From NCBI GenBank assembly GCA_900319525.1, contig ONOU01000001.1, forward strand, positions 248,001 to 312,000: DNA of 64,000 nt. Reading direction: 5' to 3'. Made by a program: the position numbers and the translations under genes. Numbering within the stretch: position 1 is the stretch's first letter; every line of letters starts with the position of its first letter. The notes under the pieces were generated by a model. The model saw only the letters and a list, made by a program, of their open reading frames with translations. It was not told where the DNA came from and did no database searches. The DNA is from an uncultured Prevotellaceae bacterium (lineage in GTDB: Bacteria; Bacteroidota; Bacteroidia; Bacteroidales; Muribaculaceae). Positions 1 through 64,000 of this stretch are shown here, in pieces.

Positions 1-1173
1 GATTGAGCCAATAATCTCAACATCACCAGTGGCATATTTTGCCAGCACAGTATCGGTTTCGGATGACAGATTGACGAGTACACCGTGCGAGGTGGCACCA
101 ATGGCACGAGAGCGGTAAAGAATTTCACCATTGCTCGTATTGACCACAATAAGTCGTGTATTGAAAGGCTTAGCCATGGTACTACGGGCATTGACATAGC
201 CTGAATACTGTGTCGATCCACGGAAACCGTTCAGCAAGGTGAACACGGTGTCTCTTGAGTTGGTGATGGATCGATGATCGGTAACCTGATAAGCACCGTC
301 GTTACCAGCTGATGCCACAATCACTCGTCCCGGTCCAGTCAATTGCTGACAGACGCGATTCAGATAGGAAGTGCCATCATGGGGACCCACGTTGGAGCAC
401 AAACTCATCGAAATGACACAGGGTTTCATTTGTCGGCGTGCATAATCGATGATGTAGCTGATACAATTAGCGACACGCACATCGTTAAGCTCGCCCTCAG
501 GCATGCCACACAAGACAATGTCGGCATCGGGAGCTATGCCGTACCAACCATTCTCACGATAACCGCCCACGGCCAATCCAGCCGTTAATGTGCCATGAGT
601 AGACTGGTTGTCATCGGTGGTGAGTCTTGAAATCTCAGAGGGTTTCTCATAGCTGCAGCCCGGCAGGCGCACCATGTTGACGATGGGTGAATTAGATGTC
701 GAATCTTGAGCCAACGGAAGATACACTGCCTTAACTCGTGATACACCCTCACGATTAAAGAAATTAATGTGATTGAAATCAAAGCCACAATCAATTAGAC
801 CGACAATGACACCCGTTCCTGTATATGGCATTTTCAAGCTATCACCGAGATGAGCAGCATCAGCACGAGAAAAATACCGAGCCGTATCAATGCTCGTGAG
901 CAAGGTCAACGCTTTGGTCACATGGTCAACGCCATCAATGTCCTTGAGCGAAAACGGGTCAACACCATCATTAACGCGAACGGTCATAAAGCCATTGAAC
1001 CGGCCAGTGATGGTCACACCTTTTTGATTAAGCTGATAGAGCTGGTACTCTTGCAGATTCTCGTTTGTCTCGATGAAAGCTTCGTAATAATTAGCAGCAC
1101 CTACCGGTGAACCCAACCATGCGCTCACCAGAAACAAGAACACAGAGCAGCCGACAAATAGTTTCTTTTTCAT
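1..1173 (-). CDS. S8 (subtilisin-like) serine peptidase, N-terminal part, cut by window edge
   Basis: Exported serine protease of the subtilase family. Reading the minus strand from the ATG at 1173 gives 391 uninterrupted codons up to the first base of the window, so the C-terminus is missing. The first ~26 residues form a signal peptide (MKKK, a hydrophobic core, then VGAA). The catalytic Asp is near residue 128 in the motif GVIVGLIDCGFDF. The catalytic His is near 193 in STHGTLTAG, and the oxyanion Asn near 291 in VIVASAGND. The catalytic Ser (GTS motif) would lie beyond the edge, so activity cannot be confirmed here. Residues ~27-110 look like a short prodomain-like segment. The gene is transcribed alone. 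A weak -7/-33 pair lies ~100 bases upstream. The family call is firm; substrate and role are unknown. Confidence 0.88.
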   Translation of the reverse strand, partial: MKKKLFVGCSVFLFLVSAWLGSPVGAANYYEAFIETNENLQEYQLYQLNQKGVTITGRFNGFMTVRVNDGVDPFSLKDIDGVDHVTKALTLLTSIDTARYFSRADAAHLGDSLKMPYTGTGVIVGLIDCGFDFNHINFFNREGVSRVKAVYLPLAQDSTSNSPIVNMVRLPGCSYEKPSEISRLTTDDNQSTHGTLTAGLAVGGYRENGWYGIAPDADIVLCGMPEGELNDVRVANCISYIIDYARRQMKPCVISMSLCSNVGPHDGTSYLNRVCQQLTGPGRVIVASAGNDGAYQVTDHRSITNSRDTVFTLLNGFRGSTQYSGYVNARSTMAKPFNTRLIVVNTSNGEILYRSRAIGATSHGVLVNLSSETDTVLAKYATGDVEIIGSI

Positions 1174-1270
1174 ATTGCTTGTAATATAATGTTCAATACA
1201 TTTGTCTATAAACAGATGATATGACTATCGACCATCATCCATCAAGTCGAAAATTGTTTTTATCAAACTA

Positions 1271-1304
1271 CAAAATTACTAAAAAACAAGATGCCGACAT
1301 CAAA
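1271..1304 (-). promoter_or_regulatory. Possible Bacteroidetes promoter for the S8 peptidase
   Basis: On the minus strand TAATTTTG (plus coordinates 1271-1278) is preceded 22 bases upstream by TTTG (1301-1304). This matches the TTTG/TAnnTTTG pattern with slightly long spacing. It would give a 5' leader of about 90 bases. Confidence 0.4.
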
Positions 1305-1318
1305 TTTCAAACAAAAAT

Positions 1319-1352
1319 ATCAGGCGACTGCCAGTTAGGCAGCCGCCTGATT
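1319..1352 (-). terminator. Intrinsic terminator after the TPR gene
   Basis: A strong stem, AATCAGGCG pairing with CGCCTGATT around an inner CTGCC/GGCAG, is followed on the minus strand by a U-rich run. It sits just downstream of the TPR gene ending at 1386. Confidence 0.75.
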
Positions 1353-1385
1353 AAGAAAATTTGTTATTTTTCAGGAATAGCTCGA

Positions 1386-3011
1386 TTACTTGAGGCTATT
1401 CACATAGTTGCGCAATGACTCATTCTCGGGATCATATTCCAACCACTTCTGGTAGTAAGTCTTAGCAGTTGCCTTGTCACCCTTGGTAAAGTAGTAGGTT
1501 GCCAGGTAATTGTAAGCATACTTGTAGTAGCGTGCGTAGTCGGACTTATCCTCCTTGGTGTCGAGAATGCGGAGCAACTCATTGTAGGCATCTAACGCTG
1601 CACCGTTGTTGGTGTCACCCTCGCGGAACTTGGCGATCTTAGCCTTCTGGTTCACGATTTGCACATTGTTAGGCACCTTCTTGTCAACCTCGTCGATATA
1701 CTTCTGGGACTTGTTCAGCGCGTCGGCCTTGATCGCGTTATCCAGACTATCGGTGCTGGCGATACCCAGATAGTAGTTTGACAGGGTGAAGAGGTCATTG
1801 GACTTGTGGTTGTCATCGTCCACCAGACGCTGATAGTACTCGGCAGCCTTAACAAAGTTCTCGGCGTCGGCATAGGTGTCTCCCAGATTGCGAATCAGGT
1901 CGGCGTTCTTGGGATTGAGCTCAATGGCCTTGTTATAGGCATTGATGGCTTCCTCGGCAAGACCTGCGGTCTGCAAAGCCAGTCCGTAGTCAGTGTAGTC
2001 GCGCACCTCGTAGTTTGAACCCTTGGGCAGTGCGTTGGCAAAGAACGACTTGCCAGCCTCCACGGCCTCGGCCCACTTCTCGAGCTGCACCATGTTGTAG
2101 AGCTGCATGCGCTTCATGTAGAAGACCTTCTCATCAGCAGGGTTGAGCTTGTTGATCAGGCTAGTGGCCAGGTCATAGGACTGCTGGTACTTCTCACCGA
2201 AGAACAACAGCTGAACGTAGCGCACCTCGTCCTGTGCAAAGTGGTTCGGATTGTTGATGTACTTACCATACTGCTCAGCAGCCTTGGCACCCAGGTTGTC
2301 ACTGTAGTACTTCTCGGCCAGCTCACGCTGTACAAGTGCCGAGTTGGGCACCTTGGCCTGGAGCTCCTCAAGACGCTCGATAGCCATCGAGGGGTTCACG
2401 TTGAAGTAGGTGTTGGCATACTTTACATAAGCCTCAATGTTGTTGGGATCCTTGTCAAAGGCCAGCTCATAGATACCGGCGGCATTACCCCAGTCCTTCT
2501 TGTCGGCCTTGGTATCGGCCTCAAAGATGTAGCTGTCAGGATCATCAGCATTCCACTTGCGGGCATTCTTGATACATTTCTCGATGTCCTTGGCATAGGT
2601 GGTGGGATTTGCATCATAGAACGCACGTGCAATCTCCATTTCCAGCTTTGAGTCCTTCTTGGAGAGTTTGCGTGCCTTCTCGAGCAAGCTCTTGACTTCG
2701 CCGCCATTCTTGAGTGCGATAGCAGCCTGGCCCACATAGTTGTAGGGATTCATGGCATTGGCAGCAATACCTTTCTCAAAGTTGGCAGCAGCCTGAGCCA
2801 CATTACCCTGGTGCAAAGCGATTTGTCCCAGATAGTAGAACGCCTCGGCCTTGTCGGTGCTGGGAGCATTCAGGTTACGCTCGAGCAATTCCTTGGCATT
2901 GTCCAGTTTGTCAACCTTGTAGTACTCAATACCATCCTTGTAGCCCTGTGCATTAGCTACAATCGAAGCACCCATTAACATGAGTGATGCAAAAAAGAAT
3001 TTCCGTTTCAT
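1386..3011 (-). CDS. Secreted tetratricopeptide-repeat protein
   Basis: A 541-residue exported TPR protein. It opens with a clear signal peptide (MKRKFFFASLMLMGASIVANAQ, cleavage expected after NAQ at about residue 22). The rest is helical repeats with TPR signatures such as AEAFYYLGQIALHQGN near residue 55 and AINAYNKAIELNPKNADL near 355. No enzymatic motif is visible. It follows a PstS-like lipoprotein and a small two-helix membrane protein on the same strand, 80 bases after the former. In gut Bacteroidales a PstS-like protein and a TPR protein are often found together beside TonB/ExbB/ExbD genes, which suggests an envelope or energy-coupling role. No TonB or Exb gene lies in this window next to it, so that role is inference. 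Confidence 0.85.
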   Translation of the reverse strand: MKRKFFFASLMLMGASIVANAQGYKDGIEYYKVDKLDNAKELLERNLNAPSTDKAEAFYYLGQIALHQGNVAQAAANFEKGIAANAMNPYNYVGQAAIALKNGGEVKSLLEKARKLSKKDSKLEMEIARAFYDANPTTYAKDIEKCIKNARKWNADDPDSYIFEADTKADKKDWGNAAGIYELAFDKDPNNIEAYVKYANTYFNVNPSMAIERLEELQAKVPNSALVQRELAEKYYSDNLGAKAAEQYGKYINNPNHFAQDEVRYVQLLFFGEKYQQSYDLATSLINKLNPADEKVFYMKRMQLYNMVQLEKWAEAVEAGKSFFANALPKGSNYEVRDYTDYGLALQTAGLAEEAINAYNKAIELNPKNADLIRNLGDTYADAENFVKAAEYYQRLVDDDNHKSNDLFTLSNYYLGIASTDSLDNAIKADALNKSQKYIDEVDKKVPNNVQIVNQKAKIAKFREGDTNNGAALDAYNELLRILDTKEDKSDYARYYKYAYNYLATYYFTKGDKATAKTYYQKWLEYDPENESLRNYVNSLK

Positions 3012-3091
3012 TGCAGTAACAATTTAAATAGTTGTTATTATTTCTTTGTTTTTAGTTATTGATCTTGCAAAATCTGTGCCAAATAGTTAAA

Positions 3092-4084
3092 TTATTGAAC
3101 TTCAACATATCTGACGGGCTCGGCAGCAGGCAATATACCGGTCTGAAGGATGATCTTCTGTCCGATCACTCCAGTGAGGAAGGCATAGAAGCCATGATCG
3201 AGTGTTCCGTTATAGGAAGCGTCAATGGCCCAAATCGTGCGCACCAGCGGATAGTCACCGCTATTGATGTGGGCTTGATAGGGCTTGACACCCTGAACCT
3301 GATTATCACCGCGCAGGGGCATCACCTTGATGCGATCGGTGAAGTCAATCACGCTGACCTCATTTTTGGTCTTGAGTTCCTCATACTTTTGTGCGATGGG
3401 GATTTCAGCCGACTTGAGGTCGCTGGTGATCCAGCTCACGCCAATAAAGCCAATAACATTCTTATAGGTCTCGACGGCCTCAAACACATCTTTGCTGGAT
3501 TTCCTTGCATAGATATTAGGACCGAAATTGCCACCTTTCACAAATTTCTCCTTCATGTAATGTACGACGCCCGTTCCCGAGCCGTCAAACATGACCTTGA
3601 TGGAATCGTTCTTCAATTTCGTGGGGAAGACTTCGCCCCAACGCTTCACCTTCCCACTGAAGATGTCACGCAGGTCATCCATCGAGAGTTCGTCGATATC
3701 GTTCTGCTTATTGACAATGACGGCAATGGCGTCAACAGCGATCATCTTGGAACGGTAGCCGCGACCCAATCGCTTGAGGCTTTGCCGCTGCTCGTCGGTG
3801 AGGTCACGGGCGGTGATGATCAGGTCAACCTTGCCATTCATCAGCGAGTCGAGAGAGGCATGCTCATTGATGTACTCAGGCATGATGCTTGCCTCGGGAT
3901 ACTGGTACTCAAACACAGCGATTTCCTGCTCCAGTACGCTCTGGAACGACTCGTCGCACATGATCTTGGCAATGCCGCGGGTGCTGGTGCTCTTGGAGCG
4001 CTGGTCACCACAACCGGCCAATGTCAATGCCATCAGGGCCAGAAGCCCGATAAGAAATCTATTTTGTTTCATCTTGTTCATCAT
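3092..4084 (-). CDS. PstS-like phosphate-type substrate-binding lipoprotein
   Basis: A periplasmic-binding-protein-like lipoprotein of 330 residues. The N-terminus has a lipobox (LALMALTLAGCG, lipidated Cys near residue 25). The fold signature of PstS-type proteins is present, including the anion-binding loop FDGSGTGVVHYM and a PBP pattern of VDLIITARDLT and NVIGFIGVSW. No permease or ATPase (pstCAB) is adjacent, so this is unlikely to be a simple phosphate ABC importer. It overlaps the end of the upstream small membrane protein gene, with possible starts at 4084, 4081 or 4072; 4072 would give a shorter 14-base overlap. The ligand is not established. Confidence 0.82.
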   Translation of the reverse strand: MMNKMKQNRFLIGLLALMALTLAGCGDQRSKSTSTRGIAKIMCDESFQSVLEQEIAVFEYQYPEASIMPEYINEHASLDSLMNGKVDLIITARDLTDEQRQSLKRLGRGYRSKMIAVDAIAVIVNKQNDIDELSMDDLRDIFSGKVKRWGEVFPTKLKNDSIKVMFDGSGTGVVHYMKEKFVKGGNFGPNIYARKSSKDVFEAVETYKNVIGFIGVSWITSDLKSAEIPIAQKYEELKTKNEVSVIDFTDRIKVMPLRGDNQVQGVKPYQAHINSGDYPLVRTIWAIDASYNGTLDHGFYAFLTGVIGQKIILQTGILPAAEPVRYVEVQ

Positions 4085-4316
4085 AGCGTCTCATGCCATA
4101 GGTGTGATCTCCTGTTACTTCACGATAGCCACGGTAGATACCGTATGCGGCCAACACTGCCGCAAAGAGCCACCGAACAGCATTCCATAACGGCGTGTTG
4201 ATGAAATCAAAGTAATTCATCGCCATCAGGACGGCCATTCCCAGATAAACGAGTACCATGAAGATGCCGAAAAACATCTTCAACCCTCTATAGATACCCA
4301 TTGGACTCTTGCTCAT
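4059..4316 (-). CDS. Small two-helix membrane protein
   Basis: An 85-residue protein with two hydrophobic segments, roughly residues 14-36 (MFFGIFMVLVYLGMAVLMA) and 43-60 (WNAVRWLFAAVLAAYGIY). A charged C-terminal tail ends in DEQDETK. It is not an enzyme by sequence. It is the first gene of a minus-strand run with the PstS-like lipoprotein and the TPR protein, overlapping the former by up to 26 bases, so translational coupling is likely. Similar small proteins occur between exbD and the PstS-like gene in other Bacteroidales, so I infer a role in the same envelope module. Confidence 0.75.
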   Translation of the reverse strand: MSKSPMGIYRGLKMFFGIFMVLVYLGMAVLMAMNYFDFINTPLWNAVRWLFAAVLAAYGIYRGYREVTGDHTYGMRRYDEQDETK

Positions 4317-4712
4317 AGTGTAATCATTTTAAGAATTATTCTGCCATTAGACTGCCAATCTCCAAATAGGTTTATAGCAATCAAACGACAAAATTAACAA
4401 TTTATCCTTATTATGCATCAATCATATGAAAAAAACTACTTCTTTTTTTTGAAAAAAGATGATTTCATGAATACTTGATGAAGCATAAGAGATAATTATT
4501 GGAATATAATGCTTAATTTTGCAAATCCTTAAATCTATTTTTCATACTATTTTCGCCTAGGGCACTTTCGTTGCGAAACGGAGTGCTCTTTTCCTTCATT
4601 CCTCACAGCCAGAATCAGTAAAATAGCCACGGGAATCCATTGACTCCCGTGGCAATAATCCTTAAATGCCCTGTTGGATACGGGAGATATCGCTCCCCCG
4701 GTTGCAACCAGC
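4317..4712. other. Gene-free stretch between proS and the small membrane protein gene
   Basis: Most of this AT-rich 396-base stretch has no coding signal. On the minus strand a -7 box TAATTTTG lies at 4389-4396 and could drive the membrane protein-PstS-TPR unit (leader about 65 bases). The proS terminator lies at 4626-4653. On the plus strand an orphan terminator-like hairpin (stem GCACT/AGTGC with inner CGTT/AACG, 4562-4586) is followed by TCTTTTCCTT. A lone TAATTTTG at 4514-4521 lies just before it. Confidence 0.6.
4626..4653 (-). terminator. Intrinsic terminator after proS
   Basis: A nine-base perfect stem, GCCACGGGA with TCCCGTGGC around a 10-base loop. On the minus strand it is followed by TATTTTAC. 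It lies 60 bases downstream of the proS stop. Confidence 0.8.
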
Positions 4713-6194
4713 TTAATAGTTGCGGGCAAAAATGACGCGGCGATGGCTGGGCTTGCCAGTGTAGATGCACTTGCCTTCCTCTTCTGGAGCGTCCAGCGGG
4801 ATGCAGCGGATAGTGGCCTTGGTCTCTTCCTTGATCTTCTCCTCGGTCTCAGTCGTGCCGTCCCAGTGTGCCAGAATGAATCCGCCCTTCTCGATCTGAT
4901 CCTTGAACTCGTCCCAAGTATCCACCTTGAAGGTCATCTCCTCACGGTGACGCAAGGCCTTGGTGTAGATATTCTGCTGGATTTCCTCAAGCAGATCCTT
5001 GACGCGGTTCTCAATGCCAGAAAGCTGCTCGCTCGACTTCTCGAGGGTGTCGCGGCGCATCACCTCGACAGTGCCGTTCTCAATGTCACGAGCGCCAAGC
5101 ACAAGGCGTACGGGCACACCCTTAAGCTCATAATCGGCAAACTTGAAGCCGGGACGCTTGTTGTCAGCGTTATCATACTTCACCGAGATGCCCATTGCGC
5201 GCAGGTTGTTGACGATGGGTTCTACCACCTTGTTCACTTCCTCAAGTTGGTCATTGGTCTTGTAAACAGGAACAATGACAACCTGGATGGGAGCCAGATG
5301 CGGAGGCAGTACCAGTCCGTTATCGTCACTATGGGTCATGATCAAGGCACCCATCAAGCGGGTCGAAACGCCCCACGAGGTAGCCCATACATCCTGCAGT
5401 TTGTTTTCCTTGTCGATGAACTTCACATCGAATGCCTTAGCAAAGTTCTGTCCCAGGAAGTGGCTCGTGCCCGACTGCAAAGCCTTACCGTCCTGCATCA
5501 TGGCCTCGATGGTATAGGTCTCGAGGGCGCCGGCAAAACGCTCGTTGGGGGTCTTGATACCCTTGATCACGGGCAGAGCCATATAGCGCTCAGCAAAATC
5601 GGCATACACGTTAAGCATCTCGATGGCCTTTGCCTCAGCCTCTTCTTTGGTAGCATGGGCGGTATGTCCCTCTTGCCACAAGAACTCGGCCGTGCGCAGG
5701 AACATGCGGGTGCGCATCTCCCAACGGAAGACGTTGGCCCACTGGTTGATGAGCAAGGGCAGGTCACGATAGCTGTTGATCCAGTTGCGGTAGGTGTTCC
5801 AGATGATTGTCTCGCTAGTGGGACGAATCACCAATTCCTCCTCGAGGCGTGCCGAGGGGTCAACAACGACGCCCTTGCCGCCCGGGTCGTTCATCAGTCG
5901 ATAGTGGGTAACAACAGCACACTCCTTAGCAAAGCCCTCGACGTGATCGGCCTCGCGGCTGAGGAACGACTTGGGGATGAGCAGGGGGAAATAGGCGTTC
6001 TGCACACCAGTAGCCTTGAACATATCATCGAGCTGGCGCTGCATCTTCTCCCAGATAGCATAGCCATAAGGCTTGATGACCATACAGCCACGCACTGCCG
6101 ACTGCTCGGCCAAGTCGGCCTTCACTACCAGTTCATTATACCATTGAGAGTAATTATCTGCTCTCTTTGTCAAATCTTTAAGCTCTTTTGCCAT
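4713..6194 (-). CDS. proS: Prolyl-tRNA synthetase (archaeal/eukaryotic-like short type)
   Basis: Charges tRNA-Pro with proline in the cytosol. At 493 residues it is the short class II form without the editing insertion, which is usual in Bacteroidetes. Class II motif 2 is visible as [28 protein letters not shown] (split here as [12 protein letters not shown] then [13 protein letters not shown]). RPTSE precedes it and the motif 3 region follows around [19 protein letters not shown]. The C-terminal zinc-binding-like domain ends in the typical RVIFARNY. It is the last gene of a minus-strand operon with the OmpA-like gene 32 bases upstream and ends at a strong terminator. A separate YbaK-type deacylase at 35.9 kb could supply editing in trans, which suits a ProS lacking the editing domain. 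Confidence 0.96.
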
Positions 6195-6226
6195 TATAAT
6201 CTATATTTATTATATTTGTTGATTTC

Positions 6227-6880
6227 TCAGTTTTTTCCTTTGCTTGTGATATTGATGCGGCCCTTCTTGGCTTGCTGTATCATGGTCTGCTCGGGGACAA
6301 GAAAAATCTCCAGGCGGCGGTTGGTCTTGCGATTCTCCACCGAATTGTTATCCACCAGCGGATCGGTCTCGCCCAGGGCGTAGGGGACAACATAGTCCAC
6401 GCTACCGTTCTCGTCAAACCAGTCAAAAATAGCATTCACACGCTGCCGCGTGAGGTTAAGGGTATATTCGGAACTGCCCGTATTGTCGCTATGCATCACA
6501 AGCAGCATCTTGTAAAAGCCAGGGTTCTTGATCATGCGCAGGAAAGGCTTGAGTTGCTCCTCTCCCACCTTGCTCAACACCGTGTCGTTGGGTTCAAACA
6601 ACATACTGGCAGGGATGGTGATGACGATGACCTCATCATCGCGCATGACTTCCACCTCATAGTTTGATTTCTTGAATGCCACAGCCATGTTGTACTGGAA
6701 CTCCTGAATCTTGTCGGCCTGTTTGTCGTTCTTGATTTCGGGAGTCATCAGGTTCTCGTCCAGCGACATGTCATAGATATCATCGATGTGATCCTTGGCT
6801 GCAAGCATCGGGCTCCAGACCATGACTGCAATGAGCAGGGTCAGGACAGCTAGTATGATATGTAAGGCACGTTGCATCAT
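6227..6880 (-). CDS. OmpA-family C-terminal domain protein
   Basis: A 217-residue exported protein with a signal peptide or anchor (hydrophobic residues 5-25). Its C-terminal half is an OmpA-like peptidoglycan-binding domain. Recognisable elements are LFEPNDTVLSKVGEEQLKPF, then MHSDNTGSSEYTLNLTRQRV near residues 130-150, and ENRKTNRRLEIFLVP at the end, where the NRR pattern is the family signature. It likely anchors in the envelope and binds peptidoglycan non-covalently. It lies between rimM (17 bases upstream) and proS (32 bases downstream), so it is probably cotranscribed with translation genes. Confidence 0.88.
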   Translation of the reverse strand: MMQRALHIILAVLTLLIAVMVWSPMLAAKDHIDDIYDMSLDENLMTPEIKNDKQADKIQEFQYNMAVAFKKSNYEVEVMRDDEVIVITIPASMLFEPNDTVLSKVGEEQLKPFLRMIKNPGFYKMLLVMHSDNTGSSEYTLNLTRQRVNAIFDWFDENGSVDYVVPYALGETDPLVDNNSVENRKTNRRLEIFLVPEQTMIQQAKKGRINITSKGKN

Positions 6881-6897
6881 GATTTCTCATTAATATA

Positions 6898-7431
6898 TTA
6901 GTTCAATTCCAGGATTCCTGTAGGCAAATCCATGGTTATAACCTTTCTATCCAAGTCAAACTCGACAATCAACTCATCGGTTGCCGGAACCATTACCTCG
7001 TCTCCATCGCGCTCGACTACAAAGATAGCGTTCTCGGTTTGCTCGTCCACGTCGCAAATCGTCCCTACCCTGGTCCCATCATTATCAGCCAGGTCAAAAC
7101 CGATAAAGTAGTCCAGCGGGTACCCGTCGGCCATTGCGTCGTCGCTCTCCTGGCGATAATCACGCTTGAGGGCAAATATATCGTGGTTCACCAGTCGCGC
7201 AGCTTCCTGCTCGCTGGTGATGCCATCGATGGTAAGTAATACGGTGTCGGCCGTCTTGGGGCGCAAACCATTGACAAAGAAAGGCACATAGATTCCGTCA
7301 ATATCGCTCACCAGGCATGACAAGGCACGCAAGACATCAACGTCCACATCTACTGTGGCCGATATCTCGCCGACAACGCCGTGCGGCTTGTTGTAGTGCC
7401 CAATGGCAATGAGTTCCTCTCGTGTGATCAT
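6898..7431 (-). CDS. rimM: Ribosome maturation factor RimM
   Basis: Assists late maturation of the 30S subunit by binding ribosomal protein S19. The 177-residue length fits the family. The N-terminal barrel starts with the signature IGHYNKPHGVVGEIS, and the C-terminal PRC-barrel region has PLDYFIGFDLADNDGTRVG and VPATDELIVEFDLDRKVI. In many Bacteroidetes rimM follows DUF4290 and murA. Here DUF4290 is adjacent (74 bases upstream) but murA is absent between them. Confidence 0.94.
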   Translation of the reverse strand: MITREELIAIGHYNKPHGVVGEISATVDVDVDVLRALSCLVSDIDGIYVPFFVNGLRPKTADTVLLTIDGITSEQEAARLVNHDIFALKRDYRQESDDAMADGYPLDYFIGFDLADNDGTRVGTICDVDEQTENAIFVVERDGDEVMVPATDELIVEFDLDRKVITMDLPTGILELN

Positions 7432-7505
7432 TATATCTTCTTATCCTTCTCGTGGCCGTGACAGGAGTCACGGCATGGTTTTACACCACAGCCCGGTAGA
7501 ACGGC

Positions 7506-8102
7506 TTATTTTTTCTTCTTTTTCTTGCCCGAGGGTTGTGTGGGCTTTATGATCTGATATTCGTGCAGATGATGCGTCTCAGGATTCAACCTGATGGCAC
7601 CATGGCTGTAGCGCTCCAGATCCTTGAAGATCTTGGCATCCTCGACATCCTCGTTATTGATCTGGAAGATCAGCTTCTTCATGTGATTGGCCAGCAACAT
7701 CACCAGCGCATCCCGCTCCTCTCCCTCGGGATACTCTGCGGCCCGTTCGATCATGCGCTCGATGTTCTTGCCATAGTGCCTGTACTGGATGGGTTCCAGC
7801 TCGTATTGTATGGGCTCAGGCTTGGATTCGAGGCTTTCCTCCTTGATGATGTCGTCAAACGGGAAGTCCACATCGAGCTGGAAACCGCTCATGATCATCA
7901 AGTGGTCCCACAGCTTGTGTTGGTAATCGGTCTCGGCACGCAGCTGAGGAAAGACGTTAGCCATGTTCTGGACAATCGTGAAGGCACAACGTGTGCGCTC
8001 ATCGCGATCCTCTATCGTCAGGCAATGATCAACCATCTGCTGGATGTTACGTCCATACTCAGGCAGCACCAGTTTCTTGAGTTGTGAGTTATATGTCAAC
8101 AT
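7506..8102 (-). CDS. DUF4290 family protein
   Basis: A 198-residue soluble protein of unknown function, restricted as far as I know to Bacteroidetes. The N-terminus MLTYNSQLKKLVLPEYGRNI and the segment IQQMVDHCLTIEDRDERTRCA are the recognisable family features. It ends in a lysine-rich tail (GKKKKKK). There is no signal peptide and no catalytic motif that I can identify. It is cotranscribed with tsaB upstream (48 bases) and rimM downstream, which hints at a cytosolic, translation-linked role. This is inference. Confidence 0.88.
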   Translation of the reverse strand: MLTYNSQLKKLVLPEYGRNIQQMVDHCLTIEDRDERTRCAFTIVQNMANVFPQLRAETDYQHKLWDHLMIMSGFQLDVDFPFDDIIKEESLESKPEPIQYELEPIQYRHYGKNIERMIERAAEYPEGEERDALVMLLANHMKKLIFQINNEDVEDAKIFKDLERYSHGAIRLNPETHHLHEYQIIKPTQPSGKKKKKK

Positions 8103-8150
8103 AATCCTATGTTTTGATACATTAATATAATAATAAGGTCCTCCTGTGGC

Positions 8151-8855
8151 CTACAAACCCAAAATGGGATTCTTGGGCTTAGTGGCCTGGAATTCCTTGA
8201 GGTAGAGAGGGGTGCTGTAAGCCACGTCGATGAAGCGTTGCTCGCGCCATGCTTTCTCGGCAAGGGCCATCATGTCAACGGCAACCGGCTTAATCCCTTC
8301 AATGAACTTTATCCGCTCATGGGTGAGCACTGGTCGCGCCTTGTCACTGCCATTGCCCATCACCACCAACGTGTAGCCCTGCTGTAACAAATTCTCAAAC
8401 GAGTGCTCATCCAGTATCATTGCCTGGGGCTCCAAGACGGCCTCGAGGGCCGGACTGTAAGCAGCCGTATAGACCTCCATGCGTCGAGCGTCAATCATGG
8501 GCACGTACAGCACTTTTTCCTCATCGATGAAGTGATTGAACATGGTGCTGACGGTCATGAGCTGCAACGTGTTCACGCCAATCAGGGGAACCTGCAACCC
8601 GAAGGCCAAGCCCTTGGCCTCACTCAAGCCGATGCGCAGCCCTGTATAAGAACCGGGCCCGATGCTCACAGCGATAGCGTCCAGTTTTATTTCACGGCTT
8701 CGCGCATACTTCAACATGTCCTGCACATACTTGCTCAACATGGTGGCATGGGTCTGACCCTCATAGTTTTCACTATGTTCCATCACCTGCCCGTCGCAGG
8801 TCAAGGCTACCGAGCATACCTCGGTCGATGTCTCTATGTTCAGGATATTAGCCAT
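8151..8855 (-). CDS. tsaB: tRNA threonylcarbamoyladenosine biosynthesis protein TsaB
   Basis: Partner of TsaD and TsaE in making the t6A modification at position 37 of ANN-decoding tRNAs. The 234-residue protein has the actin-like/ASKHA N-terminal strand ILNIETSTEVCSVAL. The diagnostic SIGPGSYTGLRIGLSEAKGL lies near residues 64-83. TsaB lacks the iron-binding HxxxH of TsaD, and no such motif is seen here. The gene lies within the minus-strand operon, 86 bases after threonine aldolase. A -7 box TACCTTTG just upstream (8877-8884) suggests it also has its own promoter. Confidence 0.94.
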   Translation of the reverse strand: MANILNIETSTEVCSVALTCDGQVMEHSENYEGQTHATMLSKYVQDMLKYARSREIKLDAIAVSIGPGSYTGLRIGLSEAKGLAFGLQVPLIGVNTLQLMTVSTMFNHFIDEEKVLYVPMIDARRMEVYTAAYSPALEAVLEPQAMILDEHSFENLLQQGYTLVVMGNGSDKARPVLTHERIKFIEGIKPVAVDMMALAEKAWREQRFIDVAYSTPLYLKEFQATKPKNPILGL

Positions 8856-8876
8856 TACCTCTCTCTAAATAGCGCA

Positions 8877-8884
8877 CAAAGGTA
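8877..8884 (-). promoter_or_regulatory. -7 box upstream of tsaB
   Basis: TACCTTTG on the minus strand, placing the expected start of transcription about 17 bases before the tsaB ATG. No good -33 TTTG was seen. Confidence 0.5.
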
Positions 8885-8941
8885 GTAAAAAGTTTTAGAG
8901 TAGAGGGTTTGGTGCGTATAGTTTTTTGAAAAAGACGCTAT

Positions 8942-9964
8942 TTACAGCGCGTCTATCAGGGCATCCACGTCTTCGGGGCGGGTGGCCCAACTGGTGACAA
9001 AGCGGCAATTCATCTTGTCGCCCACGGGGAACCATTGCTCAAAGACAAAGTCTTTTTCCAATCGGGCAATCGTTTCTTTGTCCAGCAAGACAAACTGCTG
9101 GTTGGTAGGAGAATTGCTGTACATGTCGTAGCCCTTGGCAACAAAGGCATCACGCAGCCTCATTGCCTGCTCGACAGCGTGGCGTGCGATCTTGAAGTAA
9201 AGCCCATCCTCCATCAGCACGTCGAACTGGATACCCAACAGACGCCCCTTAGCCAGCAAGGCGCCGTGCTGCTTGACTATCGTGAAAAAATGGGCCGGCG
9301 CATTGCCATGCGGGAAGACAACGGCCTCGCCACACAATGCGCCGCACTTTGTGCCGCCGATGTAAAAGACGTCACACAAGGCCGCCAGCTGCTGTATCGT
9401 GACGTCGCAGCCCTCAGCCATCAAGCCGTAGCCCAAGCGGGCACCGTCGATAAAGAGCGGCAACTTGTACTGCTTGCACACGTCGCTGATGGCTTGCAGC
9501 TCGTCTCGGCTATAAATCGTTCCCATCTCGGTCGAGAAGGTGATATAAACCATGCCTGGAAAGACCATGTGCTCGTATGCGATGTCGGCATAGAAAGCCT
9601 CTAACCATCGGCGCAGTTCGTCAGCATCCATTTTACCATCATGGCTGGGAAGGGCCAGCACCTTGTGCCCACCAAACTCGATGGCGCCCGACTCGTGCAC
9701 ATTGATGTGTCCTGTTTCCACCGAGAGCACTCCCTGGTAACCGCTCAACATCGCATCGATGACCGTGGCATTGGTCTGAGTGCCGCCGACGAGGAAAAAC
9801 ACGTCGGCATCGGGTGCTCCACAGGCCTGACGCACCTTGTCACGGGCAGCATTGCAGAAATCGTCCAGGCCGTAGCCCGTTGCTCGTTCGTTGTTGGTTG
9901 CAGACAGGCGATTGAGGATTGCCTCATGACAGCCGTTATTGTAATCGCTCTCGAATGAAATCAT
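8942..9964 (-). CDS. Low-specificity L-threonine aldolase-type PLP enzyme
   Basis: A PLP-dependent fold-type I enzyme of 340 residues, likely cleaving threonine or allo-threonine to glycine and acetaldehyde. The N-terminal substrate region is FESDYNNGCHEAIL. The segment FLVGGTQTNATVIDAML is typical of the cofactor phosphate region. Asp in FIDGARLGYG should pair with the pyridine nitrogen, and Lys in YIGGTKCGALCGEA should form the Schiff base. It is cytosolic and first in the operon leading to tsaB, DUF4290 and rimM. Its promoter is a good TTTG-N19-TACCTTTG match, and its leader contains CAAC-type heptamer repeats. Activity on related beta-hydroxy amino acids is equally possible. Confidence 0.88.
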   Translation of the reverse strand: MISFESDYNNGCHEAILNRLSATNNERATGYGLDDFCNAARDKVRQACGAPDADVFFLVGGTQTNATVIDAMLSGYQGVLSVETGHINVHESGAIEFGGHKVLALPSHDGKMDADELRRWLEAFYADIAYEHMVFPGMVYITFSTEMGTIYSRDELQAISDVCKQYKLPLFIDGARLGYGLMAEGCDVTIQQLAALCDVFYIGGTKCGALCGEAVVFPHGNAPAHFFTIVKQHGALLAKGRLLGIQFDVLMEDGLYFKIARHAVEQAMRLRDAFVAKGYDMYSNSPTNQQFVLLDKETIARLEKDFVFEQWFPVGDKMNCRFVTSWATRPEDVDALIDAL

Positions 9965-10006
9965 CGTTTTATGTTGTTAGTTGATAGTTGTTGGTTGATC
10001 GTTGTG

Positions 10007-10037
10007 CAAAGGTAATCAAAAAAGCGAGAATGACAAA
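10007..10037 (-). promoter_or_regulatory. Promoter of the threonine aldolase operon
   Basis: On the minus strand TTTG (10034-10037), a 19-base spacer, then TACCTTTG (10007-10014): a full match to the Bacteroidetes consensus. The leader is about 38 bases and made of CAAC/CAAY-type 6-7 base repeats. Confidence 0.75.
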
Positions 10038-10066
10038 CATCTATCAACCATTAACTAAAAAAGCAT

Positions 10067-10074
10067 TACCTTTG
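10067..10074 (+). promoter_or_regulatory. -7 box directly before the GH13 start codon
   Basis: TACCTTTG ends only four bases before the ATG at 10079. Transcription would be expected to start at or next to the ATG, so the mRNA may be leaderless. No clear -33 TTTG at the right distance. Confidence 0.5.
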
Positions 10075-10078
10075 CCAC

Positions 10079-11761
10079 ATGAAAGAAAACAAAAAGACCA
10101 TTATCTACCAATTGATGCCCCGCTGGTTTACCAACTGTAACGAGCATTGTATCCCCAATGGCACCATCAGCCAGAACGGCGTGGGCAAGTTCAATGACAT
10201 CGACGGGAAGAAACTGCGATCCATCAAGTCACTGGGTGCGACCCACGTGTGGTACACGGGCATTATCGAGCAGGCCACCGCCACCGACTATTCCCGCTAC
10301 GGCATCACACCGTGCAACCCCCACGTGGTCAAGGGCATTGCAGGGTCACCCTATGCCATACGGGACTACTATGACGTGAGCCCCGATCTTGCCCAGGACA
10401 TCGGCAACCGCATGGCTGAATTTGAGGCGCTTGTCGAGCGCACACACCGTGCGGGGCTCAAGGTCATCATCGACTTCGTGCCCAATCATGTCGCCCGCCA
10501 GTACCACAGCGACGTCAAGCCTGACGGCGTGCAGGACCTGGGCGAGGGTGACAATGACGGGATGTTCTTTGACCCGAACAACAACTTCTACTATATCACC
10601 GGCCAGGAGTTCGCGCCGCGGGATGTCGATCTGGGAAGCGGTGCCGACGCCTACCGCGAGTTTCCCGCCCGGGCCACGGGAAACGATTGCTACACGGCAA
10701 CGCCGGGACGTGACGACTGGTATGAGACCGTCAAGCTCAACTATGGCATCGACCCGTGGAACGGCAGCACCCATTTCAACCCCATCCCCTCCACGTGGAC
10801 CAGGATGCTCGAGATCCTCAAGTTCTGGGCCGGCAAGGGCGTTGACGGCTTTCGCTGCGACATGGCTCACATGGTGCCGGTAGCCTTTTGGCACTGGGCC
10901 ATCAGCCAGGTCAAGGCGGTTCACCCCGCCGTCATCTTCATTGCCGAGATCTATGACACGGCACTGTACCGCAGTTACATCCACGACGGCGGCTTTGACT
11001 ACCTGTATGACAAGGTGACGCTCTACGACACGCTGCGCGGCATCCTGTGCCAGGGCTGGCCCGCCAGCGGGCTTACCCGCTGCTGGCAGACCGTGGAGGG
11101 CATCGGCCCCAACATGCTCAACTTCCTCGAGAACCACGACGAGCAGCGCATCGCCTCGCGGCAGTTCGTGGGCGATGCGTTCAAGGCGCTGCCCGCCCTT
11201 GTCGTCAGCGCCACAATGACGGCCGGCCCCTTCATGCTCTATGCCGGGCAGGAACTGGGTGAGCGCGCCGCCGACGCCGAGGGGTTCAGCGGCCATGACG
11301 GGCGCACGACCATCTTCGACTACTGGAGCGTCCCCACCCTGCGCCGCTGGCATCAGGGCAGGCCCACCAGCGCCGAGCGCCGCTTGCGGGCCCTGTACCG
11401 CAAGATCCTGCGCCTGTGCAACAGCCAGGAGTGCCTGTCATGCGGCGGGTTCTTCGACCTGATGTACGTCAACCAGGACACGCTCGATGCCCGTTACCAG
11501 TATGCCTACCTGCGCTATCATGGCGGCGAGATGGTCCTCATCGTCGCCAACTTTGGCGACCGGGCCATCGACGCCACAGTGCGCATCCCCCAGCACGCCC
11601 TCGACTGCGCCGGCATCGCCCACGGCAACTGCCGCGCCACCGAGCTGCTGACACTGCAGGCCGCCCACGTGACCCTCACGGCCGATACCCGCATGACGCT
11701 CCACGCCGACGCCCACAGTGCGGCAATCTGGAGCCTAAAACCCTACCAGCACAGGCAGTAA
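10079..11761 (+). CDS. Alpha-amylase family glycoside hydrolase (GH13), cytosolic
   Basis: A 560-residue GH13 enzyme. The four conserved regions are visible: VIIDFVPNHVA, GVDGFRCDMAH (nucleophile Asp ~261), FIAEIYD (acid/base Glu ~290) and FLENHDEQRIAS (Asp ~354). The first barrel strand, TIIYQLMPRWF, begins within 20 residues of the ATG at 10079. This supports that start even though the -7 box ends only four bases before it. There is no signal peptide, so it probably acts in the cytosol on maltodextrin, glycogen or a related alpha-glucan. No SusC/SusD pair or other glycan gene is adjacent. The gene is noticeably richer in G+C than its upstream neighbour. Exact specificity cannot be told from sequence alone. 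Confidence 0.92.
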   Translation: MKENKKTIIYQLMPRWFTNCNEHCIPNGTISQNGVGKFNDIDGKKLRSIKSLGATHVWYTGIIEQATATDYSRYGITPCNPHVVKGIAGSPYAIRDYYDVSPDLAQDIGNRMAEFEALVERTHRAGLKVIIDFVPNHVARQYHSDVKPDGVQDLGEGDNDGMFFDPNNNFYYITGQEFAPRDVDLGSGADAYREFPARATGNDCYTATPGRDDWYETVKLNYGIDPWNGSTHFNPIPSTWTRMLEILKFWAGKGVDGFRCDMAHMVPVAFWHWAISQVKAVHPAVIFIAEIYDTALYRSYIHDGGFDYLYDKVTLYDTLRGILCQGWPASGLTRCWQTVEGIGPNMLNFLENHDEQRIASRQFVGDAFKALPALVVSATMTAGPFMLYAGQELGERAADAEGFSGHDGRTTIFDYWSVPTLRRWHQGRPTSAERRLRALYRKILRLCNSQECLSCGGFFDLMYVNQDTLDARYQYAYLRYHGGEMVLIVANFGDRAIDATVRIPQHALDCAGIAHGNCRATELLTLQAAHVTLTADTRMTLHADAHSAAIWSLKPYQHRQ

Positions 11762-11828
11762 AGGAAATCATCAAAAAAAACTGTCCCATTTGTCATAAAA
11801 AAGTTGCGATTGTTGCGGGAAAAATGTT

Positions 11829-11836
11829 TACCTTTG
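11829..11836 (+). promoter_or_regulatory. -7 box upstream of prs
   Basis: TACCTTTG, with a weak -33 candidate GTTG 22 bases upstream. It gives a leader of about 35 bases for prs. Confidence 0.5.
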
Positions 11837-11876
11837 CCGATAGTTAAACCTGAACAATCGTATCAAAAAAATTCTT

Positions 11877-12812
11877 ATGGCTGAAATGAAAGTTTTCTCG
11901 GGCACTAACTCACGTTATGTTGCCCTGAAGATTGCAAGAGAACTGGGTGTTGAACTGGGTAAAGTGAACGTTTCTCATTTTGCCGACGGGGAGTTTGAAG
12001 TATGCTATGAGGAGCCGGTGCGCGGTGCCGAAGTCTATCTCGTGCAATCCACATTCAATGCATGTGAAAACCTGATGGAGCTGTTGCTGATGATTGATGC
12101 CGCCAGGCGCGCCTCGGCACAGTCAGTCATTGCCGTCATCCCCTACTTCGGGTGGGCCCGTCAGGACCGCAAGGACAAGCCCCGCGTGTCCATCGCCTCA
12201 AAGCTGGTGGCAAATCTGCTGATTGCCGCTGGCATCGACCGACTGATCACCATGGACCTGCATGCCGACCAGATCCAGGGCTTCTTTGACATTCCGGTGG
12301 ATCACCTGTATGCATCTACCATGTTTGTGCCCGACATCGCCTCACTGGGACTCAAGGACATGGTCATCGCCTCGCCCGACGTGGGCGGCGCCAAGCGTGC
12401 CAACTCCTATGCCAAGTACTTCAACGCGCCGCTCGTGCTGTGCCACAAGCACCGCCAGCAGGCCAATGTGGTGGAGTCGATGACCATCATCGGCGAGGTA
12501 CAGGACAAGGACGTCATCCTCATCGACGACATGGTGGACACCGCAGGCACCATCTGCAAGGCCGCCTCGCTGATGAAGGAGCACGGCGCACGCAGCGTGC
12601 GCGCCTACATCTCCCACGCCGTGATGAGCAATCCCGCCAGTGAGCGCGTGATGGCCAGCGGCCTTGACGAGCTGGTGGTCAGCGACAGCATCCCCTTTGA
12701 CACCGACAAGTGCCCCAAGGTGAGGGTCCTTAGCGTCGACAAGATGTTTGCCCATGCCATCAAGCATGTCAACATCAAGAAGTCCATCAACGACCTGTTC
12801 CTGTTCAAATGA
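11877..12812 (+). CDS. prs: Ribose-phosphate pyrophosphokinase
   Basis: Makes PRPP from ribose 5-phosphate and ATP for nucleotide, histidine and tryptophan synthesis. The 311-residue length is typical. The N-terminal sequence MKVFSGTNSRYVALKIAREL and the segment ADGEFEVCYEEPVRGAEVYL are family hallmarks. The flexible-loop region PYFGWARQDRKDKPRVSI is conserved. The PRPP-binding loop DVILIDDMVDTAGTI lies near residues 210-225. It is cytosolic and appears to be transcribed alone from the TACCTTTG box 40 bases upstream. A 42-bp near-perfect palindrome lies 55 bases after the stop and may end transcription. Confidence 0.96.
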   Translation: MAEMKVFSGTNSRYVALKIARELGVELGKVNVSHFADGEFEVCYEEPVRGAEVYLVQSTFNACENLMELLLMIDAARRASAQSVIAVIPYFGWARQDRKDKPRVSIASKLVANLLIAAGIDRLITMDLHADQIQGFFDIPVDHLYASTMFVPDIASLGLKDMVIASPDVGGAKRANSYAKYFNAPLVLCHKHRQQANVVESMTIIGEVQDKDVILIDDMVDTAGTICKAASLMKEHGARSVRAYISHAVMSNPASERVMASGLDELVVSDSIPFDTDKCPKVRVLSVDKMFAHAIKHVNIKKSINDLFLFK

Positions 12813-12866
12813 TGCTTGTTGCGCGCGAGAACCTATAGCTAGGCGTAGCCAAATTTAACAAAATTA

Positions 12867-12908
12867 TAGGTATAGGCGTTTAGGTCGCGACCTTAACGCC
12901 TATACCTA
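12867..12908. repeat. 42-bp near-perfect palindrome
   Basis: Half-site TAGGTATAGGCGTT and its complement flank a core AGGTCGCGACCT. Only one symmetric position pair mismatches over 42 bases. Unlike the other terminators here it has no loop and no immediate T-run on the plus strand. It may be a terminator for prs, or a binding or recombination site. Confidence 0.7.
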
Positions 12909-13032
12909 AATAATTATTAATTTCGGCGATGATTTAGATGTTGGCCCAAACCCTGCGGGACACAGCCTCCCTTTATAGTTCAATACCAAAATGCGCACAA
13001 AAGCAAGAATTATAGTTTTTAAACGAATTTTA

Positions 13033-13064
13033 CTTGTTATTTACATTTATTTTATATATTTTTG
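13033..13064 (+). promoter_or_regulatory. Promoter of the beta-propeller/amidase pair
   Basis: CTTG (13033-13036), a 20-base spacer and TATTTTTG (13057-13064). The same CTTG variant of the -33 box precedes the C1 peptidase and the second sigma factor gene. The leader is about 75 bases. Confidence 0.6.
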
Positions 13065-13142
13065 CTGCAATATATCACTTTGCTTATTATTTTTAATAGT
13101 TTATATTACCTTTATTGTTTAACTTTAAACCATTTAACCATC

Positions 13143-14039
13143 ATGATGAGAAAACTACTTTTCGCATTAGCGTTAGGTCTCTCGATGAGTGCGATGGGCC
13201 AGGTACTGCAAGTGACCTCGATCGAGCGGGTCAATCTGCCTGACAAAGCAGCTGTAGCAGCTATCAGCCCCCAGGGCGATTACCTGCTGCTGACCAGCGC
13301 TACCAACCAGGGCCTCACCAAGCTAGACCTAGCCAGTGGCCAGACACAAGTGCTGAGCAATGCACCCAGCGCAGGCCATAACGTGAAGATTTCGCCCGAC
13401 GGCCAGACGGTCGTTTACCGCGAAGGCTCATTTAATGACAAGCACCTGCGGCAGTCCACACTCAAGAGCGTGAACCTGGCTACCGGTGCCAGCCAAGTGC
13501 TGGTAAAGCCCACACGCGACCTGCAGGGCTATAACGTCGATGCCACGAGCGTGGGCGCAGTGAACAAGGGCAAATTCAGCAAGAAGGCCATCGGCAGCGC
13601 CAAGGCCCAGAACGTGCCTGTGCTCTCCATCAACAAGGGACAGCTGATGATTACCAGCAACGGCAAGACCCGCCAACTGTCACCCAGCGGCACCCAGTTC
13701 AGCTACATGTGGGCCTCACTGTCGCCTGACGGCACGAAGGTGCTTTATTACCAGGCAGCCCACGGAGCCTACGTCTGCAATCTGGACGGCACTGGCGTGC
13801 ATAAGGTGGGCCAGATGCGTGCCCCGGTATGGTATGACGACAATACCGTCGTGGGCATGATGGATAAGGACGACGGCGAGTTTATCTACGCCTCGACCAT
13901 CGTTGCAGCAAACCTCGACGGCACCACCCAGGTGCTCACCAGCGATGACGTCATCGCGATGTATCCTCACGCCACCAGCGGCAAGATTGTCTTCAGCACA
14001 CCGGCCGGAGAGGCTTATATGATTAACGTAACCAAATGA
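13143..14039 (+). CDS. Exported beta-propeller (TolB/PD40-like) protein
   Basis: About 298 residues from the ATG at 13143 (or 13146), chosen because it opens a clean signal peptide, MMRKLLFALALGLSMSAMGQ; the frame stays open further upstream but that part overlaps the promoter. The mature part contains WD40/PD40-like strands: AISPQGDYLLLTSA, VKISPDGQTVVYREG and ASLSPDGTKVLYYQ, each with an SPDG-type turn. These indicate a small beta-propeller, likely a binding or scaffold protein in the periplasm or on the surface. Its stop overlaps the ATG of the long amidase-like gene (ATGA), so the two are translationally coupled and probably work together on peptidoglycan or a surface polymer. No catalytic residues are recognisable. 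Confidence 0.8.
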   Translation: MMRKLLFALALGLSMSAMGQVLQVTSIERVNLPDKAAVAAISPQGDYLLLTSATNQGLTKLDLASGQTQVLSNAPSAGHNVKISPDGQTVVYREGSFNDKHLRQSTLKSVNLATGASQVLVKPTRDLQGYNVDATSVGAVNKGKFSKKAIGSAKAQNVPVLSINKGQLMITSNGKTRQLSPSGTQFSYMWASLSPDGTKVLYYQAAHGAYVCNLDGTGVHKVGQMRAPVWYDDNTVVGMMDKDDGEFIYASTIVAANLDGTTQVLTSDDVIAMYPHATSGKIVFSTPAGEAYMINVTK

Positions 14040-17000
14040 TGACAGCTATGAAAAAGATTTTATTACTTGCCGTAGCTGCTATCCTGGCAGCAGGCACATT
14101 GCAATCCAAGACGGCTGACGAGGTGCGTATCTACCTGAATCCGGGCCACGGCAGCTGGGGCCCCAACGACCGCCCGATGGCGACTATCCCCTATCCTGCC
14201 CTCCCCGAGACCGGTCGTCCTGACACAAACGGATTCTATGAGTCAAATACCAACCTGTGGAAATCCATCCAGACCCGTGCCACGCTCATCAAGATGGGTG
14301 TAAAGCCCGAGAACATCACCATGTCCAGGTGGTTTAACGGGCCATACCCCTATGTATCGGGCGCTGAGGATGCCGAGATCTATAACCGCCCGCTGTCTGA
14401 GATCTGTGAGGAGGTTGAAGTGGGCAACTATGACATGTTCCTGTCACACCACTCTAACGCAGCAACCGACGGCACTTCCACCAACTACCCGCTCATACTG
14501 TATCGCGGCAATGACGGCGATGGCGGAGACCTGGCTCCAGGCAGCCGTGCCATGGCATCGGTCTGCTGGCCACTGTTTTACACTAACGAGATTGACGTGA
14601 TGAACTACTATAGCCCCACGAGCCCTAACATCCGTGGTGACATCAACTTCTATGGCAGCTCATCGACCCGCGTCGATCCCAATACAGGTATCGCTTACAC
14701 CGGCTATCTGGGCGTGTTGAAACACGGCGCTCCCGGTTTCCTGATTGAGGGCTACTTCCACACCTACCAGCCGGCACGTCATCGTGCATTGAACTCTGAT
14801 TACTGTCACCAGGAGGGTATCCGCATCGCGCGCGGCATCGGCGAGTACTTCGGACTCAATCCCGAGACCAAAGGCTACATCATGGGTACAGTTAAGGACA
14901 TGCACAATCACTTGATCCACAACCTGTATAAGTACAATCCCGGCACAATCGACCAGTGGGCACCGATCGACGGAGCGGTTGTCACCCTGTACAAGGACGG
15001 CAACGCTGTGGGCACTTACACGACCGACACGTTGAAGAACGGTGTGTTCGTGTTTGAGAACCTGGAGCCCGGCAACTACACCATCGGAGTCGAGGCCGAG
15101 GGCTATAAGCCCCTGGGCGAATACACAACGGCATCCATCGACAACCAGTGGCGCGAGTACATCGACAAGGCCGCTGGCACACTGGTAGTTGAAGCCAACA
15201 AGACGACCTATGCCGTGCCGATGCTTGAGGAAGTGGGCTATGTGATTCCCGAGGATCTTTATCCCAACTACCCCGAGCCCAATCTGCCCGGCTATGTCAA
15301 TGCACCCGAGAAACTCTACCTGGAGCATGACGGCGGCACCGACTACGAGTTTGAGGGTGCTGTTAAACGCATGCTCGTGCGTGGCGACACGACCGTGGTG
15401 CTCACCGATGCCGAGGGCACTCCTCACCTCTACCTGATTAACAATGTCCAGAAGGCCATCGTCAAGGAACTGAGCATCAACGGCATCACAGAAGCCGAGC
15501 CCGACAACGCCGGCTTCTACAGCCGCCTTGCCGACATCTGCTTCACTGCCGACGATCAGTTAGTGGGCATCAATAGCGTGATGACGCAATACAGCAACGA
15601 CTTTGTTGACGAGGGTTTTGCCCGTGGCACATTGCGCCTGTTCAAGTGGGCCGACTTTGACAGCGATCCCGTTGAATGGGTTAACACCCAGAGCTCAGCC
15701 AACTTCTACCGTTATCGTCCGCAGGCACTGGCCATCGACGGCCCCGCCGGCGAATGTACGGTTACTGTTATCGGCACCAACATGAGCAGCACTGTGGGCG
15801 GCATGAGGTTCTTGAAACTGGGTATCAACAACGATGTGATTACCAGCACCGTTTACACCGAGAAGACCATCAGCGCCAGCAGCAACTTCACCTTGCCCAA
15901 GGTGGGTGAGCCCGTGCTGACGTTGTCGCCTCGAAGCGATGACAATGTGGTGCTTGACGGCAATCAGATCCTGCCCTTTGAGGTAGCCACTGCCAAGAGC
16001 AACGGCGTTGACAGCGATGTGATTGGCCGCTTTGAGAGCGATGAGGACGATGCCGCCGCTGTGGGCGTTTCGTTCTTCAAGTATGCTAAGCGCCAGTATA
16101 TGGTCACTCCCTACATGCAAGAGACCGCAGTGGGCGGCATCAAGCTGTATGACATCACTGCAGGACTCGACCAGGCCGCCCTGGTAGCCACCACCAACAC
16201 CGACCTTGACCCGCTGGCCTGCCAGTTCATGTCAACCGGTGCTGCCGTTAAGGGAGAGGACATCAACCTGTACCTGATGCAGGACAACAAGATCACCAAG
16301 TGGCAGGCACTGGCCAGCGCCCAGCCTGCCGTTGCCGGTATCTATGCCTACGGCTTGACTGTTGCCGAAAATGAGCAGCAAGGCTACACCTTCACCTTCA
16401 TTGCCAACGATGATGCCCAGCAGGGCTTCATCACCTTCTATGACAACGAGGGCAATGAAGTCGGCACTATCGAGGTGCCCGACGTAGTACAGGGTGAGAA
16501 CAGCATCGATATCGCATACACCGACCTTCCTGCCGAGCCCGGCGATAGCCTGACATGGGCTGTTACCCTCGCTGGTGAGAACATCACTACCATCCAACGC
16601 ATCAACCCGCTCGTCGAGACCTACAGCGGCGGCCAGTTGTTTGTTGCTGTTGACAAGTCACCGTGCAGTCCCAAGATGGGTACCATCTATGCCGGTCACC
16701 GTCCTGCTAGTGGCAGTGCCAGCAATGGTATCTACGTGTGTGACGCTATGGGCCAGCGCGTGAGCGATGACCTGTACCGTGGCGGTCACTCATGGAGCAG
16801 CAATTACCGTATGGGTATTGATGCCCAAGGCAAGCTCTATGTCCCCGATTGGGGTGATGGCACCTCGGGCGTATATATCGCCGATCCCACTAAGCTGGAG
16901 GACACCTGGACAGAGTTCTTCATCGGCACTCGCGCCAGCAGTGGCCTGATCACCAATGACGGGCAAAACGTAGGCTCATCGACGCCAGGCGTTGCCATTG

Positions 17001-17764
17001 GCGGCAGTGGTGCCGACACCAAGCTGTATGTATATCTTGAGGACTTTGGCAACGGTGTGGGTGTTTATAACATCGGTCAGGAAGACGGCACGGTGGTTGA
17101 CACCTGGTCAACTGCCCCCAACCAGTACTTTGACATCGGTGCATGGCAGCTCAACACCAACGGTAATGTGGTTGCTGATCCCGGTGGACGTGGCGTTTGG
17201 GTATCACAGTACCGCAGTGCGGGTAACAACGCCGCTGGGGTTCCCTCGCTGATGTTTGTTGACAACGACGGCAATGTGACCTTCAACTCGGGCCGCGCCC
17301 CCTACGGCGAGATGCTCAACGGCAGTGACCGTGCCGGCTTTACCGTCAGCGACGACGCCAGCATGCTTGTCATCAACGATGGCAGCTATGTGCTGCAGTT
17401 CTTTGATGTGACCTGGGACGGCACGACGCCCATCATCGCGCCCAAGTACTCTTACAAGACCGGACAGGGCTCCATCTTCCAGATGGCATTTGACTACGCC
17501 GGCAACTTGGTTTGCGCCGGCGGCAACATCGGTATTTACTCGTTGCCCACTACCAGCAACGTCCACACGACTCCCGCGTGTGGCGACTTCTCGATGGTGA
17601 AGGTACCCACCGCAATCAATGAGACTCAGGTGACCAAGACTGTTGTCAGCGAGCGTTACTATGACATCCGTGGTATTGAGTACAGCCATCCTGTACAGGG
17701 CGTGAACATCATCGTTCGCACCTACAGTGACGGCTCGACCCAGAGCGTGAAGGTCATTAAGTAG
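14036..17764 (+). CDS. Very long exported amidase_3-like protein with C-terminal tail
   Basis: A 1242-residue secreted protein; the ATG at 14048 (MKKILLLAVAAILAAG) is a better signal-peptide start than 14036. Residues ~30-280 resemble N-acetylmuramoyl-L-alanine amidases of the amidase_3 group: IYLNPGHGSWG (zinc His), MFLSHHSNAATDG (zinc His) and FLIEGYFHTYQP (candidate catalytic Glu). A carboxypeptidase-regulatory-like domain follows near 285-370 (DGAVVTLYKDGN, VFVFENLEPGNYTIG). The remaining ~850 residues are beta-rich and look like propeller or Ig-like modules. The end, YYDIRGIEYSHPVQGVNIIV then RTYSDGS, resembles a sorting-type tail and is shared with the protein at 42954-44936. Homologues are sometimes annotated as xanthan lyase; I see no support for that here. 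It is coupled to the preceding propeller gene. Confidence 0.75.
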   Translation: MMTAMKKILLLAVAAILAAGTLQSKTADEVRIYLNPGHGSWGPNDRPMATIPYPALPETGRPDTNGFYESNTNLWKSIQTRATLIKMGVKPENITMSRWFNGPYPYVSGAEDAEIYNRPLSEICEEVEVGNYDMFLSHHSNAATDGTSTNYPLILYRGNDGDGGDLAPGSRAMASVCWPLFYTNEIDVMNYYSPTSPNIRGDINFYGSSSTRVDPNTGIAYTGYLGVLKHGAPGFLIEGYFHTYQPARHRALNSDYCHQEGIRIARGIGEYFGLNPETKGYIMGTVKDMHNHLIHNLYKYNPGTIDQWAPIDGAVVTLYKDGNAVGTYTTDTLKNGVFVFENLEPGNYTIGVEAEGYKPLGEYTTASIDNQWREYIDKAAGTLVVEANKTTYAVPMLEEVGYVIPEDLYPNYPEPNLPGYVNAPEKLYLEHDGGTDYEFEGAVKRMLVRGDTTVVLTDAEGTPHLYLINNVQKAIVKELSINGITEAEPDNAGFYSRLADICFTADDQLVGINSVMTQYSNDFVDEGFARGTLRLFKWADFDSDPVEWVNTQSSANFYRYRPQALAIDGPAGECTVTVIGTNMSSTVGGMRFLKLGINNDVITSTVYTEKTISASSNFTLPKVGEPVLTLSPRSDDNVVLDGNQILPFEVATAKSNGVDSDVIGRFESDEDDAAAVGVSFFKYAKRQYMVTPYMQETAVGGIKLYDITAGLDQAALVATTNTDLDPLACQFMSTGAAVKGEDINLYLMQDNKITKWQALASAQPAVAGIYAYGLTVAENEQQGYTFTFIANDDAQQGFITFYDNEGNEVGTIEVPDVVQGENSIDIAYTDLPAEPGDSLTWAVTLAGENITTIQRINPLVETYSGGQLFVAVDKSPCSPKMGTIYAGHRPASGSASNGIYVCDAMGQRVSDDLYRGGHSWSSNYRMGIDAQGKLYVPDWGDGTSGVYIADPTKLEDTWTEFFIGTRASSGLITNDGQNVGSSTPGVAIGGSGADTKLYVYLEDFGNGVGVYNIGQEDGTVVDTWSTAPNQYFDIGAWQLNTNGNVVADPGGRGVWVSQYRSAGNNAAGVPSLMFVDNDGNVTFNSGRAPYGEMLNGSDRAGFTVSDDASMLVINDGSYVLQFFDVTWDGTTPIIAPKYSYKTGQGSIFQMAFDYAGNLVCAGGNIGIYSLPTTSNVHTTPACGDFSMVKVPTAINETQVTKTVVSERYYDIRGIEYSHPVQGVNIIVRTYSDGSTQSVKVIK

Positions 17765-17821
17765 CCTTTAGGCTTTTAGGCAGGTTTACATGAATTAAAA
17801 CGCGCCTGAACCATTACAGAC

Positions 17822-17866
17822 ACACGGGCGACCCGCTGCATCAGGGCCGCCCGTTGTGTTATTTTT
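17822..17866 (+). terminator. Intrinsic terminator after the amidase-like gene
   Basis: ACACGGGCG pairs with CGCCCG-TTGTGT, followed by TATTTTTAT. It lies 57 bases after the stop. Confidence 0.75.
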
Positions 17867-17911
17867 ATATAAATGATGCGGGGGTATGGGATGAAATTGA
17901 GGCGATTTTTG

Positions 17912-17919
17912 TAACTTTG
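17912..17919 (+). promoter_or_regulatory. -7 box upstream of lon
   Basis: TAACTTTG, about 50 bases before the lon ATG. No convincing -33 box and no recognisable heat-shock operator. Confidence 0.45.
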
Positions 17920-17968
17920 GCACCCGATTTGCGTGTCTAGGCACATTATACTCAACCAAAACTGAAAA

Positions 17969-20407
<2,439 letters not shown>

Positions 20408-20413
<6 letters not shown>

Positions 20414-22894
20414 GCGGCCCTTTTCCTGCCCAACAACAGGCCACCGCAAGAGCCAGTAGGCATTTTCCTTAAGCTTGTTCATCAAGGACGCATCCACCTC
20501 GGGATGTGTGTCAATCCATTGACTCACCATACTGCTGGCCTCAATGCTCTTGTGGCCGGCAAGCAAGCCTTTTAGCCAATAACCAGGGAAGAAAATGTCA
20601 CCCGTTTGCTGAATTTCGGGGAGCGCGTCCAGTGCCGGTGTGATATAACGGTTGCTGAACGGCTCCCTTGACGGGTCGTTGAGCAAGGCCATCATGTCGC
20701 GGGCCCAGGGCTCCACGCGGCGGTTCTCGACATGCAGCAATTCGTTGAACAACCGTTGCTGAACCAGCGTGTCGGGGTTGCAGGCTCGCGAGATATAGTC
20801 GAACTCACGCCGCTGGTCCTCGTTGTTGAGACGGCCGCGTTGCGTGTCCAGAATCTGTTGCCACTGCTTGGGCTTCATGATGGCAAGATGATAGGCCATA
20901 CGCATATAGTCGCGGCTGTTTAGGGAAGTGACACTTTGCTTTTCCCAGATGTCATACAACTTTTTCATGACCTTTGGCGACTCGGCACTTAGCGAGAGCT
21001 GGCGCAACAAGGTCTGTCGCACCGATTGCAGCCCGTGCTGCTGCGACAAACTGAACAGTTGACGCTCGGCTGCAGCACGTTCCATGGCATCAAGGCATGG
21101 CATCAGGTCATCAATGTAACTGCATGTTGTCGAGGCAATCAGTTCGTTTTTCTCATGAGTGAGGAACTTGATCAAGACCTTGGTCAATTCACTGACTGTA
21201 ATATTGCCCAGATGGAAGTTCTCGTAGAGGTTGATGACAGCAGCATAGCGGGTCAGGTCATTGTCGGCCATCGTTTTCCAGGCTTCGGACATCCTCGAGA
21301 TGCCCTCACTTCTAAGTATAAACTGGCCATAGCCCTCGGCGTTGCTGTTGACAAACAGGCCATCGTTATAACCCACATAGAGTATACAGTCGCGGTCGTT
21401 CATATAAATGTGCTGATGGCAAAACCTGCCGTTCTCATCCACATAGCCGAAATCAAAGCCCTGCTTCCACACCAGGTTGCGACCGTAGGGGTCGGACTGA
21501 TGCAAACGGACAAGGTCACTCATGCGGTTGGATTTGATGACAGGCATTCCCTTCTGCTTGACACACACGTCGCTGAAGGATTGCGCGCTGTGCTCGGGGT
21601 TGAAACGGTCGAGTTCGACGATGAGGTCATCCCACGAAGCATTGCTGTAGGCATATCGGCTGAGGTAGCTGCGCAGGCCCTCACGCAAGGCATCGGCGCC
21701 CTTTTCCTTCTCGAGCTTGCTCATCATGATGGGGGCCTTGTGGTAAATGATGTTACCATAGAGCAGACCGGCCTTGTTCAGGTTGTCCAGTGGTTGCTGG
21801 ATGGGGTGAGTGCCCTGGGTGCGGTCGGTCGAGAAAGCCAGCGGATAATGGGTCTTGACAAAGGCCAGGTCATGATTTATGTCGGGGAACTGTTCTCGCG
21901 CAATCTTGTCGGCCATGAAATTGGCATAGACCTCCTTGGTCCACACGTCATCGAACCAGCGCATCGTCACCAGGTCGCCAAACCACATGTGGGCTGTCTC
22001 ATGAGCAATGAGATTAAGCCTTGACAGCTCCTCATCGGGCGTAGGCTCGGGCCCAAGAAAGATGCGCCTGTCGTTGAACTGTATGCAGCCCGGATGCTCC
22101 ATGCCGCCAAACTGGTAGCCTGGCAGCACGACAAAGCCATAGTTCTCAAACGGATATGGGATGCCCGTGTACTCCTCCATCCATCGCAGCGATAAAGCCA
22201 CCTGGTCAAACACGATGGGCAGCTGGGCCACCTTGGCAGCATCAGTCTCGCGATAAAGAGCCGTTAAGAGTCGGCCGTCGCGCAAATCGTGTTTAACTTG
22301 GAACTTACCGGCAGTGAAAGAGAAAAGGTAGGTGGGAATGGGCTTCTTAGTATTGTTGCTGATGCTCTCCCACCCGTCAGGGAGGTCCAATTCTAGGCTG
22401 AAGACGGCTTTCAGGTCAGGCTGGTCAAAACAAGGAAATACACTTCGGGCATGGTCCGGAACAAACAATGTGTAGAGGTAGTCGTCGCTGCGGTTCAAGG
22501 CCTTGTCGCCACTATAACCGCCAATGGCAATCGAGTTCTCGCCCGTCACGAGAGATTGTGCAGGGATGATAACGTGCTCATTCATCAAGATGGTCTTGAC
22601 GGTTTTGCCATTGACCATCAGCTCATTGTATAACTGACTGGCTTTGCCCTGGAAATCAATTTGCAGGTCACTCTCACCAGTCCAGTTAAACGTCAGCAAT
22701 TCCTCAAAGTAAACTGGCTTGGACTTGTCATCAGGCACAGTGAATGACAAGTAATAACACACATCACTGAGATGGGCTGCACGGTATACTGCCAACTCAC
22801 GTGACACGCCGTCCACAACAGGAACTGCCGCCATGGCATGAAGCGGCAGCCATGCAATGAGTATAATAAAATAGATAACAGACTGTTTCATCAC
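20408..22894 (-). CDS. M1 family metalloaminopeptidase
   Basis: A zinc aminopeptidase of 828 residues with a signal peptide (MMKQSVIYFIILIAWLPLHAMA), so it likely acts in the periplasm. The zinc motif is HETAH (about residues 297-301) followed after exactly 18 residues by Glu in WTKEVYAN, the HExxH-X18-E pattern of the family. The exopeptidase motif, usually GAMEN, is GGMEH here (about 263-267), a variant that also occurs in other Bacteroidetes members. The C-terminal half is helical, as in the ERAP/PepN group. It presumably trims peptides taken up from the gut. It lies convergent to lon with a six-base overlap of the 3' ends. Confidence 0.92.
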
Positions 22895-22930
22895 CTATTC
22901 ATTAATAAGGTTGCTGTAATGTTGCTGGTG

Positions 22931-22938
22931 CAAAGGTA
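22931..22938 (-). promoter_or_regulatory. -7 box upstream of the M1 aminopeptidase
   Basis: TACCTTTG on the minus strand, about 36 bases before the ATG. No clear -33 box. Confidence 0.5.
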
Positions 22939-22996
22939 ATCATTATTTTTCGATTGAAGATTATAAACAGGCTTGACACGACGGGGCTTGAGGTCT

Positions 22997-23036
22997 AAAA
23001 AAAAGTCCCCTGCCTGGCAAGCCAAACAGGGGTCTT
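22997..23036 (-). terminator. Intrinsic terminator after groEL
   Basis: On the minus strand AAGACCCCTG pairs with CAGGGGACTT, with an inner GGC/GCC stem, followed by a run of eight U. It is 48 bases downstream of the groEL stop. Confidence 0.85.
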
Positions 23037-23083
23037 GGGTTATTTATACCGTGAAACAGCCAAAATGAACTGGTGCTCGCGCA

Positions 23084-25049
<1,966 letters not shown>

Positions 25050-25358
25050 GATTTTGTTTACGATTTAATGATTAGTTGTTGAATTTATTTCCTGCAATGC
25101 TACCAGCAACGAGTGTGCCAAGGCCGCAAATGCGCCATTTTGTCACATTGTTCTGCCACGTCACCGTGCAGGCCCACCCACGACAATGACAATTTTGCCA
25201 CTATCAACAAAGCCACCGTGGGCGCCATCCTGAAGCCCGTTAGGGCTGGCCAATGCCCTGGTCGCCCCTAGCGGGGCTTTTCCCGGACAATAATAATATT
25301 AAATAATGAGTGAGAGAGGTTCGTTTTTTGACAAATTTCTTTTATCTTTGCATCGACA
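25050..25358. other. Gene-free stretch between divergent groES and a lipoprotein gene
   Basis: This 309-base stretch holds the groES leader on the minus strand. On the plus strand there is a hairpin GCCCC-tag-CGGGGC followed by TTTT (25264-25281), with a GCCC/GGGC stem just before it. The -7 box of the next gene is at 25343-25350. CIRCE (TTAGCACTC-N9-GAGTGCTAA) was looked for and not found. The hairpin has no obvious plus-strand gene to terminate. Confidence 0.55.
25343..25350 (+). promoter_or_regulatory. -7 box directly before the glycosidase-like lipoprotein gene
   Basis: TATCTTTG ends eight bases before the ATG at 25359, so the 5' leader would be only about three bases from this start. 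An alternative start at Met11 (25389) would give a leader of ~33 bases. Confidence 0.5.
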
Positions 25359-27521
25359 ATGAATAAGAATAAAGTGCTCAAGTCACCCATGTGGCTCATG
25401 GCTGTAGCCGTGAGCTTGATGTTGTGTGCCTGCCACGGGCGTCAAGAGATGAACAGTCAGGTTATTGTCCAGAACGATGCGTTCACGGTAACGGGCGACA
25501 GTGTCATCGAGGACACGGTCACGGCATGGGTGCCGCGGCACGGCGACTGCATCGAGACCACCATGAGCCTGGGCCGCCTGGATTCCCTCTATGACCGCTA
25601 TGACACGCTGAACATCAAGTTTGTACAGGGCAAGAAATGGCAACGGCGCCATCAGGGCCCTGGCGCCAGCATGCCCGAGTACAAGAGCGGGCAGCGGCTG
25701 ACCGACGCCCTCTACGACATGTCGATGGAACGCATTGCCGACGGCATTGACAAGAACGGCAACTTCATCGCTGAGCACAACTACAGCCGCCTGTACTGTG
25801 CCATCTACCTGTCGCTGGCCTGTCTCAAACCCCATCAGGCCATGTCCACCCTCAAGACCATGGTGGACCGTGACAGCATCATCATGCAACGCGAGGGGCA
25901 GTGGCCCATCGTGAGCGACCACATCGGCTGGGCAACAGCCGCATGGGAGGTGTACAAGGTCACCGGCGACCGCCAGTGGCTGGCCTACTGTTACCATGCG
26001 ATCAAAAAGACACTGGGCATCAACGCCCAGGTGCTGCTCGACCACAACACGGGCCTGATACATGGTGCCGGCTTCACCTCGTCACGCCCCCTGGGCGCCC
26101 GCCGCATGACCTGGATGGGCTATAATGACCTGTTCTCGTGCATGTCGCTGGGCAACAACATCCTCACGGCACATGCCTTCGCCATCCTGGGCGAAATGGC
26201 CGACGAGATGGAAATCGAGCACTCCCACGACAAGGACGCCCAGCGGCTCAAGGATGCGATCAACCAGTACCTGTGGAACGAGCAACGAGGGTTTTACAGC
26301 TCATTCCTCTATGGCATGGCCGTGCCCAAGCAGTCGCCGCTCACCGACAACACTTCACAGGCGATGTGCGTCTTGTGGGGCATTGCCGACGATGACCGTG
26401 CCGAGAACCTGATCAGTCAAACGCCCGTGTCGGACTACGGCGTGAACGTCACCTATCCGCCCTCGACAGCCATCGAGCCCTACCTTGCCAATGCCTCGTG
26501 GGCAACGACCCAAGCCCTGTGGAACCTGGCAGCGGCCTACACACGCAACGAGAACGCCCTGCGACGCGGCCTGGGCGCCCTGTACCGCGCCCAAGCGCTC
26601 TACCAGTCCCACGGCATCCACATCGATGGCATCGACACCGACGACCTGGGAACCGCTGCCGCCAATGCAGCCATGGTGCTGCGGGTGCTGCTGGGCATGA
26701 ACTTCAAGCCCGAGGGCATTGAGTTCACCCCGACCGTGCCCGAAGGCATGCCCGGCACCAAGGTGCTGACCGGGCTCAACTACCGCCATGCCGTGCTCGA
26801 CGTCACGGTCGAGGGCATCGGCAACGACGTGGCCAAAATCACTGATAACGGCGTGGCGCTCGAGAGCGCTTTCCTGAAGGGCGACATCGAGGGTCACCAC
26901 AACATCGTCATCACCATGCAACGGGGCCAGCGGGGCACCAACAAGGTCACGCTGCACCACAACGAGGTATTTATGCCGCCCACCCCGTCGGTGGAATGGA
27001 CCGACGACAGCGGACGTATTGCCGATTTCAATCCCGGACTGACCTATCGCCTACTGGAGGGCGACAAGACGACAATAATCCATGACTCGGTGTTTGCTTT
27101 GCCGCAGCACGACGGATTTGTCGAGTATTCGGTAGATATTGCAGGCAAATACGTCAACGGCTATATGTCCCGACCCTATATGGCCTTCAACCTGACACCG
27201 CAGATCGCCTTCTTCCCCGACAGCGCGGGCGGACAGACGACCATCACCGTCAGCGTGGCAGAGGGGGGCGACTATCTGGTTGACCTGGGTTATCATCCCT
27301 CAGGCACGCTCGACGTGAGGGAAGTGAGCGTCAATACCCACCCGATGGGGACACTGGTGATGACCAACATCAACAACTTCACCATCAACGGCATTGCCCA
27401 TAGCAACATGGTCCTCGTCAAACTGCTCAAAGGCGAAAACGCCATCACATTCAGGCAGATAAGGCTTCCCAAGGCTTTCACGCCCTGCGAACCCGTCCAC
27501 CTCAGGGTCATCAAGCGCTGA
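25359..27521 (+). CDS. Six-hairpin glycosidase-like lipoprotein
   Basis: A 720-residue lipoprotein. The lipobox is AVSLMLCACHG, with the lipidated Cys near residue 26 from the ATG at 25359. The middle (about 110-470) has the repeated helical pairs of an (alpha/alpha)6 barrel, with sugar-hydrolase-like segments QWPIVSDHIGWATAAWEVYK, RRMTWMGYNDLFSCMSLGNN and YLWNEQRGFYSSFLYG. This layout resembles glycogen-debranching-type or GH37/GH63-like catalytic domains. The Asp and Glu residues in these segments are candidates, but I cannot assign them. The C-terminal ~200 residues are beta-rich. It probably acts at the cell surface or in the periplasm on a dietary or host glycan. Its promoter sits almost on the start codon. 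Family assignment is tentative. Confidence 0.62.
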   Translation: MNKNKVLKSPMWLMAVAVSLMLCACHGRQEMNSQVIVQNDAFTVTGDSVIEDTVTAWVPRHGDCIETTMSLGRLDSLYDRYDTLNIKFVQGKKWQRRHQGPGASMPEYKSGQRLTDALYDMSMERIADGIDKNGNFIAEHNYSRLYCAIYLSLACLKPHQAMSTLKTMVDRDSIIMQREGQWPIVSDHIGWATAAWEVYKVTGDRQWLAYCYHAIKKTLGINAQVLLDHNTGLIHGAGFTSSRPLGARRMTWMGYNDLFSCMSLGNNILTAHAFAILGEMADEMEIEHSHDKDAQRLKDAINQYLWNEQRGFYSSFLYGMAVPKQSPLTDNTSQAMCVLWGIADDDRAENLISQTPVSDYGVNVTYPPSTAIEPYLANASWATTQALWNLAAAYTRNENALRRGLGALYRAQALYQSHGIHIDGIDTDDLGTAAANAAMVLRVLLGMNFKPEGIEFTPTVPEGMPGTKVLTGLNYRHAVLDVTVEGIGNDVAKITDNGVALESAFLKGDIEGHHNIVITMQRGQRGTNKVTLHHNEVFMPPTPSVEWTDDSGRIADFNPGLTYRLLEGDKTTIIHDSVFALPQHDGFVEYSVDIAGKYVNGYMSRPYMAFNLTPQIAFFPDSAGGQTTITVSVAEGGDYLVDLGYHPSGTLDVREVSVNTHPMGTLVMTNINNFTINGIAHSNMVLVKLLKGENAITFRQIRLPKAFTPCEPVHLRVIKR

Positions 27522-27535
27522 CACCAGGCTTTAGC

Positions 27536-27650
27536 TTTAGGCTCCAGGCTCTAGGCTTCAGGCGGATGCCAACTTAAAACTTACAACTTAAAACTAAAAA
27601 CTAAAAACTTAAAACTAAAAACTTAAAACTTAAAACTTAAAACTTAAAAA
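27536..27650 (+). repeat. Two blocks of degenerate heptamer repeats before the tricorn-like gene
   Basis: The first block is four head-to-tail heptamers, TTTAGGC, TCCAGGC, TCTAGGC and TTCAGGC (27536-27563). The second (27571-27650) is about ten AACTTAAA/AACTAAAA units ending three bases before the ATG at 27653. The second block shares its words with the groES-groEL spacer. Confidence 0.7.
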
Positions 27651-27652
27651 CA

Positions 27653-30600
27653 ATGAATCCAAAACTCATTTTGATGGCAGCATTAGCTGCCGTGGCCTTG
27701 ACCGGCCAGGCCGACGAGGGGCGTCTGCTGCGTTTCCCCGGCACCAATGGCCGTGACGTGGCATTCAGCTATGCCGGCGACATCTACACCGTGCCCATCA
27801 CCGGCGGCACAGCACGCAAGTTGACGTCCCACAAGGGCTATGAGGCATTTGCCCGCTACAGTCCAGATGGACAGACCATCGCGTTCACGGGCCAGTATGA
27901 CGGCAACACCGAGGTGTATGTCATGCCAGCCGTGGGCGGTGAGCCCCGCCGCATCACCTTCACGTCGAGCAATCCCCGTGACGACTGGGGCGACCGCATG
28001 GGTCCCAACAACATCACGATGACCTGGACGCGCGACGGCCGTGGCGTGATCTACCGCAACCGCATCAGCGACAGCTTTGACGGCAAGTTGTGGTGCGCGC
28101 CCATCGACGGCAGCATGCCGCAGCAGTTGCCCTTGCCCGAGGGCGGCTTCTGCTCCTATAACGGCGACGGCAGCAAGCTGGCCTATAACCGTGTCTTTCG
28201 TGAGTTCCGCACCTGGAAGTACTACAAGGGCGGTATGGCCGACGACATCTGGATCTATGACACCCAGGCCAAGACGGTGACCAACGTCACCAACAACATT
28301 GCCCAGGACATCGACCCGATGTGGATTGGCGACGAGATCTATTTCATGAGCGACCGCGACAACCGCATGAACATCTTTGTCTATAACACCACCAGCGGCA
28401 CGACCCAGAAGGTGACCGACTTCACCGAGTATGACGTGAAGTTTGCCAGCTGTGGTGGCGGCAAGATCGTGTTTGAGAACGGCGGTTACCTCTACGTGCT
28501 CGACCCCGCTACCAAGCGCAGCGAGAAGATCACCGTCTATCTCAACAGTGAGAACAACTTTGCCCGCGAGGAGCAGCGCAAGGTAGGAGACGACCTGCGC
28601 GGCGGCAGCCTGGCTCCTGACGGCAGCCGCATGGCCCTGAGCGCCCGCGGCGAGGTGTTTGATGTGCCTGCCAAGCAGGGCGTGACGCGAAACATCACCC
28701 ACACGCCCGGCGTGCACGAGCGCAACGCCGCTTGGAGCCCCGACGGCAAGAACATCGCCTACATCAGCGACCAGACCGGCGAGACCGAGTTGTGGATGCG
28801 CCCCGTGGGCAGTGACAAGGCCATCCAGCTCACCAAGGACAATGACACCTACATCCGCGACTTTGAGTGGAGTCCCGACGGCAGCCAGATCGTCTATACC
28901 GACCGCAAGAACCGCATGACTCTGCTCAATGTCAAAACCCTGGCCAAACAGACCCTGCTCACCGACGAGATGGGCGAAATCCCCACTCCGAGTTTCTCGC
29001 CGGACGGCAAGTGGCTGACCTATTACCGCCAGGGAACCAACGAATACAGCGTGGTTTACCTCTACAACATCGCCGAGCGCAAGGAGTATGCCGTGACCGA
29101 CCGCTGGTATGACAGCAATTCGCCCGTCTTCTCGAGCGACGGCAAGTATCTTATTTTTGCTTCGGCTCGCGACTTCAACCCCATCTACAGCAACATCGAG
29201 TGGAACTTTGCCTACCGCGATATGGAGGGCATCTACCTCGTCATGCTGTCTAAGGACACCCCCTCGCCCTTCCTGCCCAAGGATGACCAGGTCAACGCCG
29301 GCGGCGACAAGCCCAAGGACGCCCCTAAAGACGCCCCCAAGGACAAGAAAGGCGGCAAGAACAAGGCCCAGGCTGATGCCAACGCCATCCGCATCGATAT
29401 CGACGGCATCCAGAACCGCATCGTCAAGGTGCCCATCGGCACCGGCAGCTACGGCAACTTCGTGTGCGACGGCAGCCACCTGTGGTACAGCGGCCGCGGC
29501 AGCGTGCGCGTGTTTGACTTTGCCGAGCAGAAGGACGAGGTCGTTGCCGATCGCGCCTTCATGATTCCCTCGGCCGACATGAAGAGCGCCGCGTTCCTGA
29601 AGGGCGACAAGGTCTATATCGCACCGCTCGCGGCCCGTAAAGCCGACCTGAGCGACGAGGTCAACCTCGACGACATGATCGCCACGGTCAACTATGACCA
29701 GGAGTGGAAACAGATCTTCAACGAGGCCTGGCGCGCCTATCGCGACGGCTTCTACCTCGAGAATATGCACGGCGTGGACTGGCAGGCCATGCACGACAAG
29801 TATGCCGCCCTGCTGCCCTATGTCAAGAACCGCCTCGACCTCACCTACGTCATCGGCGGCATGATCGGCGAGCTGGCCGTGGGACATGCCTACGTTGACG
29901 GGGGCGACCACATCCAGGCCGACAAGCACAACATCGGTATGCTGGGTGCTGAGCTCGAGCGGGTTGACAACGGTTACAAGATCGCCAAGATCCTGCGCGG
30001 CGCACCTGACCGCGAATCGTTGCGCTCACCGCTGCTCGAGCCCGGCATGAACGTCAAGGAAGGCGACGTGATCACCGCCATTGACGGCGTGACCACACAG
30101 GGCGTCGCCAACATCTATACCCTGCTGCGCGACAAGGCCGACGTGATGACCGAGCTGACACTCAACGGCAAGACCAAGGTCGTCGTCAAGCCCATCCAGG
30201 ACGAATATCCGCTTTACCACCACGAGTGGGTACAGCACAACATCGACTACGTGAGCGAGAAGACCGGTGGCCGCGTGGGCTACATCTACATCCCCGACAT
30301 GGGTCCCGAGGGACTGCGCGAATTCTCGCGTTACTTCTTTGCTCAGACCGACAAGGAAGCCCTTATCGTTGATGACCGCGGCAACGGCGGCGGCAACATC
30401 TCCCCCATGGTGATCGAGCGCCTGCTGCGCCAGCCCTACCGCCTGACCATGTACCGCGGCAGCAACCACAACGGCACCACGCCCGAGCGCACGCTCGTCG
30501 GCCCCAAGGTGCTGCTGGTGAACAAGTACAGCGCCAGCGACGGCGACCTGTTCCCCTGGAGCTTCAAGGAGAACAAGATCGGCCCGGTCATCGGCACCCG

Positions 30601-30886
30601 CTCGTGGGGCGGCATCGTGGGCATCAGCGGCTCACTGCCCTACATGGACGGCACCGACATCCGCGTGCCCTTCTTCACCAACTATGACACCCGCGGCAAC
30701 TGGATCGTCGAGAACCACGGCGTTGACCCCGACATCATCATCGACAACGACCCCGTGCTCGAGTTCCAAGGCATCGACCAGCAGCTCGACAAGGCTATCG
30801 AGGTCATCCTCGAGCAGCTCAAGGACCGCCAGCCCCTGCCCAAGACGCCCGCCCCGCGCACCCTGCACGACCTGGGCGTGGATTAG
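27653..30886 (+). CDS. Tricorn-like S41 serine protease
   Basis: A 1077-residue exported protease (signal peptide MNPKLILMAALAAVALTGQA). Residues ~20-330 and ~330-680 form two beta-propellers with repeated SPDG turns (RYSPDGQTIAFTGQYDG, AWSPDGKNIAYISDQTGETE), as in tricorn. A Lys/Pro/Ala-rich linker interrupts near residue 545-565 (PKDAPKDAPKDKKGGKN). After it come a core helical domain with candidate His in ELAVGHAYVDGGD, a PDZ domain (EPGMNVKEGDVITAIDG) and the S41 catalytic domain. The latter has IVDDRGNGGGNIS and the nucleophile Ser in NKYSASDGDLFPW. It likely degrades peptides in the periplasm. A heptamer-repeat leader precedes the gene, and a terminator lies 90 bases downstream. Confidence 0.92.
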   Translation: MNPKLILMAALAAVALTGQADEGRLLRFPGTNGRDVAFSYAGDIYTVPITGGTARKLTSHKGYEAFARYSPDGQTIAFTGQYDGNTEVYVMPAVGGEPRRITFTSSNPRDDWGDRMGPNNITMTWTRDGRGVIYRNRISDSFDGKLWCAPIDGSMPQQLPLPEGGFCSYNGDGSKLAYNRVFREFRTWKYYKGGMADDIWIYDTQAKTVTNVTNNIAQDIDPMWIGDEIYFMSDRDNRMNIFVYNTTSGTTQKVTDFTEYDVKFASCGGGKIVFENGGYLYVLDPATKRSEKITVYLNSENNFAREEQRKVGDDLRGGSLAPDGSRMALSARGEVFDVPAKQGVTRNITHTPGVHERNAAWSPDGKNIAYISDQTGETELWMRPVGSDKAIQLTKDNDTYIRDFEWSPDGSQIVYTDRKNRMTLLNVKTLAKQTLLTDEMGEIPTPSFSPDGKWLTYYRQGTNEYSVVYLYNIAERKEYAVTDRWYDSNSPVFSSDGKYLIFASARDFNPIYSNIEWNFAYRDMEGIYLVMLSKDTPSPFLPKDDQVNAGGDKPKDAPKDAPKDKKGGKNKAQADANAIRIDIDGIQNRIVKVPIGTGSYGNFVCDGSHLWYSGRGSVRVFDFAEQKDEVVADRAFMIPSADMKSAAFLKGDKVYIAPLAARKADLSDEVNLDDMIATVNYDQEWKQIFNEAWRAYRDGFYLENMHGVDWQAMHDKYAALLPYVKNRLDLTYVIGGMIGELAVGHAYVDGGDHIQADKHNIGMLGAELERVDNGYKIAKILRGAPDRESLRSPLLEPGMNVKEGDVITAIDGVTTQGVANIYTLLRDKADVMTELTLNGKTKVVVKPIQDEYPLYHHEWVQHNIDYVSEKTGGRVGYIYIPDMGPEGLREFSRYFFAQTDKEALIVDDRGNGGGNISPMVIERLLRQPYRLTMYRGSNHNGTTPERTLVGPKVLLVNKYSASDGDLFPWSFKENKIGPVIGTRSWGGIVGISGSLPYMDGTDIRVPFFTNYDTRGNWIVENHGVDPDIIIDNDPVLEFQGIDQQLDKAIEVILEQLKDRQPLPKTPAPRTLHDLGVD

Positions 30887-30976
30887 GGTAACAGTTCGTT
30901 AAGTAACAAGTTATTACGTTAATAATTCAAGTTTCTAAAGTGGCCGAACCACTTTAAAAACTCATCTAACGGAATG

Positions 30977-31008
30977 AACCACTATGGGCATCACGTCCAT
31001 AGTGGTTT
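30977..31008 (+). terminator. Intrinsic terminator after the tricorn-like gene
   Basis: AACCACTATGG pairs with CCATAGTGGTT, followed by TTG and U-rich sequence. A smaller hairpin, AAAGTGG/CCACTTT, lies just before it (30938-30956). Confidence 0.8.
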
Positions 31009-31057
31009 TGTCATGAGTGCCGTGGCAAACGCCGTCACATCACATTCTTCATCATCT

Positions 31058-31089
31058 CTTGCACCTTCGGTCTAAAAGATGTAACTTTG
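31058..31089 (+). promoter_or_regulatory. Promoter of the C1 peptidase
   Basis: CTTG (31058-31061), a 20-base spacer and TAACTTTG (31082-31089). The leader is about 15 bases. Confidence 0.6.
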
Positions 31090-31108
31090 CCGGAAAAAAG
31101 AAAACAAC

Positions 31109-32293
31109 ATGAAGAAAACGGCTTTTGTCTTAGTATTGATGTGCCTGGTAGTCGCCTTGACGGCCATGGCAAGCGACGAGATTGTATTCACGACAGTGCT
31201 AGAAAACCCCATCACCCCCGTGAAGAACCAGAACCGCAGCGGCACGTGCTGGTCCTATGCGACCATCGGCTATATTGAGGCCGAACTGCTGCGCAAGACG
31301 GGCAAGGTGTATGACCTGAGCGAGATGTTCGTGGCCAGCAAAGACTATGTGGACTGTGCCGAGTACCACGTGCGCATGCATGGCAACAGCCGCTTCTCGG
31401 AGGGAGGCTCGGCCGACGACGTGTTTGAGGTCATCGACCGTTACGGCATCTGTCCTGAGGGGGCCATGGCACGTCCCGGATCGATGATTGGAGACACGCT
31501 GGCCAACTTCACCGAGTTCTTCGCCACACTGGAGCCCTATGTAGAGTCCATTGCCAAGGGCAGCAGCACCAAGTTGACCACCCAGTGGAAAGTAGGCTTG
31601 CAAGGCATTCTTGACGCCTATCTGGGCAAGTGTCCCGATGAGTTCACCTACGAGGGCAAGCTCTACACGCCCCAATCGTTTGCCAAAGCGCTGGGCATCA
31701 GCAAGAAACAATACGTGAGCATCACGAGCTTCACCCACCATCCGTTCTATGAGCAGTTTGTCATCGAGGCGCCCTACAAGTGGCGGCCGCGTCCCAGCTG
31801 GAACGTTACCCTCGACGAGATGATGGCCACAATCGACGAGGCACTCAAGCAGGGCTACACCGTGTGCTGGGGCGGTGACGTGAGCGAGGACGGCTTTACC
31901 CGCACGGGCCTGGGCATTGCCGCCGACATCGAGCACGCCGACGACTTGACGGGCAGTGACGCCGCACGCTGGCTCAAGCTCACCAAGCAGGAGAAAGCCG
32001 AAGCGCTCAAGCAATTCGGTGCCATGACGCCCGAGTTGGTTCCAACACAGGAGCTGCGCCAGCAGCGCTTTGACAACTGGCAATCGACCTATGATCACGT
32101 GATGCTCATCTACGGCATCGCCAAGGATCAGAACGGCCGCGAGTACTACATGGTGAAGAACTCATGGGGCAAGACGGGCCAGTATGCCGGCATCTGGTAC
32201 ATGTCCAAGGCCTACATTGCCCTGAACACAACCTATATTTTCCTTAACAAGGAGGCGGTGAAGAAGGACGTGCGCAAGAAACTGAGGTTTTAA
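31109..32293 (+). CDS. C1 family cysteine peptidase (aminopeptidase C/bleomycin hydrolase-like)
   Basis: A papain-fold cysteine peptidase of 394 residues with a signal peptide (MKKTAFVLVLMCLVVALTAMA), so unlike cytosolic PepC it is exported. The oxyanion Gln and catalytic Cys are in KNQNRSGTCWSYA (Cys ~47). The catalytic His is ~330 in TYDHVMLIYG and the Asn ~351 in MVKNSWGKTG. The insertion pattern between Cys and His fits the PepC/bleomycin hydrolase branch. It probably trims peptides in the periplasm alongside the tricorn-like and M1 peptidases encoded nearby. It has its own promoter. Confidence 0.9.
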   Translation: MKKTAFVLVLMCLVVALTAMASDEIVFTTVLENPITPVKNQNRSGTCWSYATIGYIEAELLRKTGKVYDLSEMFVASKDYVDCAEYHVRMHGNSRFSEGGSADDVFEVIDRYGICPEGAMARPGSMIGDTLANFTEFFATLEPYVESIAKGSSTKLTTQWKVGLQGILDAYLGKCPDEFTYEGKLYTPQSFAKALGISKKQYVSITSFTHHPFYEQFVIEAPYKWRPRPSWNVTLDEMMATIDEALKQGYTVCWGGDVSEDGFTRTGLGIAADIEHADDLTGSDAARWLKLTKQEKAEALKQFGAMTPELVPTQELRQQRFDNWQSTYDHVMLIYGIAKDQNGREYYMVKNSWGKTGQYAGIWYMSKAYIALNTTYIFLNKEAVKKDVRKKLRF

Positions 32294-32339
32294 TATACGA
32301 GCCTGAGGCTCGCAATACATTGACAGGCTGACCTAGAAG

Positions 32340-32371
32340 TTTGGTCAATTGTGGATTATTCCGTAATTTTG
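32340..32371 (+). promoter_or_regulatory. Consensus promoter almost on the YigZ start codon
   Basis: TTTG (32340-32343), exactly 20 bases, then TAATTTTG (32364-32371): a full consensus match. The ATG at 32381 is only nine bases later, so the leader is about five bases. Confidence 0.75.
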
Positions 32372-32380
32372 TGACGCAAT

Positions 32381-32977
32381 ATGAGTGATTTTTACAAGAC
32401 AGTGAAGGGTGTGTCCCAGGGCATCTACCGCGAGAAGATGTCCCGTTTCCTGGCGTTTGCCGAGCCCGTCTCGAGCGCCGAGGAAGCCCGAGCCGTGATC
32501 AAGCGCTATGCCAACGAGTACCATGACGCGCGCCACTGCTGCTGGGCCTACATGATTGGGACCGAGCGCAACGAGTACCTGAGCAGCGACAACGGCGAGC
32601 CCAGCGGCACGGCAGGCAAGCCGATTCTGGGACAGATCAACTCATTTGAGCTGACCAATGTGGTGATTGTGGTGATACGCTACTTTGGGGGCATCAAGCT
32701 GGGGACGTCGGGACTGATTGTAGCCTATCGCGAGGCCGCCAGGCTGGCCATCGAGGCGGGCGAGATTCTCGAGTGCCACGAGCAGGCGCGGCTGTCGTTC
32801 ACCTTCCCCTACCTGAGCATGAACGATGTGATGAAGGTGGTCAAGAAGGGCGACCTCAGGGTTGTGGAACAGGCCTTTGACAACGTGTGCTCGATGACCA
32901 TCGAGGCCGACGCCGACAAGGTGCCGGCCCTGCGTGAGCAGCTCTCAAACATCGACGGCACCAGCATCATATCATAA
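32381..32977 (+). CDS. YigZ/IMPACT family protein
   Basis: A 198-residue cytosolic protein of the UPF0029 (IMPACT) family, whose bacterial members are implicated in translation-related functions but poorly defined. Signature segments are ARHCCWAYMIG near residue 50, SSDNGEPSGTAGKPILGQI near 70 and VVIRYFGGIKLGTSGLIVAY near 97. The C-terminal ~70 residues match the small ferredoxin-like domain of YigZ. It has its own consensus promoter with a near-leaderless start. It is convergent with the SUMF1-like gene, with an inverted repeat between them. Confidence 0.92.
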   Translation: MSDFYKTVKGVSQGIYREKMSRFLAFAEPVSSAEEARAVIKRYANEYHDARHCCWAYMIGTERNEYLSSDNGEPSGTAGKPILGQINSFELTNVVIVVIRYFGGIKLGTSGLIVAYREAARLAIEAGEILECHEQARLSFTFPYLSMNDVMKVVKKGDLRVVEQAFDNVCSMTIEADADKVPALREQLSNIDGTSIIS

Positions 32978-32982
32978 CAACG

Positions 32983-33033
32983 AATTTCACAAATTAAACG
33001 ACGGTCTCGCTACATCAGCTAGTCTGTGAAATT
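32983..33033. terminator. Inverted repeat between convergent genes
   Basis: AATTTCACA (32983-32991) pairs with TGTGAAATT (33025-33033), followed by TGTGCTTTT. It lies between two gene 3' ends and belongs to the same loose family of ATTACG/AATTTCAC hairpins as those at 34053-34134 and 58006-58082. Confidence 0.55.
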
Positions 33034-33054
33034 TGTGCTTTTGGCTACGCCAAG

Positions 33055-33855
33055 TTAAAGGGCAAGGCGCAACCCCAGGTCGGCGTCAGTGAACACCGGC
33101 GTGTTGCGGTTCCGCCACGATACGCGGCAGCACGAGGCAACGGTGTACCAGCCACCACCACGGAACACGCGGTAAGAGGCGGTAGCAGGACCTGTCGGAT
33201 TGGTCTTCTCTTCACTGGTATAGCTGTCGAACCAGTCTTGACACCACTCACAGACGTTACCGCTCATGTCATACAAGCCCAGCTCGTTAGGAGCCTTGGT
33301 AGCCACTGGATAGGGCTGAGGGTAGGCATTGTCACTGTACCAAGCAACATTCCAAATCGTGTCACTGCCGGCATATTTGTAACCCAAGCTCTTGTTGCCG
33401 CCACGAGCAGCGAATTCCCACTCCGCCTCGGTCAACAGACGGAAATTCTTGCCCGTCAGCTCGTTCAGGCGAGAGAGAAACGTCTGGCAGTCATTCCAGC
33501 TCACCTGCTCCACAGGACGCTGGAGATTTCCTAAAAAGCGGCTGGGATTGGCACCCATCACTTCGAGCCACAGCGCTTGCGTCACCTCAGTCTGGCCGAT
33601 AAAATAGCTCGACAGATGAACGCGGTTCACAGGGGTCTCATTGCTTTGGTTGTCCCCTGCCTGCTCATCGGAAGCACCCATCCAGAAGGTGCCTCCCTTG
33701 ACATATACCATATTGAATTGTACCGAGTTCACGTTATAGGTGAACACTTCGCCATCGACGGTCTCATCGACGGGTTCATCATTGCTACACGAGGTGAAGC
33801 CCATGGTCAAGCAAATGGCAATCATGGCAATCAATAAAGGTTTAATCTTCATCAT
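33055..33855 (-). CDS. SUMF1/formylglycine-generating-enzyme-like lipoprotein
   Basis: A 266-residue lipoprotein (lipobox MGFTSCSND, lipidated Cys near residue 23) carrying an FGE-sulfatase-type domain. Family segments are MVYVKGGTFWMGASDEQ, GQTEVTQALWLEVMG, FRLLTEAEWEFAARGG, ELGLYDMSGNVCEWCQDWF and RVFRGGGWY. In true formylglycine-generating enzymes two Cys residues five apart precede the final NTP. Here the matching stretch is ASCCRVSWRNRNTP, with the cysteines at other positions, so I infer it is not a sulfatase activator. Similar proteins often act as binding modules on the surface. No sulfatase gene is adjacent. A TAATTTTG box 155 bases upstream (34010-34017, minus strand) could be its promoter. 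Confidence 0.85.
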   Translation of the reverse strand: MMKIKPLLIAMIAICLTMGFTSCSNDEPVDETVDGEVFTYNVNSVQFNMVYVKGGTFWMGASDEQAGDNQSNETPVNRVHLSSYFIGQTEVTQALWLEVMGANPSRFLGNLQRPVEQVSWNDCQTFLSRLNELTGKNFRLLTEAEWEFAARGGNKSLGYKYAGSDTIWNVAWYSDNAYPQPYPVATKAPNELGLYDMSGNVCEWCQDWFDSYTSEEKTNPTGPATASYRVFRGGGWYTVASCCRVSWRNRNTPVFTDADLGLRLAL

Positions 33856-34052
33856 TGTTTTGTTGTTTGGGTTTAAAGTTAGACTTATACTTATTTGAAA
33901 GATTATTTCCTTGTTTGAAGCGGACGGTTAGCGACACGTATGCGGTGCGGCTAGGGGTCGTCGTAACCAGATGCAGCCCGTGCGGGCAGGCTCCGGCATA
34001 AAGACACCACAAAATTAAAAATAATCCGATGAAAAAGAATAGGTCAACTATA

Positions 34053-34134
34053 AAAACTACAAATTACTCGAATTAAACTCTAATTTTGGTTTCCGCAGCA
34101 GAGCCTTCGTTTAATTCGCGTAATTCGTAGTTTT
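34053..34134 (-). terminator. Long hairpin terminator after the acyl-ACP thioesterase
   Basis: Arms of 26 bases (34053-34078 and 34109-34134) match at 24 positions. Their core words are AATTAC, CGAATTAAAC and their complements, and the loop is about 30 bases. It follows the minus-strand operon. Confidence 0.65.
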
Positions 34135-34137
34135 GTT

Positions 34138-34881
34138 TCAACGTTCCTTCCAGTGGAAACGCGCGCGGACGTGGTCGGTTCCGTCGGCGGTGATGGACAT
34201 GCGCGAGTCCATCGGGTCGGTGTCGTCGATAACGATCTGGCAGGTCTCGCCGTAGCGGGTCTCCTTGATGAACGAGATTTCCATGCGGTGGATGAGGTAA
34301 TTGTCATAGCAATCCATGTCGAACAGGTTCATCAGGTGCGAGAGGTAACGCACCGTGTTGACGTGGCGGTTGAAGTCGCAGTCCATGTAGCCGAAGGTGT
34401 AGTCCACGGCATGGCCCTGCTCGATGGGGCGCAGGCGGCTCATCGGCTCGATGGGGCACGGCAGGCTGGACACGTTCTGGCGAATGTACTCGAGCTGGGA
34501 AATGTCCACGCTGGTTCGGGACGACAGGTCGATGACCATCCAGATCGTGCGCACATATCCCAGGGTGTTGCCCCGGGCATCGTCCAGGCGCATGTTGCGC
34601 TGCGAGAAATGACGGTTGTAATCCTCGATCCAGGTGGTGAGGCGGTAATTCTCGTTGACGCGGGGATAGGCCGTGAGCTCGATCGTCACGCGTGAGAGCA
34701 CCCACACGTGGTTATCCTGGATGAGGCGGGCATAGCCCACGCCCCACGAGTTGGCATGCAGGGTGGCGACCTCGATGACGCGTGTCATCAACAACGTCAA
34801 CGGCATCTCGCCCTGGGGATTGCACTCGCCAGCGGCGAGGTAATAGTCCTTATAAAATACCTTGTTGTTACTAGAGCACAT
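34138..34881 (-). CDS. Acyl-ACP thioesterase
   Basis: Releases free fatty acids from acyl carrier protein. The 247-residue protein has the double hot-dog layout of the FatA/FatB-like family. The N-terminal hot-dog carries VIEVATLHANSWGVGYARL and WVLSRVTIELTAYPRVNE. The C-terminal one carries VDYTFGYMDCDFNRHVNTVR, in which the Asp, Asn and His (DxNxHVN-like) are the catalytic candidates. It is last in the operon ybaK-aroC-thioesterase, and its start overlaps the end of aroC by 11 bases, so coupling is likely. The pathway link to aroC is not obvious. Confidence 0.9.
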   Translation of the reverse strand: MCSSNNKVFYKDYYLAAGECNPQGEMPLTLLMTRVIEVATLHANSWGVGYARLIQDNHVWVLSRVTIELTAYPRVNENYRLTTWIEDYNRHFSQRNMRLDDARGNTLGYVRTIWMVIDLSSRTSVDISQLEYIRQNVSSLPCPIEPMSRLRPIEQGHAVDYTFGYMDCDFNRHVNTVRYLSHLMNLFDMDCYDNYLIHRMEISFIKETRYGETCQIVIDDTDPMDSRMSITADGTDHVRARFHWKER

Positions 34882-35854
34882 TGGTTTTCTTTATCAAGTA
34901 GTTGTCTAAAATCACTAGAGCGGCCATCGCCTCGACCACGGGCACGGCACGCGGCACGACGCACACGTCGTGGCGGCCGCGGGGCGGCAGGGTCACGGGG
35001 TTGCCGTCACGGTCAACAGTGGGCACCTCGCGCATGAGGGTGGGCACGGGCTTGAAGGCAACACGCATGACGATGTCCTCGCCGTTGCTGATGCCGCCCT
35101 GGATGCCTCCCGAGTGGTTGGTCGCGGTGCCGATCGAGCCATCGTCACGTTTCTCGAACGTGTCCATCACCTCGCTGCCACGCTTGGCGGCCATCTCAAA
35201 GCCGTCACCGTACTCAAAGCCGTGTACCGAGGGGATGCTCATCATCGCCGCTGCCAGCCGGGCATGCAGCTTGCCATAGACCGGCTCGCCCAGTCCAGCA
35301 GGAGCCCCATGGACCACGCACTCGATGATGCCGCCCAGGGTGTCGCCGTCGGCCATCACCCGCTGTAATGTCGCGGCATCAGCGGCCCTGGCGACAGCCT
35401 CGATAGTGATACCAAGCCGGCCCAGCACCTGCATGGCGATTCCGCCAGCCACGACCCTCGCCACCGTCTCGCGCGCCGAGGCTCGTCCGCCGCCACGCGG
35501 GTCACGGATGCCATACTTCACTTGCCAGGTATAGTCGGCGTGGTTGGGACGAAAACATCGTGCCAGCGGCTCATAGTCCTCGCTGCGTGCATCGGTATTA
35601 CGCACGATGAAGCCGATGGGGGTGCCCAGGGTCTTGCCTTGCCAGATGCCCGAGAGCACCTCTACCCTATCCTGCTCGCCGCGGGAGCTGGCGCCCACCG
35701 TCTGTCCCGGGCGGCGGCGGTCCACAAACCGCTGCAATGCATCCAGGTCGATGTCCACACCAGCGGGCACGCCGTCGAGCACGCCGCCCATTGCCGGCCC
35801 GTGCGACTCACCAAAGGTGCTCAATGTCAATATCTTGCCTATCGTGTTCATCAC
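34871..35854 (-). CDS. aroC: Chorismate synthase
   Basis: Last step of the shikimate pathway: 5-enolpyruvylshikimate 3-phosphate to chorismate, using reduced FMN. Signatures are TFGESHGPAMGGVLDGVPAG at the N-terminus, RRRPGQ, SGIWQGKTLGTPIGFIVRN, RPNHADYTWQVKYGIRDPRG and GGRASARETVARV. The C-terminal HDVCVVPRAVPVVEAM is also conserved. At 327 residues it is somewhat shorter than the usual ~350-360, mainly by a shorter C-terminus, but no core motif is missing. It shares a four-base ATGA overlap with ybaK upstream. Confidence 0.96.
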   Translation of the reverse strand: MMNTIGKILTLSTFGESHGPAMGGVLDGVPAGVDIDLDALQRFVDRRRPGQTVGASSRGEQDRVEVLSGIWQGKTLGTPIGFIVRNTDARSEDYEPLARCFRPNHADYTWQVKYGIRDPRGGGRASARETVARVVAGGIAMQVLGRLGITIEAVARAADAATLQRVMADGDTLGGIIECVVHGAPAGLGEPVYGKLHARLAAAMMSIPSVHGFEYGDGFEMAAKRGSEVMDTFEKRDDGSIGTATNHSGGIQGGISNGEDIVMRVAFKPVPTLMREVPTVDRDGNPVTLPPRGRHDVCVVPRAVPVVEAMAALVILDNYLIKKTNVL

Positions 35855-36339
35855 ATTTTCTCGGCTATCAGGTCAACGGCCTGGGCTCCGACGAACTCGA
35901 CCAGCGCCTGGGGATTGATTTTGAACTGTAATCCACGCACACCTGCACTGACGTAGATGTAGTCATAGAGGATGCACGTCTCGTCGATGAATGTGGGGAA
36001 AGGCTTCTTCATGCCCACGGGCGAGCAGCCGCCACGGATGTAGCCTGTGGTGGGCAGCAGCTCCTTCATGGGAATGAGGTCCACCTTCTTGTTGCCCGAC
36101 ACCTTGGCGGCCTTCTTCAGGTCCACCTCCTCGGCCCCGGGGATGACACACACCAGATGGCCCGTCTTGTCGCCCTGGAGCACGAGGGTCTTGAACACCT
36201 GCTCGATGTTCTCGCCCAGCTGGTCGGCGATGTGCTGGGCTCCCAGGTCGGTCTCATCGACCTCATAGGGGATGAGTTCATACGCTATTGCGGCGGCATC
36301 AAGGAGCCTGGCAGCATTGGTCTTGGCGATTTTTTTCAT
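35851..36339 (-). CDS. ybaK: Cys-tRNA(Pro) deacylase, YbaK/EbsC type
   Basis: Removes Cys wrongly attached to tRNA-Pro. The 162-residue length is typical. Diagnostic parts are QVFKTLVLQGDKTGHLVCVI (with the conserved Lys), VDLKKAAKVSGNKKVDLIPM and YIRGGCSPVGMKKPFPTFID. The ProS in this window is the short type without an editing domain, so trans-editing by this protein is a sensible pairing. It is first in the ybaK-aroC-thioesterase operon, with a TAACTTTG box about 25 bases upstream of its start. Confidence 0.94.
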   Translation of the reverse strand: MKKIAKTNAARLLDAAAIAYELIPYEVDETDLGAQHIADQLGENIEQVFKTLVLQGDKTGHLVCVIPGAEEVDLKKAAKVSGNKKVDLIPMKELLPTTGYIRGGCSPVGMKKPFPTFIDETCILYDYIYVSAGVRGLQFKINPQALVEFVGAQAVDLIAEKM

Positions 36340-36361
36340 CGTTTTATGAATTAGTATGGCG

Positions 36362-36378
36362 CAAAGTTACTAAATTTG
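36362..36378. promoter_or_regulatory. Back-to-back -7 boxes of divergent genes
   Basis: CAAAGTTA (36362-36369) is TAACTTTG for ybaK on the minus strand. TAAATTTG (36371-36378) is the -7 box of the thioredoxin-like gene on the plus strand. One base separates them, so the two polymerases would compete for the same DNA. Confidence 0.5.
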
Positions 36379-36426
36379 CACGATTATTATTTGACATTGA
36401 ACAAAATTTAAACAAATCATAACAGA

Positions 36427-37626
36427 ATGAAAAAACTCATTATTGCTGTAATGGTCGCCATCGCAGGATGGTTCACCGCCCAGGCACAATCGGTGCCTGC
36501 TCCCGAGAAATATGCCCAACTGCTTGAACAGATCGCCAAGCTCGACCAGACCCGTGCCGAGTTCCTGATGGACGCCACAATGGAAACGCTGTCCAAGAAT
36601 CCCAAGGGTTACCGCCAGATGATGGAGCTGGCCGAGCGCCGATTCAGCGATGCGGCCGACTCGCTCCACAACGAGGGTCTGTACATGGTGGTGCTGAAAC
36701 ACGCGACCGAGAAATTTGTCCTCAGCGGTGCCGAGAAGGAGAAACAACGCCTGCTGCTCGAGGGTGCCAAGAAGAACATGATCGGGAGCGAGGCTGCCGA
36801 CTTTGACTACATCACTCCCAATGACAAGACCGCCCATAGCCTCAAGGAGCTCAAGGCCGACTATATCCTCATCTATTTCAACAATCCCGACTGTGAGTCC
36901 TGCGAGAGGGTGAAGGAGCGCCTCGCCTCCAATGAGTTCATCAACGGCATGGTCAATGACGGCAAGCTCATCGTGCTGGGCGTTTATCCCTATGACGACC
37001 AGAAGTTGTGGAAAAAGGCCAAATACCCCAAGATGATGATCAACGGCTGGAACCAGAGCCGCAACATCGAGTATGGCGAACTCTATGACCTGCCCACCCT
37101 GCCCTGCTTCTACCTGCTGGACAAGGATTACACCGTGCTGGTAAAGAACGAGGGCAGCCTGAACAAGGTGGAAGCGAAGCTCAAGGAACTGACCACGCCA
37201 CAGCCACAGGTGGGTCCCGCACCCGGTCCCGCACCTGAACCCACAGCCGAAAAAGCGGTCAAGAAAGCCCCTCCCAAGTTCAAGATCACCCCTGCCCCTG
37301 CCGATGACCCCAACACGGCCCGCAGCGAGCAGATCATGACCTACCTGCTCGAGAACAAGAGCCAGGAACTGTATGAGAGCCTGAGTGATGAAGCCAAGGG
37401 TAAAGCCCAGCCCACCACATTTGACAACGCCCTCAGCCAGATCGAGAGCAAGACAGGCAAGTACCTGAGCCATGAGTCGTGGGAAATCCAGGAGGTTCCC
37501 AACAACCACATCTACATGTCGGTTGTCAACTTTGAGAAAGCGCAGCTCGCGCTGACCCTCATCTACGACAAGGATGGCAAGGTGCAGGGCATCAACATGG
37601 TCCCGGCACAAGCTATCAGGAGGTAA
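36427..37626 (+). CDS. Exported DUF5106/thioredoxin-like protein with DUF3887-like tail
   Basis: A 399-residue secreted protein (signal peptide MKKLIIAVMVAIAGWFTAQA). Residues ~25-120 are helical (DUF5106-like). Residues ~120-255 form a thioredoxin-like domain with a CxxC pair in YFNNPDCESCERV (Cys ~156 and ~159) and the cis-Pro region DLPTLPCFYLLD. A Pro/Lys-rich linker (~257-290) joins a C-terminal domain resembling DUF3887. The CxxC suggests a periplasmic thiol-disulfide role, but the CESC dipeptide is not that of a classical thioredoxin. It is transcribed alone and is convergent with the TPR gene, 25 bases apart. Confidence 0.8.
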   Translation: MKKLIIAVMVAIAGWFTAQAQSVPAPEKYAQLLEQIAKLDQTRAEFLMDATMETLSKNPKGYRQMMELAERRFSDAADSLHNEGLYMVVLKHATEKFVLSGAEKEKQRLLLEGAKKNMIGSEAADFDYITPNDKTAHSLKELKADYILIYFNNPDCESCERVKERLASNEFINGMVNDGKLIVLGVYPYDDQKLWKKAKYPKMMINGWNQSRNIEYGELYDLPTLPCFYLLDKDYTVLVKNEGSLNKVEAKLKELTTPQPQVGPAPGPAPEPTAEKAVKKAPPKFKITPAPADDPNTARSEQIMTYLLENKSQELYESLSDEAKGKAQPTTFDNALSQIESKTGKYLSHESWEIQEVPNNHIYMSVVNFEKAQLALTLIYDKDGKVQGINMVPAQAIRR

Positions 37627-37651
37627 TAATCACCCCGCGTCCCGCTTGACA

Positions 37652-39736
37652 TCAGCGGGTCATACGCTTCAAGATACTGTAACTGGGCAGGACACCGAGC
37701 TCCCCGGCTTTACTCAAGTCGGCAACGCCCAGTTCTTTGTTGCCCATGCGCAGGTACATCAAGCCGCGGTTGTAGTAGGCCTCGGCCAGGTCGGGCTTGA
37801 GCTGGATGGCATTGGAATAGCTGCTGATGGCGCTCGTGTAATCGCCCTGCAGCATATAGATGTTGCCCTTGTTGTAATGAGCATAGACATTTTTGGGAGC
37901 CAGCTTGATGACCTGATCCAGATCGGCCATCACCTGATCGAGCGTGGTCACGTCCTGACGCTGGCGCAACATGGCTTGTGACCTGGCGTCAGGAGCGCCG
38001 TCGAGCAAGTCGTTGCGACCCTCATCACGGGCCTGCGCCATCTGGTACTGCATGTAATGGGCATCGGCCCGCAGCAGGTAGGCCAGTATGAATTCCGGAT
38101 TCAAGGCCAGGGCCGCATCGGCATCGAGGAGGGCGGCATCGGGGTTCTTGACCATCAGGTAGTCCATTCCACGGGCAAAATAGTCAATGCTACGGCGCTT
38201 GGAACCCGCCAGCAGTGAGTTGTAGTACTCAATGTCGGCAAAGTGGCGCTGTATGTCTGCTTCACCGAGTTGGGATTCGCCCGCAACAAGCGTGAGCGTG
38301 CCCGGGAGCAGCCTCAACTCGTTGATGTCATCAATCTCACGAATGAAGTGGGTGCCGCCAGTGAGGTTGTTGTCACGGGTATAGTAAGAGAGGCTGAAAA
38401 TGGGCATCGGCTCGACCTCAATGTTGTCGTTCTGCACATGTCCACGCTGGCGGTTGGCATACTCGGGCTTGACGGGATCGCTCTCGTTGACGGTGAGCAA
38501 CGTGTTGAAGCGGTTGATGATCTCCTCGGCGGTCTCGGGCTCATCGTTGGGACCATTCAGGGCACGCTGCTCGGCCTTCTTGATGGCCGCGGTGGCCTCG
38601 ATCTCGGCTGGGTTGAAGTTGGAGACATGCGTTTTGTTACGGCGAAAGATCGCCATCGCGCGCTCCATGTCGGCCTCACTGCCCTTGTTGTCACCCATCA
38701 GGCGCTTGGCCTCGCCTCGCGCCATATATCCGGCCTCAAAGTTCGGGTACTTCTTCAGGATGGCCGTGAAATCGCTCACGGCATGACGATACTGACCGGT
38801 GCGCAAGTGCAGCAGGGCTCGGTTATAGAGGGCCATGAAGTTGGCGGGGTTGTTCTTGAGGACAAAATCAAAGTCGCTGATGGCTTTGTTGTTGTCACCC
38901 ACCTCGGCCCGCAGCAGGCCACGGTTGAAGTGGGCCTCCTGGCTGGCAGGATCCAGGCTGATGGCGTAATCGTAGTCGGCCATGGCTCCGAAGTAGTCAT
39001 CGACATTATACTTCATGTAAGCGCGGTTGATGAAGTAACCCGCATAGCGCGGCTCGAGCAGGATGGCACTGTCCATGTCGGCTAGGGCGTGCTCAAAATC
39101 ATGACTCGTGCGCGAAACGATCTCGGCTCGCATGACATAGGCGCTGGCGTTTTTCTTGCTCAACGCGATACCCCGATTCAGGTTGTCGAGCGCGGCAGTG
39201 GTGTCCTTGCGTGCCAAGTTCATCTGGGCCAGACCGATGTAGGCCCGGTCGTTGCGGTGGTCAAGCGCGAGAAGCCTGTCGAAAGACCGCTGGGCCTCAT
39301 CATAGTTCTTCAAGGCACTCTGGCACACGGCACGGTTGAGCAACAGGTTCTTGTCCTCGGGCATGAGCTTGAGGCCAGCGTCATAGTCCTCGACAGCCCC
39401 CTTGAAGTCGCCAAGGTTTTGCCGCGAGACCCCACGCACCTGATAGGCATCGACAATGAAGGGGTTGCGCTCTATGGCCATTCCCGCGTCCTGCTCGGCC
39501 CCACGGTAGTCCTCCAGGCTCACCTTGGCCACCGAGCGGTAAAAGTAGGGTTCTGCCAGAAAGGGTTTTGCCTTAATCGCTTGGTTAAAATACTGTATAG
39601 CAAGGATGTAGTCCTCAAAGTACAAGGCATTGCGCCCGATATTCACCACCTGCTCGGTGTTGATTTGAGCCTGAGCGCTACCTGCCGTTGCAAGCAATAG
39701 TACAACAATATTATATATAATTACAATTTTCTTCAT
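37652..39736 (-). CDS. Secreted TPR-repeat protein
   Basis: A 694-residue exported protein (signal peptide MKKIVIIYNIVVLLLATAGSAQA). Residues ~28-370 hold about ten canonical 34-residue TPRs, for example AEPYFYRSVAKVSLEDYRGA, KNLLLNRAVCQSALKNYDEA and AHFNRGLLRAEVGDNNKAIS. A non-repeat region of ~130 residues follows (NPAEIEATAAIKKAEQRA through FSLSYYTRDNNLTGG). Further TPRs at ~510-680 include VYAHYNKGNIYMLQGDYTSA. It is probably a scaffold for a periplasmic or outer-membrane complex. It is monocistronic, with a TATTTTTG box 20 bases upstream. The two TPR blocks around a unique middle domain are its main feature. Confidence 0.86.
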   Translation of the reverse strand: MKKIVIIYNIVVLLLATAGSAQAQINTEQVVNIGRNALYFEDYILAIQYFNQAIKAKPFLAEPYFYRSVAKVSLEDYRGAEQDAGMAIERNPFIVDAYQVRGVSRQNLGDFKGAVEDYDAGLKLMPEDKNLLLNRAVCQSALKNYDEAQRSFDRLLALDHRNDRAYIGLAQMNLARKDTTAALDNLNRGIALSKKNASAYVMRAEIVSRTSHDFEHALADMDSAILLEPRYAGYFINRAYMKYNVDDYFGAMADYDYAISLDPASQEAHFNRGLLRAEVGDNNKAISDFDFVLKNNPANFMALYNRALLHLRTGQYRHAVSDFTAILKKYPNFEAGYMARGEAKRLMGDNKGSEADMERAMAIFRRNKTHVSNFNPAEIEATAAIKKAEQRALNGPNDEPETAEEIINRFNTLLTVNESDPVKPEYANRQRGHVQNDNIEVEPMPIFSLSYYTRDNNLTGGTHFIREIDDINELRLLPGTLTLVAGESQLGEADIQRHFADIEYYNSLLAGSKRRSIDYFARGMDYLMVKNPDAALLDADAALALNPEFILAYLLRADAHYMQYQMAQARDEGRNDLLDGAPDARSQAMLRQRQDVTTLDQVMADLDQVIKLAPKNVYAHYNKGNIYMLQGDYTSAISSYSNAIQLKPDLAEAYYNRGLMYLRMGNKELGVADLSKAGELGVLPSYSILKRMTR

Positions 39737-39811
39737 TTGATATTATTCATAACGGCAAAAATAGAAGAAAACAAAAAGAAAAGGCTAACAATTAAATAAT
39801 TTTAATCCAAA

Positions 39812-41605
39812 TTAAGGATTATCCACTATAGCTGCGGCTATATCATCGACAGTTATCATCGCCAATTTTTCTTTATCGGTAAAGGGCATTGCGGTCAACC
39901 GCACAGCCTGGGCCTCGATGGTCTTTTCGAACAGATTGCGCACATAGCGTGCGTTGCCAAAGTCCTTTTTCGTAGCCGAAACACACTTCTCAAGATGACG
40001 GAGCAATTCCTGCTCAGCATCAGGCTCTATCCTATAATCATACTTAGCCAGGAAACCCTTATAAATCTGCAACAGTTCATCGGCCGTATAGTCCTCAAAA
40101 TGGATATACCGATTGAAACGAGAACGCAGGCCCGGATTGTACTCGATGAACTGTTCCATATCCTGGGCATAACCAGCCAGGATGACCACCAGACGGTCCC
40201 TGTCATCCTCCATGCGCTTGACCAAGGTAGCGATGGCCTCCTTGCCGAAGTCCTCTTTGCCTCCTGTCACCAGCGAATAGGCTTCATCGATGAACAACAC
40301 ACCATCGAGCGCACTATCAATGATTTTGTTGGTCTTCACCGCCGTTTGTCCCACATATTCGGCCACAAGTCCCGAGCGGTCGGTCTCCACGAGATGTCCT
40401 TTCTTCAAGATACCCATGTTCTTGTAGATGCCAGCGACAATGCGTGCAACCGTCGTCTTGCCAGTACCAGGATTACCCGTGAAGATGCAGTGATAAGAGA
40501 CCGGCGGTGTTTTCATGCCTGCCTCTTCGCGCCGCTGATTGACCTCAATGAAATTCTTCATCGCCGTCACCTCGGCCTTTACCCGATTTAACCCTATCAG
40601 GTTGTTCAAGTCCTCGATGGTAGCCCCACTGGCCATGTCGGAGCGCATGGCCACTTCATCGGTCTGGCGTTCAGCCAGTACTTGCAGCCAATCTTTCCTC
40701 TCATCGTTCATTCCCGCTATGCGGGCAATCTGCTGAGCAAGGCGATAGAGCCATTTGCGCATTTCGGGCATATAGCGCTTGCTATTGGTCGCATCCAGTA
40801 ACATGGCCAACATAAAATCATCGATGGTTTCAGAGGTGATTTTGACATCATTCTGGTCACGAGAATAGGTGTACATCTCTTTAAGAGTGGACTTGATTCC
40901 CTCATTGGTCTCATCCTTACCCATCACAACAGACATGAAATAGCCATAATCTTGATATTCAACATCGTCCTCCCTACCGATGAACACAGTGAGTTCAAGC
41001 AATGCTTGTCCCAACACTGTATTGAAATCCATATCGTCACTGACATTGAGATGGTCACAGATGTACTTAATATCCTTGTATAAGTAAAGAGTCAATGAAA
41101 AATAGCAATTGTCCTGACCAAAGCCGGATGTGAGACTATCTTTGTCTCTGGCAACACTCTTAATCTGGTTGAAGAATTTCTTGTCACGGCTTATCCGTCT
41201 GAGTAAATTCGTGAGATGTTTGATGGTACCTTTCAATCTTTGGAAATCATCCTCGCTTAACAGCATTCTGCTTGCGGTAGCGTCACAGGTTGAGGAGACC
41301 ACTTGAGCATCTTTCACAAATCCCTGACATTCAACCGCTTTCGCCTTATTATCATCTACAACAGAATATTCAGGAGCCGATGGCCCGTCTGAATCACCCA
41401 TTGTGTCCTCCTTCCCTTCATGTCGGTTCAATTCATACTTATAGGCATTCACGGCAAGGGACAAGAACAACAATGCCACAATCCCGCAAATGATCCAAAG
41501 ATATGACTCAAAGCGTAGGGCACGATATGTTATTATTAACGACGCTGCACCCATGATCACACAAAACAGAGCAGCGGCAATCGCAGATTTATACTTCTTG
41601 CTCAC
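39812..41605 (-). CDS. Membrane-anchored CbbX/EccA-type AAA+ ATPase
   Basis: A 597-residue protein. Two hydrophobic segments at ~7-26 and ~32-52 anchor it. A unique, mostly helical region of ~270 residues follows. The C-terminal AAA+ module of the CbxX/CfqX (CbbX, EccA-like) group starts at LNNLIGLNRVKAEVTAMKNF. Walker A GNPGTGKT is near 374-381, the pore-loop region LVAEYVGQTAVKT follows, Walker B is GVLFIDEAYSL near 436-445, and sensor/arginine region PGLRSRFNRYIHFEDY. Members of this group remodel partner proteins (Rubisco activation, type VII secretion). Neither partner is encoded nearby, so the target is unknown. It is transcribed alone and the upstream region contains a MITE-like element. 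Confidence 0.85.
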   Translation of the reverse strand: MSKKYKSAIAAALFCVIMGAASLIITYRALRFESYLWIICGIVALLFLSLAVNAYKYELNRHEGKEDTMGDSDGPSAPEYSVVDDNKAKAVECQGFVKDAQVVSSTCDATASRMLLSEDDFQRLKGTIKHLTNLLRRISRDKKFFNQIKSVARDKDSLTSGFGQDNCYFSLTLYLYKDIKYICDHLNVSDDMDFNTVLGQALLELTVFIGREDDVEYQDYGYFMSVVMGKDETNEGIKSTLKEMYTYSRDQNDVKITSETIDDFMLAMLLDATNSKRYMPEMRKWLYRLAQQIARIAGMNDERKDWLQVLAERQTDEVAMRSDMASGATIEDLNNLIGLNRVKAEVTAMKNFIEVNQRREEAGMKTPPVSYHCIFTGNPGTGKTTVARIVAGIYKNMGILKKGHLVETDRSGLVAEYVGQTAVKTNKIIDSALDGVLFIDEAYSLVTGGKEDFGKEAIATLVKRMEDDRDRLVVILAGYAQDMEQFIEYNPGLRSRFNRYIHFEDYTADELLQIYKGFLAKYDYRIEPDAEQELLRHLEKCVSATKKDFGNARYVRNLFEKTIEAQAVRLTAMPFTDKEKLAMITVDDIAAAIVDNP

Positions 41606-41666
41606 AATCTAAAAAATCACAAAAAATACTTGTCCTGCTTAGAGGCAGTGACCTAGTGGTACAAAA

Positions 41667-41843
41667 GGGGACTTCTATAAATTACCAAAATGTGCATTAT
41701 TTATGTTGAGTGTATTTTGTCTCTTTTTGGCATCTTTTACCTTACCTTCTTGCACCATAGCTTGCTATGCTGCTGCGAAGGTAAGTCAAAATCTGCTCAA
41801 AAATAAACCAAAATCCATGCCAAGCTAATTTATAGAAGTCCCC
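41667..41843. mobile_element. MITE-like 177-bp element with 18-bp terminal inverted repeats
   Basis: GGGGACTTCTATAAATTA (41667-41684) is repeated as an exact inverted copy at 41826-41843. Both ends are flanked by AAAA (41663-41666 and 41844-41847), a possible 4-bp target duplication. Inside lies a second symmetric structure, CTTACCTTC/GAAGGTAAG (41741-41749, 41777-41785), around CATAGC-TT-GCTATG (41756-41769). There is no open reading frame. It occupies the gap between the AAA+ and META genes. The exact ends and possible duplication suggest a non-autonomous transposable element; a regulatory hairpin is the alternative. Confidence 0.62.
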
Positions 41844-41982
41844 AAAATTACAATAAATGTGCCACAGTCACAAGAGAATATCTTCAATTATTAAAATCTT
41901 TCTTAAAAACGACTCAAGGATTTGGTGGGGTGAGGAAAAATTGCGAAATTTGAAGTTTGAAACCAAAACGAGATTGTTAATA

Positions 41983-42840
41983 ATGAGAAAATATATTATT
42001 CTTACCCTGTTGATGGCCATGCTCATGGCCCCTGCCACAATGGACGCCCGCAAGAAAAAAGACAAAAAAATGGAAAAACGCGGCGTGAACATCGAGCAGG
42101 TCACCGACGTGGAGCAGCCCATGCGCGAAATTGCTATCACCCATCCCGCCCAACAGCTGTATGGTGAATGGGATATCGTGACGATGCGCAAGAAGAAAGT
42201 CTATAGCCTGGAACGCGCCTACCTGTATCTGGACTTTGCCGGTGGCAACAAGGTGTATGGCAACAATGGCTGCAATACCATCAACGGGACATTCCAGCTG
42301 AGTGGCAACAACTTGAAGTTCAACGATTTTGTCTCTACCGAAGAGTCATGCCATAACGTGACCAACGAGAAGACCATCATGCACACGCTGGCCGATGTGC
42401 GCCGCTACACGTTGCAGAGCCAATATAACGCCCAATACCTGAACCTGATGAACAGCAAGGGGACCGTCATCATGGTGCTCAAGCGTCACAACCTGGATGC
42501 CATGAACGGAGCATGGCTGGTCAAGGAAATCGACAGCGAAAACGTTACCGACAAGGGAATGCGCGTGGTCATTGACGCTGTAATGCAGACCATCCATGGG
42601 GACACGGGATGCAACATCATCAACGGCATCATCACCCTGGACCCGACCAAGGACATGGCTATTCAGTTTGAAGACCTGCGCTCGAGCGAGAACGAGTGTG
42701 AGCAGATCGAGAACGAAACCGCGCTGCTGCTGGCGCTGGAGTCCACCGAGTCGTGCAAGCGCGTTAACCAGAACGAGATGGCCCTGCTCGACAACAAGGG
42801 CAGCATCGTGATCGTACTGCAACGCATCAACCTGCGCTGA
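41983..42840 (+). CDS. Exported tandem META-domain (HslJ-like) protein
   Basis: About 285 residues from the ATG at 41983, chosen because it opens a signal peptide (MRKYIILTLLMAMLMAPATMDA); the frame extends upstream without a sensible start. A lysine-rich stretch (RKKKDKKMEKRG) follows cleavage. Two META domains are present. The first, from about residue 55, has GEWDIVTMRKKK, GNNGCNTINGTFQLSGNN and VSTEESCHN. The second, from about 170, has GAWLVKEIDSEN, GDTGCNIINGIITL and LRSSENECEQIE. Each keeps the paired Cys of the fold (NGCN and ESC/NEC). META proteins are periplasmic or outer-membrane and linked to stress or novobiocin resistance in E. coli; the role here is unknown. Confidence 0.82.
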   Translation: MRKYIILTLLMAMLMAPATMDARKKKDKKMEKRGVNIEQVTDVEQPMREIAITHPAQQLYGEWDIVTMRKKKVYSLERAYLYLDFAGGNKVYGNNGCNTINGTFQLSGNNLKFNDFVSTEESCHNVTNEKTIMHTLADVRRYTLQSQYNAQYLNLMNSKGTVIMVLKRHNLDAMNGAWLVKEIDSENVTDKGMRVVIDAVMQTIHGDTGCNIINGIITLDPTKDMAIQFEDLRSSENECEQIENETALLLALESTESCKRVNQNEMALLDNKGSIVIVLQRINLR

Positions 42841-42872
42841 ACCACGGCACAAAACAATCAGGCAATGATATA

Positions 42873-42924
42873 TTTAAAGAGCATCCGCGTCCCCAATCGA
42901 TTGGAGGCGCGGATCCTCTTTAAA
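42873..42924. terminator. Bidirectional terminator between convergent genes
   Basis: TTTAAAGAG-c-ATCCGCG pairs with CGCGGAT-c-CTCTTTAAA around a ~20-base loop, giving U-rich ends in both directions. It sits between two converging genes. Confidence 0.85.
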
Positions 42925-42953
42925 CTCTAAACTGCTATTGCAGCGGGCCTTCT

Positions 42954-44936
42954 CTAGTTCAGACGCTTGTGGGTAGTGCGGGAACCGTCGCTGTGAGTGG
43001 TAACGACGATGTTGACGCCATCCTGTGGCATCTTGCTGACAACACCTGCCGGGGAGACATACTCAACATCCACCACTTGCTTACCAGCACTGATCTCGTC
43101 CACTGCCGAGCATGAGATCACGGCAAGGGGATAGAGGGTGTAGTTGGTGAAGTAGTCCTCATCGGTGGCATGGATGCGGCGCATGGGCGCGTTATCGGCA
43201 TTCTCTTCCCACATCTGGTCGAGGGTGAACACGCACAGCAAGCCGTAGCTGTAGCCCTGCTTGTCGGCCATCTGAGCCTCAAGTTCGGGAGCGAAGGCAA
43301 AATCGAGCTTCACCTGCACGGTATCTTGTTCACTGCACAGGTAGGGCTTGCCCTCGCGGTAGAAGAAGTAACCGTCGGCACGACCCACCTCATTGCCCAA
43401 TGCCGTGAGATAGTCTTGGCTCAAGTCATACTGGAAAAGCGTCAGCGTGGGCAGTTCAACGCCATCGATAGCCACAGGGGTGCTATTGAGCACCAGGCGA
43501 GGGTTGGTCTGGCGCTCCTTGAGCGTGCCCTTGACTGTGCCGGGGGCGAGCACCTGGGCAGATGCCAGTGTACTGAACATCACTTCGCTGGCCGAGCAAT
43601 CCAGGGCGATCCAGTCGGGGTACCAATCCATCCACTCGGCATAGCCCCACTCGGCGTAGGTGTCGTAGTAAATCTGATCCACATTGTCGGTGACAAAAAT
43701 CAGTTTTTGCTCGCCATTATCGACCGTTGCTGCGACATAGAGCGTGTCGGTGAGCTTGTACTGCATGTCGTCCTCGCCCTCGTAGAGAACCTTCCACAGG
43801 GGTGTTCCGGGGTCGCTGACGATGGCGATGGGATACAGCTCCATCTCGTTATTATAGATGGTAACCATGCCCTCGATGCCATAGACCTCGGTGGAATCGA
43901 CCTCGGGATAAGCGATTCCAAACTTGTTGAATCCTGCCATTGATGCCTGGATGGGATTACCGTCCTCGTCGGTCTCACGACTCGTTATCATGAAGTTACC
44001 CCGGTCATCGATAGCGCTCAGGCCCACTCCCTCGAGATAAACCTTGTAGTTTTCCCAGCCCTCTTCGGGGTCGGCAATCTTGTGCAAATAACCCGTTGCG
44101 TCAAAGGGTGACCAGTAGTCCTCGTCGAGAATATTCTTGGCATTAGCAAAGTGTGCAGGCTCGCCCACCTCGACAAGGCCCTTGTATGTCTTCTTGACAC
44201 CCGTCCATCCAGCGGGGATGACCGAACCCGGCGCATATTCCTTGCCCGTGTCACCATAGATAAGTCCTGCCAGAGCATACCCCTCTTTGTCAAGTTGCAT
44301 GACCCACAGGTACTCGTTCCACTGGTAGTTGACATACACGTCGCTGGTGAACTGGAACATGGTGCCCTCGGGCAGACTGGCCAGGTGATGAAGCGAATCG
44401 AGTTTCTCGATATTGGGGTCGATGGGGTCATCGCCAGGATCGACACCAGGTCCCTCGGTGCTGGTGGTGACCACAATAGTTGCCACCTGGGCGTTCTTGG
44501 TGCCCACGTGGGTCAATGTCACCGACGTGGCGCTGCCCGTCCAAGTGCCCACACCGCCTGTGGCAGTATAGTCGCCCACATTGGCAATGAGGTCAAAGTT
44601 GGACGTGTTGGCGGCATTGACAGTGATGCCAGTGATCGAGCCGTCGGCCACAGACATGGTGATCGAGCCATCGACATAGATGCGAAGTGTGTAACTGCCC
44701 TGGGAGTTCCAGATACGCGTCGCAGTTGCACCGTCGGTAGCCGACAATGTCACGCCAGCCACGGTCACGGGGCCAGCCTGGGTGAGGTTGGTTCCGGCAC
44801 TCTGGGCAGGCAAATCATAGCCCATGGCAGTGATACCCTCGGCCGACGAGAAGTCAAAGGTCACATCGGCAGCCCTTAATACAGAAAAGGCCGTTACGGC
44901 CATCAAAAAAATCGAGAAAAAACGCTTCATTTGCAC
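42954..44936 (-). CDS. Large exported protein with sorting-type C-terminal tail, function unknown
   Basis: A 660-residue secreted protein. The better start is Met3 (44930), giving the signal peptide MKRFFSIFLMAVTAFSVLRA. Residues ~22-155 are beta-rich (VTFDFSSAEGITAMGYDLPA, GSITGITVNAANTSNFDLIA). A Gly/Pro/Asp linker (EGPGVDPGDDPIDPN) separates them from a long second part with two similar ~100-residue stretches that mention no catalytic motif I recognise. The last ~25 residues, VEYVSPAGVVSKMPQDGVNI then VVTTHSDGSRTT, parallel the tail of the amidase-like protein at 14036-17764. Both fit a type IX-like C-terminal sorting signal or a shared anchor. A TAATTTTG box lies 20 bases upstream. Confidence 0.7.
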   Translation of the reverse strand: MQMKRFFSIFLMAVTAFSVLRAADVTFDFSSAEGITAMGYDLPAQSAGTNLTQAGPVTVAGVTLSATDGATATRIWNSQGSYTLRIYVDGSITMSVADGSITGITVNAANTSNFDLIANVGDYTATGGVGTWTGSATSVTLTHVGTKNAQVATIVVTTSTEGPGVDPGDDPIDPNIEKLDSLHHLASLPEGTMFQFTSDVYVNYQWNEYLWVMQLDKEGYALAGLIYGDTGKEYAPGSVIPAGWTGVKKTYKGLVEVGEPAHFANAKNILDEDYWSPFDATGYLHKIADPEEGWENYKVYLEGVGLSAIDDRGNFMITSRETDEDGNPIQASMAGFNKFGIAYPEVDSTEVYGIEGMVTIYNNEMELYPIAIVSDPGTPLWKVLYEGEDDMQYKLTDTLYVAATVDNGEQKLIFVTDNVDQIYYDTYAEWGYAEWMDWYPDWIALDCSASEVMFSTLASAQVLAPGTVKGTLKERQTNPRLVLNSTPVAIDGVELPTLTLFQYDLSQDYLTALGNEVGRADGYFFYREGKPYLCSEQDTVQVKLDFAFAPELEAQMADKQGYSYGLLCVFTLDQMWEENADNAPMRRIHATDEDYFTNYTLYPLAVISCSAVDEISAGKQVVDVEYVSPAGVVSKMPQDGVNIVVTTHSDGSRTTHKRLN

Positions 44937-45041
44937 ATTAATATTATTTATGGTACAAAATTACTACCAAGTCGCGACACGCACACAACAAACGACCGAA
45001 AAAAGTTATCAACAAGAGCAAAAAATCGTTTTTAACCTAAT

Positions 45042-45079
45042 TGCCAGTAGAGCCGCAATACTCTGAGGCCCTACTGGCA
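45042..45079 (-). terminator. Hairpin terminator after the DUF4153 locus
   Basis: TGCCAGTAG pairs with CTACTGGCA around a ~20-base loop. U-rich sequence follows on the minus strand. Confidence 0.65.
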
Positions 45080-45107
45080 TATAAGATAATCGCAATACTT
45101 ATCGGCG

Positions 45108-46815
45108 CTATTTGGTGAACAAGATGCCCGAAACGCTAGGATAAATCACCCTATTGTCATGAAGCGTCAAGCTGAAGTAACTAACGACGAAGGCAGCGTT
45201 TCCATTCTCGAGGATCAAGGGTTCGACATTCTCGCGATGATTCCTCTCCTGGTCACGCTTGGCAAACTGGTTGACGGAAACTTCAAAACGGTATTTCTGG
45301 ACATCACCGCCTGCCGTGGAAATCACATCAAAGACGAAAAGATTGCCTCCTGGCTGATCAAGCGGAACTATGTCATCAACGCTTTCCATGTGTGTATAGC
45401 CCTGAGGGATACTCATGCGAGCCATCAGGTAATCCTTGGTATTGTAGTAATGCAGGTCATGACCAGGCGCGCTGTCGGCGCCATCCCCTTGTGCCTCTTT
45501 CCTGTCCAGCGTACCGATCGTACCGATGATGGCATCCTTGCCGACCAGACCCAGAGTGCTGTCGTAGCCGTAGTCGAGTTGCAGGTAATGGAGCTTGGCA
45601 TCAATTGACTTGGCAACCCTTTTGTCGGCAGACTTGAGCCAATTGTCATACTGCGTGCCATTGAGCGGCAGCTGCTTGTAGCCTGACGCCATGAAGGCCT
45701 CGCGCACCTCGCCCTGCAAGCGACGCTCGGTCACGTTGGGGATGCTCCACGGACCCACCGAGATGAGCAGCAGCACAACGGCAAACGAAGCGGGGACCCA
45801 CACACACCGCATAGCACCACAGGTTGAACACAGCCACATAGAGGCGGCTCACCGTGATGCCGTAGTCACTCAATCGGCGACCGATGGCCACCGACATCAG
45901 CACCAGCAGCGGCAACATGGCCAGTGGCAGCCACCGTGTCAACGACTTGAAGATGGAATTACCTTGCTCGTGCTGTAGAGGATAAGTAATGAATATCACA
46001 ATCACCATACCCAGCATGCTTGCCGACACCAGGTAGCAGACCCAGCCCACCGGCAATTGCCAGGTAAACAGGATCTTGGCGGCGTAAACGTAGAGGGTGG
46101 CCATGTATAACAACAGCAACGGGATAAACAGGTATTGAACCACACCCTTGATGAATCCGGTGTAAGGTGCGATATAATGAATGCGCTTGTGCTTGCCGTC
46201 GGGAATCTGGCTCATGGTCAGCACCGGTGCCAGCAGCACCATGCAGAAGGTGGGAATGTAGGGGAACCACCCGTCAACACTGATGCCAAACAGCCAGTCC
46301 AGCGACTGTACAAACAATATGATGCCCAGCGACAGGATCCCGCCCACCACCGGTCCCGCCACCAGCGCGACAATCAAGCGCTGAGCGAAGTTCCAGAAAG
46401 GCACATCGTCGTCCTTGTGGTAGAAGCACAACAGGAACAGCGACAGCACCATTGTCACTACAGTCGCGCTCACCCCCAGTAGCTGCTGCATCGAGAAGCG
46501 CTCAAACTGTGTCAGATACAGCGACACGCCCAGCCACAGGGCAAGTACCGTCACCTGAGTGATGACAGCCGCCAGCCGATGCTTGAAGTCCTCGGTGAGC
46601 AGCTGCAGCGATACGGCCAGCAGCGCACCCGTAGCAGGAAAGAAAACGAAAAAGAAACTCCATTTCCCGTCAGCAGCAATGCCATCGTGACGGATGAGTA
46701 ACATCAAGTAAGCGGTGAGAAACACGAGCAAGAGCACGGCCACGGGAAAACGCCGGCATGTGCGCCCCAGCTGCTTCAACCAATCGGCAATGGAGAAATT
46801 CTTGAGAGACATCAT
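45108..46815 (-). pseudogene. DUF4153 membrane protein gene, split by a frameshift
   Basis: Two overlapping frames together make one ~565-residue DUF4153-type protein. The first part (46815 down to about 45800) has ten or so membrane helices, such as FPVAVLLLVFLTAYLMLLI and LGMVIVIFITYPLQH. The second part (45839 down to 45108) carries the last helix FAVVLLLISVGPWSIPNV and the soluble C-terminal domain. Left alone, the first frame runs on into a low-quality Arg/Ala/His-rich tail ending at 45646. The break falls at a GTGTGTGTG tract (plus coordinates 45799-45807). Restoring one GT would read ...NLWCYAVCVWVPASFAVVLL, a smooth helix. It may be a true mutation, a slippage-prone (phase-variable) tract or a sequencing error. 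A TATTTTTG box lies at 46871-46878. Confidence 0.75.
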
Positions 46816-46952
46816 AATTACATTTATTTATCCATATCACCTTTATAACGTTAAAAGAATGCTTATATTGCAAAAATAATACACTGCTTAATTGACATTC
46901 TCCATAAAATGCATTACAATAACAATAAAGCATAGGCAAAAGTGTCAAAAAA

Positions 46953-46984
46953 TTTGCACACTATGAATATTCGTTGTAATTTTG
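46953..46984 (+). promoter_or_regulatory. Consensus promoter of rnpB
   Basis: TTTG (46953-46956), a 20-base spacer and TAATTTTG (46977-46984). This is a full match to the Bacteroidetes consensus, ending 16 bases before the RNase P RNA. Confidence 0.85.
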
Positions 46985-47000
46985 TGGTCACATTAAAACA

Positions 47001-47374
47001 CAGTATGGCGGCTTGTCGCTCGTTAACACTCATGGTTGCGAGAGGAAAGTCCGGGCAACACAGAGCATCACATTTCTTAACGGGAAGCTACGGGCGACCG
47101 TAGGGTTAAGGTGACAGAAAATTACCGCCGCTCCCTCACGCGTGAGATGAGCGGTAAGGGTGAAAAGGTGGAGTAAGAGCCCACCGGGCACTGTGGTGAC
47201 ACAGCGCGCCGCACTACCTGTGAGTTGCAAGTTCATGTATACCGGCACCCAAGGGCTGCTCGTCCATTGCCGGGGGGTAGAACGCTATACCGGCGCAGCA
47301 ATGCGCAGGACAGATAAATGACAAGCACCTGCCATCAACAGTGCAGGCACATAACCCGGCTTACAGCCATACTG
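47001..47374 (+). ncRNA. rnpB: RNase P RNA (type A, Bacteroidetes)
   Basis: The catalytic RNA that removes 5' leaders from pre-tRNAs. The ends pair as helix P1: CAGTATGGC at 47001-47009 with GCCATACTG at 47366-47374. The conserved core words are present: GAGGAAAGTCCGGGCA near 47040, ACAGAA near 47115, GGTGAAAAGGTGGAGTAAGA near 47160, GACAGATAAATGAC near 47310 and ACATAACCCGGCTTACA near 47350. A T-run directly after P1 (47375-47381) ends transcription. A consensus promoter lies just upstream. The short open frame on the other strand here is not a gene. Confidence 0.97.
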
Positions 47375-47441
47375 TTTTTTTAATTGTTATCAAGGTCACG
47401 TGAGTGCCCTAACTACTGTGAGAAAAGACCAAAATAAAGAT

Positions 47442-48773
47442 ATGGCACGAAAAGAAGAATTAGCGCGCATGTGGGAGCGCACAATTAACTACCTATTCAG
47501 CCAGCGGCCAGCGTTTGAGCGCGACGGAGCCGCGGGCTACAAGCCAGGGCTTGAGACAAGTCTCGCCCTCGACAAGATATACAAGGAGCCTCATCGCCGC
47601 TACCGCATCATCCACATTGCGGGCACCAATGGCAAAGGTTCGACCGCTCATCTGCTAGCATCCTGCCTGCAAGAGTGCGGTTATCGCGTGGGGTTGTTTA
47701 CCTCACCACACATGATTGATTTCAGGGAACGCATCAGAGTAAATGGTAAGAAAATCAGCCGCAACTATGTGATGCAATGGGTGTCAGATTACCGTAAGAA
47801 TCCTCTGAAGGGCTTTGAACCGTCATTCTTTGAGCTGACCTCAACAATGGCATTTGACTACTTCGCATGGCGCAACGTCAATGTTGCCATCATCGAGACA
47901 GGGCTGGGCGGCAGGCTCGACAGCACCAACATCGTTAAGCCCGACCTGAGCATCATCACCAACATCGGTCTTGAGCACCAGCAGTTCCTGGGCAACACAC
48001 TTGAAGAAATCGCTCTGGAAAAGGCGGGGATCATCAAGCACGGACAGCCCGTTGTCATCGGCCATGCCGAGGGCGTAGTTCGTGACGTGTTCAACCGCGA
48101 GGCTCAGCGGCTGTATGCCAGCATCAAGTTCGCCGAGGACAAGCCCGAGGTCATCAGCGCTACCCACACCGATGGCGTTTTGAGGTTGAGCACTGTCAAC
48201 TATGGAACTATCGATTGTGAACTCACAGGTGACTATCAAACCGAGAACGCCAATACCGTGCTCACGGCGATGAACCTGCTCAAGCGGCTCAAGTACCGCA
48301 TTAAGGAGAAAGCCATTCAGCAAGGCTTTGCCCGCGTTGTCGAGAACACCGGCCTGATGGGCCGCTGGATGAAGATCGATGACAAGCCGCTTACCATATT
48401 GGAGTCGGCCCATAACGTGGCAGGCATGACCCAGGCCATGAAACAGCTGCAGTACGAAACGTTTGACGACCTGCACATGGTCATCGGATTCATGGCCGAC
48501 AAGGACGTGAACGGCATCCTGGAACTGCTACCCAAAAAAGCTAGCTACTACTTCACCCAGGCCAACAGCGCGCGTGCGATGAGCGCAGTCCAGACAAGTG
48601 AACTTGCCGCTCAGCACGGCCTCAAGGGCTCGACTTACCCTAACGTGGTGGAAGCCTTGGAGGCAGCACGCAAGGCTGCAGCCCCACGTGATCTGATATA
48701 TGTTGGAGGCAGCATGTATGTGCTCGCCGAGCTATTGACCGCCATGAACTTTGACGACCAGCTGGACGCCTGA
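47442..48773 (+). CDS. folC: Folylpolyglutamate synthase/dihydrofolate synthase
   Basis: Adds glutamate to dihydropteroate and to folates. From the ATG at 47442 the protein has 443 residues; a GTG at 47400 would add 14 residues but overlaps the rnpB terminator region, so I prefer the ATG. The Mur-ligase-like P-loop is HIAGTNGKGSTAHLLAS near residue 60. LFTSPHMIDFRERIRVNG, IIETGLGGRLDSTNIVKP and NIGLEHQQFLGNTLEEIA are the conserved central parts. The C-terminal domain has ESAHNVAGM. It lies 67 bases after rnpB and may be transcribed partly by read-through. Confidence 0.95.
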   Translation: MARKEELARMWERTINYLFSQRPAFERDGAAGYKPGLETSLALDKIYKEPHRRYRIIHIAGTNGKGSTAHLLASCLQECGYRVGLFTSPHMIDFRERIRVNGKKISRNYVMQWVSDYRKNPLKGFEPSFFELTSTMAFDYFAWRNVNVAIIETGLGGRLDSTNIVKPDLSIITNIGLEHQQFLGNTLEEIALEKAGIIKHGQPVVIGHAEGVVRDVFNREAQRLYASIKFAEDKPEVISATHTDGVLRLSTVNYGTIDCELTGDYQTENANTVLTAMNLLKRLKYRIKEKAIQQGFARVVENTGLMGRWMKIDDKPLTILESAHNVAGMTQAMKQLQYETFDDLHMVIGFMADKDVNGILELLPKKASYYFTQANSARAMSAVQTSELAAQHGLKGSTYPNVVEALEAARKAAAPRDLIYVGGSMYVLAELLTAMNFDDQLDA

Positions 48774-48800
48774 TCCCAACTCAGCTGCCCAATCACATCA

Positions 48801-48840
48801 CTGCCCGGTGCGAGTGACATATTGTCACTTGACCGGGCAG
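48801..48840 (+). terminator. Hairpin terminator after folC
   Basis: CTGCCCGGT pairs with ACCGGGCAG, with an inner GTGAC/GTCAC stem. The T-run is poor. Confidence 0.6.
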
Positions 48841-48963
48841 TCGTCATTCAGCGCCGCATCAGGTATAATTGTCATTATTTGTTATCAAACGGGTATCCAA
48901 TGTAAAACTAATTAAAAATGAGGTTCACAGCTATTAAATTATTTTAAAACCATTGGCACAACT

Positions 48964-48994
48964 ATTGCTATTGTAATTTTTCGTTGTACATTTG
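48964..48994 (+). promoter_or_regulatory. Promoter of the Do-like protease gene
   Basis: ATTG (48964-48967), a 19-base spacer and TACATTTG (48987-48994). The leader is about 70 bases. Confidence 0.5.
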
Positions 48995-49068
48995 GCACAC
49001 GATTTGAAAAGTTAAATTTAACACTTGCAAATTTTAAAAACAATAATAAATTAACAAAAAGGAGACAC

Positions 49069-50604
49069 ATGAACAAGAATTTGAAATTAGCAATCATGCT
49101 CGTGGCAGCCTCGATCTTGGGATCGGGCGTGACCATGATGGCAACAAGCGAGTTGCAGAAGAAAGGTGTCATCACCGACACGTACGTAAAAAATACGGAC
49201 AGCAAGACTGCCAATGACGGATTTGTCCAGACCTCGACCCGCATGATCGACACCAGCCGTGATTTCACCGAGGTGGCCGAGAACACCATCAACTGTGTAG
49301 TGAGCATCAAGAGCTATGCCACACCGCAGCAGAATTATTATCAGGGTGGCGACTTCTTTGACCCCTTTGAGTTCTTCTTCGGCCCTGGTTTTGGCCAGGG
49401 ACAGCGCCAGCGCCAGCAGCAACAGCCGCAGAAGAGCGAACCGCAGCCTAAGGGCATGGGCTCGGGCGTGATCATCAGCGCCGACGGCTACATCGTCACC
49501 AACAACCATGTCATTGACGGAGCCGAGAAGCTCGAGGTGACCCTGAACGACAACCGCCAGTTTAACGCCACCGTCATAGGCACCGACGAGAAGACCGATA
49601 TCGCCCTGATCAAGATCAACGCCAAGGACCTGCATGCCATCACCTTCGGCAACAGTGACGCCCTCAAGCCCGGCCAGTGGTGCGTAGCCGTGGGCAACCC
49701 CTTCGGCTTCAACTCAACCGTCACCGCCGGCATCATCAGCGCTAAGGCGCGCGGCATGAGCACCAGTGACAATGGAGGCATCAAGGCCTTTATCCAGCAT
49801 GACGCAGCCGTCAACCCCGGTAACTCGGGTGGAGCGCTGGTCAACACCGCAGGCGAGCTCATCGGCATCAACACGATGATCTATTCCCAGACGGGTAACT
49901 ACAGCGGCTGTTCGTTTGCCGTTCCCAGCAACACCGTCAAGAAAGTCATCACCGACATCAAGCAGTATGGTACCGTGCAACGCGCCGTGCTGGGTATCCA
50001 GTACACCGAGCTGACTGCCGAGAAAGCCAAGGAGGAGAAAATCACCGCCACCAACGAGGGCATCTATGTCGCCAAGGTCACCGACCGTGGCGCAGCCAAG
50101 GAGGCCGGCCTGCAAGAGGGTGATGTTATCGTCAAGCTCAATGGCGCCCGCGTGAAGGACAGCGGTGAGATGCAGGAGGAAATGAACAAGCTGCGTCCTG
50201 GCGACAAGGCCGAGGTAGAGTATTACCGCGACAACAAGCTGCGCCACACTACCGTGACCTTCAAGAACGACCAGGGCAACACCAAGATGACCAAGCAGAG
50301 TGACGTCATGTCGCTGGGTTGCGCCTTCACCGAGCTGAGCAAGGACGACAAGGAAGACCTCGCTATCTCCAAGGGCTTGAAAGTGGTCGGCGTCAAGGCC
50401 GGCAAATTCAAGAACGCCGGAATCCGCGACGGCTTCATCATCACCGACATCAACAATATCCCTGTTGACACGCGCGACGATGTGGAGAACATCTACAACC
50501 AGATCATGCGCAGCAGCGACAGTGACAAGGTGATGTTCATCACCGGCTTCTATCCCACGGGCAAGAAGGTTTACTATGCCGTTGACCTGAGCGACGAGCA
50601 GTAA
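49069..50604 (+). CDS. Periplasmic Do-family serine protease (DegP/DegQ-like)
   Basis: An envelope quality-control protease of 511 residues. The N-terminus is a signal peptide or anchor (KLAIMLVAASILGSGVTMMA). The trypsin-like domain has a complete triad: His ~147 in VTNNHVI, Asp ~177 in EKTDIALIKI and Ser ~253 in VNPGNSGGALVN. A Gln/Arg-rich loop (GQGQRQRQQQQPQ, ~110-122) corresponds to the LA loop. Two PDZ domains follow (near 320-400, GLQEGDVIVKLNGARVKD; and 430-500, GIRDGFIITDINNIPVDT). It is monocistronic, with its own promoter and a strong terminator. A DegP or DegQ symbol cannot be assigned with confidence. Confidence 0.95.
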   Translation: MNKNLKLAIMLVAASILGSGVTMMATSELQKKGVITDTYVKNTDSKTANDGFVQTSTRMIDTSRDFTEVAENTINCVVSIKSYATPQQNYYQGGDFFDPFEFFFGPGFGQGQRQRQQQQPQKSEPQPKGMGSGVIISADGYIVTNNHVIDGAEKLEVTLNDNRQFNATVIGTDEKTDIALIKINAKDLHAITFGNSDALKPGQWCVAVGNPFGFNSTVTAGIISAKARGMSTSDNGGIKAFIQHDAAVNPGNSGGALVNTAGELIGINTMIYSQTGNYSGCSFAVPSNTVKKVITDIKQYGTVQRAVLGIQYTELTAEKAKEEKITATNEGIYVAKVTDRGAAKEAGLQEGDVIVKLNGARVKDSGEMQEEMNKLRPGDKAEVEYYRDNKLRHTTVTFKNDQGNTKMTKQSDVMSLGCAFTELSKDDKEDLAISKGLKVVGVKAGKFKNAGIRDGFIITDINNIPVDTRDDVENIYNQIMRSSDSDKVMFITGFYPTGKKVYYAVDLSDEQ

Positions 50605-50629
50605 GGTCAAGACGGTCCAAATCCCGGAA

Positions 50630-50673
50630 AATGTCAGTGGCAGTGACAAAAGTTCACTGCCACTGACATTTTT
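50630..50673 (+). terminator. Intrinsic terminator after the Do-like protease gene
   Basis: A 17-base perfect stem, AATGTCAGTGGCAGTGA with its complement around a 7-base loop, ending in TTTTT. Confidence 0.9.
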
Positions 50674-50738
50674 GGCCTATTATAAAAATTCGCTCAGAAT
50701 GTGTTATAAAACATTTTTTTGATTTTTATTTCAATAAA

Positions 50739-50772
50739 TTTGCGATTATTCCAAAATATTACATTATCTTTG
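50739..50772 (+). promoter_or_regulatory. Promoter of the small RHH-like gene
   Basis: TTTG (50739-50742), 22 bases, TATCTTTG (50765-50772). The leader is ~30 bases. Confidence 0.55.
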
Positions 50773-50807
50773 CAAAAAGTTACTAACCCTATAAAGAATT
50801 GATCATT

Positions 50808-50996
50808 ATGAGAGGAGGACCTAGACCCGGTGCCGGAAGGCCCAGAATTTACGGAAAGCGAGTGCAACTGTCCATTTTGATTTCTGAAGAAACCAAAACA
50901 AAGCTCAAGGAACTGGCTATCGCTCTGGATAAACCGCTTGCAGGTATTGTCGAGCAGCTCATCATCAACGAACACGAGGGCATGATGTTATCATAG
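50808..50996 (+). CDS. Small DNA-binding-like protein (AT-hook-like arm plus RHH-like domain)
   Basis: A 62-residue basic protein starting at the ATG at 50808. It opens with RGGPRPGAGRPRIYGKR, a Gly/Arg/Pro arm like an AT hook that often precedes ribbon-helix-helix domains in small Bacteroidetes proteins. Residues ~19-55 fit an RHH pattern: a strand (VQLSILIS), then two helices (EETKTKLKELAIALD and LAGIVEQLIINEH). It has its own promoter and lies 197 bases before the first of two sigma factor genes, which itself shows no recognisable promoter. It may therefore share a transcript with or regulate the sigma gene; this is inference. No toxin partner is adjacent. Confidence 0.65.
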   Translation: MRGGPRPGAGRPRIYGKRVQLSILISEETKTKLKELAIALDKPLAGIVEQLIINEHEGMMLS

Positions 50997-51193
50997 TGTC
51001 AACGTGACCAGTCAAGTCCCACCCAGCGGGATTGAAGCATTCCATCCTGATGCCGCTAGCACCCGAACGATAGAGGCATGGCAAAGCATGCGCCAATGCG
51101 TCGCACCATGTTGGCACATTTTTTGCTGTGTCAATAATATTCAATTGCCCTACACTGGCAGGGTGACACTATTTTTAAAGCACAAAAGATAGA

Positions 51194-52051
51194 ATGAGAC
51201 AACTCAAGATAACAAAAGCCATCACCAATCGCGAGAGCGCATCCCTCGACAAGTACCTGCAGGAAATCGGTCGTCAAGACCTGATCACCGTCGATGAGGA
51301 AGTGGAACTCGCTCAACGCATCCACCAGGGAGACCAGGCGGCACTTGACAAGCTCGTCAATGCCAACCTGCGCTTTGTCGTATCGGTAGCCAAGCAATAC
51401 CAGAACCAGGGACTGAGCCTGTCGGACCTGATCAACGAGGGCAACGTGGGTCTAATCAAGGCCGCACAAAAGTTTGACGAGACACGCGGTTTCAAGTTCA
51501 TCTCCTATGCTGTGTGGTGGATTCGCCAATCCATTCTGCAAGCCATCGCCGAGCAGTCCAACATGGTGCGCGTGCCGCTCAACCAGGCAGGCTTGCTGAA
51601 CAAGACCAACAAGGCCCAATCCCGGTTTGAGCAGCTGCACGAGCGTCGCGCATCGGCCGAGGAGCTGGCCGAGGAGCTTGACCTGCCCATCGAGAAGGTG
51701 GTGGAAACCATGAAGTACAACAGTCGCTCGATATCGGTCGATGCCCCATTTGCCGAAGGTGAGGACAACAGCCTGCTTGACGTGCTGCCCAACACCGACT
51801 CGCCCATGGCCGACTCGACCATGAACCAGGAGTCGCTGTCCAAGGAAATCGATCGTGTGCTGGAACAGCTCACGCCCCGCGAACGCGACATCATAAAAAT
51901 GTTCTTTGGCATCGGATGCCAAGAGATGACACTCGAAGAAATCGGCGCCAAATTCAACCTCACGCGTGAACGCGTGCGCCAGATCAAGGAAAAAGCCATT
52001 CATCGCCTGAGGGGCCAAAAGAGCCAGTTGCTCATTTCCTATTTGGGATAA
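51194..52051 (+). CDS. Sigma-70 family factor, diverged tandem copy of RpoD
   Basis: A 285-residue primary-type sigma factor, equal in length to the copy 122 bases downstream and differing from it at about 51 positions without gaps (~82% identity by hand count). Region 1.2/2 ([37 protein letters not shown]) and the region 4.2 helix-turn-helix ([18 protein letters not shown]) are almost unchanged, so -7 recognition should be the same. Changes cluster at ~118-180, the region 3 and adjoining linker: the canonical [12 protein letters not shown] of the second copy is [12 protein letters not shown] here. No TAnnTTTG box is visible in the 197 bases upstream. It could be an alternative primary-like factor used under different conditions. 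A hairpin terminator lies just after it. Confidence 0.9.
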
Positions 52052-52063
52052 CAAGACGGCAAG

Positions 52064-52080
52064 ATCCCCTTTTTGGGGAT
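52064..52080 (+). terminator. Terminator between the two sigma factor genes
   Basis: ATCCCC-TTTTT-GGGGAT, then an AT-rich stretch with TTTTTT. It is short but separates the two genes. Confidence 0.55.
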
Positions 52081-52116
52081 ATTATTGATGTTTTTTGCTC
52101 ATTTTTACGGCAAATA

Positions 52117-52148
52117 CTTGCAGAATTCAAGTAATTGTCGTACCTTTG
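52117..52148 (+). promoter_or_regulatory. Promoter of rpoD
   Basis: CTTG (52117-52120), a 20-base spacer and TACCTTTG (52141-52148). The leader is ~20 bases. Confidence 0.65.
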
Positions 52149-52173
52149 CATGCTTAAACTCTACACAAGTTAG

Positions 52174-53031
52174 ATGAGACAACTTAAGATTACAAAATCC
52201 ATTACTAACCGCGAAAGCGCGTCCCTTGACAAATACCTCCAGGAAATCGGCCGTAAGGAACTCATCACGGTCGATGAGGAAGTCGAGTTGGCACAGCGCA
52301 TTCGCCAAGGCGACCAAGCAGCACTGGACAAACTCGTCAGCGCCAACTTGCGTTTTGTCGTATCAGTCGCAAAGCAGTATCAGAACCAAGGATTGAGTCT
52401 TCCCGACTTGATTGACGAGGGCAATCTGGGCCTTATAAAGGCAGCGCAGAAGTTCGACGAGACGCGTGGTTTCAAGTTTATATCCTATGCAGTTTGGTGG
52501 ATTCGTCAGTCGATCCTTCAAGCGCTTGCCGAGCAGGCCCGTATCGTGAGACTGCCGCTCAACCAGGTGGGTTCGATCAACAAGATCAGCAAGGCCCAGG
52601 CCCGTTTTGAGCAAGAGCACGAGCGTCGCCCCTCGGCCGAGGAGCTGGCCGACCGCCTCGACATCCCCGTTGACAAGATCAGCGACACGATGAAAGTATC
52701 GGGCCGCCACGTGTCGGTTGACGCCCCGTTTGTCGAGGGAGAGGACAACAGCTTGCTGGACGTGCTGCCCAACAACGACTCGCCCATGGCCGACTCAACG
52801 CTGAACCAAGAGTCGCTGGCCAAGGAGGTGAACCGTGCGCTGGACCAGCTCAGTCCGCGAGAGAAGGACATCCTGAAGATGTTCTTCGGTATCGGATGCC
52901 AGGAGATGACGCTTGAAGAGATTGGTGCCAAGTTTGACTTGACGCGCGAGCGCGTTCGTCAAATCAAGGAGAAGGCCATCCGCCGCCTTAAGGGCCAAAA
53001 GAGCAAGTTGCTCAAGGCCTACCTCGGTTAG
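52174..53031 (+). CDS. rpoD: Primary sigma factor RpoD/SigA
   Basis: The housekeeping sigma factor of the short Bacteroidetes type (285 residues, without the large region 1.1 of E. coli). Region 2 has [20 protein letters not shown] and [20 protein letters not shown]. Region 3 has the canonical [20 protein letters not shown]. Region 4 has [20 protein letters not shown] and [20 protein letters not shown]. The motif [17 protein letters not shown] is typical of this phylum. It has its own promoter and terminator. Of the two tandem copies this one keeps the residues most like other Bacteroidetes RpoD, so I take it as the housekeeping copy. Confidence 0.96.
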
Positions 53032-53060
53032 AAAAACATTCATGCTATTAAAATCTGTAA

Positions 53061-53087
53061 GGCTGCCTCACAAGGGCAGCTTTTTTT
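53061..53087 (+). terminator. Intrinsic terminator after rpoD
   Basis: GCTGCC/GGCAGC with a short loop, then seven T. Confidence 0.88.
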
Positions 53088-53256
53088 GTGTCATTAAGGG
53101 GCGCTTCTTTACGGTATTTTGTTGATTTATGAGGCAAAAAAGGGGTGAACTATTGCAGGAATAAAAAAATGGCAGTAATTTTACACAAATTTATCAATGT
53201 GTGCGGCAATAAAACGCTTAAACAATAAACAATTACAATTAGAGAAAAAGAGAACA

Positions 53257-53745
53257 ATGAAAAAGATTCTGACTTTAATTTGCGCATTCGTGCTGGGCAT
53301 GGGCGCAGTTCATGCTCAGGTGCATCAGGGTGAGACCGCTGCCGGCGTCAATCTGGTGTACGGTAGCGAGATCGAGAGTCTGGGCATCGGTGCCCGTTTC
53401 CAGTATGGAGTCATTGACCAGTTGCGTGCCGAGGTGGGATTCAACTACTTCTTTGAGCACAACCACACGACGTGGTGGGACGTGAACGTTAATGCCCACT
53501 ACCTGCTCGGACTGTGGAACCAGCAACTGTACTTCTATCCCCTGGTGGGCTTGAACTACACGATGACCAAGGTGAAAACTCCCGGCGTGGGTTCAGACGA
53601 GGAGAATCATGTGGGCCTGAACGTGGGTGCTGGCGTGGAATATGAGCTGAATGAGCACTTCGGTGTAAACCTGGAGTACCGCCACACCATCATCCGCAAG
53701 GTGGATCAAGGCGTTATCGGCCTGGGAGTGAACTACAAGTTCTGA
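53257..53745 (+). CDS. Outer-membrane beta-barrel protein
   Basis: A 162-residue exported protein starting at the ATG at 53257 (MKKILTLICAFVLGMGAVHA, cleavage after VHA); an in-frame extension to 53197 lacks a signal-like start. The mature part is alternating strands typical of small eight-stranded porin-like barrels: AGVNLVYGSEIESLGIGARF, LRAEVGFNYFFEHNHTTWWD, YFYPLVGLNYTMTKVKT and HFGVNLEYRHTIIRKVD. It ends in VGLGVNYKF-type sequence with a terminal Phe, the usual signal for BAM insertion. Its function may be structural or transport; it is not specific enough to name. It is convergent with the DUF4836 gene. Confidence 0.85.
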   Translation: MKKILTLICAFVLGMGAVHAQVHQGETAAGVNLVYGSEIESLGIGARFQYGVIDQLRAEVGFNYFFEHNHTTWWDVNVNAHYLLGLWNQQLYFYPLVGLNYTMTKVKTPGVGSDEENHVGLNVGAGVEYELNEHFGVNLEYRHTIIRKVDQGVIGLGVNYKF

Positions 53746-53770
53746 TCCATCGCAACCATTCCCCTACCCT

Positions 53771-53813
53771 AACAAATCAGGACCGCCCCGTTGTGGAGCG
53801 GTCCTGATTTGTT
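53771..53813. terminator. Bidirectional terminator between convergent genes
   Basis: AACAAATCAGGACCGC pairs with GCGGTCCTGATTTGTT around an 11-base loop, U-rich in both directions. Confidence 0.88.
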
Positions 53814-53834
53814 ATCAGTCTAGCGAAATGAGCT

Positions 53835-55367
53835 TTAATCCATGGGCTGCAGCTTGTCGATTGCACCAGAGACGAAGGAGGAGAAGTCCTGGCTATCCTC
53901 GTCGGCCTCGTTGCCAAAGGAATCACTCATCTTGATTGAGCACAATGAACGCAGCAACTCCAGGGTGACATTGCTGTTGGGCTCACTCGTGTAGAAGTGT
54001 CCCTTGCCATTGTAGATGTCCGTCAAGCCAAAGTCGTAGTAGCCGTTCACGCTATCGTTGTGGGTCTGGGCAAAAATACCCAGCATAGCACCATCAAAGA
54101 AATCGTGCACGGGCTTCATCTCGTAGGCATAACCCTCGGTCTGCTCGTAGTCCAGCATCTTGAAGTACAGGATACCGTCGATGATGCCGATGCGTATCAT
54201 CTTGTTGTCATACTGGTAGATGTACTCATCGCCATAGAGCTCGGGGGCTTGGCCCATAGCATTGGCAAACGTACTGATCTGCTTAACGACGCCTTCGGGG
54301 TCGGTCGAACGCGTGGCAATCACCATGTTCCACTCGCCCTCGAGGTGCGGGTCACGCGCCAGGCCGACGCAGAACGGCCCGTCCACAGTGGCCAGAATGC
54401 TGGCGAGATCGATGCGGCCGATGTAAGGAATCTTGCCGAACATGGTGAGCAGTTGCTGTATCTGCTTGAGTTTCACAAAACTGTCACCCTTGACACTCAT
54501 CGAGAAGATGTAGTCCATCGAGTTGGGGATGGCCTTGAGCACGTCACCGCTGGGCTTTCCCAGTGTGGTGCTGAGCAGCTTGGCATACTCACTACCCTCG
54601 CCGGCCATAATGCGGGTCGTCATCTCAACCTGTTTTTTATCAAACTCGATGTTGCAGGTCACGGCATCGATGTCGCTCTCGGTAAATATCTCGATGAGCG
54701 GCATCTTGCGCGACAGTTCGCGATACACCTCACTCTTGCCCAGGATGGTGCGCAGCCCCTTTCCTTGAATCCACGCGTTGATGGCACAATCGCGCGCATG
54801 CAGCTGGTCCTTGACGGCCTTGTTGTCGATAATGCTGGTGGCCGTCTTGGCAAAAATGCCCTTGGCGGCCTTGGCGGCACGCGACACTTCCATGGCCTTG
54901 TTGACCGTGCCCACCAGCAGGACCTTGTCCTTGATGGCATAGAGGTTGTCGCCCACATACATGCAGTCGATGCCCTCAACCTTGGAGAAATCACCGCCCA
55001 CGCGCATTTCAAGCGTCTTGCGCGTCTTGTCGGGGTCATCGAGCATGGCCAGCAAAACACGGCCGAAGGTCTTGGCCGAGAAATAAGCGTACGCCTTGCT
55101 GTCGATATCGAGACCCAACTGTGGCAGGTCGCTGAGCAGGATGCACAACGGAGACACGTCATTGGCGTCAATCACCTCCCTCAACGACGGTGGCAGGACG
55201 ACCTTGCCGTCATCGATCATATCGGCCTTCTTCAAAATCTCGGGCACATCAACACACACGACACCTGTAGCATCGGCAGGAATCATCTTCTCGAGACCAT
55301 CGCTGGCACAACCGGCAAGCATGAGTAACATCCATGCTGCTACCAGAAACTTTAACCGTCTCATCAT
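53835..55367 (-). CDS. DUF4836 family lipoprotein
   Basis: A 510-residue lipoprotein. The start at 55367 (or 55364) is chosen because it opens a lipoprotein signal (MMRRLKFLVAAWMLLMLAGCAS); the open frame extends 33 codons upstream over a promoter-like box. The family is recognised from MIPADATGVVCVDVPEILKK near residue 30, FSAKTFGRVLLAMLDDPD near 120 and SMDYIFSMSVKGDSFVKLKQ near 300. It is known as a Bacteroidetes surface or periplasmic family without assigned function. A TAACTTTG box lies at 55464-55471 on the minus strand, giving a ~90-base leader. Confidence 0.85.
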   Translation of the reverse strand: MMRRLKFLVAAWMLLMLAGCASDGLEKMIPADATGVVCVDVPEILKKADMIDDGKVVLPPSLREVIDANDVSPLCILLSDLPQLGLDIDSKAYAYFSAKTFGRVLLAMLDDPDKTRKTLEMRVGGDFSKVEGIDCMYVGDNLYAIKDKVLLVGTVNKAMEVSRAAKAAKGIFAKTATSIIDNKAVKDQLHARDCAINAWIQGKGLRTILGKSEVYRELSRKMPLIEIFTESDIDAVTCNIEFDKKQVEMTTRIMAGEGSEYAKLLSTTLGKPSGDVLKAIPNSMDYIFSMSVKGDSFVKLKQIQQLLTMFGKIPYIGRIDLASILATVDGPFCVGLARDPHLEGEWNMVIATRSTDPEGVVKQISTFANAMGQAPELYGDEYIYQYDNKMIRIGIIDGILYFKMLDYEQTEGYAYEMKPVHDFFDGAMLGIFAQTHNDSVNGYYDFGLTDIYNGKGHFYTSEPNSNVTLELLRSLCSIKMSDSFGNEADEDSQDFSSFVSGAIDKLQPMD

Positions 55368-55738
55368 CTCGTTAAAAAATAAAAGCGGAGAGTTAGAGTT
55401 ATTAAAAACCACAAAATCTGTTCTACACAAGTCCATGACGACCATACATCGCCAGTGACGGCACAAAGTTACTACAACTTTATGAAATAATGTGATAAAA
55501 AATCCACAACTTTTGTTCGTGTTATCGACAAGTAGCCAATAGCCGTTTCACTGGCTCACCGCAGCCCGTTCTTGGGCATTAATTAACCGATAACCATAAT
55601 AATATATTTTTTTAACATTGTTTATAGCCGTATTCAAAAAAATGGCATTAAATTTGACCATCCATTTAACCAACAATCACAGTATAACCTTAATCAGGTG
55701 TCTTGAACAGCATCTGTAACTAATTGAATAGCAAGAAG
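55368..55738. other. Divergent intergenic region with two -7 boxes
   Basis: This 371-base stretch is AT-rich. TAACTTTG at 55464-55471 (minus) would serve the DUF4836 gene, and TAAATTTG at 55649-55656 (plus) the small acidic gene. I see no hairpin, repeat or coding signal between them. Confidence 0.5.
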
Positions 55739-55981
55739 ATGATGACCGATATTTCTGATGTACTGAGAGAGCTTCTTGACCGCTACAGCAACACTCCTGA
55801 ACTGGACCAGGAATTTGAGCGCATGCGGCGCGAAGACGAGGAATTTGACAAGGATTATACCGAATGGTGTGAAGAGAGCGGTTACTCCGTCAAAGACGGA
55901 TATCGCGACTTCATCAACGAGATTATCGAGTCCCAGGATTCCTACTGGGACAATTATCAGGAATACGGCAACAATATTTAA
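55739..55981 (+). CDS. Small acidic protein upstream of aguA, function unknown
   Basis: About 80 residues from the ATG at 55739 (Met-Met-Thr-Asp). It is strongly acidic (RMRREDEEFDKDYTEWCEES, DFINEIIESQDSYWDNYQEY) with no signal peptide. The first half reads as a helix (DISDVLRELLDRYSNTPELD). It has one Cys and no metal or catalytic motif. It precedes aguA by 58 bases with no terminator between, so it may be part of the agmatine operon, with a TAAATTTG box ~80 bases upstream. I do not recognise a family. The codon pattern and fixed reading frame make it a likely real gene. Confidence 0.6.
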   Translation: MMTDISDVLRELLDRYSNTPELDQEFERMRREDEEFDKDYTEWCEESGYSVKDGYRDFINEIIESQDSYWDNYQEYGNNI

Positions 55982-56039
55982 TATTGTTTTCCGTTCTATC
56001 TTCAAAACAACACACTAACAAATACAATAGGACTGCTAG

Positions 56040-57110
56040 ATGTTTCCTTCAAAGAGAAACCGCACTTTTGCGGCCGAGTGGGATTGCCAGGACGGCATTC
56101 TCATCGCATGGCCACACGCCGGCACCGACTGGGCATACATGCTCGACGTGGTGACGGCTTGCTATGTGGAAATGGCACGTGCCATCCTCAACGATAACGA
56201 GCGACTCGTGATTGTCGCACCCGATAGCGATGACGTGCGCGATGCACTAGGCCCCGATGTGGACTGGCAACGCATCGACATCGTCGAGCTGCCCACCAAC
56301 GACACTTGGGTTCGCGACTACGGCCCCATCACCGTGTCCCGAGGCGGACAGGTTGAACTTGCCGACTTCACCTTCAATGCCTGGGGCATGAAGTTTGCAG
56401 CCGACTGTGATAACCTGGTGTCGTCACGTCTTGCCGAACGCGGCATCTTCAAGAAGCCATTGACCAACAACCGTGATCTGGTGCTGGAGGGAGGCTCAAT
56501 CGAGACCGACGGCAATGGCACTGTGATGACCACAACCTGCTGCCTGACGGCCCCCAACCGCAATGACACACTGTCTCGCCAGCAGCTCGAACAGGCCTTG
56601 CTTGACCGATTGGGGTGCTTGCAGATGCTGTGGCTCGACCACGGCAGTCTCGTGGGCGACGACACCGACGGGCACATCGACACGCTGGCCCGATTTGCCC
56701 CTTGCGGTGTGATTCTCTACACGGGTTGTGATGACCCCGAGGACGAACACTTCGAGCAGTTGATGAAGATGGAGCAACAACTCAAGCAGTTCACCGACGT
56801 GGACGGCAACCATTATCACCTTGTTAAGTTGCCGTTACCCGAGCCGATTTATGAGCACGGGTACTTCAGGCTGCCGGCGACCTATGCCAATTTCCTGGTC
56901 ACCAACCACCAGGTGCTGGTTCCCGTGTATGGCCAAGCCGAAAACGACCTCAAGGCATGCCAACTCATCGGCGACGCATTCTCCGGCCGCAAGGTTGTTG
57001 CCATCGACTGCCGCCCCCTCATCCAGGAGCACGGCTCCTTACACTGCGCCACCATGCAGCTGCCCAAGGGAGCCCTTTCTCTAACAAACACTAATTACAA
57101 TAATCCATGA
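56040..57110 (+). CDS. aguA: Agmatine deiminase
   Basis: Converts agmatine to N-carbamoylputrescine, first of the two-step route to putrescine. The 356-residue protein is of the porphyromonas-type deiminase fold. Conserved parts are PTNDTWVRDYGPITV near 85, NRDLVLEGGSIETDGNGTVM near 145, GDDTDGHIDTLARF near 207 (His catalytic) and EHGSLHCATMQLP near 331-343 with the nucleophilic Cys ~336. It overlaps aguB by four bases (ATGA), so the two are translationally coupled and both steps are made together. It is cytosolic. Confidence 0.94.
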   Translation: MFPSKRNRTFAAEWDCQDGILIAWPHAGTDWAYMLDVVTACYVEMARAILNDNERLVIVAPDSDDVRDALGPDVDWQRIDIVELPTNDTWVRDYGPITVSRGGQVELADFTFNAWGMKFAADCDNLVSSRLAERGIFKKPLTNNRDLVLEGGSIETDGNGTVMTTTCCLTAPNRNDTLSRQQLEQALLDRLGCLQMLWLDHGSLVGDDTDGHIDTLARFAPCGVILYTGCDDPEDEHFEQLMKMEQQLKQFTDVDGNHYHLVKLPLPEPIYEHGYFRLPATYANFLVTNHQVLVPVYGQAENDLKACQLIGDAFSGRKVVAIDCRPLIQEHGSLHCATMQLPKGALSLTNTNYNNP

Positions 57111-57982
57111 AAGTAGGAATCATTCAACAACGCAACAGCAGTGACGTGAAGGCCAACCGCCAGTCGCTCATCAATAAGATCAGGCAGCTCGCCAGCCAGG
57201 GTGCGCAACTTGTTATCCTGCCCGAGCTGCACGACTCGCTCTACTTTTGCCAAGTGGAGAGAGTGGACAATTTTGACCTGGCAGTGACCATCCCCAGTGA
57301 GGTGACAGCCGAGTATGCCGCTGTGGCACGCAAGTGCGGCATCGTACTGGTGACGTCGCTGTTTGAGAAACGCGCGACAGGCCTGTACCACAACACGGCA
57401 GTGGTCTATGACACCGACGGCAGCGTGGCTGGCCAGTACCGCAAGATGCACATCCCCGACGACCCCGCCTATTACGAGAAGTTCTACTTCACTCCAGGCG
57501 ACCAGGGCTTTATCCCAATAGAGACGTCACTGGGCAAGCTGGGCGTGATGGTGTGCTGGGACCAGTGGTACCCCGAGGGAGCACGCCTGATGGCCATGAG
57601 CGGGGCACAACTGCTCATCTACCCCACCGCCATCGGCTATGAGAGCAGCGACACGCCCGACGAGCAGGAACGCCAGCGCGAGGCTTGGACCACCGTGCAG
57701 CGCGGCCATGCCGTGGCCAACGGACTGCCCGTCATTACCGTGAACCGTGTGGGCCATGAACCCGACCCGTCAGGCCAGACCAACGGCATCCAGTTCTGGG
57801 GCAGCAGCTTTGTGGCAGGTCCGCAGGGCGAGCTCATCTACCGGGCGCCCAACGACAGCGAGGACATGCAAGTCATCGACATCGACATGGAGCGCAGCGA
57901 GCAGGTGCGCCGCTGGTGGCCGTTCCTGCGCGACAGGCGCATCGACCAATACGGTGAAATCATCAAGCGCTACATTGACTGA
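57107..57982 (+). CDS. aguB: N-carbamoylputrescine amidase
   Basis: A nitrilase-superfamily enzyme of 291 residues that hydrolyses N-carbamoylputrescine to putrescine, carbon dioxide and ammonia. The Glu-Lys-Cys triad is visible: Glu ~40 in VILPELHDSLYF, Lys ~113 in QYRKMHIPDDPAYYEKFYF-type context, and Cys ~150 in GVMVCWDQWYPEGARLMAM. The length and these motifs match the AguB branch. It overlaps aguA by four bases. A long hairpin downstream ends the transcript and also serves the converging repeat-protein gene. Confidence 0.94.
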   Translation: MKVGIIQQRNSSDVKANRQSLINKIRQLASQGAQLVILPELHDSLYFCQVERVDNFDLAVTIPSEVTAEYAAVARKCGIVLVTSLFEKRATGLYHNTAVVYDTDGSVAGQYRKMHIPDDPAYYEKFYFTPGDQGFIPIETSLGKLGVMVCWDQWYPEGARLMAMSGAQLLIYPTAIGYESSDTPDEQERQREAWTTVQRGHAVANGLPVITVNRVGHEPDPSGQTNGIQFWGSSFVAGPQGELIYRAPNDSEDMQVIDIDMERSEQVRRWWPFLRDRRIDQYGEIIKRYID

Positions 57983-58005
57983 AACGGCGAATTACATATC
58001 TCAAT

Positions 58006-58082
58006 ATAAACGGCGAATTACGCAAATCTCACGAATGGGCATCCGCCCTTAATTCGTTTAATTTACGTAATTCGTCGTTTAT
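58006..58082. terminator. Long hairpin between convergent genes
   Basis: Arms of ~22 bases match at about 20 positions (core AAACG-CGAATTACG-AAAT). The inner stem is GGGC-atcc-GCCC. The left-arm word AAACGGCGAATTAC also occurs once more upstream (from ~57982), so part of the arm is duplicated. Confidence 0.65.
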
Positions 58083-58094
58083 CAGTATGTTGGA

Positions 58095-58724
58095 TTAGGC
58101 TTGGCCTTCGCCGTCCTTGGGGCCAAAAGCGTTTTTCAGGAAGTCCTCCACTTTGTTCATCACACCCTCGGCAGCCTTGGAGGCATCGTCGAGCGCTTCT
58201 TTGGCCTTGTCCATGACGCCAGGCTCACCTTCCTTGGGTTCCAGTGCTTCCTTGGCCTTCTGTGACAGGTCTTGAGCCACCTCGGTAGCGGCAGCGGTAC
58301 CCTGCTCGACAAAGTCCTTGGCCTTATCCATCATCTCGCCAGCGGCAACAGATCCCTGGTCAAACATCTCTTTAGCCTTATCAAGCAGGCTGGGTTCACC
58401 CTCCTTGGCCTCAAATATGGCTTTGGCTTTCTCCATGAAGTCGTTGCTCATTTCACCAGCGGCAGTGGTGCCCTTGTCGAGCATCTCCTTGAGCTGGTCA
58501 AGCATGCCTGGTTCACCCTCCTTGCCATCAAACATTTCCTTGGCTTTGTCAAAGATGCTGGGATCGCCCTCCTTGCCCTCGAGCAGGCCTTTGAGCTTGT
58601 CAAAAACGTTGCCCTCGCCGGCGGTGGCGTCGTTAAGCATCCCTTTTAACTGATCAAAGATGTTGGCGCCCTCGTTCTTCACCTCATCGGCAGCCTGCTG
58701 GGCATTCTTCATTTCCTCATCCAT
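58095..58724 (-). CDS. Acidic amphipathic repeat protein (LEA-like)
   Basis: A 209-residue protein without signal peptide, Asp/Glu/Lys/Ala-rich and poor in aromatics. It consists of repeats of ~22-30 residues built on the phrase (E/G)KEGEPSxxDKAKEMFD, seen as GKEGDPSIFDKAKEMFDGKE, GKEGEPGMLDQLKEMLDKGT, AKEGEPSLLDKAKEMFDQGS and PKEGEPGVMDKAKEALDDAS. Spacers contain TTAAGEM or SVAAGEM. The helical, charged, 11-residue-like pattern resembles LEA-type or apolipoprotein-like proteins, which fold on membranes or protect against stress. This is inference from composition. Its promoter is ATTG-N19-TAAATTTG at 58799-58829. Confidence 0.75.
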   Translation of the reverse strand: MDEEMKNAQQAADEVKNEGANIFDQLKGMLNDATAGEGNVFDKLKGLLEGKEGDPSIFDKAKEMFDGKEGEPGMLDQLKEMLDKGTTAAGEMSNDFMEKAKAIFEAKEGEPSLLDKAKEMFDQGSVAAGEMMDKAKDFVEQGTAAATEVAQDLSQKAKEALEPKEGEPGVMDKAKEALDDASKAAEGVMNKVEDFLKNAFGPKDGEGQA

Positions 58725-58798
58725 AATAAATCTTGAATTAAGTTAGTTTTTACGTTTCTCGCCTACTCCCTTTCAAGCGTTTCAGCATTCTCTGCCGC

Positions 58799-58829
58799 CA
58801 AATTTACACATTATTTATCAATAGGCAAT
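58799..58829 (-). promoter_or_regulatory. Promoter of the amphipathic repeat gene
   Basis: On the minus strand ATTG (58826-58829), 19 bases, TAAATTTG (58799-58806). The leader is ~75 bases. Confidence 0.5.
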
Positions 58830-58945
58830 CATCCAGCCTATTAAAAAAATATTAAGATGCGGATCAACGATGGGATTTACTATCATATATGCCCATGCGA
58901 GAAAAAGTAACCCTTATTATTTAATTGTATAATAAATATTTTTAC

Positions 58946-59190
58946 TACTTTTGTAGCCCATTCTGGAAAGATCTTAAAAAGAAAGTCTGTGGATTATAGA
59001 GCGTTTTACCATACTTGAAGCAGCAAATCAGACTATCGTGATTGGTAAGCGGGAAGCACTATTGCCAGGACACATCCATGAATTGCCTCTTTTACCTGCT
59101 AGCGGTATGGTAGATTCAGCCCACGCTCTTGTTTTTTAACCCGGGTGCTGCAAGGGTTGAGCGCATCCACCCTTAAAAACTATAAACTTT
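58946..59190 (+). promoter_or_regulatory. Promoter and long structured 5' leader of the LRR-dockerin gene
   Basis: A -7 box TACTTTTG (58946-58953) starts a ~230-nt leader without an open frame. Complementary segments ACCATAC/GTATGGT and AGTCTG/CAGACT suggest a folded RNA. Its last ~87 nt (from GGTATGG at 59104) align with the leader at 60544-60629: both contain ATTCAG(C/T)CCACG, then GGGTGC, GGG, TGAG, CCA and TTAAAACTATA in the same order and near-equal spacing. The region from 58725 to the promoter otherwise holds only the promoter of the minus-strand repeat gene. Confidence 0.7.
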
Positions 59191-60222
59191 ATGAAGTTTT
59201 TACATTTCTCTTCTAGAGCGATCCTACTGGCTATCGCTATGTGTTTGTCTGTGATGTCTCAAGCACAGGAATTTGATGTCAATGGTATTTTTTACTATCT
59301 CACCGGCGACAACACCGCAGCCGTGACTTACCCGTCCTATGGCACTTACAGCGGCACCATTACCATCCCCAGTGAGGTAACTGCAACCGTTTACCCGATG
59401 TATGAAGAGCCGTATGAAACGACCGTCAAAGTCACTGCCATTGGCTCATACGCCTTTGAGAACTGCACGGGCGTTACCGCCGTCAATCTTCCCAACACCA
59501 TCACCGAGATCAGCGATGGCGCATTCTATGGTTGCACCGGACTTACCGGCATCAATTTGCCCAATGGCCTGTACTACATTGGTGAGAGCGCCTTCAGCAA
59601 CAGCGGACTGAGGTCAATATCGATACCTGAGAGCGTTTATCAGCTGGGATGGAATGTGTTTTACAGTTGCGAAAGCCTTACCGAGGTCACCCTTCCCAAC
59701 TCCATCACCTCGTTGCTTGGCACGTTCAGGTTCTGCACGGCTTTAACAACCATCAATATTCCCAGCAGTGTCACTTTACTGAATAACACATTTGCCGGCT
59801 GCACCAGCCTGAAGGATATCACGATTCCCAACTCGGTGACCCTGATCACTAACCAGGCCTTCTATAACTGTGATGGCCTGAAGGACATCACCTGCCTGTC
59901 GCTGACCCCTGCCCGTGTCAGCCACTCAGATTGCTTCTACTCGGTGCTTGACCTCTATGCCAACACCCTGCTCCATGTGCCTGCCGAAGCCATCGACGCC
60001 TACAGGAACGCCGATGTATGGAAATTGTTCAACAACATTATTGGCTTCGGCGAGAATCTGCCTGGTGACATGAACGGTGACGGCGAGGTCAACATTGCAG
60101 ACATCAATGCCATTATCAGCAACATACTTAGCTCTTCACAGGATCTGCACTACGACATCAATGGCGACGGAGAAGTTAACATCGCTGACGTAACTGCTAT
60201 TATCGACATCATCCTCAGTTAA
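59191..60222 (+). CDS. BspA-like leucine-rich-repeat protein with dockerin tail
   Basis: A 343-residue exported protein (signal peptide MKFLHFSSRAILLAIAMCLS to SQAQ). Residues ~75-260 are LRR_5/BspA-type repeats of ~23 residues, e.g. IGSYAFENCTGVTAVNLPNT, ISDGAFYGCTGLTGINLPNG and ITNQAFYNCDGLKDITCL. The C-terminal ~55 residues carry two dockerin-like calcium-binding repeats, GDMNGDGEVNIADINAIISN and DINGDGEVNIADVTAIIDII. BspA-like LRRs act in adhesion in Bacteroidales. The dockerin tail suggests attachment to a cohesin-like or other partner not seen in this window. It has a long leader and a terminator shared in sequence with the next gene. Confidence 0.88.
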   Translation: MKFLHFSSRAILLAIAMCLSVMSQAQEFDVNGIFYYLTGDNTAAVTYPSYGTYSGTITIPSEVTATVYPMYEEPYETTVKVTAIGSYAFENCTGVTAVNLPNTITEISDGAFYGCTGLTGINLPNGLYYIGESAFSNSGLRSISIPESVYQLGWNVFYSCESLTEVTLPNSITSLLGTFRFCTALTTINIPSSVTLLNNTFAGCTSLKDITIPNSVTLITNQAFYNCDGLKDITCLSLTPARVSHSDCFYSVLDLYANTLLHVPAEAIDAYRNADVWKLFNNIIGFGENLPGDMNGDGEVNIADINAIISNILSSSQDLHYDINGDGEVNIADVTAIIDIILS

Positions 60223-60246
60223 TCACAGGAGCACACAACGACTTAT

Positions 60247-60281
60247 AAAACAAGCGGGCTAAAAGTAGTCCGCTTGTTTTT
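60247..60281 (+). terminator. Intrinsic terminator of the LRR-dockerin gene
   Basis: AAAACAAGCGG pairs with CCGCTTGTTTTT. It differs from the terminator at 62272-62307 at one base in 35. Confidence 0.9.
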
Positions 60282-60314
60282 GTTGTTTCAGGGCAAAGAA
60301 AAAGTCTTGTTTTA

Positions 60315-60345
60315 TTTGATGCATTAAATAATTTCGTTAATTTTG
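60315..60345 (+). promoter_or_regulatory. Consensus promoter of the second leader
   Basis: TTTG (60315-60318), 19 bases, TAATTTTG (60338-60345). A full Bacteroidetes consensus that starts a ~280-nt leader. Confidence 0.78.
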
Positions 60346-60349
60346 CGAG

Positions 60350-60629
60350 CGATTGCGAGGTCATGATATGACCTGCAGTCAAGACATGTGAGTAACAATA
60401 AAGCGTTTTGCTTTTCGCTCTTCCTTGAGAACCTGAGAAATTCAACTGGAGTCACGAATAACAGCAAAACGGTTTCTGCGCTATATGCGTGGACCGTTAT
60501 TTGTACATCTGTGACTCAGGTTTTCTCAGGACCTTCAAGGAAAGGTGTGGCAAATTCAGTCCACGTCTTTCATAAATAGGGTGCCATTTGGGCTGAGTGG
60601 TATCCAAACACTTAAAACTATACATAGCT
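60350..60629 (+). promoter_or_regulatory. Long structured 5' leader of the duplicated-domain dockerin gene
   Basis: A ~280-nt leader with no open frame. A nested fold is supported by four successive complementary pairs: CCTTGA/TCAAGG (60423, 60535), CCTGAGAA/TTCTCAGG (60432, 60523), GAGTCAC/GTGACTC (60449, 60511) and AACGGT/ACCGTT (60468, 60493). A separate GGTCAT-gat-ATGACC hairpin precedes it near 60359. The 3' ~86 nt (60544-60629) are homologous to the leader before the LRR-dockerin gene. Function unknown; a cis-regulatory RNA is the likeliest reading. Confidence 0.7.
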
Positions 60630-62069
60630 ATGAAAAAGATTTTACTATTGATGTTGATGCTCATATCCACAAGTATGATGTGGGCTGTTGAGCAAACTCC
60701 ACCCCCTGAAGTTGAATGGGAGGTTACCGATGATAGCGTCATCATCCGTGCCTCTGGTGAGGGCGAGGTAATCCTTTATGTGTCGGATGAAGTCGTCGAG
60801 AATCCTTACGCTATTGCAAGAGAAGATGAGGATTACACTGTGTTTGCTTACGCTACAGCACAGGCCGAAGGCATGACCATCAGCGAACCCACAGTTAAGG
60901 AAATAACTATTCCCAAGTCCACTAAACCGCACGATCACGAACACGGTTGCTGGCTACTGATGCTTGACCGCAACAATAATGAGATATGGAAAGAGATGTT
61001 GCATGATTATTCTGGAGATTATAGTTGTATACAACGCATGAATTGTTATATCTTCGGTTGCTCCTATTACTGGGATTCGCAACTCTACGAGTTCAAACCT
61101 ATTGATTGGAACATCCCTAGCCGAAACTATCAAGGTAAAGAGGACATCATCACCTACGACGCTCGGTTTTGCTTTGTAATTGACGGTGTGAGATACGGAC
61201 CAGAAAAGAACTATACTGAAGTAACGTTCGGCAACGCTCTATCTAATCCATTAGTAAGATCAAACAACTTCTACACTATGATGACCGGCACTATCGTGAA
61301 TGTGGGAGTGGCATTTGATGATGATGGAAAAGCCTATGCATACGTAGGACAAGTTGGCTGGGATGGTGGACCTGCTTATCTATCTGATAAAGATAACTTC
61401 CCTGACCCGCACAAGGTAGGCTGCTGGCTGCTGATGCTTGACCGCAACAATAATGAGATATGGCAACAGATGGAGTTTTACGACGGTGATTACATTTGTT
61501 TTTTAGAACCATATTGTTATATCTTCGGTTGCACGTATTTGTGGCACTCCTATTTCTGTGATTATACACCAATTGATAACAATATCCCTAGCAGACCTTT
61601 TTATCTTGATTATCTTGGATATCCTAATTATAGTAATCTTATTGTTAATGACGCTCGGGTATGCATTGTAATTGATGGCGTGAGATATGGGCCAGAGGAG
61701 AACTATAGTGAAACTGTTCCCGCGGATGCACTAGCCAATCCATTAATTGAAACGAACAACTACTACACAATAATGACTGGCTACAAGTCAAATTTCGGGT
61801 TAGCATTTGATGATGAAAGAAATGCCTATTTATATCTTGCCTTTGGTGGTTTTGGGGGGAGCTCTTTACCCTTCGAAAAGAATTTCCCTGCCCCTCTATT
61901 CATTACAGGAGATGTGAATTGTGACAATGAAGTGAACATTGCAGACGTGAATGCTCTTAGCGACATGATCTTGAGTGGTAACTCCAGCAGTATTGGTGAC
62001 GTTAATGGTGACGGGGAAATCAACATTAGCGACATCAACGCCATCATTGACATTATCCAAGGACACTGA
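60630..62069 (+). CDS. Exported dockerin-tailed protein with internal tandem duplication
   Basis: 479 residues from the ATG at 60630, which opens a signal peptide (MKKILLLMLMLISTSMMWA); 11 upstream in-frame codons lie in the conserved leader. After an N-terminal Ig-like part (WEVTDDSVIIRASGEGEVIL) the protein contains two copies of a ~158-residue domain. Each starts GCWLLMLDRNNNEIW (at ~107 and ~265), then has CYIFGC(S/T)Y, DAR(F/V)C(F/I)VIDGVRYGPE and a closing YTxMTG. The nucleotide words match for 31 bases at an offset of 474. The C-terminus has two dockerin repeats (GDVNCDNEVNIADVNALSDM, GDVNGDGEINISDINAIIDI). I do not recognise the duplicated domain. The gene is less G+C-rich than its neighbours, which may indicate transfer or surface-protein evolution. 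Confidence 0.82.
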   Translation: MKKILLLMLMLISTSMMWAVEQTPPPEVEWEVTDDSVIIRASGEGEVILYVSDEVVENPYAIAREDEDYTVFAYATAQAEGMTISEPTVKEITIPKSTKPHDHEHGCWLLMLDRNNNEIWKEMLHDYSGDYSCIQRMNCYIFGCSYYWDSQLYEFKPIDWNIPSRNYQGKEDIITYDARFCFVIDGVRYGPEKNYTEVTFGNALSNPLVRSNNFYTMMTGTIVNVGVAFDDDGKAYAYVGQVGWDGGPAYLSDKDNFPDPHKVGCWLLMLDRNNNEIWQQMEFYDGDYICFLEPYCYIFGCTYLWHSYFCDYTPIDNNIPSRPFYLDYLGYPNYSNLIVNDARVCIVIDGVRYGPEENYSETVPADALANPLIETNNYYTIMTGYKSNFGLAFDDERNAYLYLAFGGFGGSSLPFEKNFPAPLFITGDVNCDNEVNIADVNALSDMILSGNSSSIGDVNGDGEINISDINAIIDIIQGH

Positions 62070-62118
62070 TAACAAGAGCATATTATTAAAAACTATTATT
62101 GTCCTGGAAAAGTATAGG

Positions 62119-62169
62119 AGGCTGAAAGCCTGCACAAGGCCATCGGCCTTGTGCTGGTCATTCGACCAG
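62119..62169. repeat. Three contiguous perfect hairpins
   Basis: AGGC-tgaaa-GCCT, then GCACAAGGCC-atc-GGCCTTGTGC, then CTGGTC-attc-GACCAG, each sharing or touching the next. No T-run follows and there is no gene. This could be a structured RNA, a short interspersed repeat or the remnant end of a mobile element. Confidence 0.6.
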
Positions 62170-62271
62170 CCCGCCTGACATAGCAAGCTCCCTCAAGTAA
62201 AACCACCATAAAAGCATTGATTTCGAAGTATTTATACACCATTGGTGATTTTTCCCAGACAGCATTGATTA

Positions 62272-62307
62272 AAAACAAGCGGGCTAAAAGCAGTCCGCTT
62301 GTTTTTT
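62272..62307 (+). terminator. Intrinsic terminator of the second dockerin gene
   Basis: The same hairpin as at 60247-60281, with one base changed in the loop side, ending in TTTTTT. Confidence 0.9.
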
Positions 62308-62316
62308 ATTGATTGG

Positions 62317-62338
62317 GAGACGCAAGATGTTGCGTCTC
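62317..62338 (-). terminator. Terminator of the M3 peptidase gene
   Basis: GAGACGCAA-gatg-TTGCGTCTC, a nine-base perfect stem just downstream of the minus-strand gene. Confidence 0.7.
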
Positions 62339-62355
62339 TACTTTGATATGCTCGA

Positions 62356-64000
62356 TTACTTCAGGCCACGGTTGCGCAGCAGGGCGTCGGCAGTGGGAGC
62401 ATGACCACGGAACTTCTTGTACAGTTCCATCGGATCCTCGGTGTCGCCGGCTTCAAGCAGTGCGCGATACCTGTCGGCAGTAGCCTTGTCGAAGCAGCCA
62501 GCCTGCTCAAATGCCATGTAGCCGTCGGCCTCCAGCACCTGTGACCACAGGTAAGTGTAGTAACCACAAGCATACTGGTCATCGTTGAAGATGTGCTTGA
62601 AGTAGGGGCTGCGATAGCGGAACTCGACCAATGCAGGCATATTGAGCTGCTGTTTTACTTCCTGCTCAAATGCTTTCACGTCCATGTTCTTCAATTCCTC
62701 GGCAGTCCAGGCTTTCTTGTGCCAGTACATATCCAGCAGGGCAGCACCCACGAGCTCGGTTGTCATGAAGCCCATGTTGAACTGAGCGGCCTCGTTGAGT
62801 TTCTGTACGAGGGTGTCGGGAATCACTTCACCAGTCTTGTAGTGGCGGGCGTAGTTCTTGAGAACCTCGGGTTCAAATGCCCAGTGCTCGTTGATCTGTG
62901 AGGGCATCTCGACCAGGTCGCGGTCGGTGTTGGTGCCGGCCAGGCCACGGTACTGAACGCGGGTCAACATGCCGTGCAGGGCGTGACCAAACTCGTGGAA
63001 GACGGTCTGCACCTCGTCCCAGGTGAGCAATGAGGGAGTATCACCAGCGGGAGGAGTCATGCTGGCCACGTTGTAGATGATGGGGCGGACATTCTCGCCA
63101 CCATAGTTATAGGCCTCCTGCATAGCTTCCATCCAAGCGCCCTGAGCCTTGACGGGACGGGGCAGGTAGTCGGTCATGAAGACGGCGAGGTGCTTGCCCT
63201 CGGCATCCTTGACGTCATAGACCTTGACCTCGGGGTGGTACTTGGGAGCATCGGGCATTTCCTCAAAGGTGAGGCCGTAGAGCTTGTTGGCGCAGAAGAA
63301 GATACCGTTCTTCACCACGCTGTCGAGAGCGAAGTAGGGACGCACGTCATCCTCGCTGAAGTTGAACTTGTCCTTTTTCACCTTCTCGGCATAATAGTAG
63401 TAGTCACAAGCCTCGAATTGAGCGGTGTCGCCATGGGCAGCGGCATACTTCTGCATGTCGGCCACTTCCTCATCCACCTTCTTGATGGCGGGACGCCACA
63501 ACGACATGAGCAGGTCCTCAGCAGCCTTGGGAGTCTTGGCCATGTAAGGATCAACAGCATAGTCGGCATAGGTATTGAAGCCGAGCAGGTTAGCCTTCTG
63601 CTGGCGCAGGAGCAGGATGTTGCGGATGTTCTCGGTATTGTCCCACTCGTCACCATGGTTTGCGGTCGTGGTATAGGTCTCGTACATCTTGCGACGCAGG
63701 TCACGGCTGTCGGCATAGGTCAGCACGGCCAGACGCGTCGAGGCAGTGGCGGTAAATGCCCACTGTCCCTTCTTGCCCTTGTCGGCAGCAAGCTTGGCAG
63801 CGTTGTCGATGATGTTCTGGGGCAGGCCCTTGAGGTCTTCTTCCTTCTCGACATAGAAGACGCAGTTGTCCATGTCGTGCATCACGTTGTTACCAAATTT
63901 GAGCTTGAATTCACCCAGCTTGCGGTTGATCTCCTTGAGGGTGTCCTTCTGTGCGGCAGTCAGCAAGGCGCCATTGCGCACAAACTCCTTGTAATACTTC
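62356..64000 (-). CDS. M3 family metallopeptidase (peptidyl-dipeptidase Dcp-like), N-terminus beyond the window
   Basis: A zinc oligopeptidase of the thimet/Dcp group; 548 codons are visible and the frame continues past the right edge (YYKEFVRNGALLTAAQ), so the start and any signal peptide are missing. The catalytic motif is VFHEFGHALHGML, and the second zinc Glu lies in EMPSQINEHWAFEP about 26 residues on. The C-terminal segments FKHIFNDDQYACGYYTYLWS and FRGHAPTADALLRNRGLK are typical of bacterial Dcp. It joins the tricorn-like, M1, C1 and Do proteases as part of an unusually protease-rich region. Confidence 0.93.
   Translation of the reverse strand, partial: KYYKEFVRNGALLTAAQKDTLKEINRKLGEFKLKFGNNVMHDMDNCVFYVEKEEDLKGLPQNIIDNAAKLAADKGKKGQWAFTATASTRLAVLTYADSRDLRRKMYETYTTTANHGDEWDNTENIRNILLLRQQKANLLGFNTYADYAVDPYMAKTPKAAEDLLMSLWRPAIKKVDEEVADMQKYAAAHGDTAQFEACDYYYYAEKVKKDKFNFSEDDVRPYFALDSVVKNGIFFCANKLYGLTFEEMPDAPKYHPEVKVYDVKDAEGKHLAVFMTDYLPRPVKAQGAWMEAMQEAYNYGGENVRPIIYNVASMTPPAGDTPSLLTWDEVQTVFHEFGHALHGMLTRVQYRGLAGTNTDRDLVEMPSQINEHWAFEPEVLKNYARHYKTGEVIPDTLVQKLNEAAQFNMGFMTTELVGAALLDMYWHKKAWTAEELKNMDVKAFEQEVKQQLNMPALVEFRYRSPYFKHIFNDDQYACGYYTYLWSQVLEADGYMAFEQAGCFDKATADRYRALLEAGDTEDPMELYKKFRGHAPTADALLRNRGLK

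Follow-up and report, generated by a model that had tools for sequence, protein, structure and literature searches.

Bacteroidota are dominant bacteria of the gut, and to our knowledge few cis-regulatory RNAs are known from the phylum. Cis-acting leader RNAs of genes for surface or secreted products are familiar from processive antitermination, namely, EAR in Bacillus and the UpxY system in Bacteroides, both of which act on long operons. In Bacteroides thetaiotaomicron, 13.5% of mRNAs have a 5' untranslated region (UTR) longer than 100 nt, and excerpts of the same report put the share of these UTRs with a predicted riboswitch at only ~2% (PMC7366714). A report of 104 motifs, orphan cis-regulatory ones included, gives Flavo-1 (RF01705), Bacteroidales-1 (RF01693), and Bacteroides-1 (RF01694) as conserved RNA motifs of Bacteroidota (PMC2864571). 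For Flavobacterium psychrophilum, 64 structured 5' regions are described, several of them without Rfam hits (PMC9723704). Bacteroides also has the small RNAs FopS and GibS; the excerpted account of FopS (RF04319) is of a trans-acting RNA of ~65 to 70 nt with a single-stranded 5' seed and a terminator, whose sequence is also reported in a phage (PMC11697453).

The locus described here lies in a window of 64,000 nt (the whole stretch of DNA that was analyzed) and consists of two consecutive genes for dockerin-tailed proteins, each with its own upstream and downstream elements.

58946 to 58953, + strand: -7 promoter box of unit 1, TACTTTTG (from the sequence)
59191 to 60222, + strand: gene 1, a BspA-type LRR protein of 343 aa with a signal-peptide-like N terminus and a dockerin tail
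60251 to 60276, + strand: terminator-like hairpin 3' of gene 1, common to both units
60338 to 60345, + strand: -7 promoter box of unit 2, TAATTTTG (from the sequence)
60630 to 62069, + strand: gene 2, an exported protein of 479 aa with a dockerin tail
62276 to 62301, + strand: terminator-like hairpin 3' of gene 2, common to both units

An earlier note on this DNA had described a -7 box before each gene, noncoding leaders of ~230 to 280 nt whose last ~86 nt align, and proteins that are unrelated apart from the dockerin, and this description holds throughout. Each gene is preceded by a Bacteroidota-type -7 box and then by a long noncoding leader, with ~237 nt from box to ATG in leader 1 (ATG at 59191) and ~284 nt in leader 2 (ATG at 60630). 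The product of gene 1 has the Pfam domains LRR_5 and Dockerin_1, and that of gene 2 has Dockerin_1 only. The last ~86 nt of the two leaders gave a local alignment score of 33, against a maximum of 22 among 1,000 shuffles, while the pairwise score of their upstream parts (19) was reached by 125 of 1,000 shuffles and is at chance level. The signal between the two leaders is modest, as blastn of unit 1 against unit 2 (E ≤ 1) did not report them; its matches were the dockerin region (83% over 52 nt) and the terminator-like hairpin (95% over 39 nt). It is the family search described below, not the pairwise comparison, that makes the homology of the leaders certain. Two occurrences of the terminator-like hairpin were found in the genome in all (≤2 mismatches), one behind each dockerin gene. 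Taken together, the two are probably duplicated units with different middles.

Both leaders belong to one structured RNA, which leader 2 represents in its canonical form and leader 1 in a divergent form. The architecture of the family is a rod of seven stacked helices, P1 to P7 (~175 nt), followed by a hairpin, P8, the loop of which pairs with a 3' bulge at the base of the rod to form a pseudoknot. The pseudoknot strand sits in this bulge, between P2 and P1, and in the leaders of the window the pairing is that of TCAGYCC with GGGYTGA. Read from 5' to 3', the order is -7 box, P0 hairpin, GACAT motif (both P0 and GACAT recognized by eye), rod, U-rich linker, P8 with its pseudoknot loop, A/U-rich spacer, and start codon.

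58993 to 59129, + strand: rod domain of leader 1, divergent (R2 match with an E value of 3.8e-6; partial seed row)
58999 to 59004, + strand: P1 5' strand of leader 1, GAGCGT (partner at 59123 to 59128)
59005 to 59014, + strand: P2 5' strand of leader 1 (partner at 59105 to 59114; 10 consecutive pairs, one of them G-U)
59116 to 59122, + strand: pseudoknot strand of leader 1, TCAGCCC (partner at 59154 to 59160; the helix covaries across the family)
59143 to 59168, + strand: P8 of leader 1 (GGGTGC...GCATCC), with the pseudoknot loop GGGTTGA at 59154 to 59160 (from the sequence and P8 covariation)
60351 to 60380, + strand: 5' terminal hairpin P0 of leader 2 (centroid fold)
60395 to 60569, + strand: rod domain P1 to P7 of leader 2, canonical (R2 match with an E value of 1.2e-38, the copy being in the seed)
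60401 to 60406, + strand: P1 5' strand of leader 2 (partner at 60563 to 60568; 98.0% of cells paired)
60407 to 60411, + strand: P2 5' strand of leader 2 (partner at 60550 to 60554; 92.9% of cells paired)
60421 to 60428, + strand: P3 5' strand of leader 2 (partner at 60535 to 60542; changes on both sides in 8/8 pairs)
60432 to 60439, + strand: P4 5' strand of leader 2 (partner at 60523 to 60530; 96.3% of cells paired)
60449 to 60455, + strand: P5 5' strand of leader 2 (partner at 60511 to 60517; changes on both sides in 7/7 pairs)
60468 to 60498, + strand: P6 and apical hairpin P7 of leader 2 (91.3% and 96.6% paired)
60556 to 60562, + strand: pseudoknot strand of leader 2, TCAGTCC, in the 3' bulge between P2 and P1 (pseudoknot covariation)
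60579 to 60605, + strand: P8 of leader 2 (GGGTGCCA...TGGTATCC), with the pseudoknot loop GGGCTGA at 60590 to 60596 (fold and covariation)

Complementary segments had been noticed in each leader, and both sets are real: TTTTACCATAC with GTATGGTAGA and GAGCG with CGCTC in leader 1, and a long rod in leader 2. The fold of leader 2 is this rod (z score of -4.46; 0/100 shuffles as stable). Leader 1 folds no better than its shuffles (z score of -0.69; 47/200 equally stable); by sequence it has kept P1, P2, the pseudoknot, and P8, and its distal arm has diverged. A small hairpin at the position of P0 was seen by eye in many copies of the family. The pseudoknot, the canonical form of leader 2, and the terminator-like hairpin common to both units are observations beyond the earlier note.

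Exact-pattern searches with the 3' block retrieved the two copies in the window and, among the matches listed, otherwise only chance-like ones. A small covariance model built from the two 3' blocks of the window (R1) matched 60/101 genomes of the genus (E ≤ 0.5), with an E value of 2.3e-12 for the best copy outside the genome of origin, and the full-length conserved leader was recognized from reading these matches. A second covariance model (R2), built from 42 aligned rods, matched 84/101 genus genomes (E ≤ 0.01) with ~240 matches, or 1 to 10 per matching genome; this tally includes the model's own seeds, because R2 was seeded from the genus. Beyond the genus, R2 matched 125/393 genomes and 76/207 genera in a sample of the order (E ≤ 0.001) and 26/395 genomes and 14/171 genera in a sample of the phylum (E ≤ 1e-4), where 23 of the 26 matching genomes belong to other orders of the same class. 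The significance of R2 matches rests on rough E values, and copy numbers in the order and phylum samples are lower bounds because seven candidates per genome were scored. The genome of origin has four R2 copies (E ≤ 0.01), namely, leader 2 (1.2e-38; in the seed), copies at C12:213827 (7.9e-15) and C50:1712 (3.8e-12), and leader 1 (3.8e-6; a partial seed row).

The rod alignment (A4) derives from a search of 74 loci (L157 to L230), which gave 47 full-length matches. After two poor ones (L173 and L188) were dropped, the remaining 45 were thinned to 41 with a 95% identity filter, and leader 1 was added to give 42 rows. Mean pairwise identity among the 41 locus copies, all of one genus, is 66%. 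At the 44 pairs of the rod, 93.8% of cells are paired and 27/44 pairs have changed on both sides, although the structure counted was written with the aligned sequences in view, which favors it. The covariation score of the rod was 0.368, against 0.181 in shuffled alignments (0/500 as high) and at most 0.091 with the partners slid.

For the pseudoknot, each copy was scored with its own downstream region and with that of another copy. The mean score was 15.1 with the own region (135 copies, misses kept), compared to 12.35 with a swapped region (200 swaps; standard deviation of 0.19, maximum of 12.94) and 10.4 with a shuffled one. A score of at least 13 was reached by 102/135 copies, against a mean of 56 in the swaps. 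At least five consecutive pairs can form in 121/135 copies and at least six in 102/135. In the remaining 14/135, L178, L180, L182, L268, and L269 among them, fewer than five consecutive pairs were found; thus, the pseudoknot is not needed everywhere. The pairing occurs in several forms, some with CAGTCC/GGACTG, CAGTTC/GAACTG, CAGTTCC/GGAACTG, or CAGTGCC/GGCGCTG and others with TTGGCTC/GAGCCAA, GGACTC/GAGTCC, or CTGGCTC/GAGCCGG.

A structure-blind MAFFT alignment was also examined, consisting of the two window leaders and 83/113 loci; some of the 30 omitted loci were near-duplicates, and some had earlier been seen without a good pseudoknot. The seven pseudoknot pairs were paired in 94.4% of cells in these 85 partly selected rows, a value that is biased upward because the omitted loci included copies with a poor pseudoknot. 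Covariation of the pseudoknot was 0.361, against 0.208 in shuffles and at most 0.142 with slid partners. Five pairs had changed on both sides, a number that 107/500 shuffles reach, and the outermost pair was open in 24/58 rows with letters. The P8 stem scored 11.85 with its own strands and 9.08 when swapped (standard deviation of 0.25), in a sample of only the 94 copies that passed the pseudoknot score filter. The covariation that the earlier note had made its case depend on is found in the rod, the pseudoknot, and P8.

A strand-exchange switch between an internal GCGTGGGCTG and a terminal CAGTCCACGC was considered and rejected, as it showed no covariation (own score of 19.6, swapped score of 19.8). 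This was the one candidate switch helix examined, and no competing fold was found.

The position of the leader is constant. A TANNTTTG box lies at most 140 nt upstream of the rod in 141/160 copies (11% in shuffles), at a distance with an interquartile range (IQR) of 47 to 54 nt. On the downstream side, a same-strand open reading frame (ORF) of at least 60 aa follows 150/163 distinct rods, which include at least two weak and apparently spurious reverse-strand matches (L270 and L172). With the longest ORF starting within 15 to 230 nt of the rod taken as the downstream gene, the median distance from rod to start codon is 57 nt (IQR, 53 to 63 nt). The pseudoknot loop ends closer still, a median of 23 nt before the start codon (IQR, 20 to 27 nt; 94 copies), and a Shine-Dalgarno (SD)-like motif is present in just 10/94 copies. 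Judged from this arrangement, the leader is placed between a predicted promoter and the start codon of the same gene, and the promoter box suggests that the leader transcript starts there. Transcription attenuation by an intrinsic terminator was rejected, since a TTTTT run between the loop region and the start codon occurs in only 7/113 copies.

The genes behind the leader are heterogeneous: 125 of the 130 nonredundant downstream proteins were compared with Pfam, and these 125 match 76 families. The counts among them include LRR_5 (16 proteins) and Dockerin_1 (6 proteins), with three proteins each for TerB and an outer-membrane barrel family and one each for DarT, Beta-lactamase2, and GmrSD_N; HxsD (NCBIfam) was found in three. 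The element is not specific to dockerin or LRR genes. No common pathway was apparent among the 25 Pfam families listed of the 76. Export-like N termini were found in 99/130 downstream proteins, compared to 15/42 ORFs of the window and 18/57 ORFs of plasmid and viral loci, so that by a crude hydrophobicity rule the downstream proteins look exported about twice as often as the controls (ORFs of at least 60 aa in the downstream set and at least 120 aa in the controls). Lipoprotein-like signals were seen by eye at several of the N termini. On plasmids, a rod directly precedes a DUF4433 (DarT-type) gene in Parabacteroides distasonis, and another precedes blaMUN-1 on pBUN1 of Bacteroides uniformis.

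Six copies (L268, L272, L274, L281, L296, and L297) have 208 to 231 nt in common at 89 to 96% identity in 15/15 pairs, with identity of at least 92% in 11/15. The near-identical stretch begins at about the -7 box and stops where the rod ends. Four of the copies come from four families (f59, f60, f22, and f113), and two come from plasmid records (Tannerellaceae and Bacteroidaceae) that possibly coincide with some of the four. The genes behind them differ, except for L272 and L297, whose match extends through a gene common to both; L281 is without a clear gene. Because identity across families is 89 to 96%, against an average of 66% within one genus, and the genes are different, we infer that promoter and leader have spread horizontally; they appear to move between families and to become joined to new genes.

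Comparison among copies establishes the family, its predicted fold, its place, and selection for pairing, and expression control is the function that we infer for it. In keeping with this, the proposal in the earlier note of a cis-acting RNA element before surface-protein genes gains from the ~240 genus matches, the covariation, the constant position, and the lack of an Rfam 15 match, and from copies in related genomes, which occur in 125/393 genomes of the order. We favor, at about even confidence for and against, an uncatalogued family of cis-acting mRNA leaders in which the pseudoknot gates accessory, mostly surface, genes and the rod docks a factor. RNA polymerase would start at the -7-box promoter, and the transcript would begin with the small 5' hairpin and then fold into the rod P1 to P7. 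The 3' bulge at the base of the rod would pair with the P8 loop to form the pseudoknot, whose loop strand would end ~23 nt short of the start codon, about where the upstream edge of an initiating ribosome lies. Here, the pseudoknot could gate the loading of ribosomes or the fate of the mRNA, and a cellular factor that shifts it may bind to the conserved internal loops in the rod, a protein or the ribosome being likelier than a pathway metabolite. As a self-contained unit of promoter, rod, and P8, the module could work before any gene, and accessory, mostly exported, genes at dispersed sites could come under one signal. Several results weigh against this reading: the one candidate switch helix gave no competing fold, the start region is computed to be about as open as with shuffled leaders (nested folds only), 14/135 copies have fewer than five consecutive pseudoknot pairs, the number of pseudoknot pairs changed on both sides is reached by 107/500 shuffles, and the downstream families listed have no pathway in common.

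A serious rival, which we consider rather unlikely, is a leader that does no sensing and acts constitutively, by loading ribosomes or protecting the mRNA. Such a leader would explain the presence before many kinds of genes and the survival of transfer between families, and it agrees with the heterogeneous downstream genes, the portability of the module, the fixed distance from pseudoknot to start, the A/U-rich spacer, and the scarcity of SD-like motifs (10/94). Against this, the conserved internal loops and the ~175-nt rod seem costly as a mere spacer, and the predicted openness of the start region does not exceed that behind shuffled leaders (0.503 and 0.495, respectively; P = 0.79, for 60 copies with nested folds only, the pseudoknot being outside the model). 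Conserved loops, covarying stems, and a pseudoknot near the start codon would also suit a strict metabolite or ion riboswitch, with the rod as aptamer and P8 and the pseudoknot as expression platform. We regard this as improbable given the spread of 125 downstream proteins over 76 Pfam families (the 25 listed do not point to a common pathway), the large size of the element, and a competing fold that was not found (single candidate helix examined). A leader that is released by cleavage to work in trans as a small RNA, the gene behind it being secondary, is very improbable: the conservation, multiple copies, and promoter box would fit, but the distance to the next start codon is narrow, the pseudoknot strand and its downstream partner are inherited together, and U-runs are few. 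Least credible is a DNA-level repeat (a recombination site or MITE-like element) that merely resembles RNA, for despite near-identical copies across families and plasmids, compensatory changes including G-U pairs occur in the nested stems and the pseudoknot, the order of promoter, rod, P8, and start codon is fixed, the position relative to genes is narrow and not independent, and the common stretch starts near the -7 box, ~50 nt before the rod, instead of at the rod's inverted-repeat end.

The gating leader that we favor may be extended to a phylum-wide mobile module, in which promoter, sensor rod, and pseudoknot gate travel jointly and place acquired surface, defense, and resistance genes under one RNA-sensed signal or a dedicated RNA-binding protein; this extension is tentative, and we lean somewhat against it. 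A large and often multicopy leader family, present in 125/393 genomes of the order, would account for part of the gap in cis-regulatory RNAs. A signal-sensing leader would define a regulon of surface and accessory genes, and a constitutive one would be a natural expression module that shows how translation starts in bacteria where Shine-Dalgarno sequences are few. Both the sensing and the constitutive reading can be tested directly with the covariance model and the pseudoknot pairs.

Over the leaders of the window and 25 family loci, all Rfam 15 families, Flavo-1, Bacteroidales-1, and Bacteroides-1 included, stayed below their gathering scores, and leader matches at E ≤ 10 were all far below gathering scores. 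The Rfam matches outside leaders were RNase P (window), two tRNAs (L284), and rteR (L380). Flavo-1 had been suspected from its mention at 5' regions in the F. psychrophilum paper (PMC9723704); this identity was rejected, with no Rfam match on the rod in 15 phylum-scan loci. Likewise, the best FopS match (16.5 bits, E value of 4.2, on L274; gathering score of 56) is at chance level, and identity with RF04319 was rejected. A description of the leader family was not found in the literature searched, which lay outside most subscription journals and all bioRxiv preprints.

Among described RNAs, FopS resembles the leaders as a multicopy RNA family in Bacteroides, with promoters given as canonical sigma-ABfr in the excerpted source (PMC11697453). 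In contrast, FopS is short and trans-acting, and the leader family is large and stands before genes. Riboswitches and orphan cis-regulatory motifs, as far as the excerpted report presents them, have in common with it a structured 5' leader and a pseudoknot near the start codon; the present family differs in its lack of an Rfam 15 match, its heterogeneous genes, and the apparent horizontal spread of promoter and leader together. The F. psychrophilum regions are likewise structured 5' leaders, not described as one family in the excerpts of that paper (PMC9723704), and single members of the leader family could be among the 64. From EAR and the UpxY system, finally, the family is set apart by its narrow relation to the start codon.

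The two window units, gene 1 (LRR_5 and dockerin regions) and gene 2 (dockerin tail), have in common the leader, the dockerin region, and a terminator-like hairpin, while the middles of the genes are not alike. This pattern suggests that domains or cassettes were exchanged between what are probably duplicated units. Allowing up to 2 mismatches, no further site of the hairpin was found in the source genome. The hairpins, together with an RNase P RNA gene elsewhere in the window, are located as follows:

60251-60276, shared terminator-like hairpin after gene 1
62276-62301, shared terminator-like hairpin after gene 2
47000-47379, RNase P RNA class A (Rfam match, RF00010)

Tandem pairs of leader-plus-gene units with different genes, like that of the window, also occur at two database loci carrying family copies (L314 and L333).

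A search of the source genome with the gene 2 protein gave 151 first-look candidates; all of the 26 that were scored proved to be matches (26/26), many of them spanning the C-terminal dockerin part only. Dockerin-like matches are apparently very numerous in this genome and in its genus relatives.

At nine loci (L265, L273, L275, L277, L289, L302, L306, L307, and L311), the gene behind the leader encodes an exported protein of one recurring kind, marked by a motif resembling DVTKFLGIPVDG. The L307 protein, the sole member of this group scanned individually, was without a Pfam match. Copies from elsewhere in the class, outside this order, have the rod (the helix stack P1-P7 of the leader) in front of small proteins that, by eye, fall into recurring types (L367, L369, L368, and L387); one such type, exemplified by FWKFFQCWVT, is present in L367 and L369.

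Directly 5' of the -7 box, inverted repeats similar in placement and different in sequence were noted by eye in L266, L267, L269, and L274. These are perhaps operators or upstream terminators.

Leaders were also observed on plasmids. In Bacteroides uniformis pBUN1, a leader (L299, 4001-4260) precedes blaMUN-1, a class A beta-lactamase gene, and in a Parabacteroides distasonis plasmid (L296, 4001-4245), a DUF4433 (DarT-type) gene lies directly 3' of the leader.
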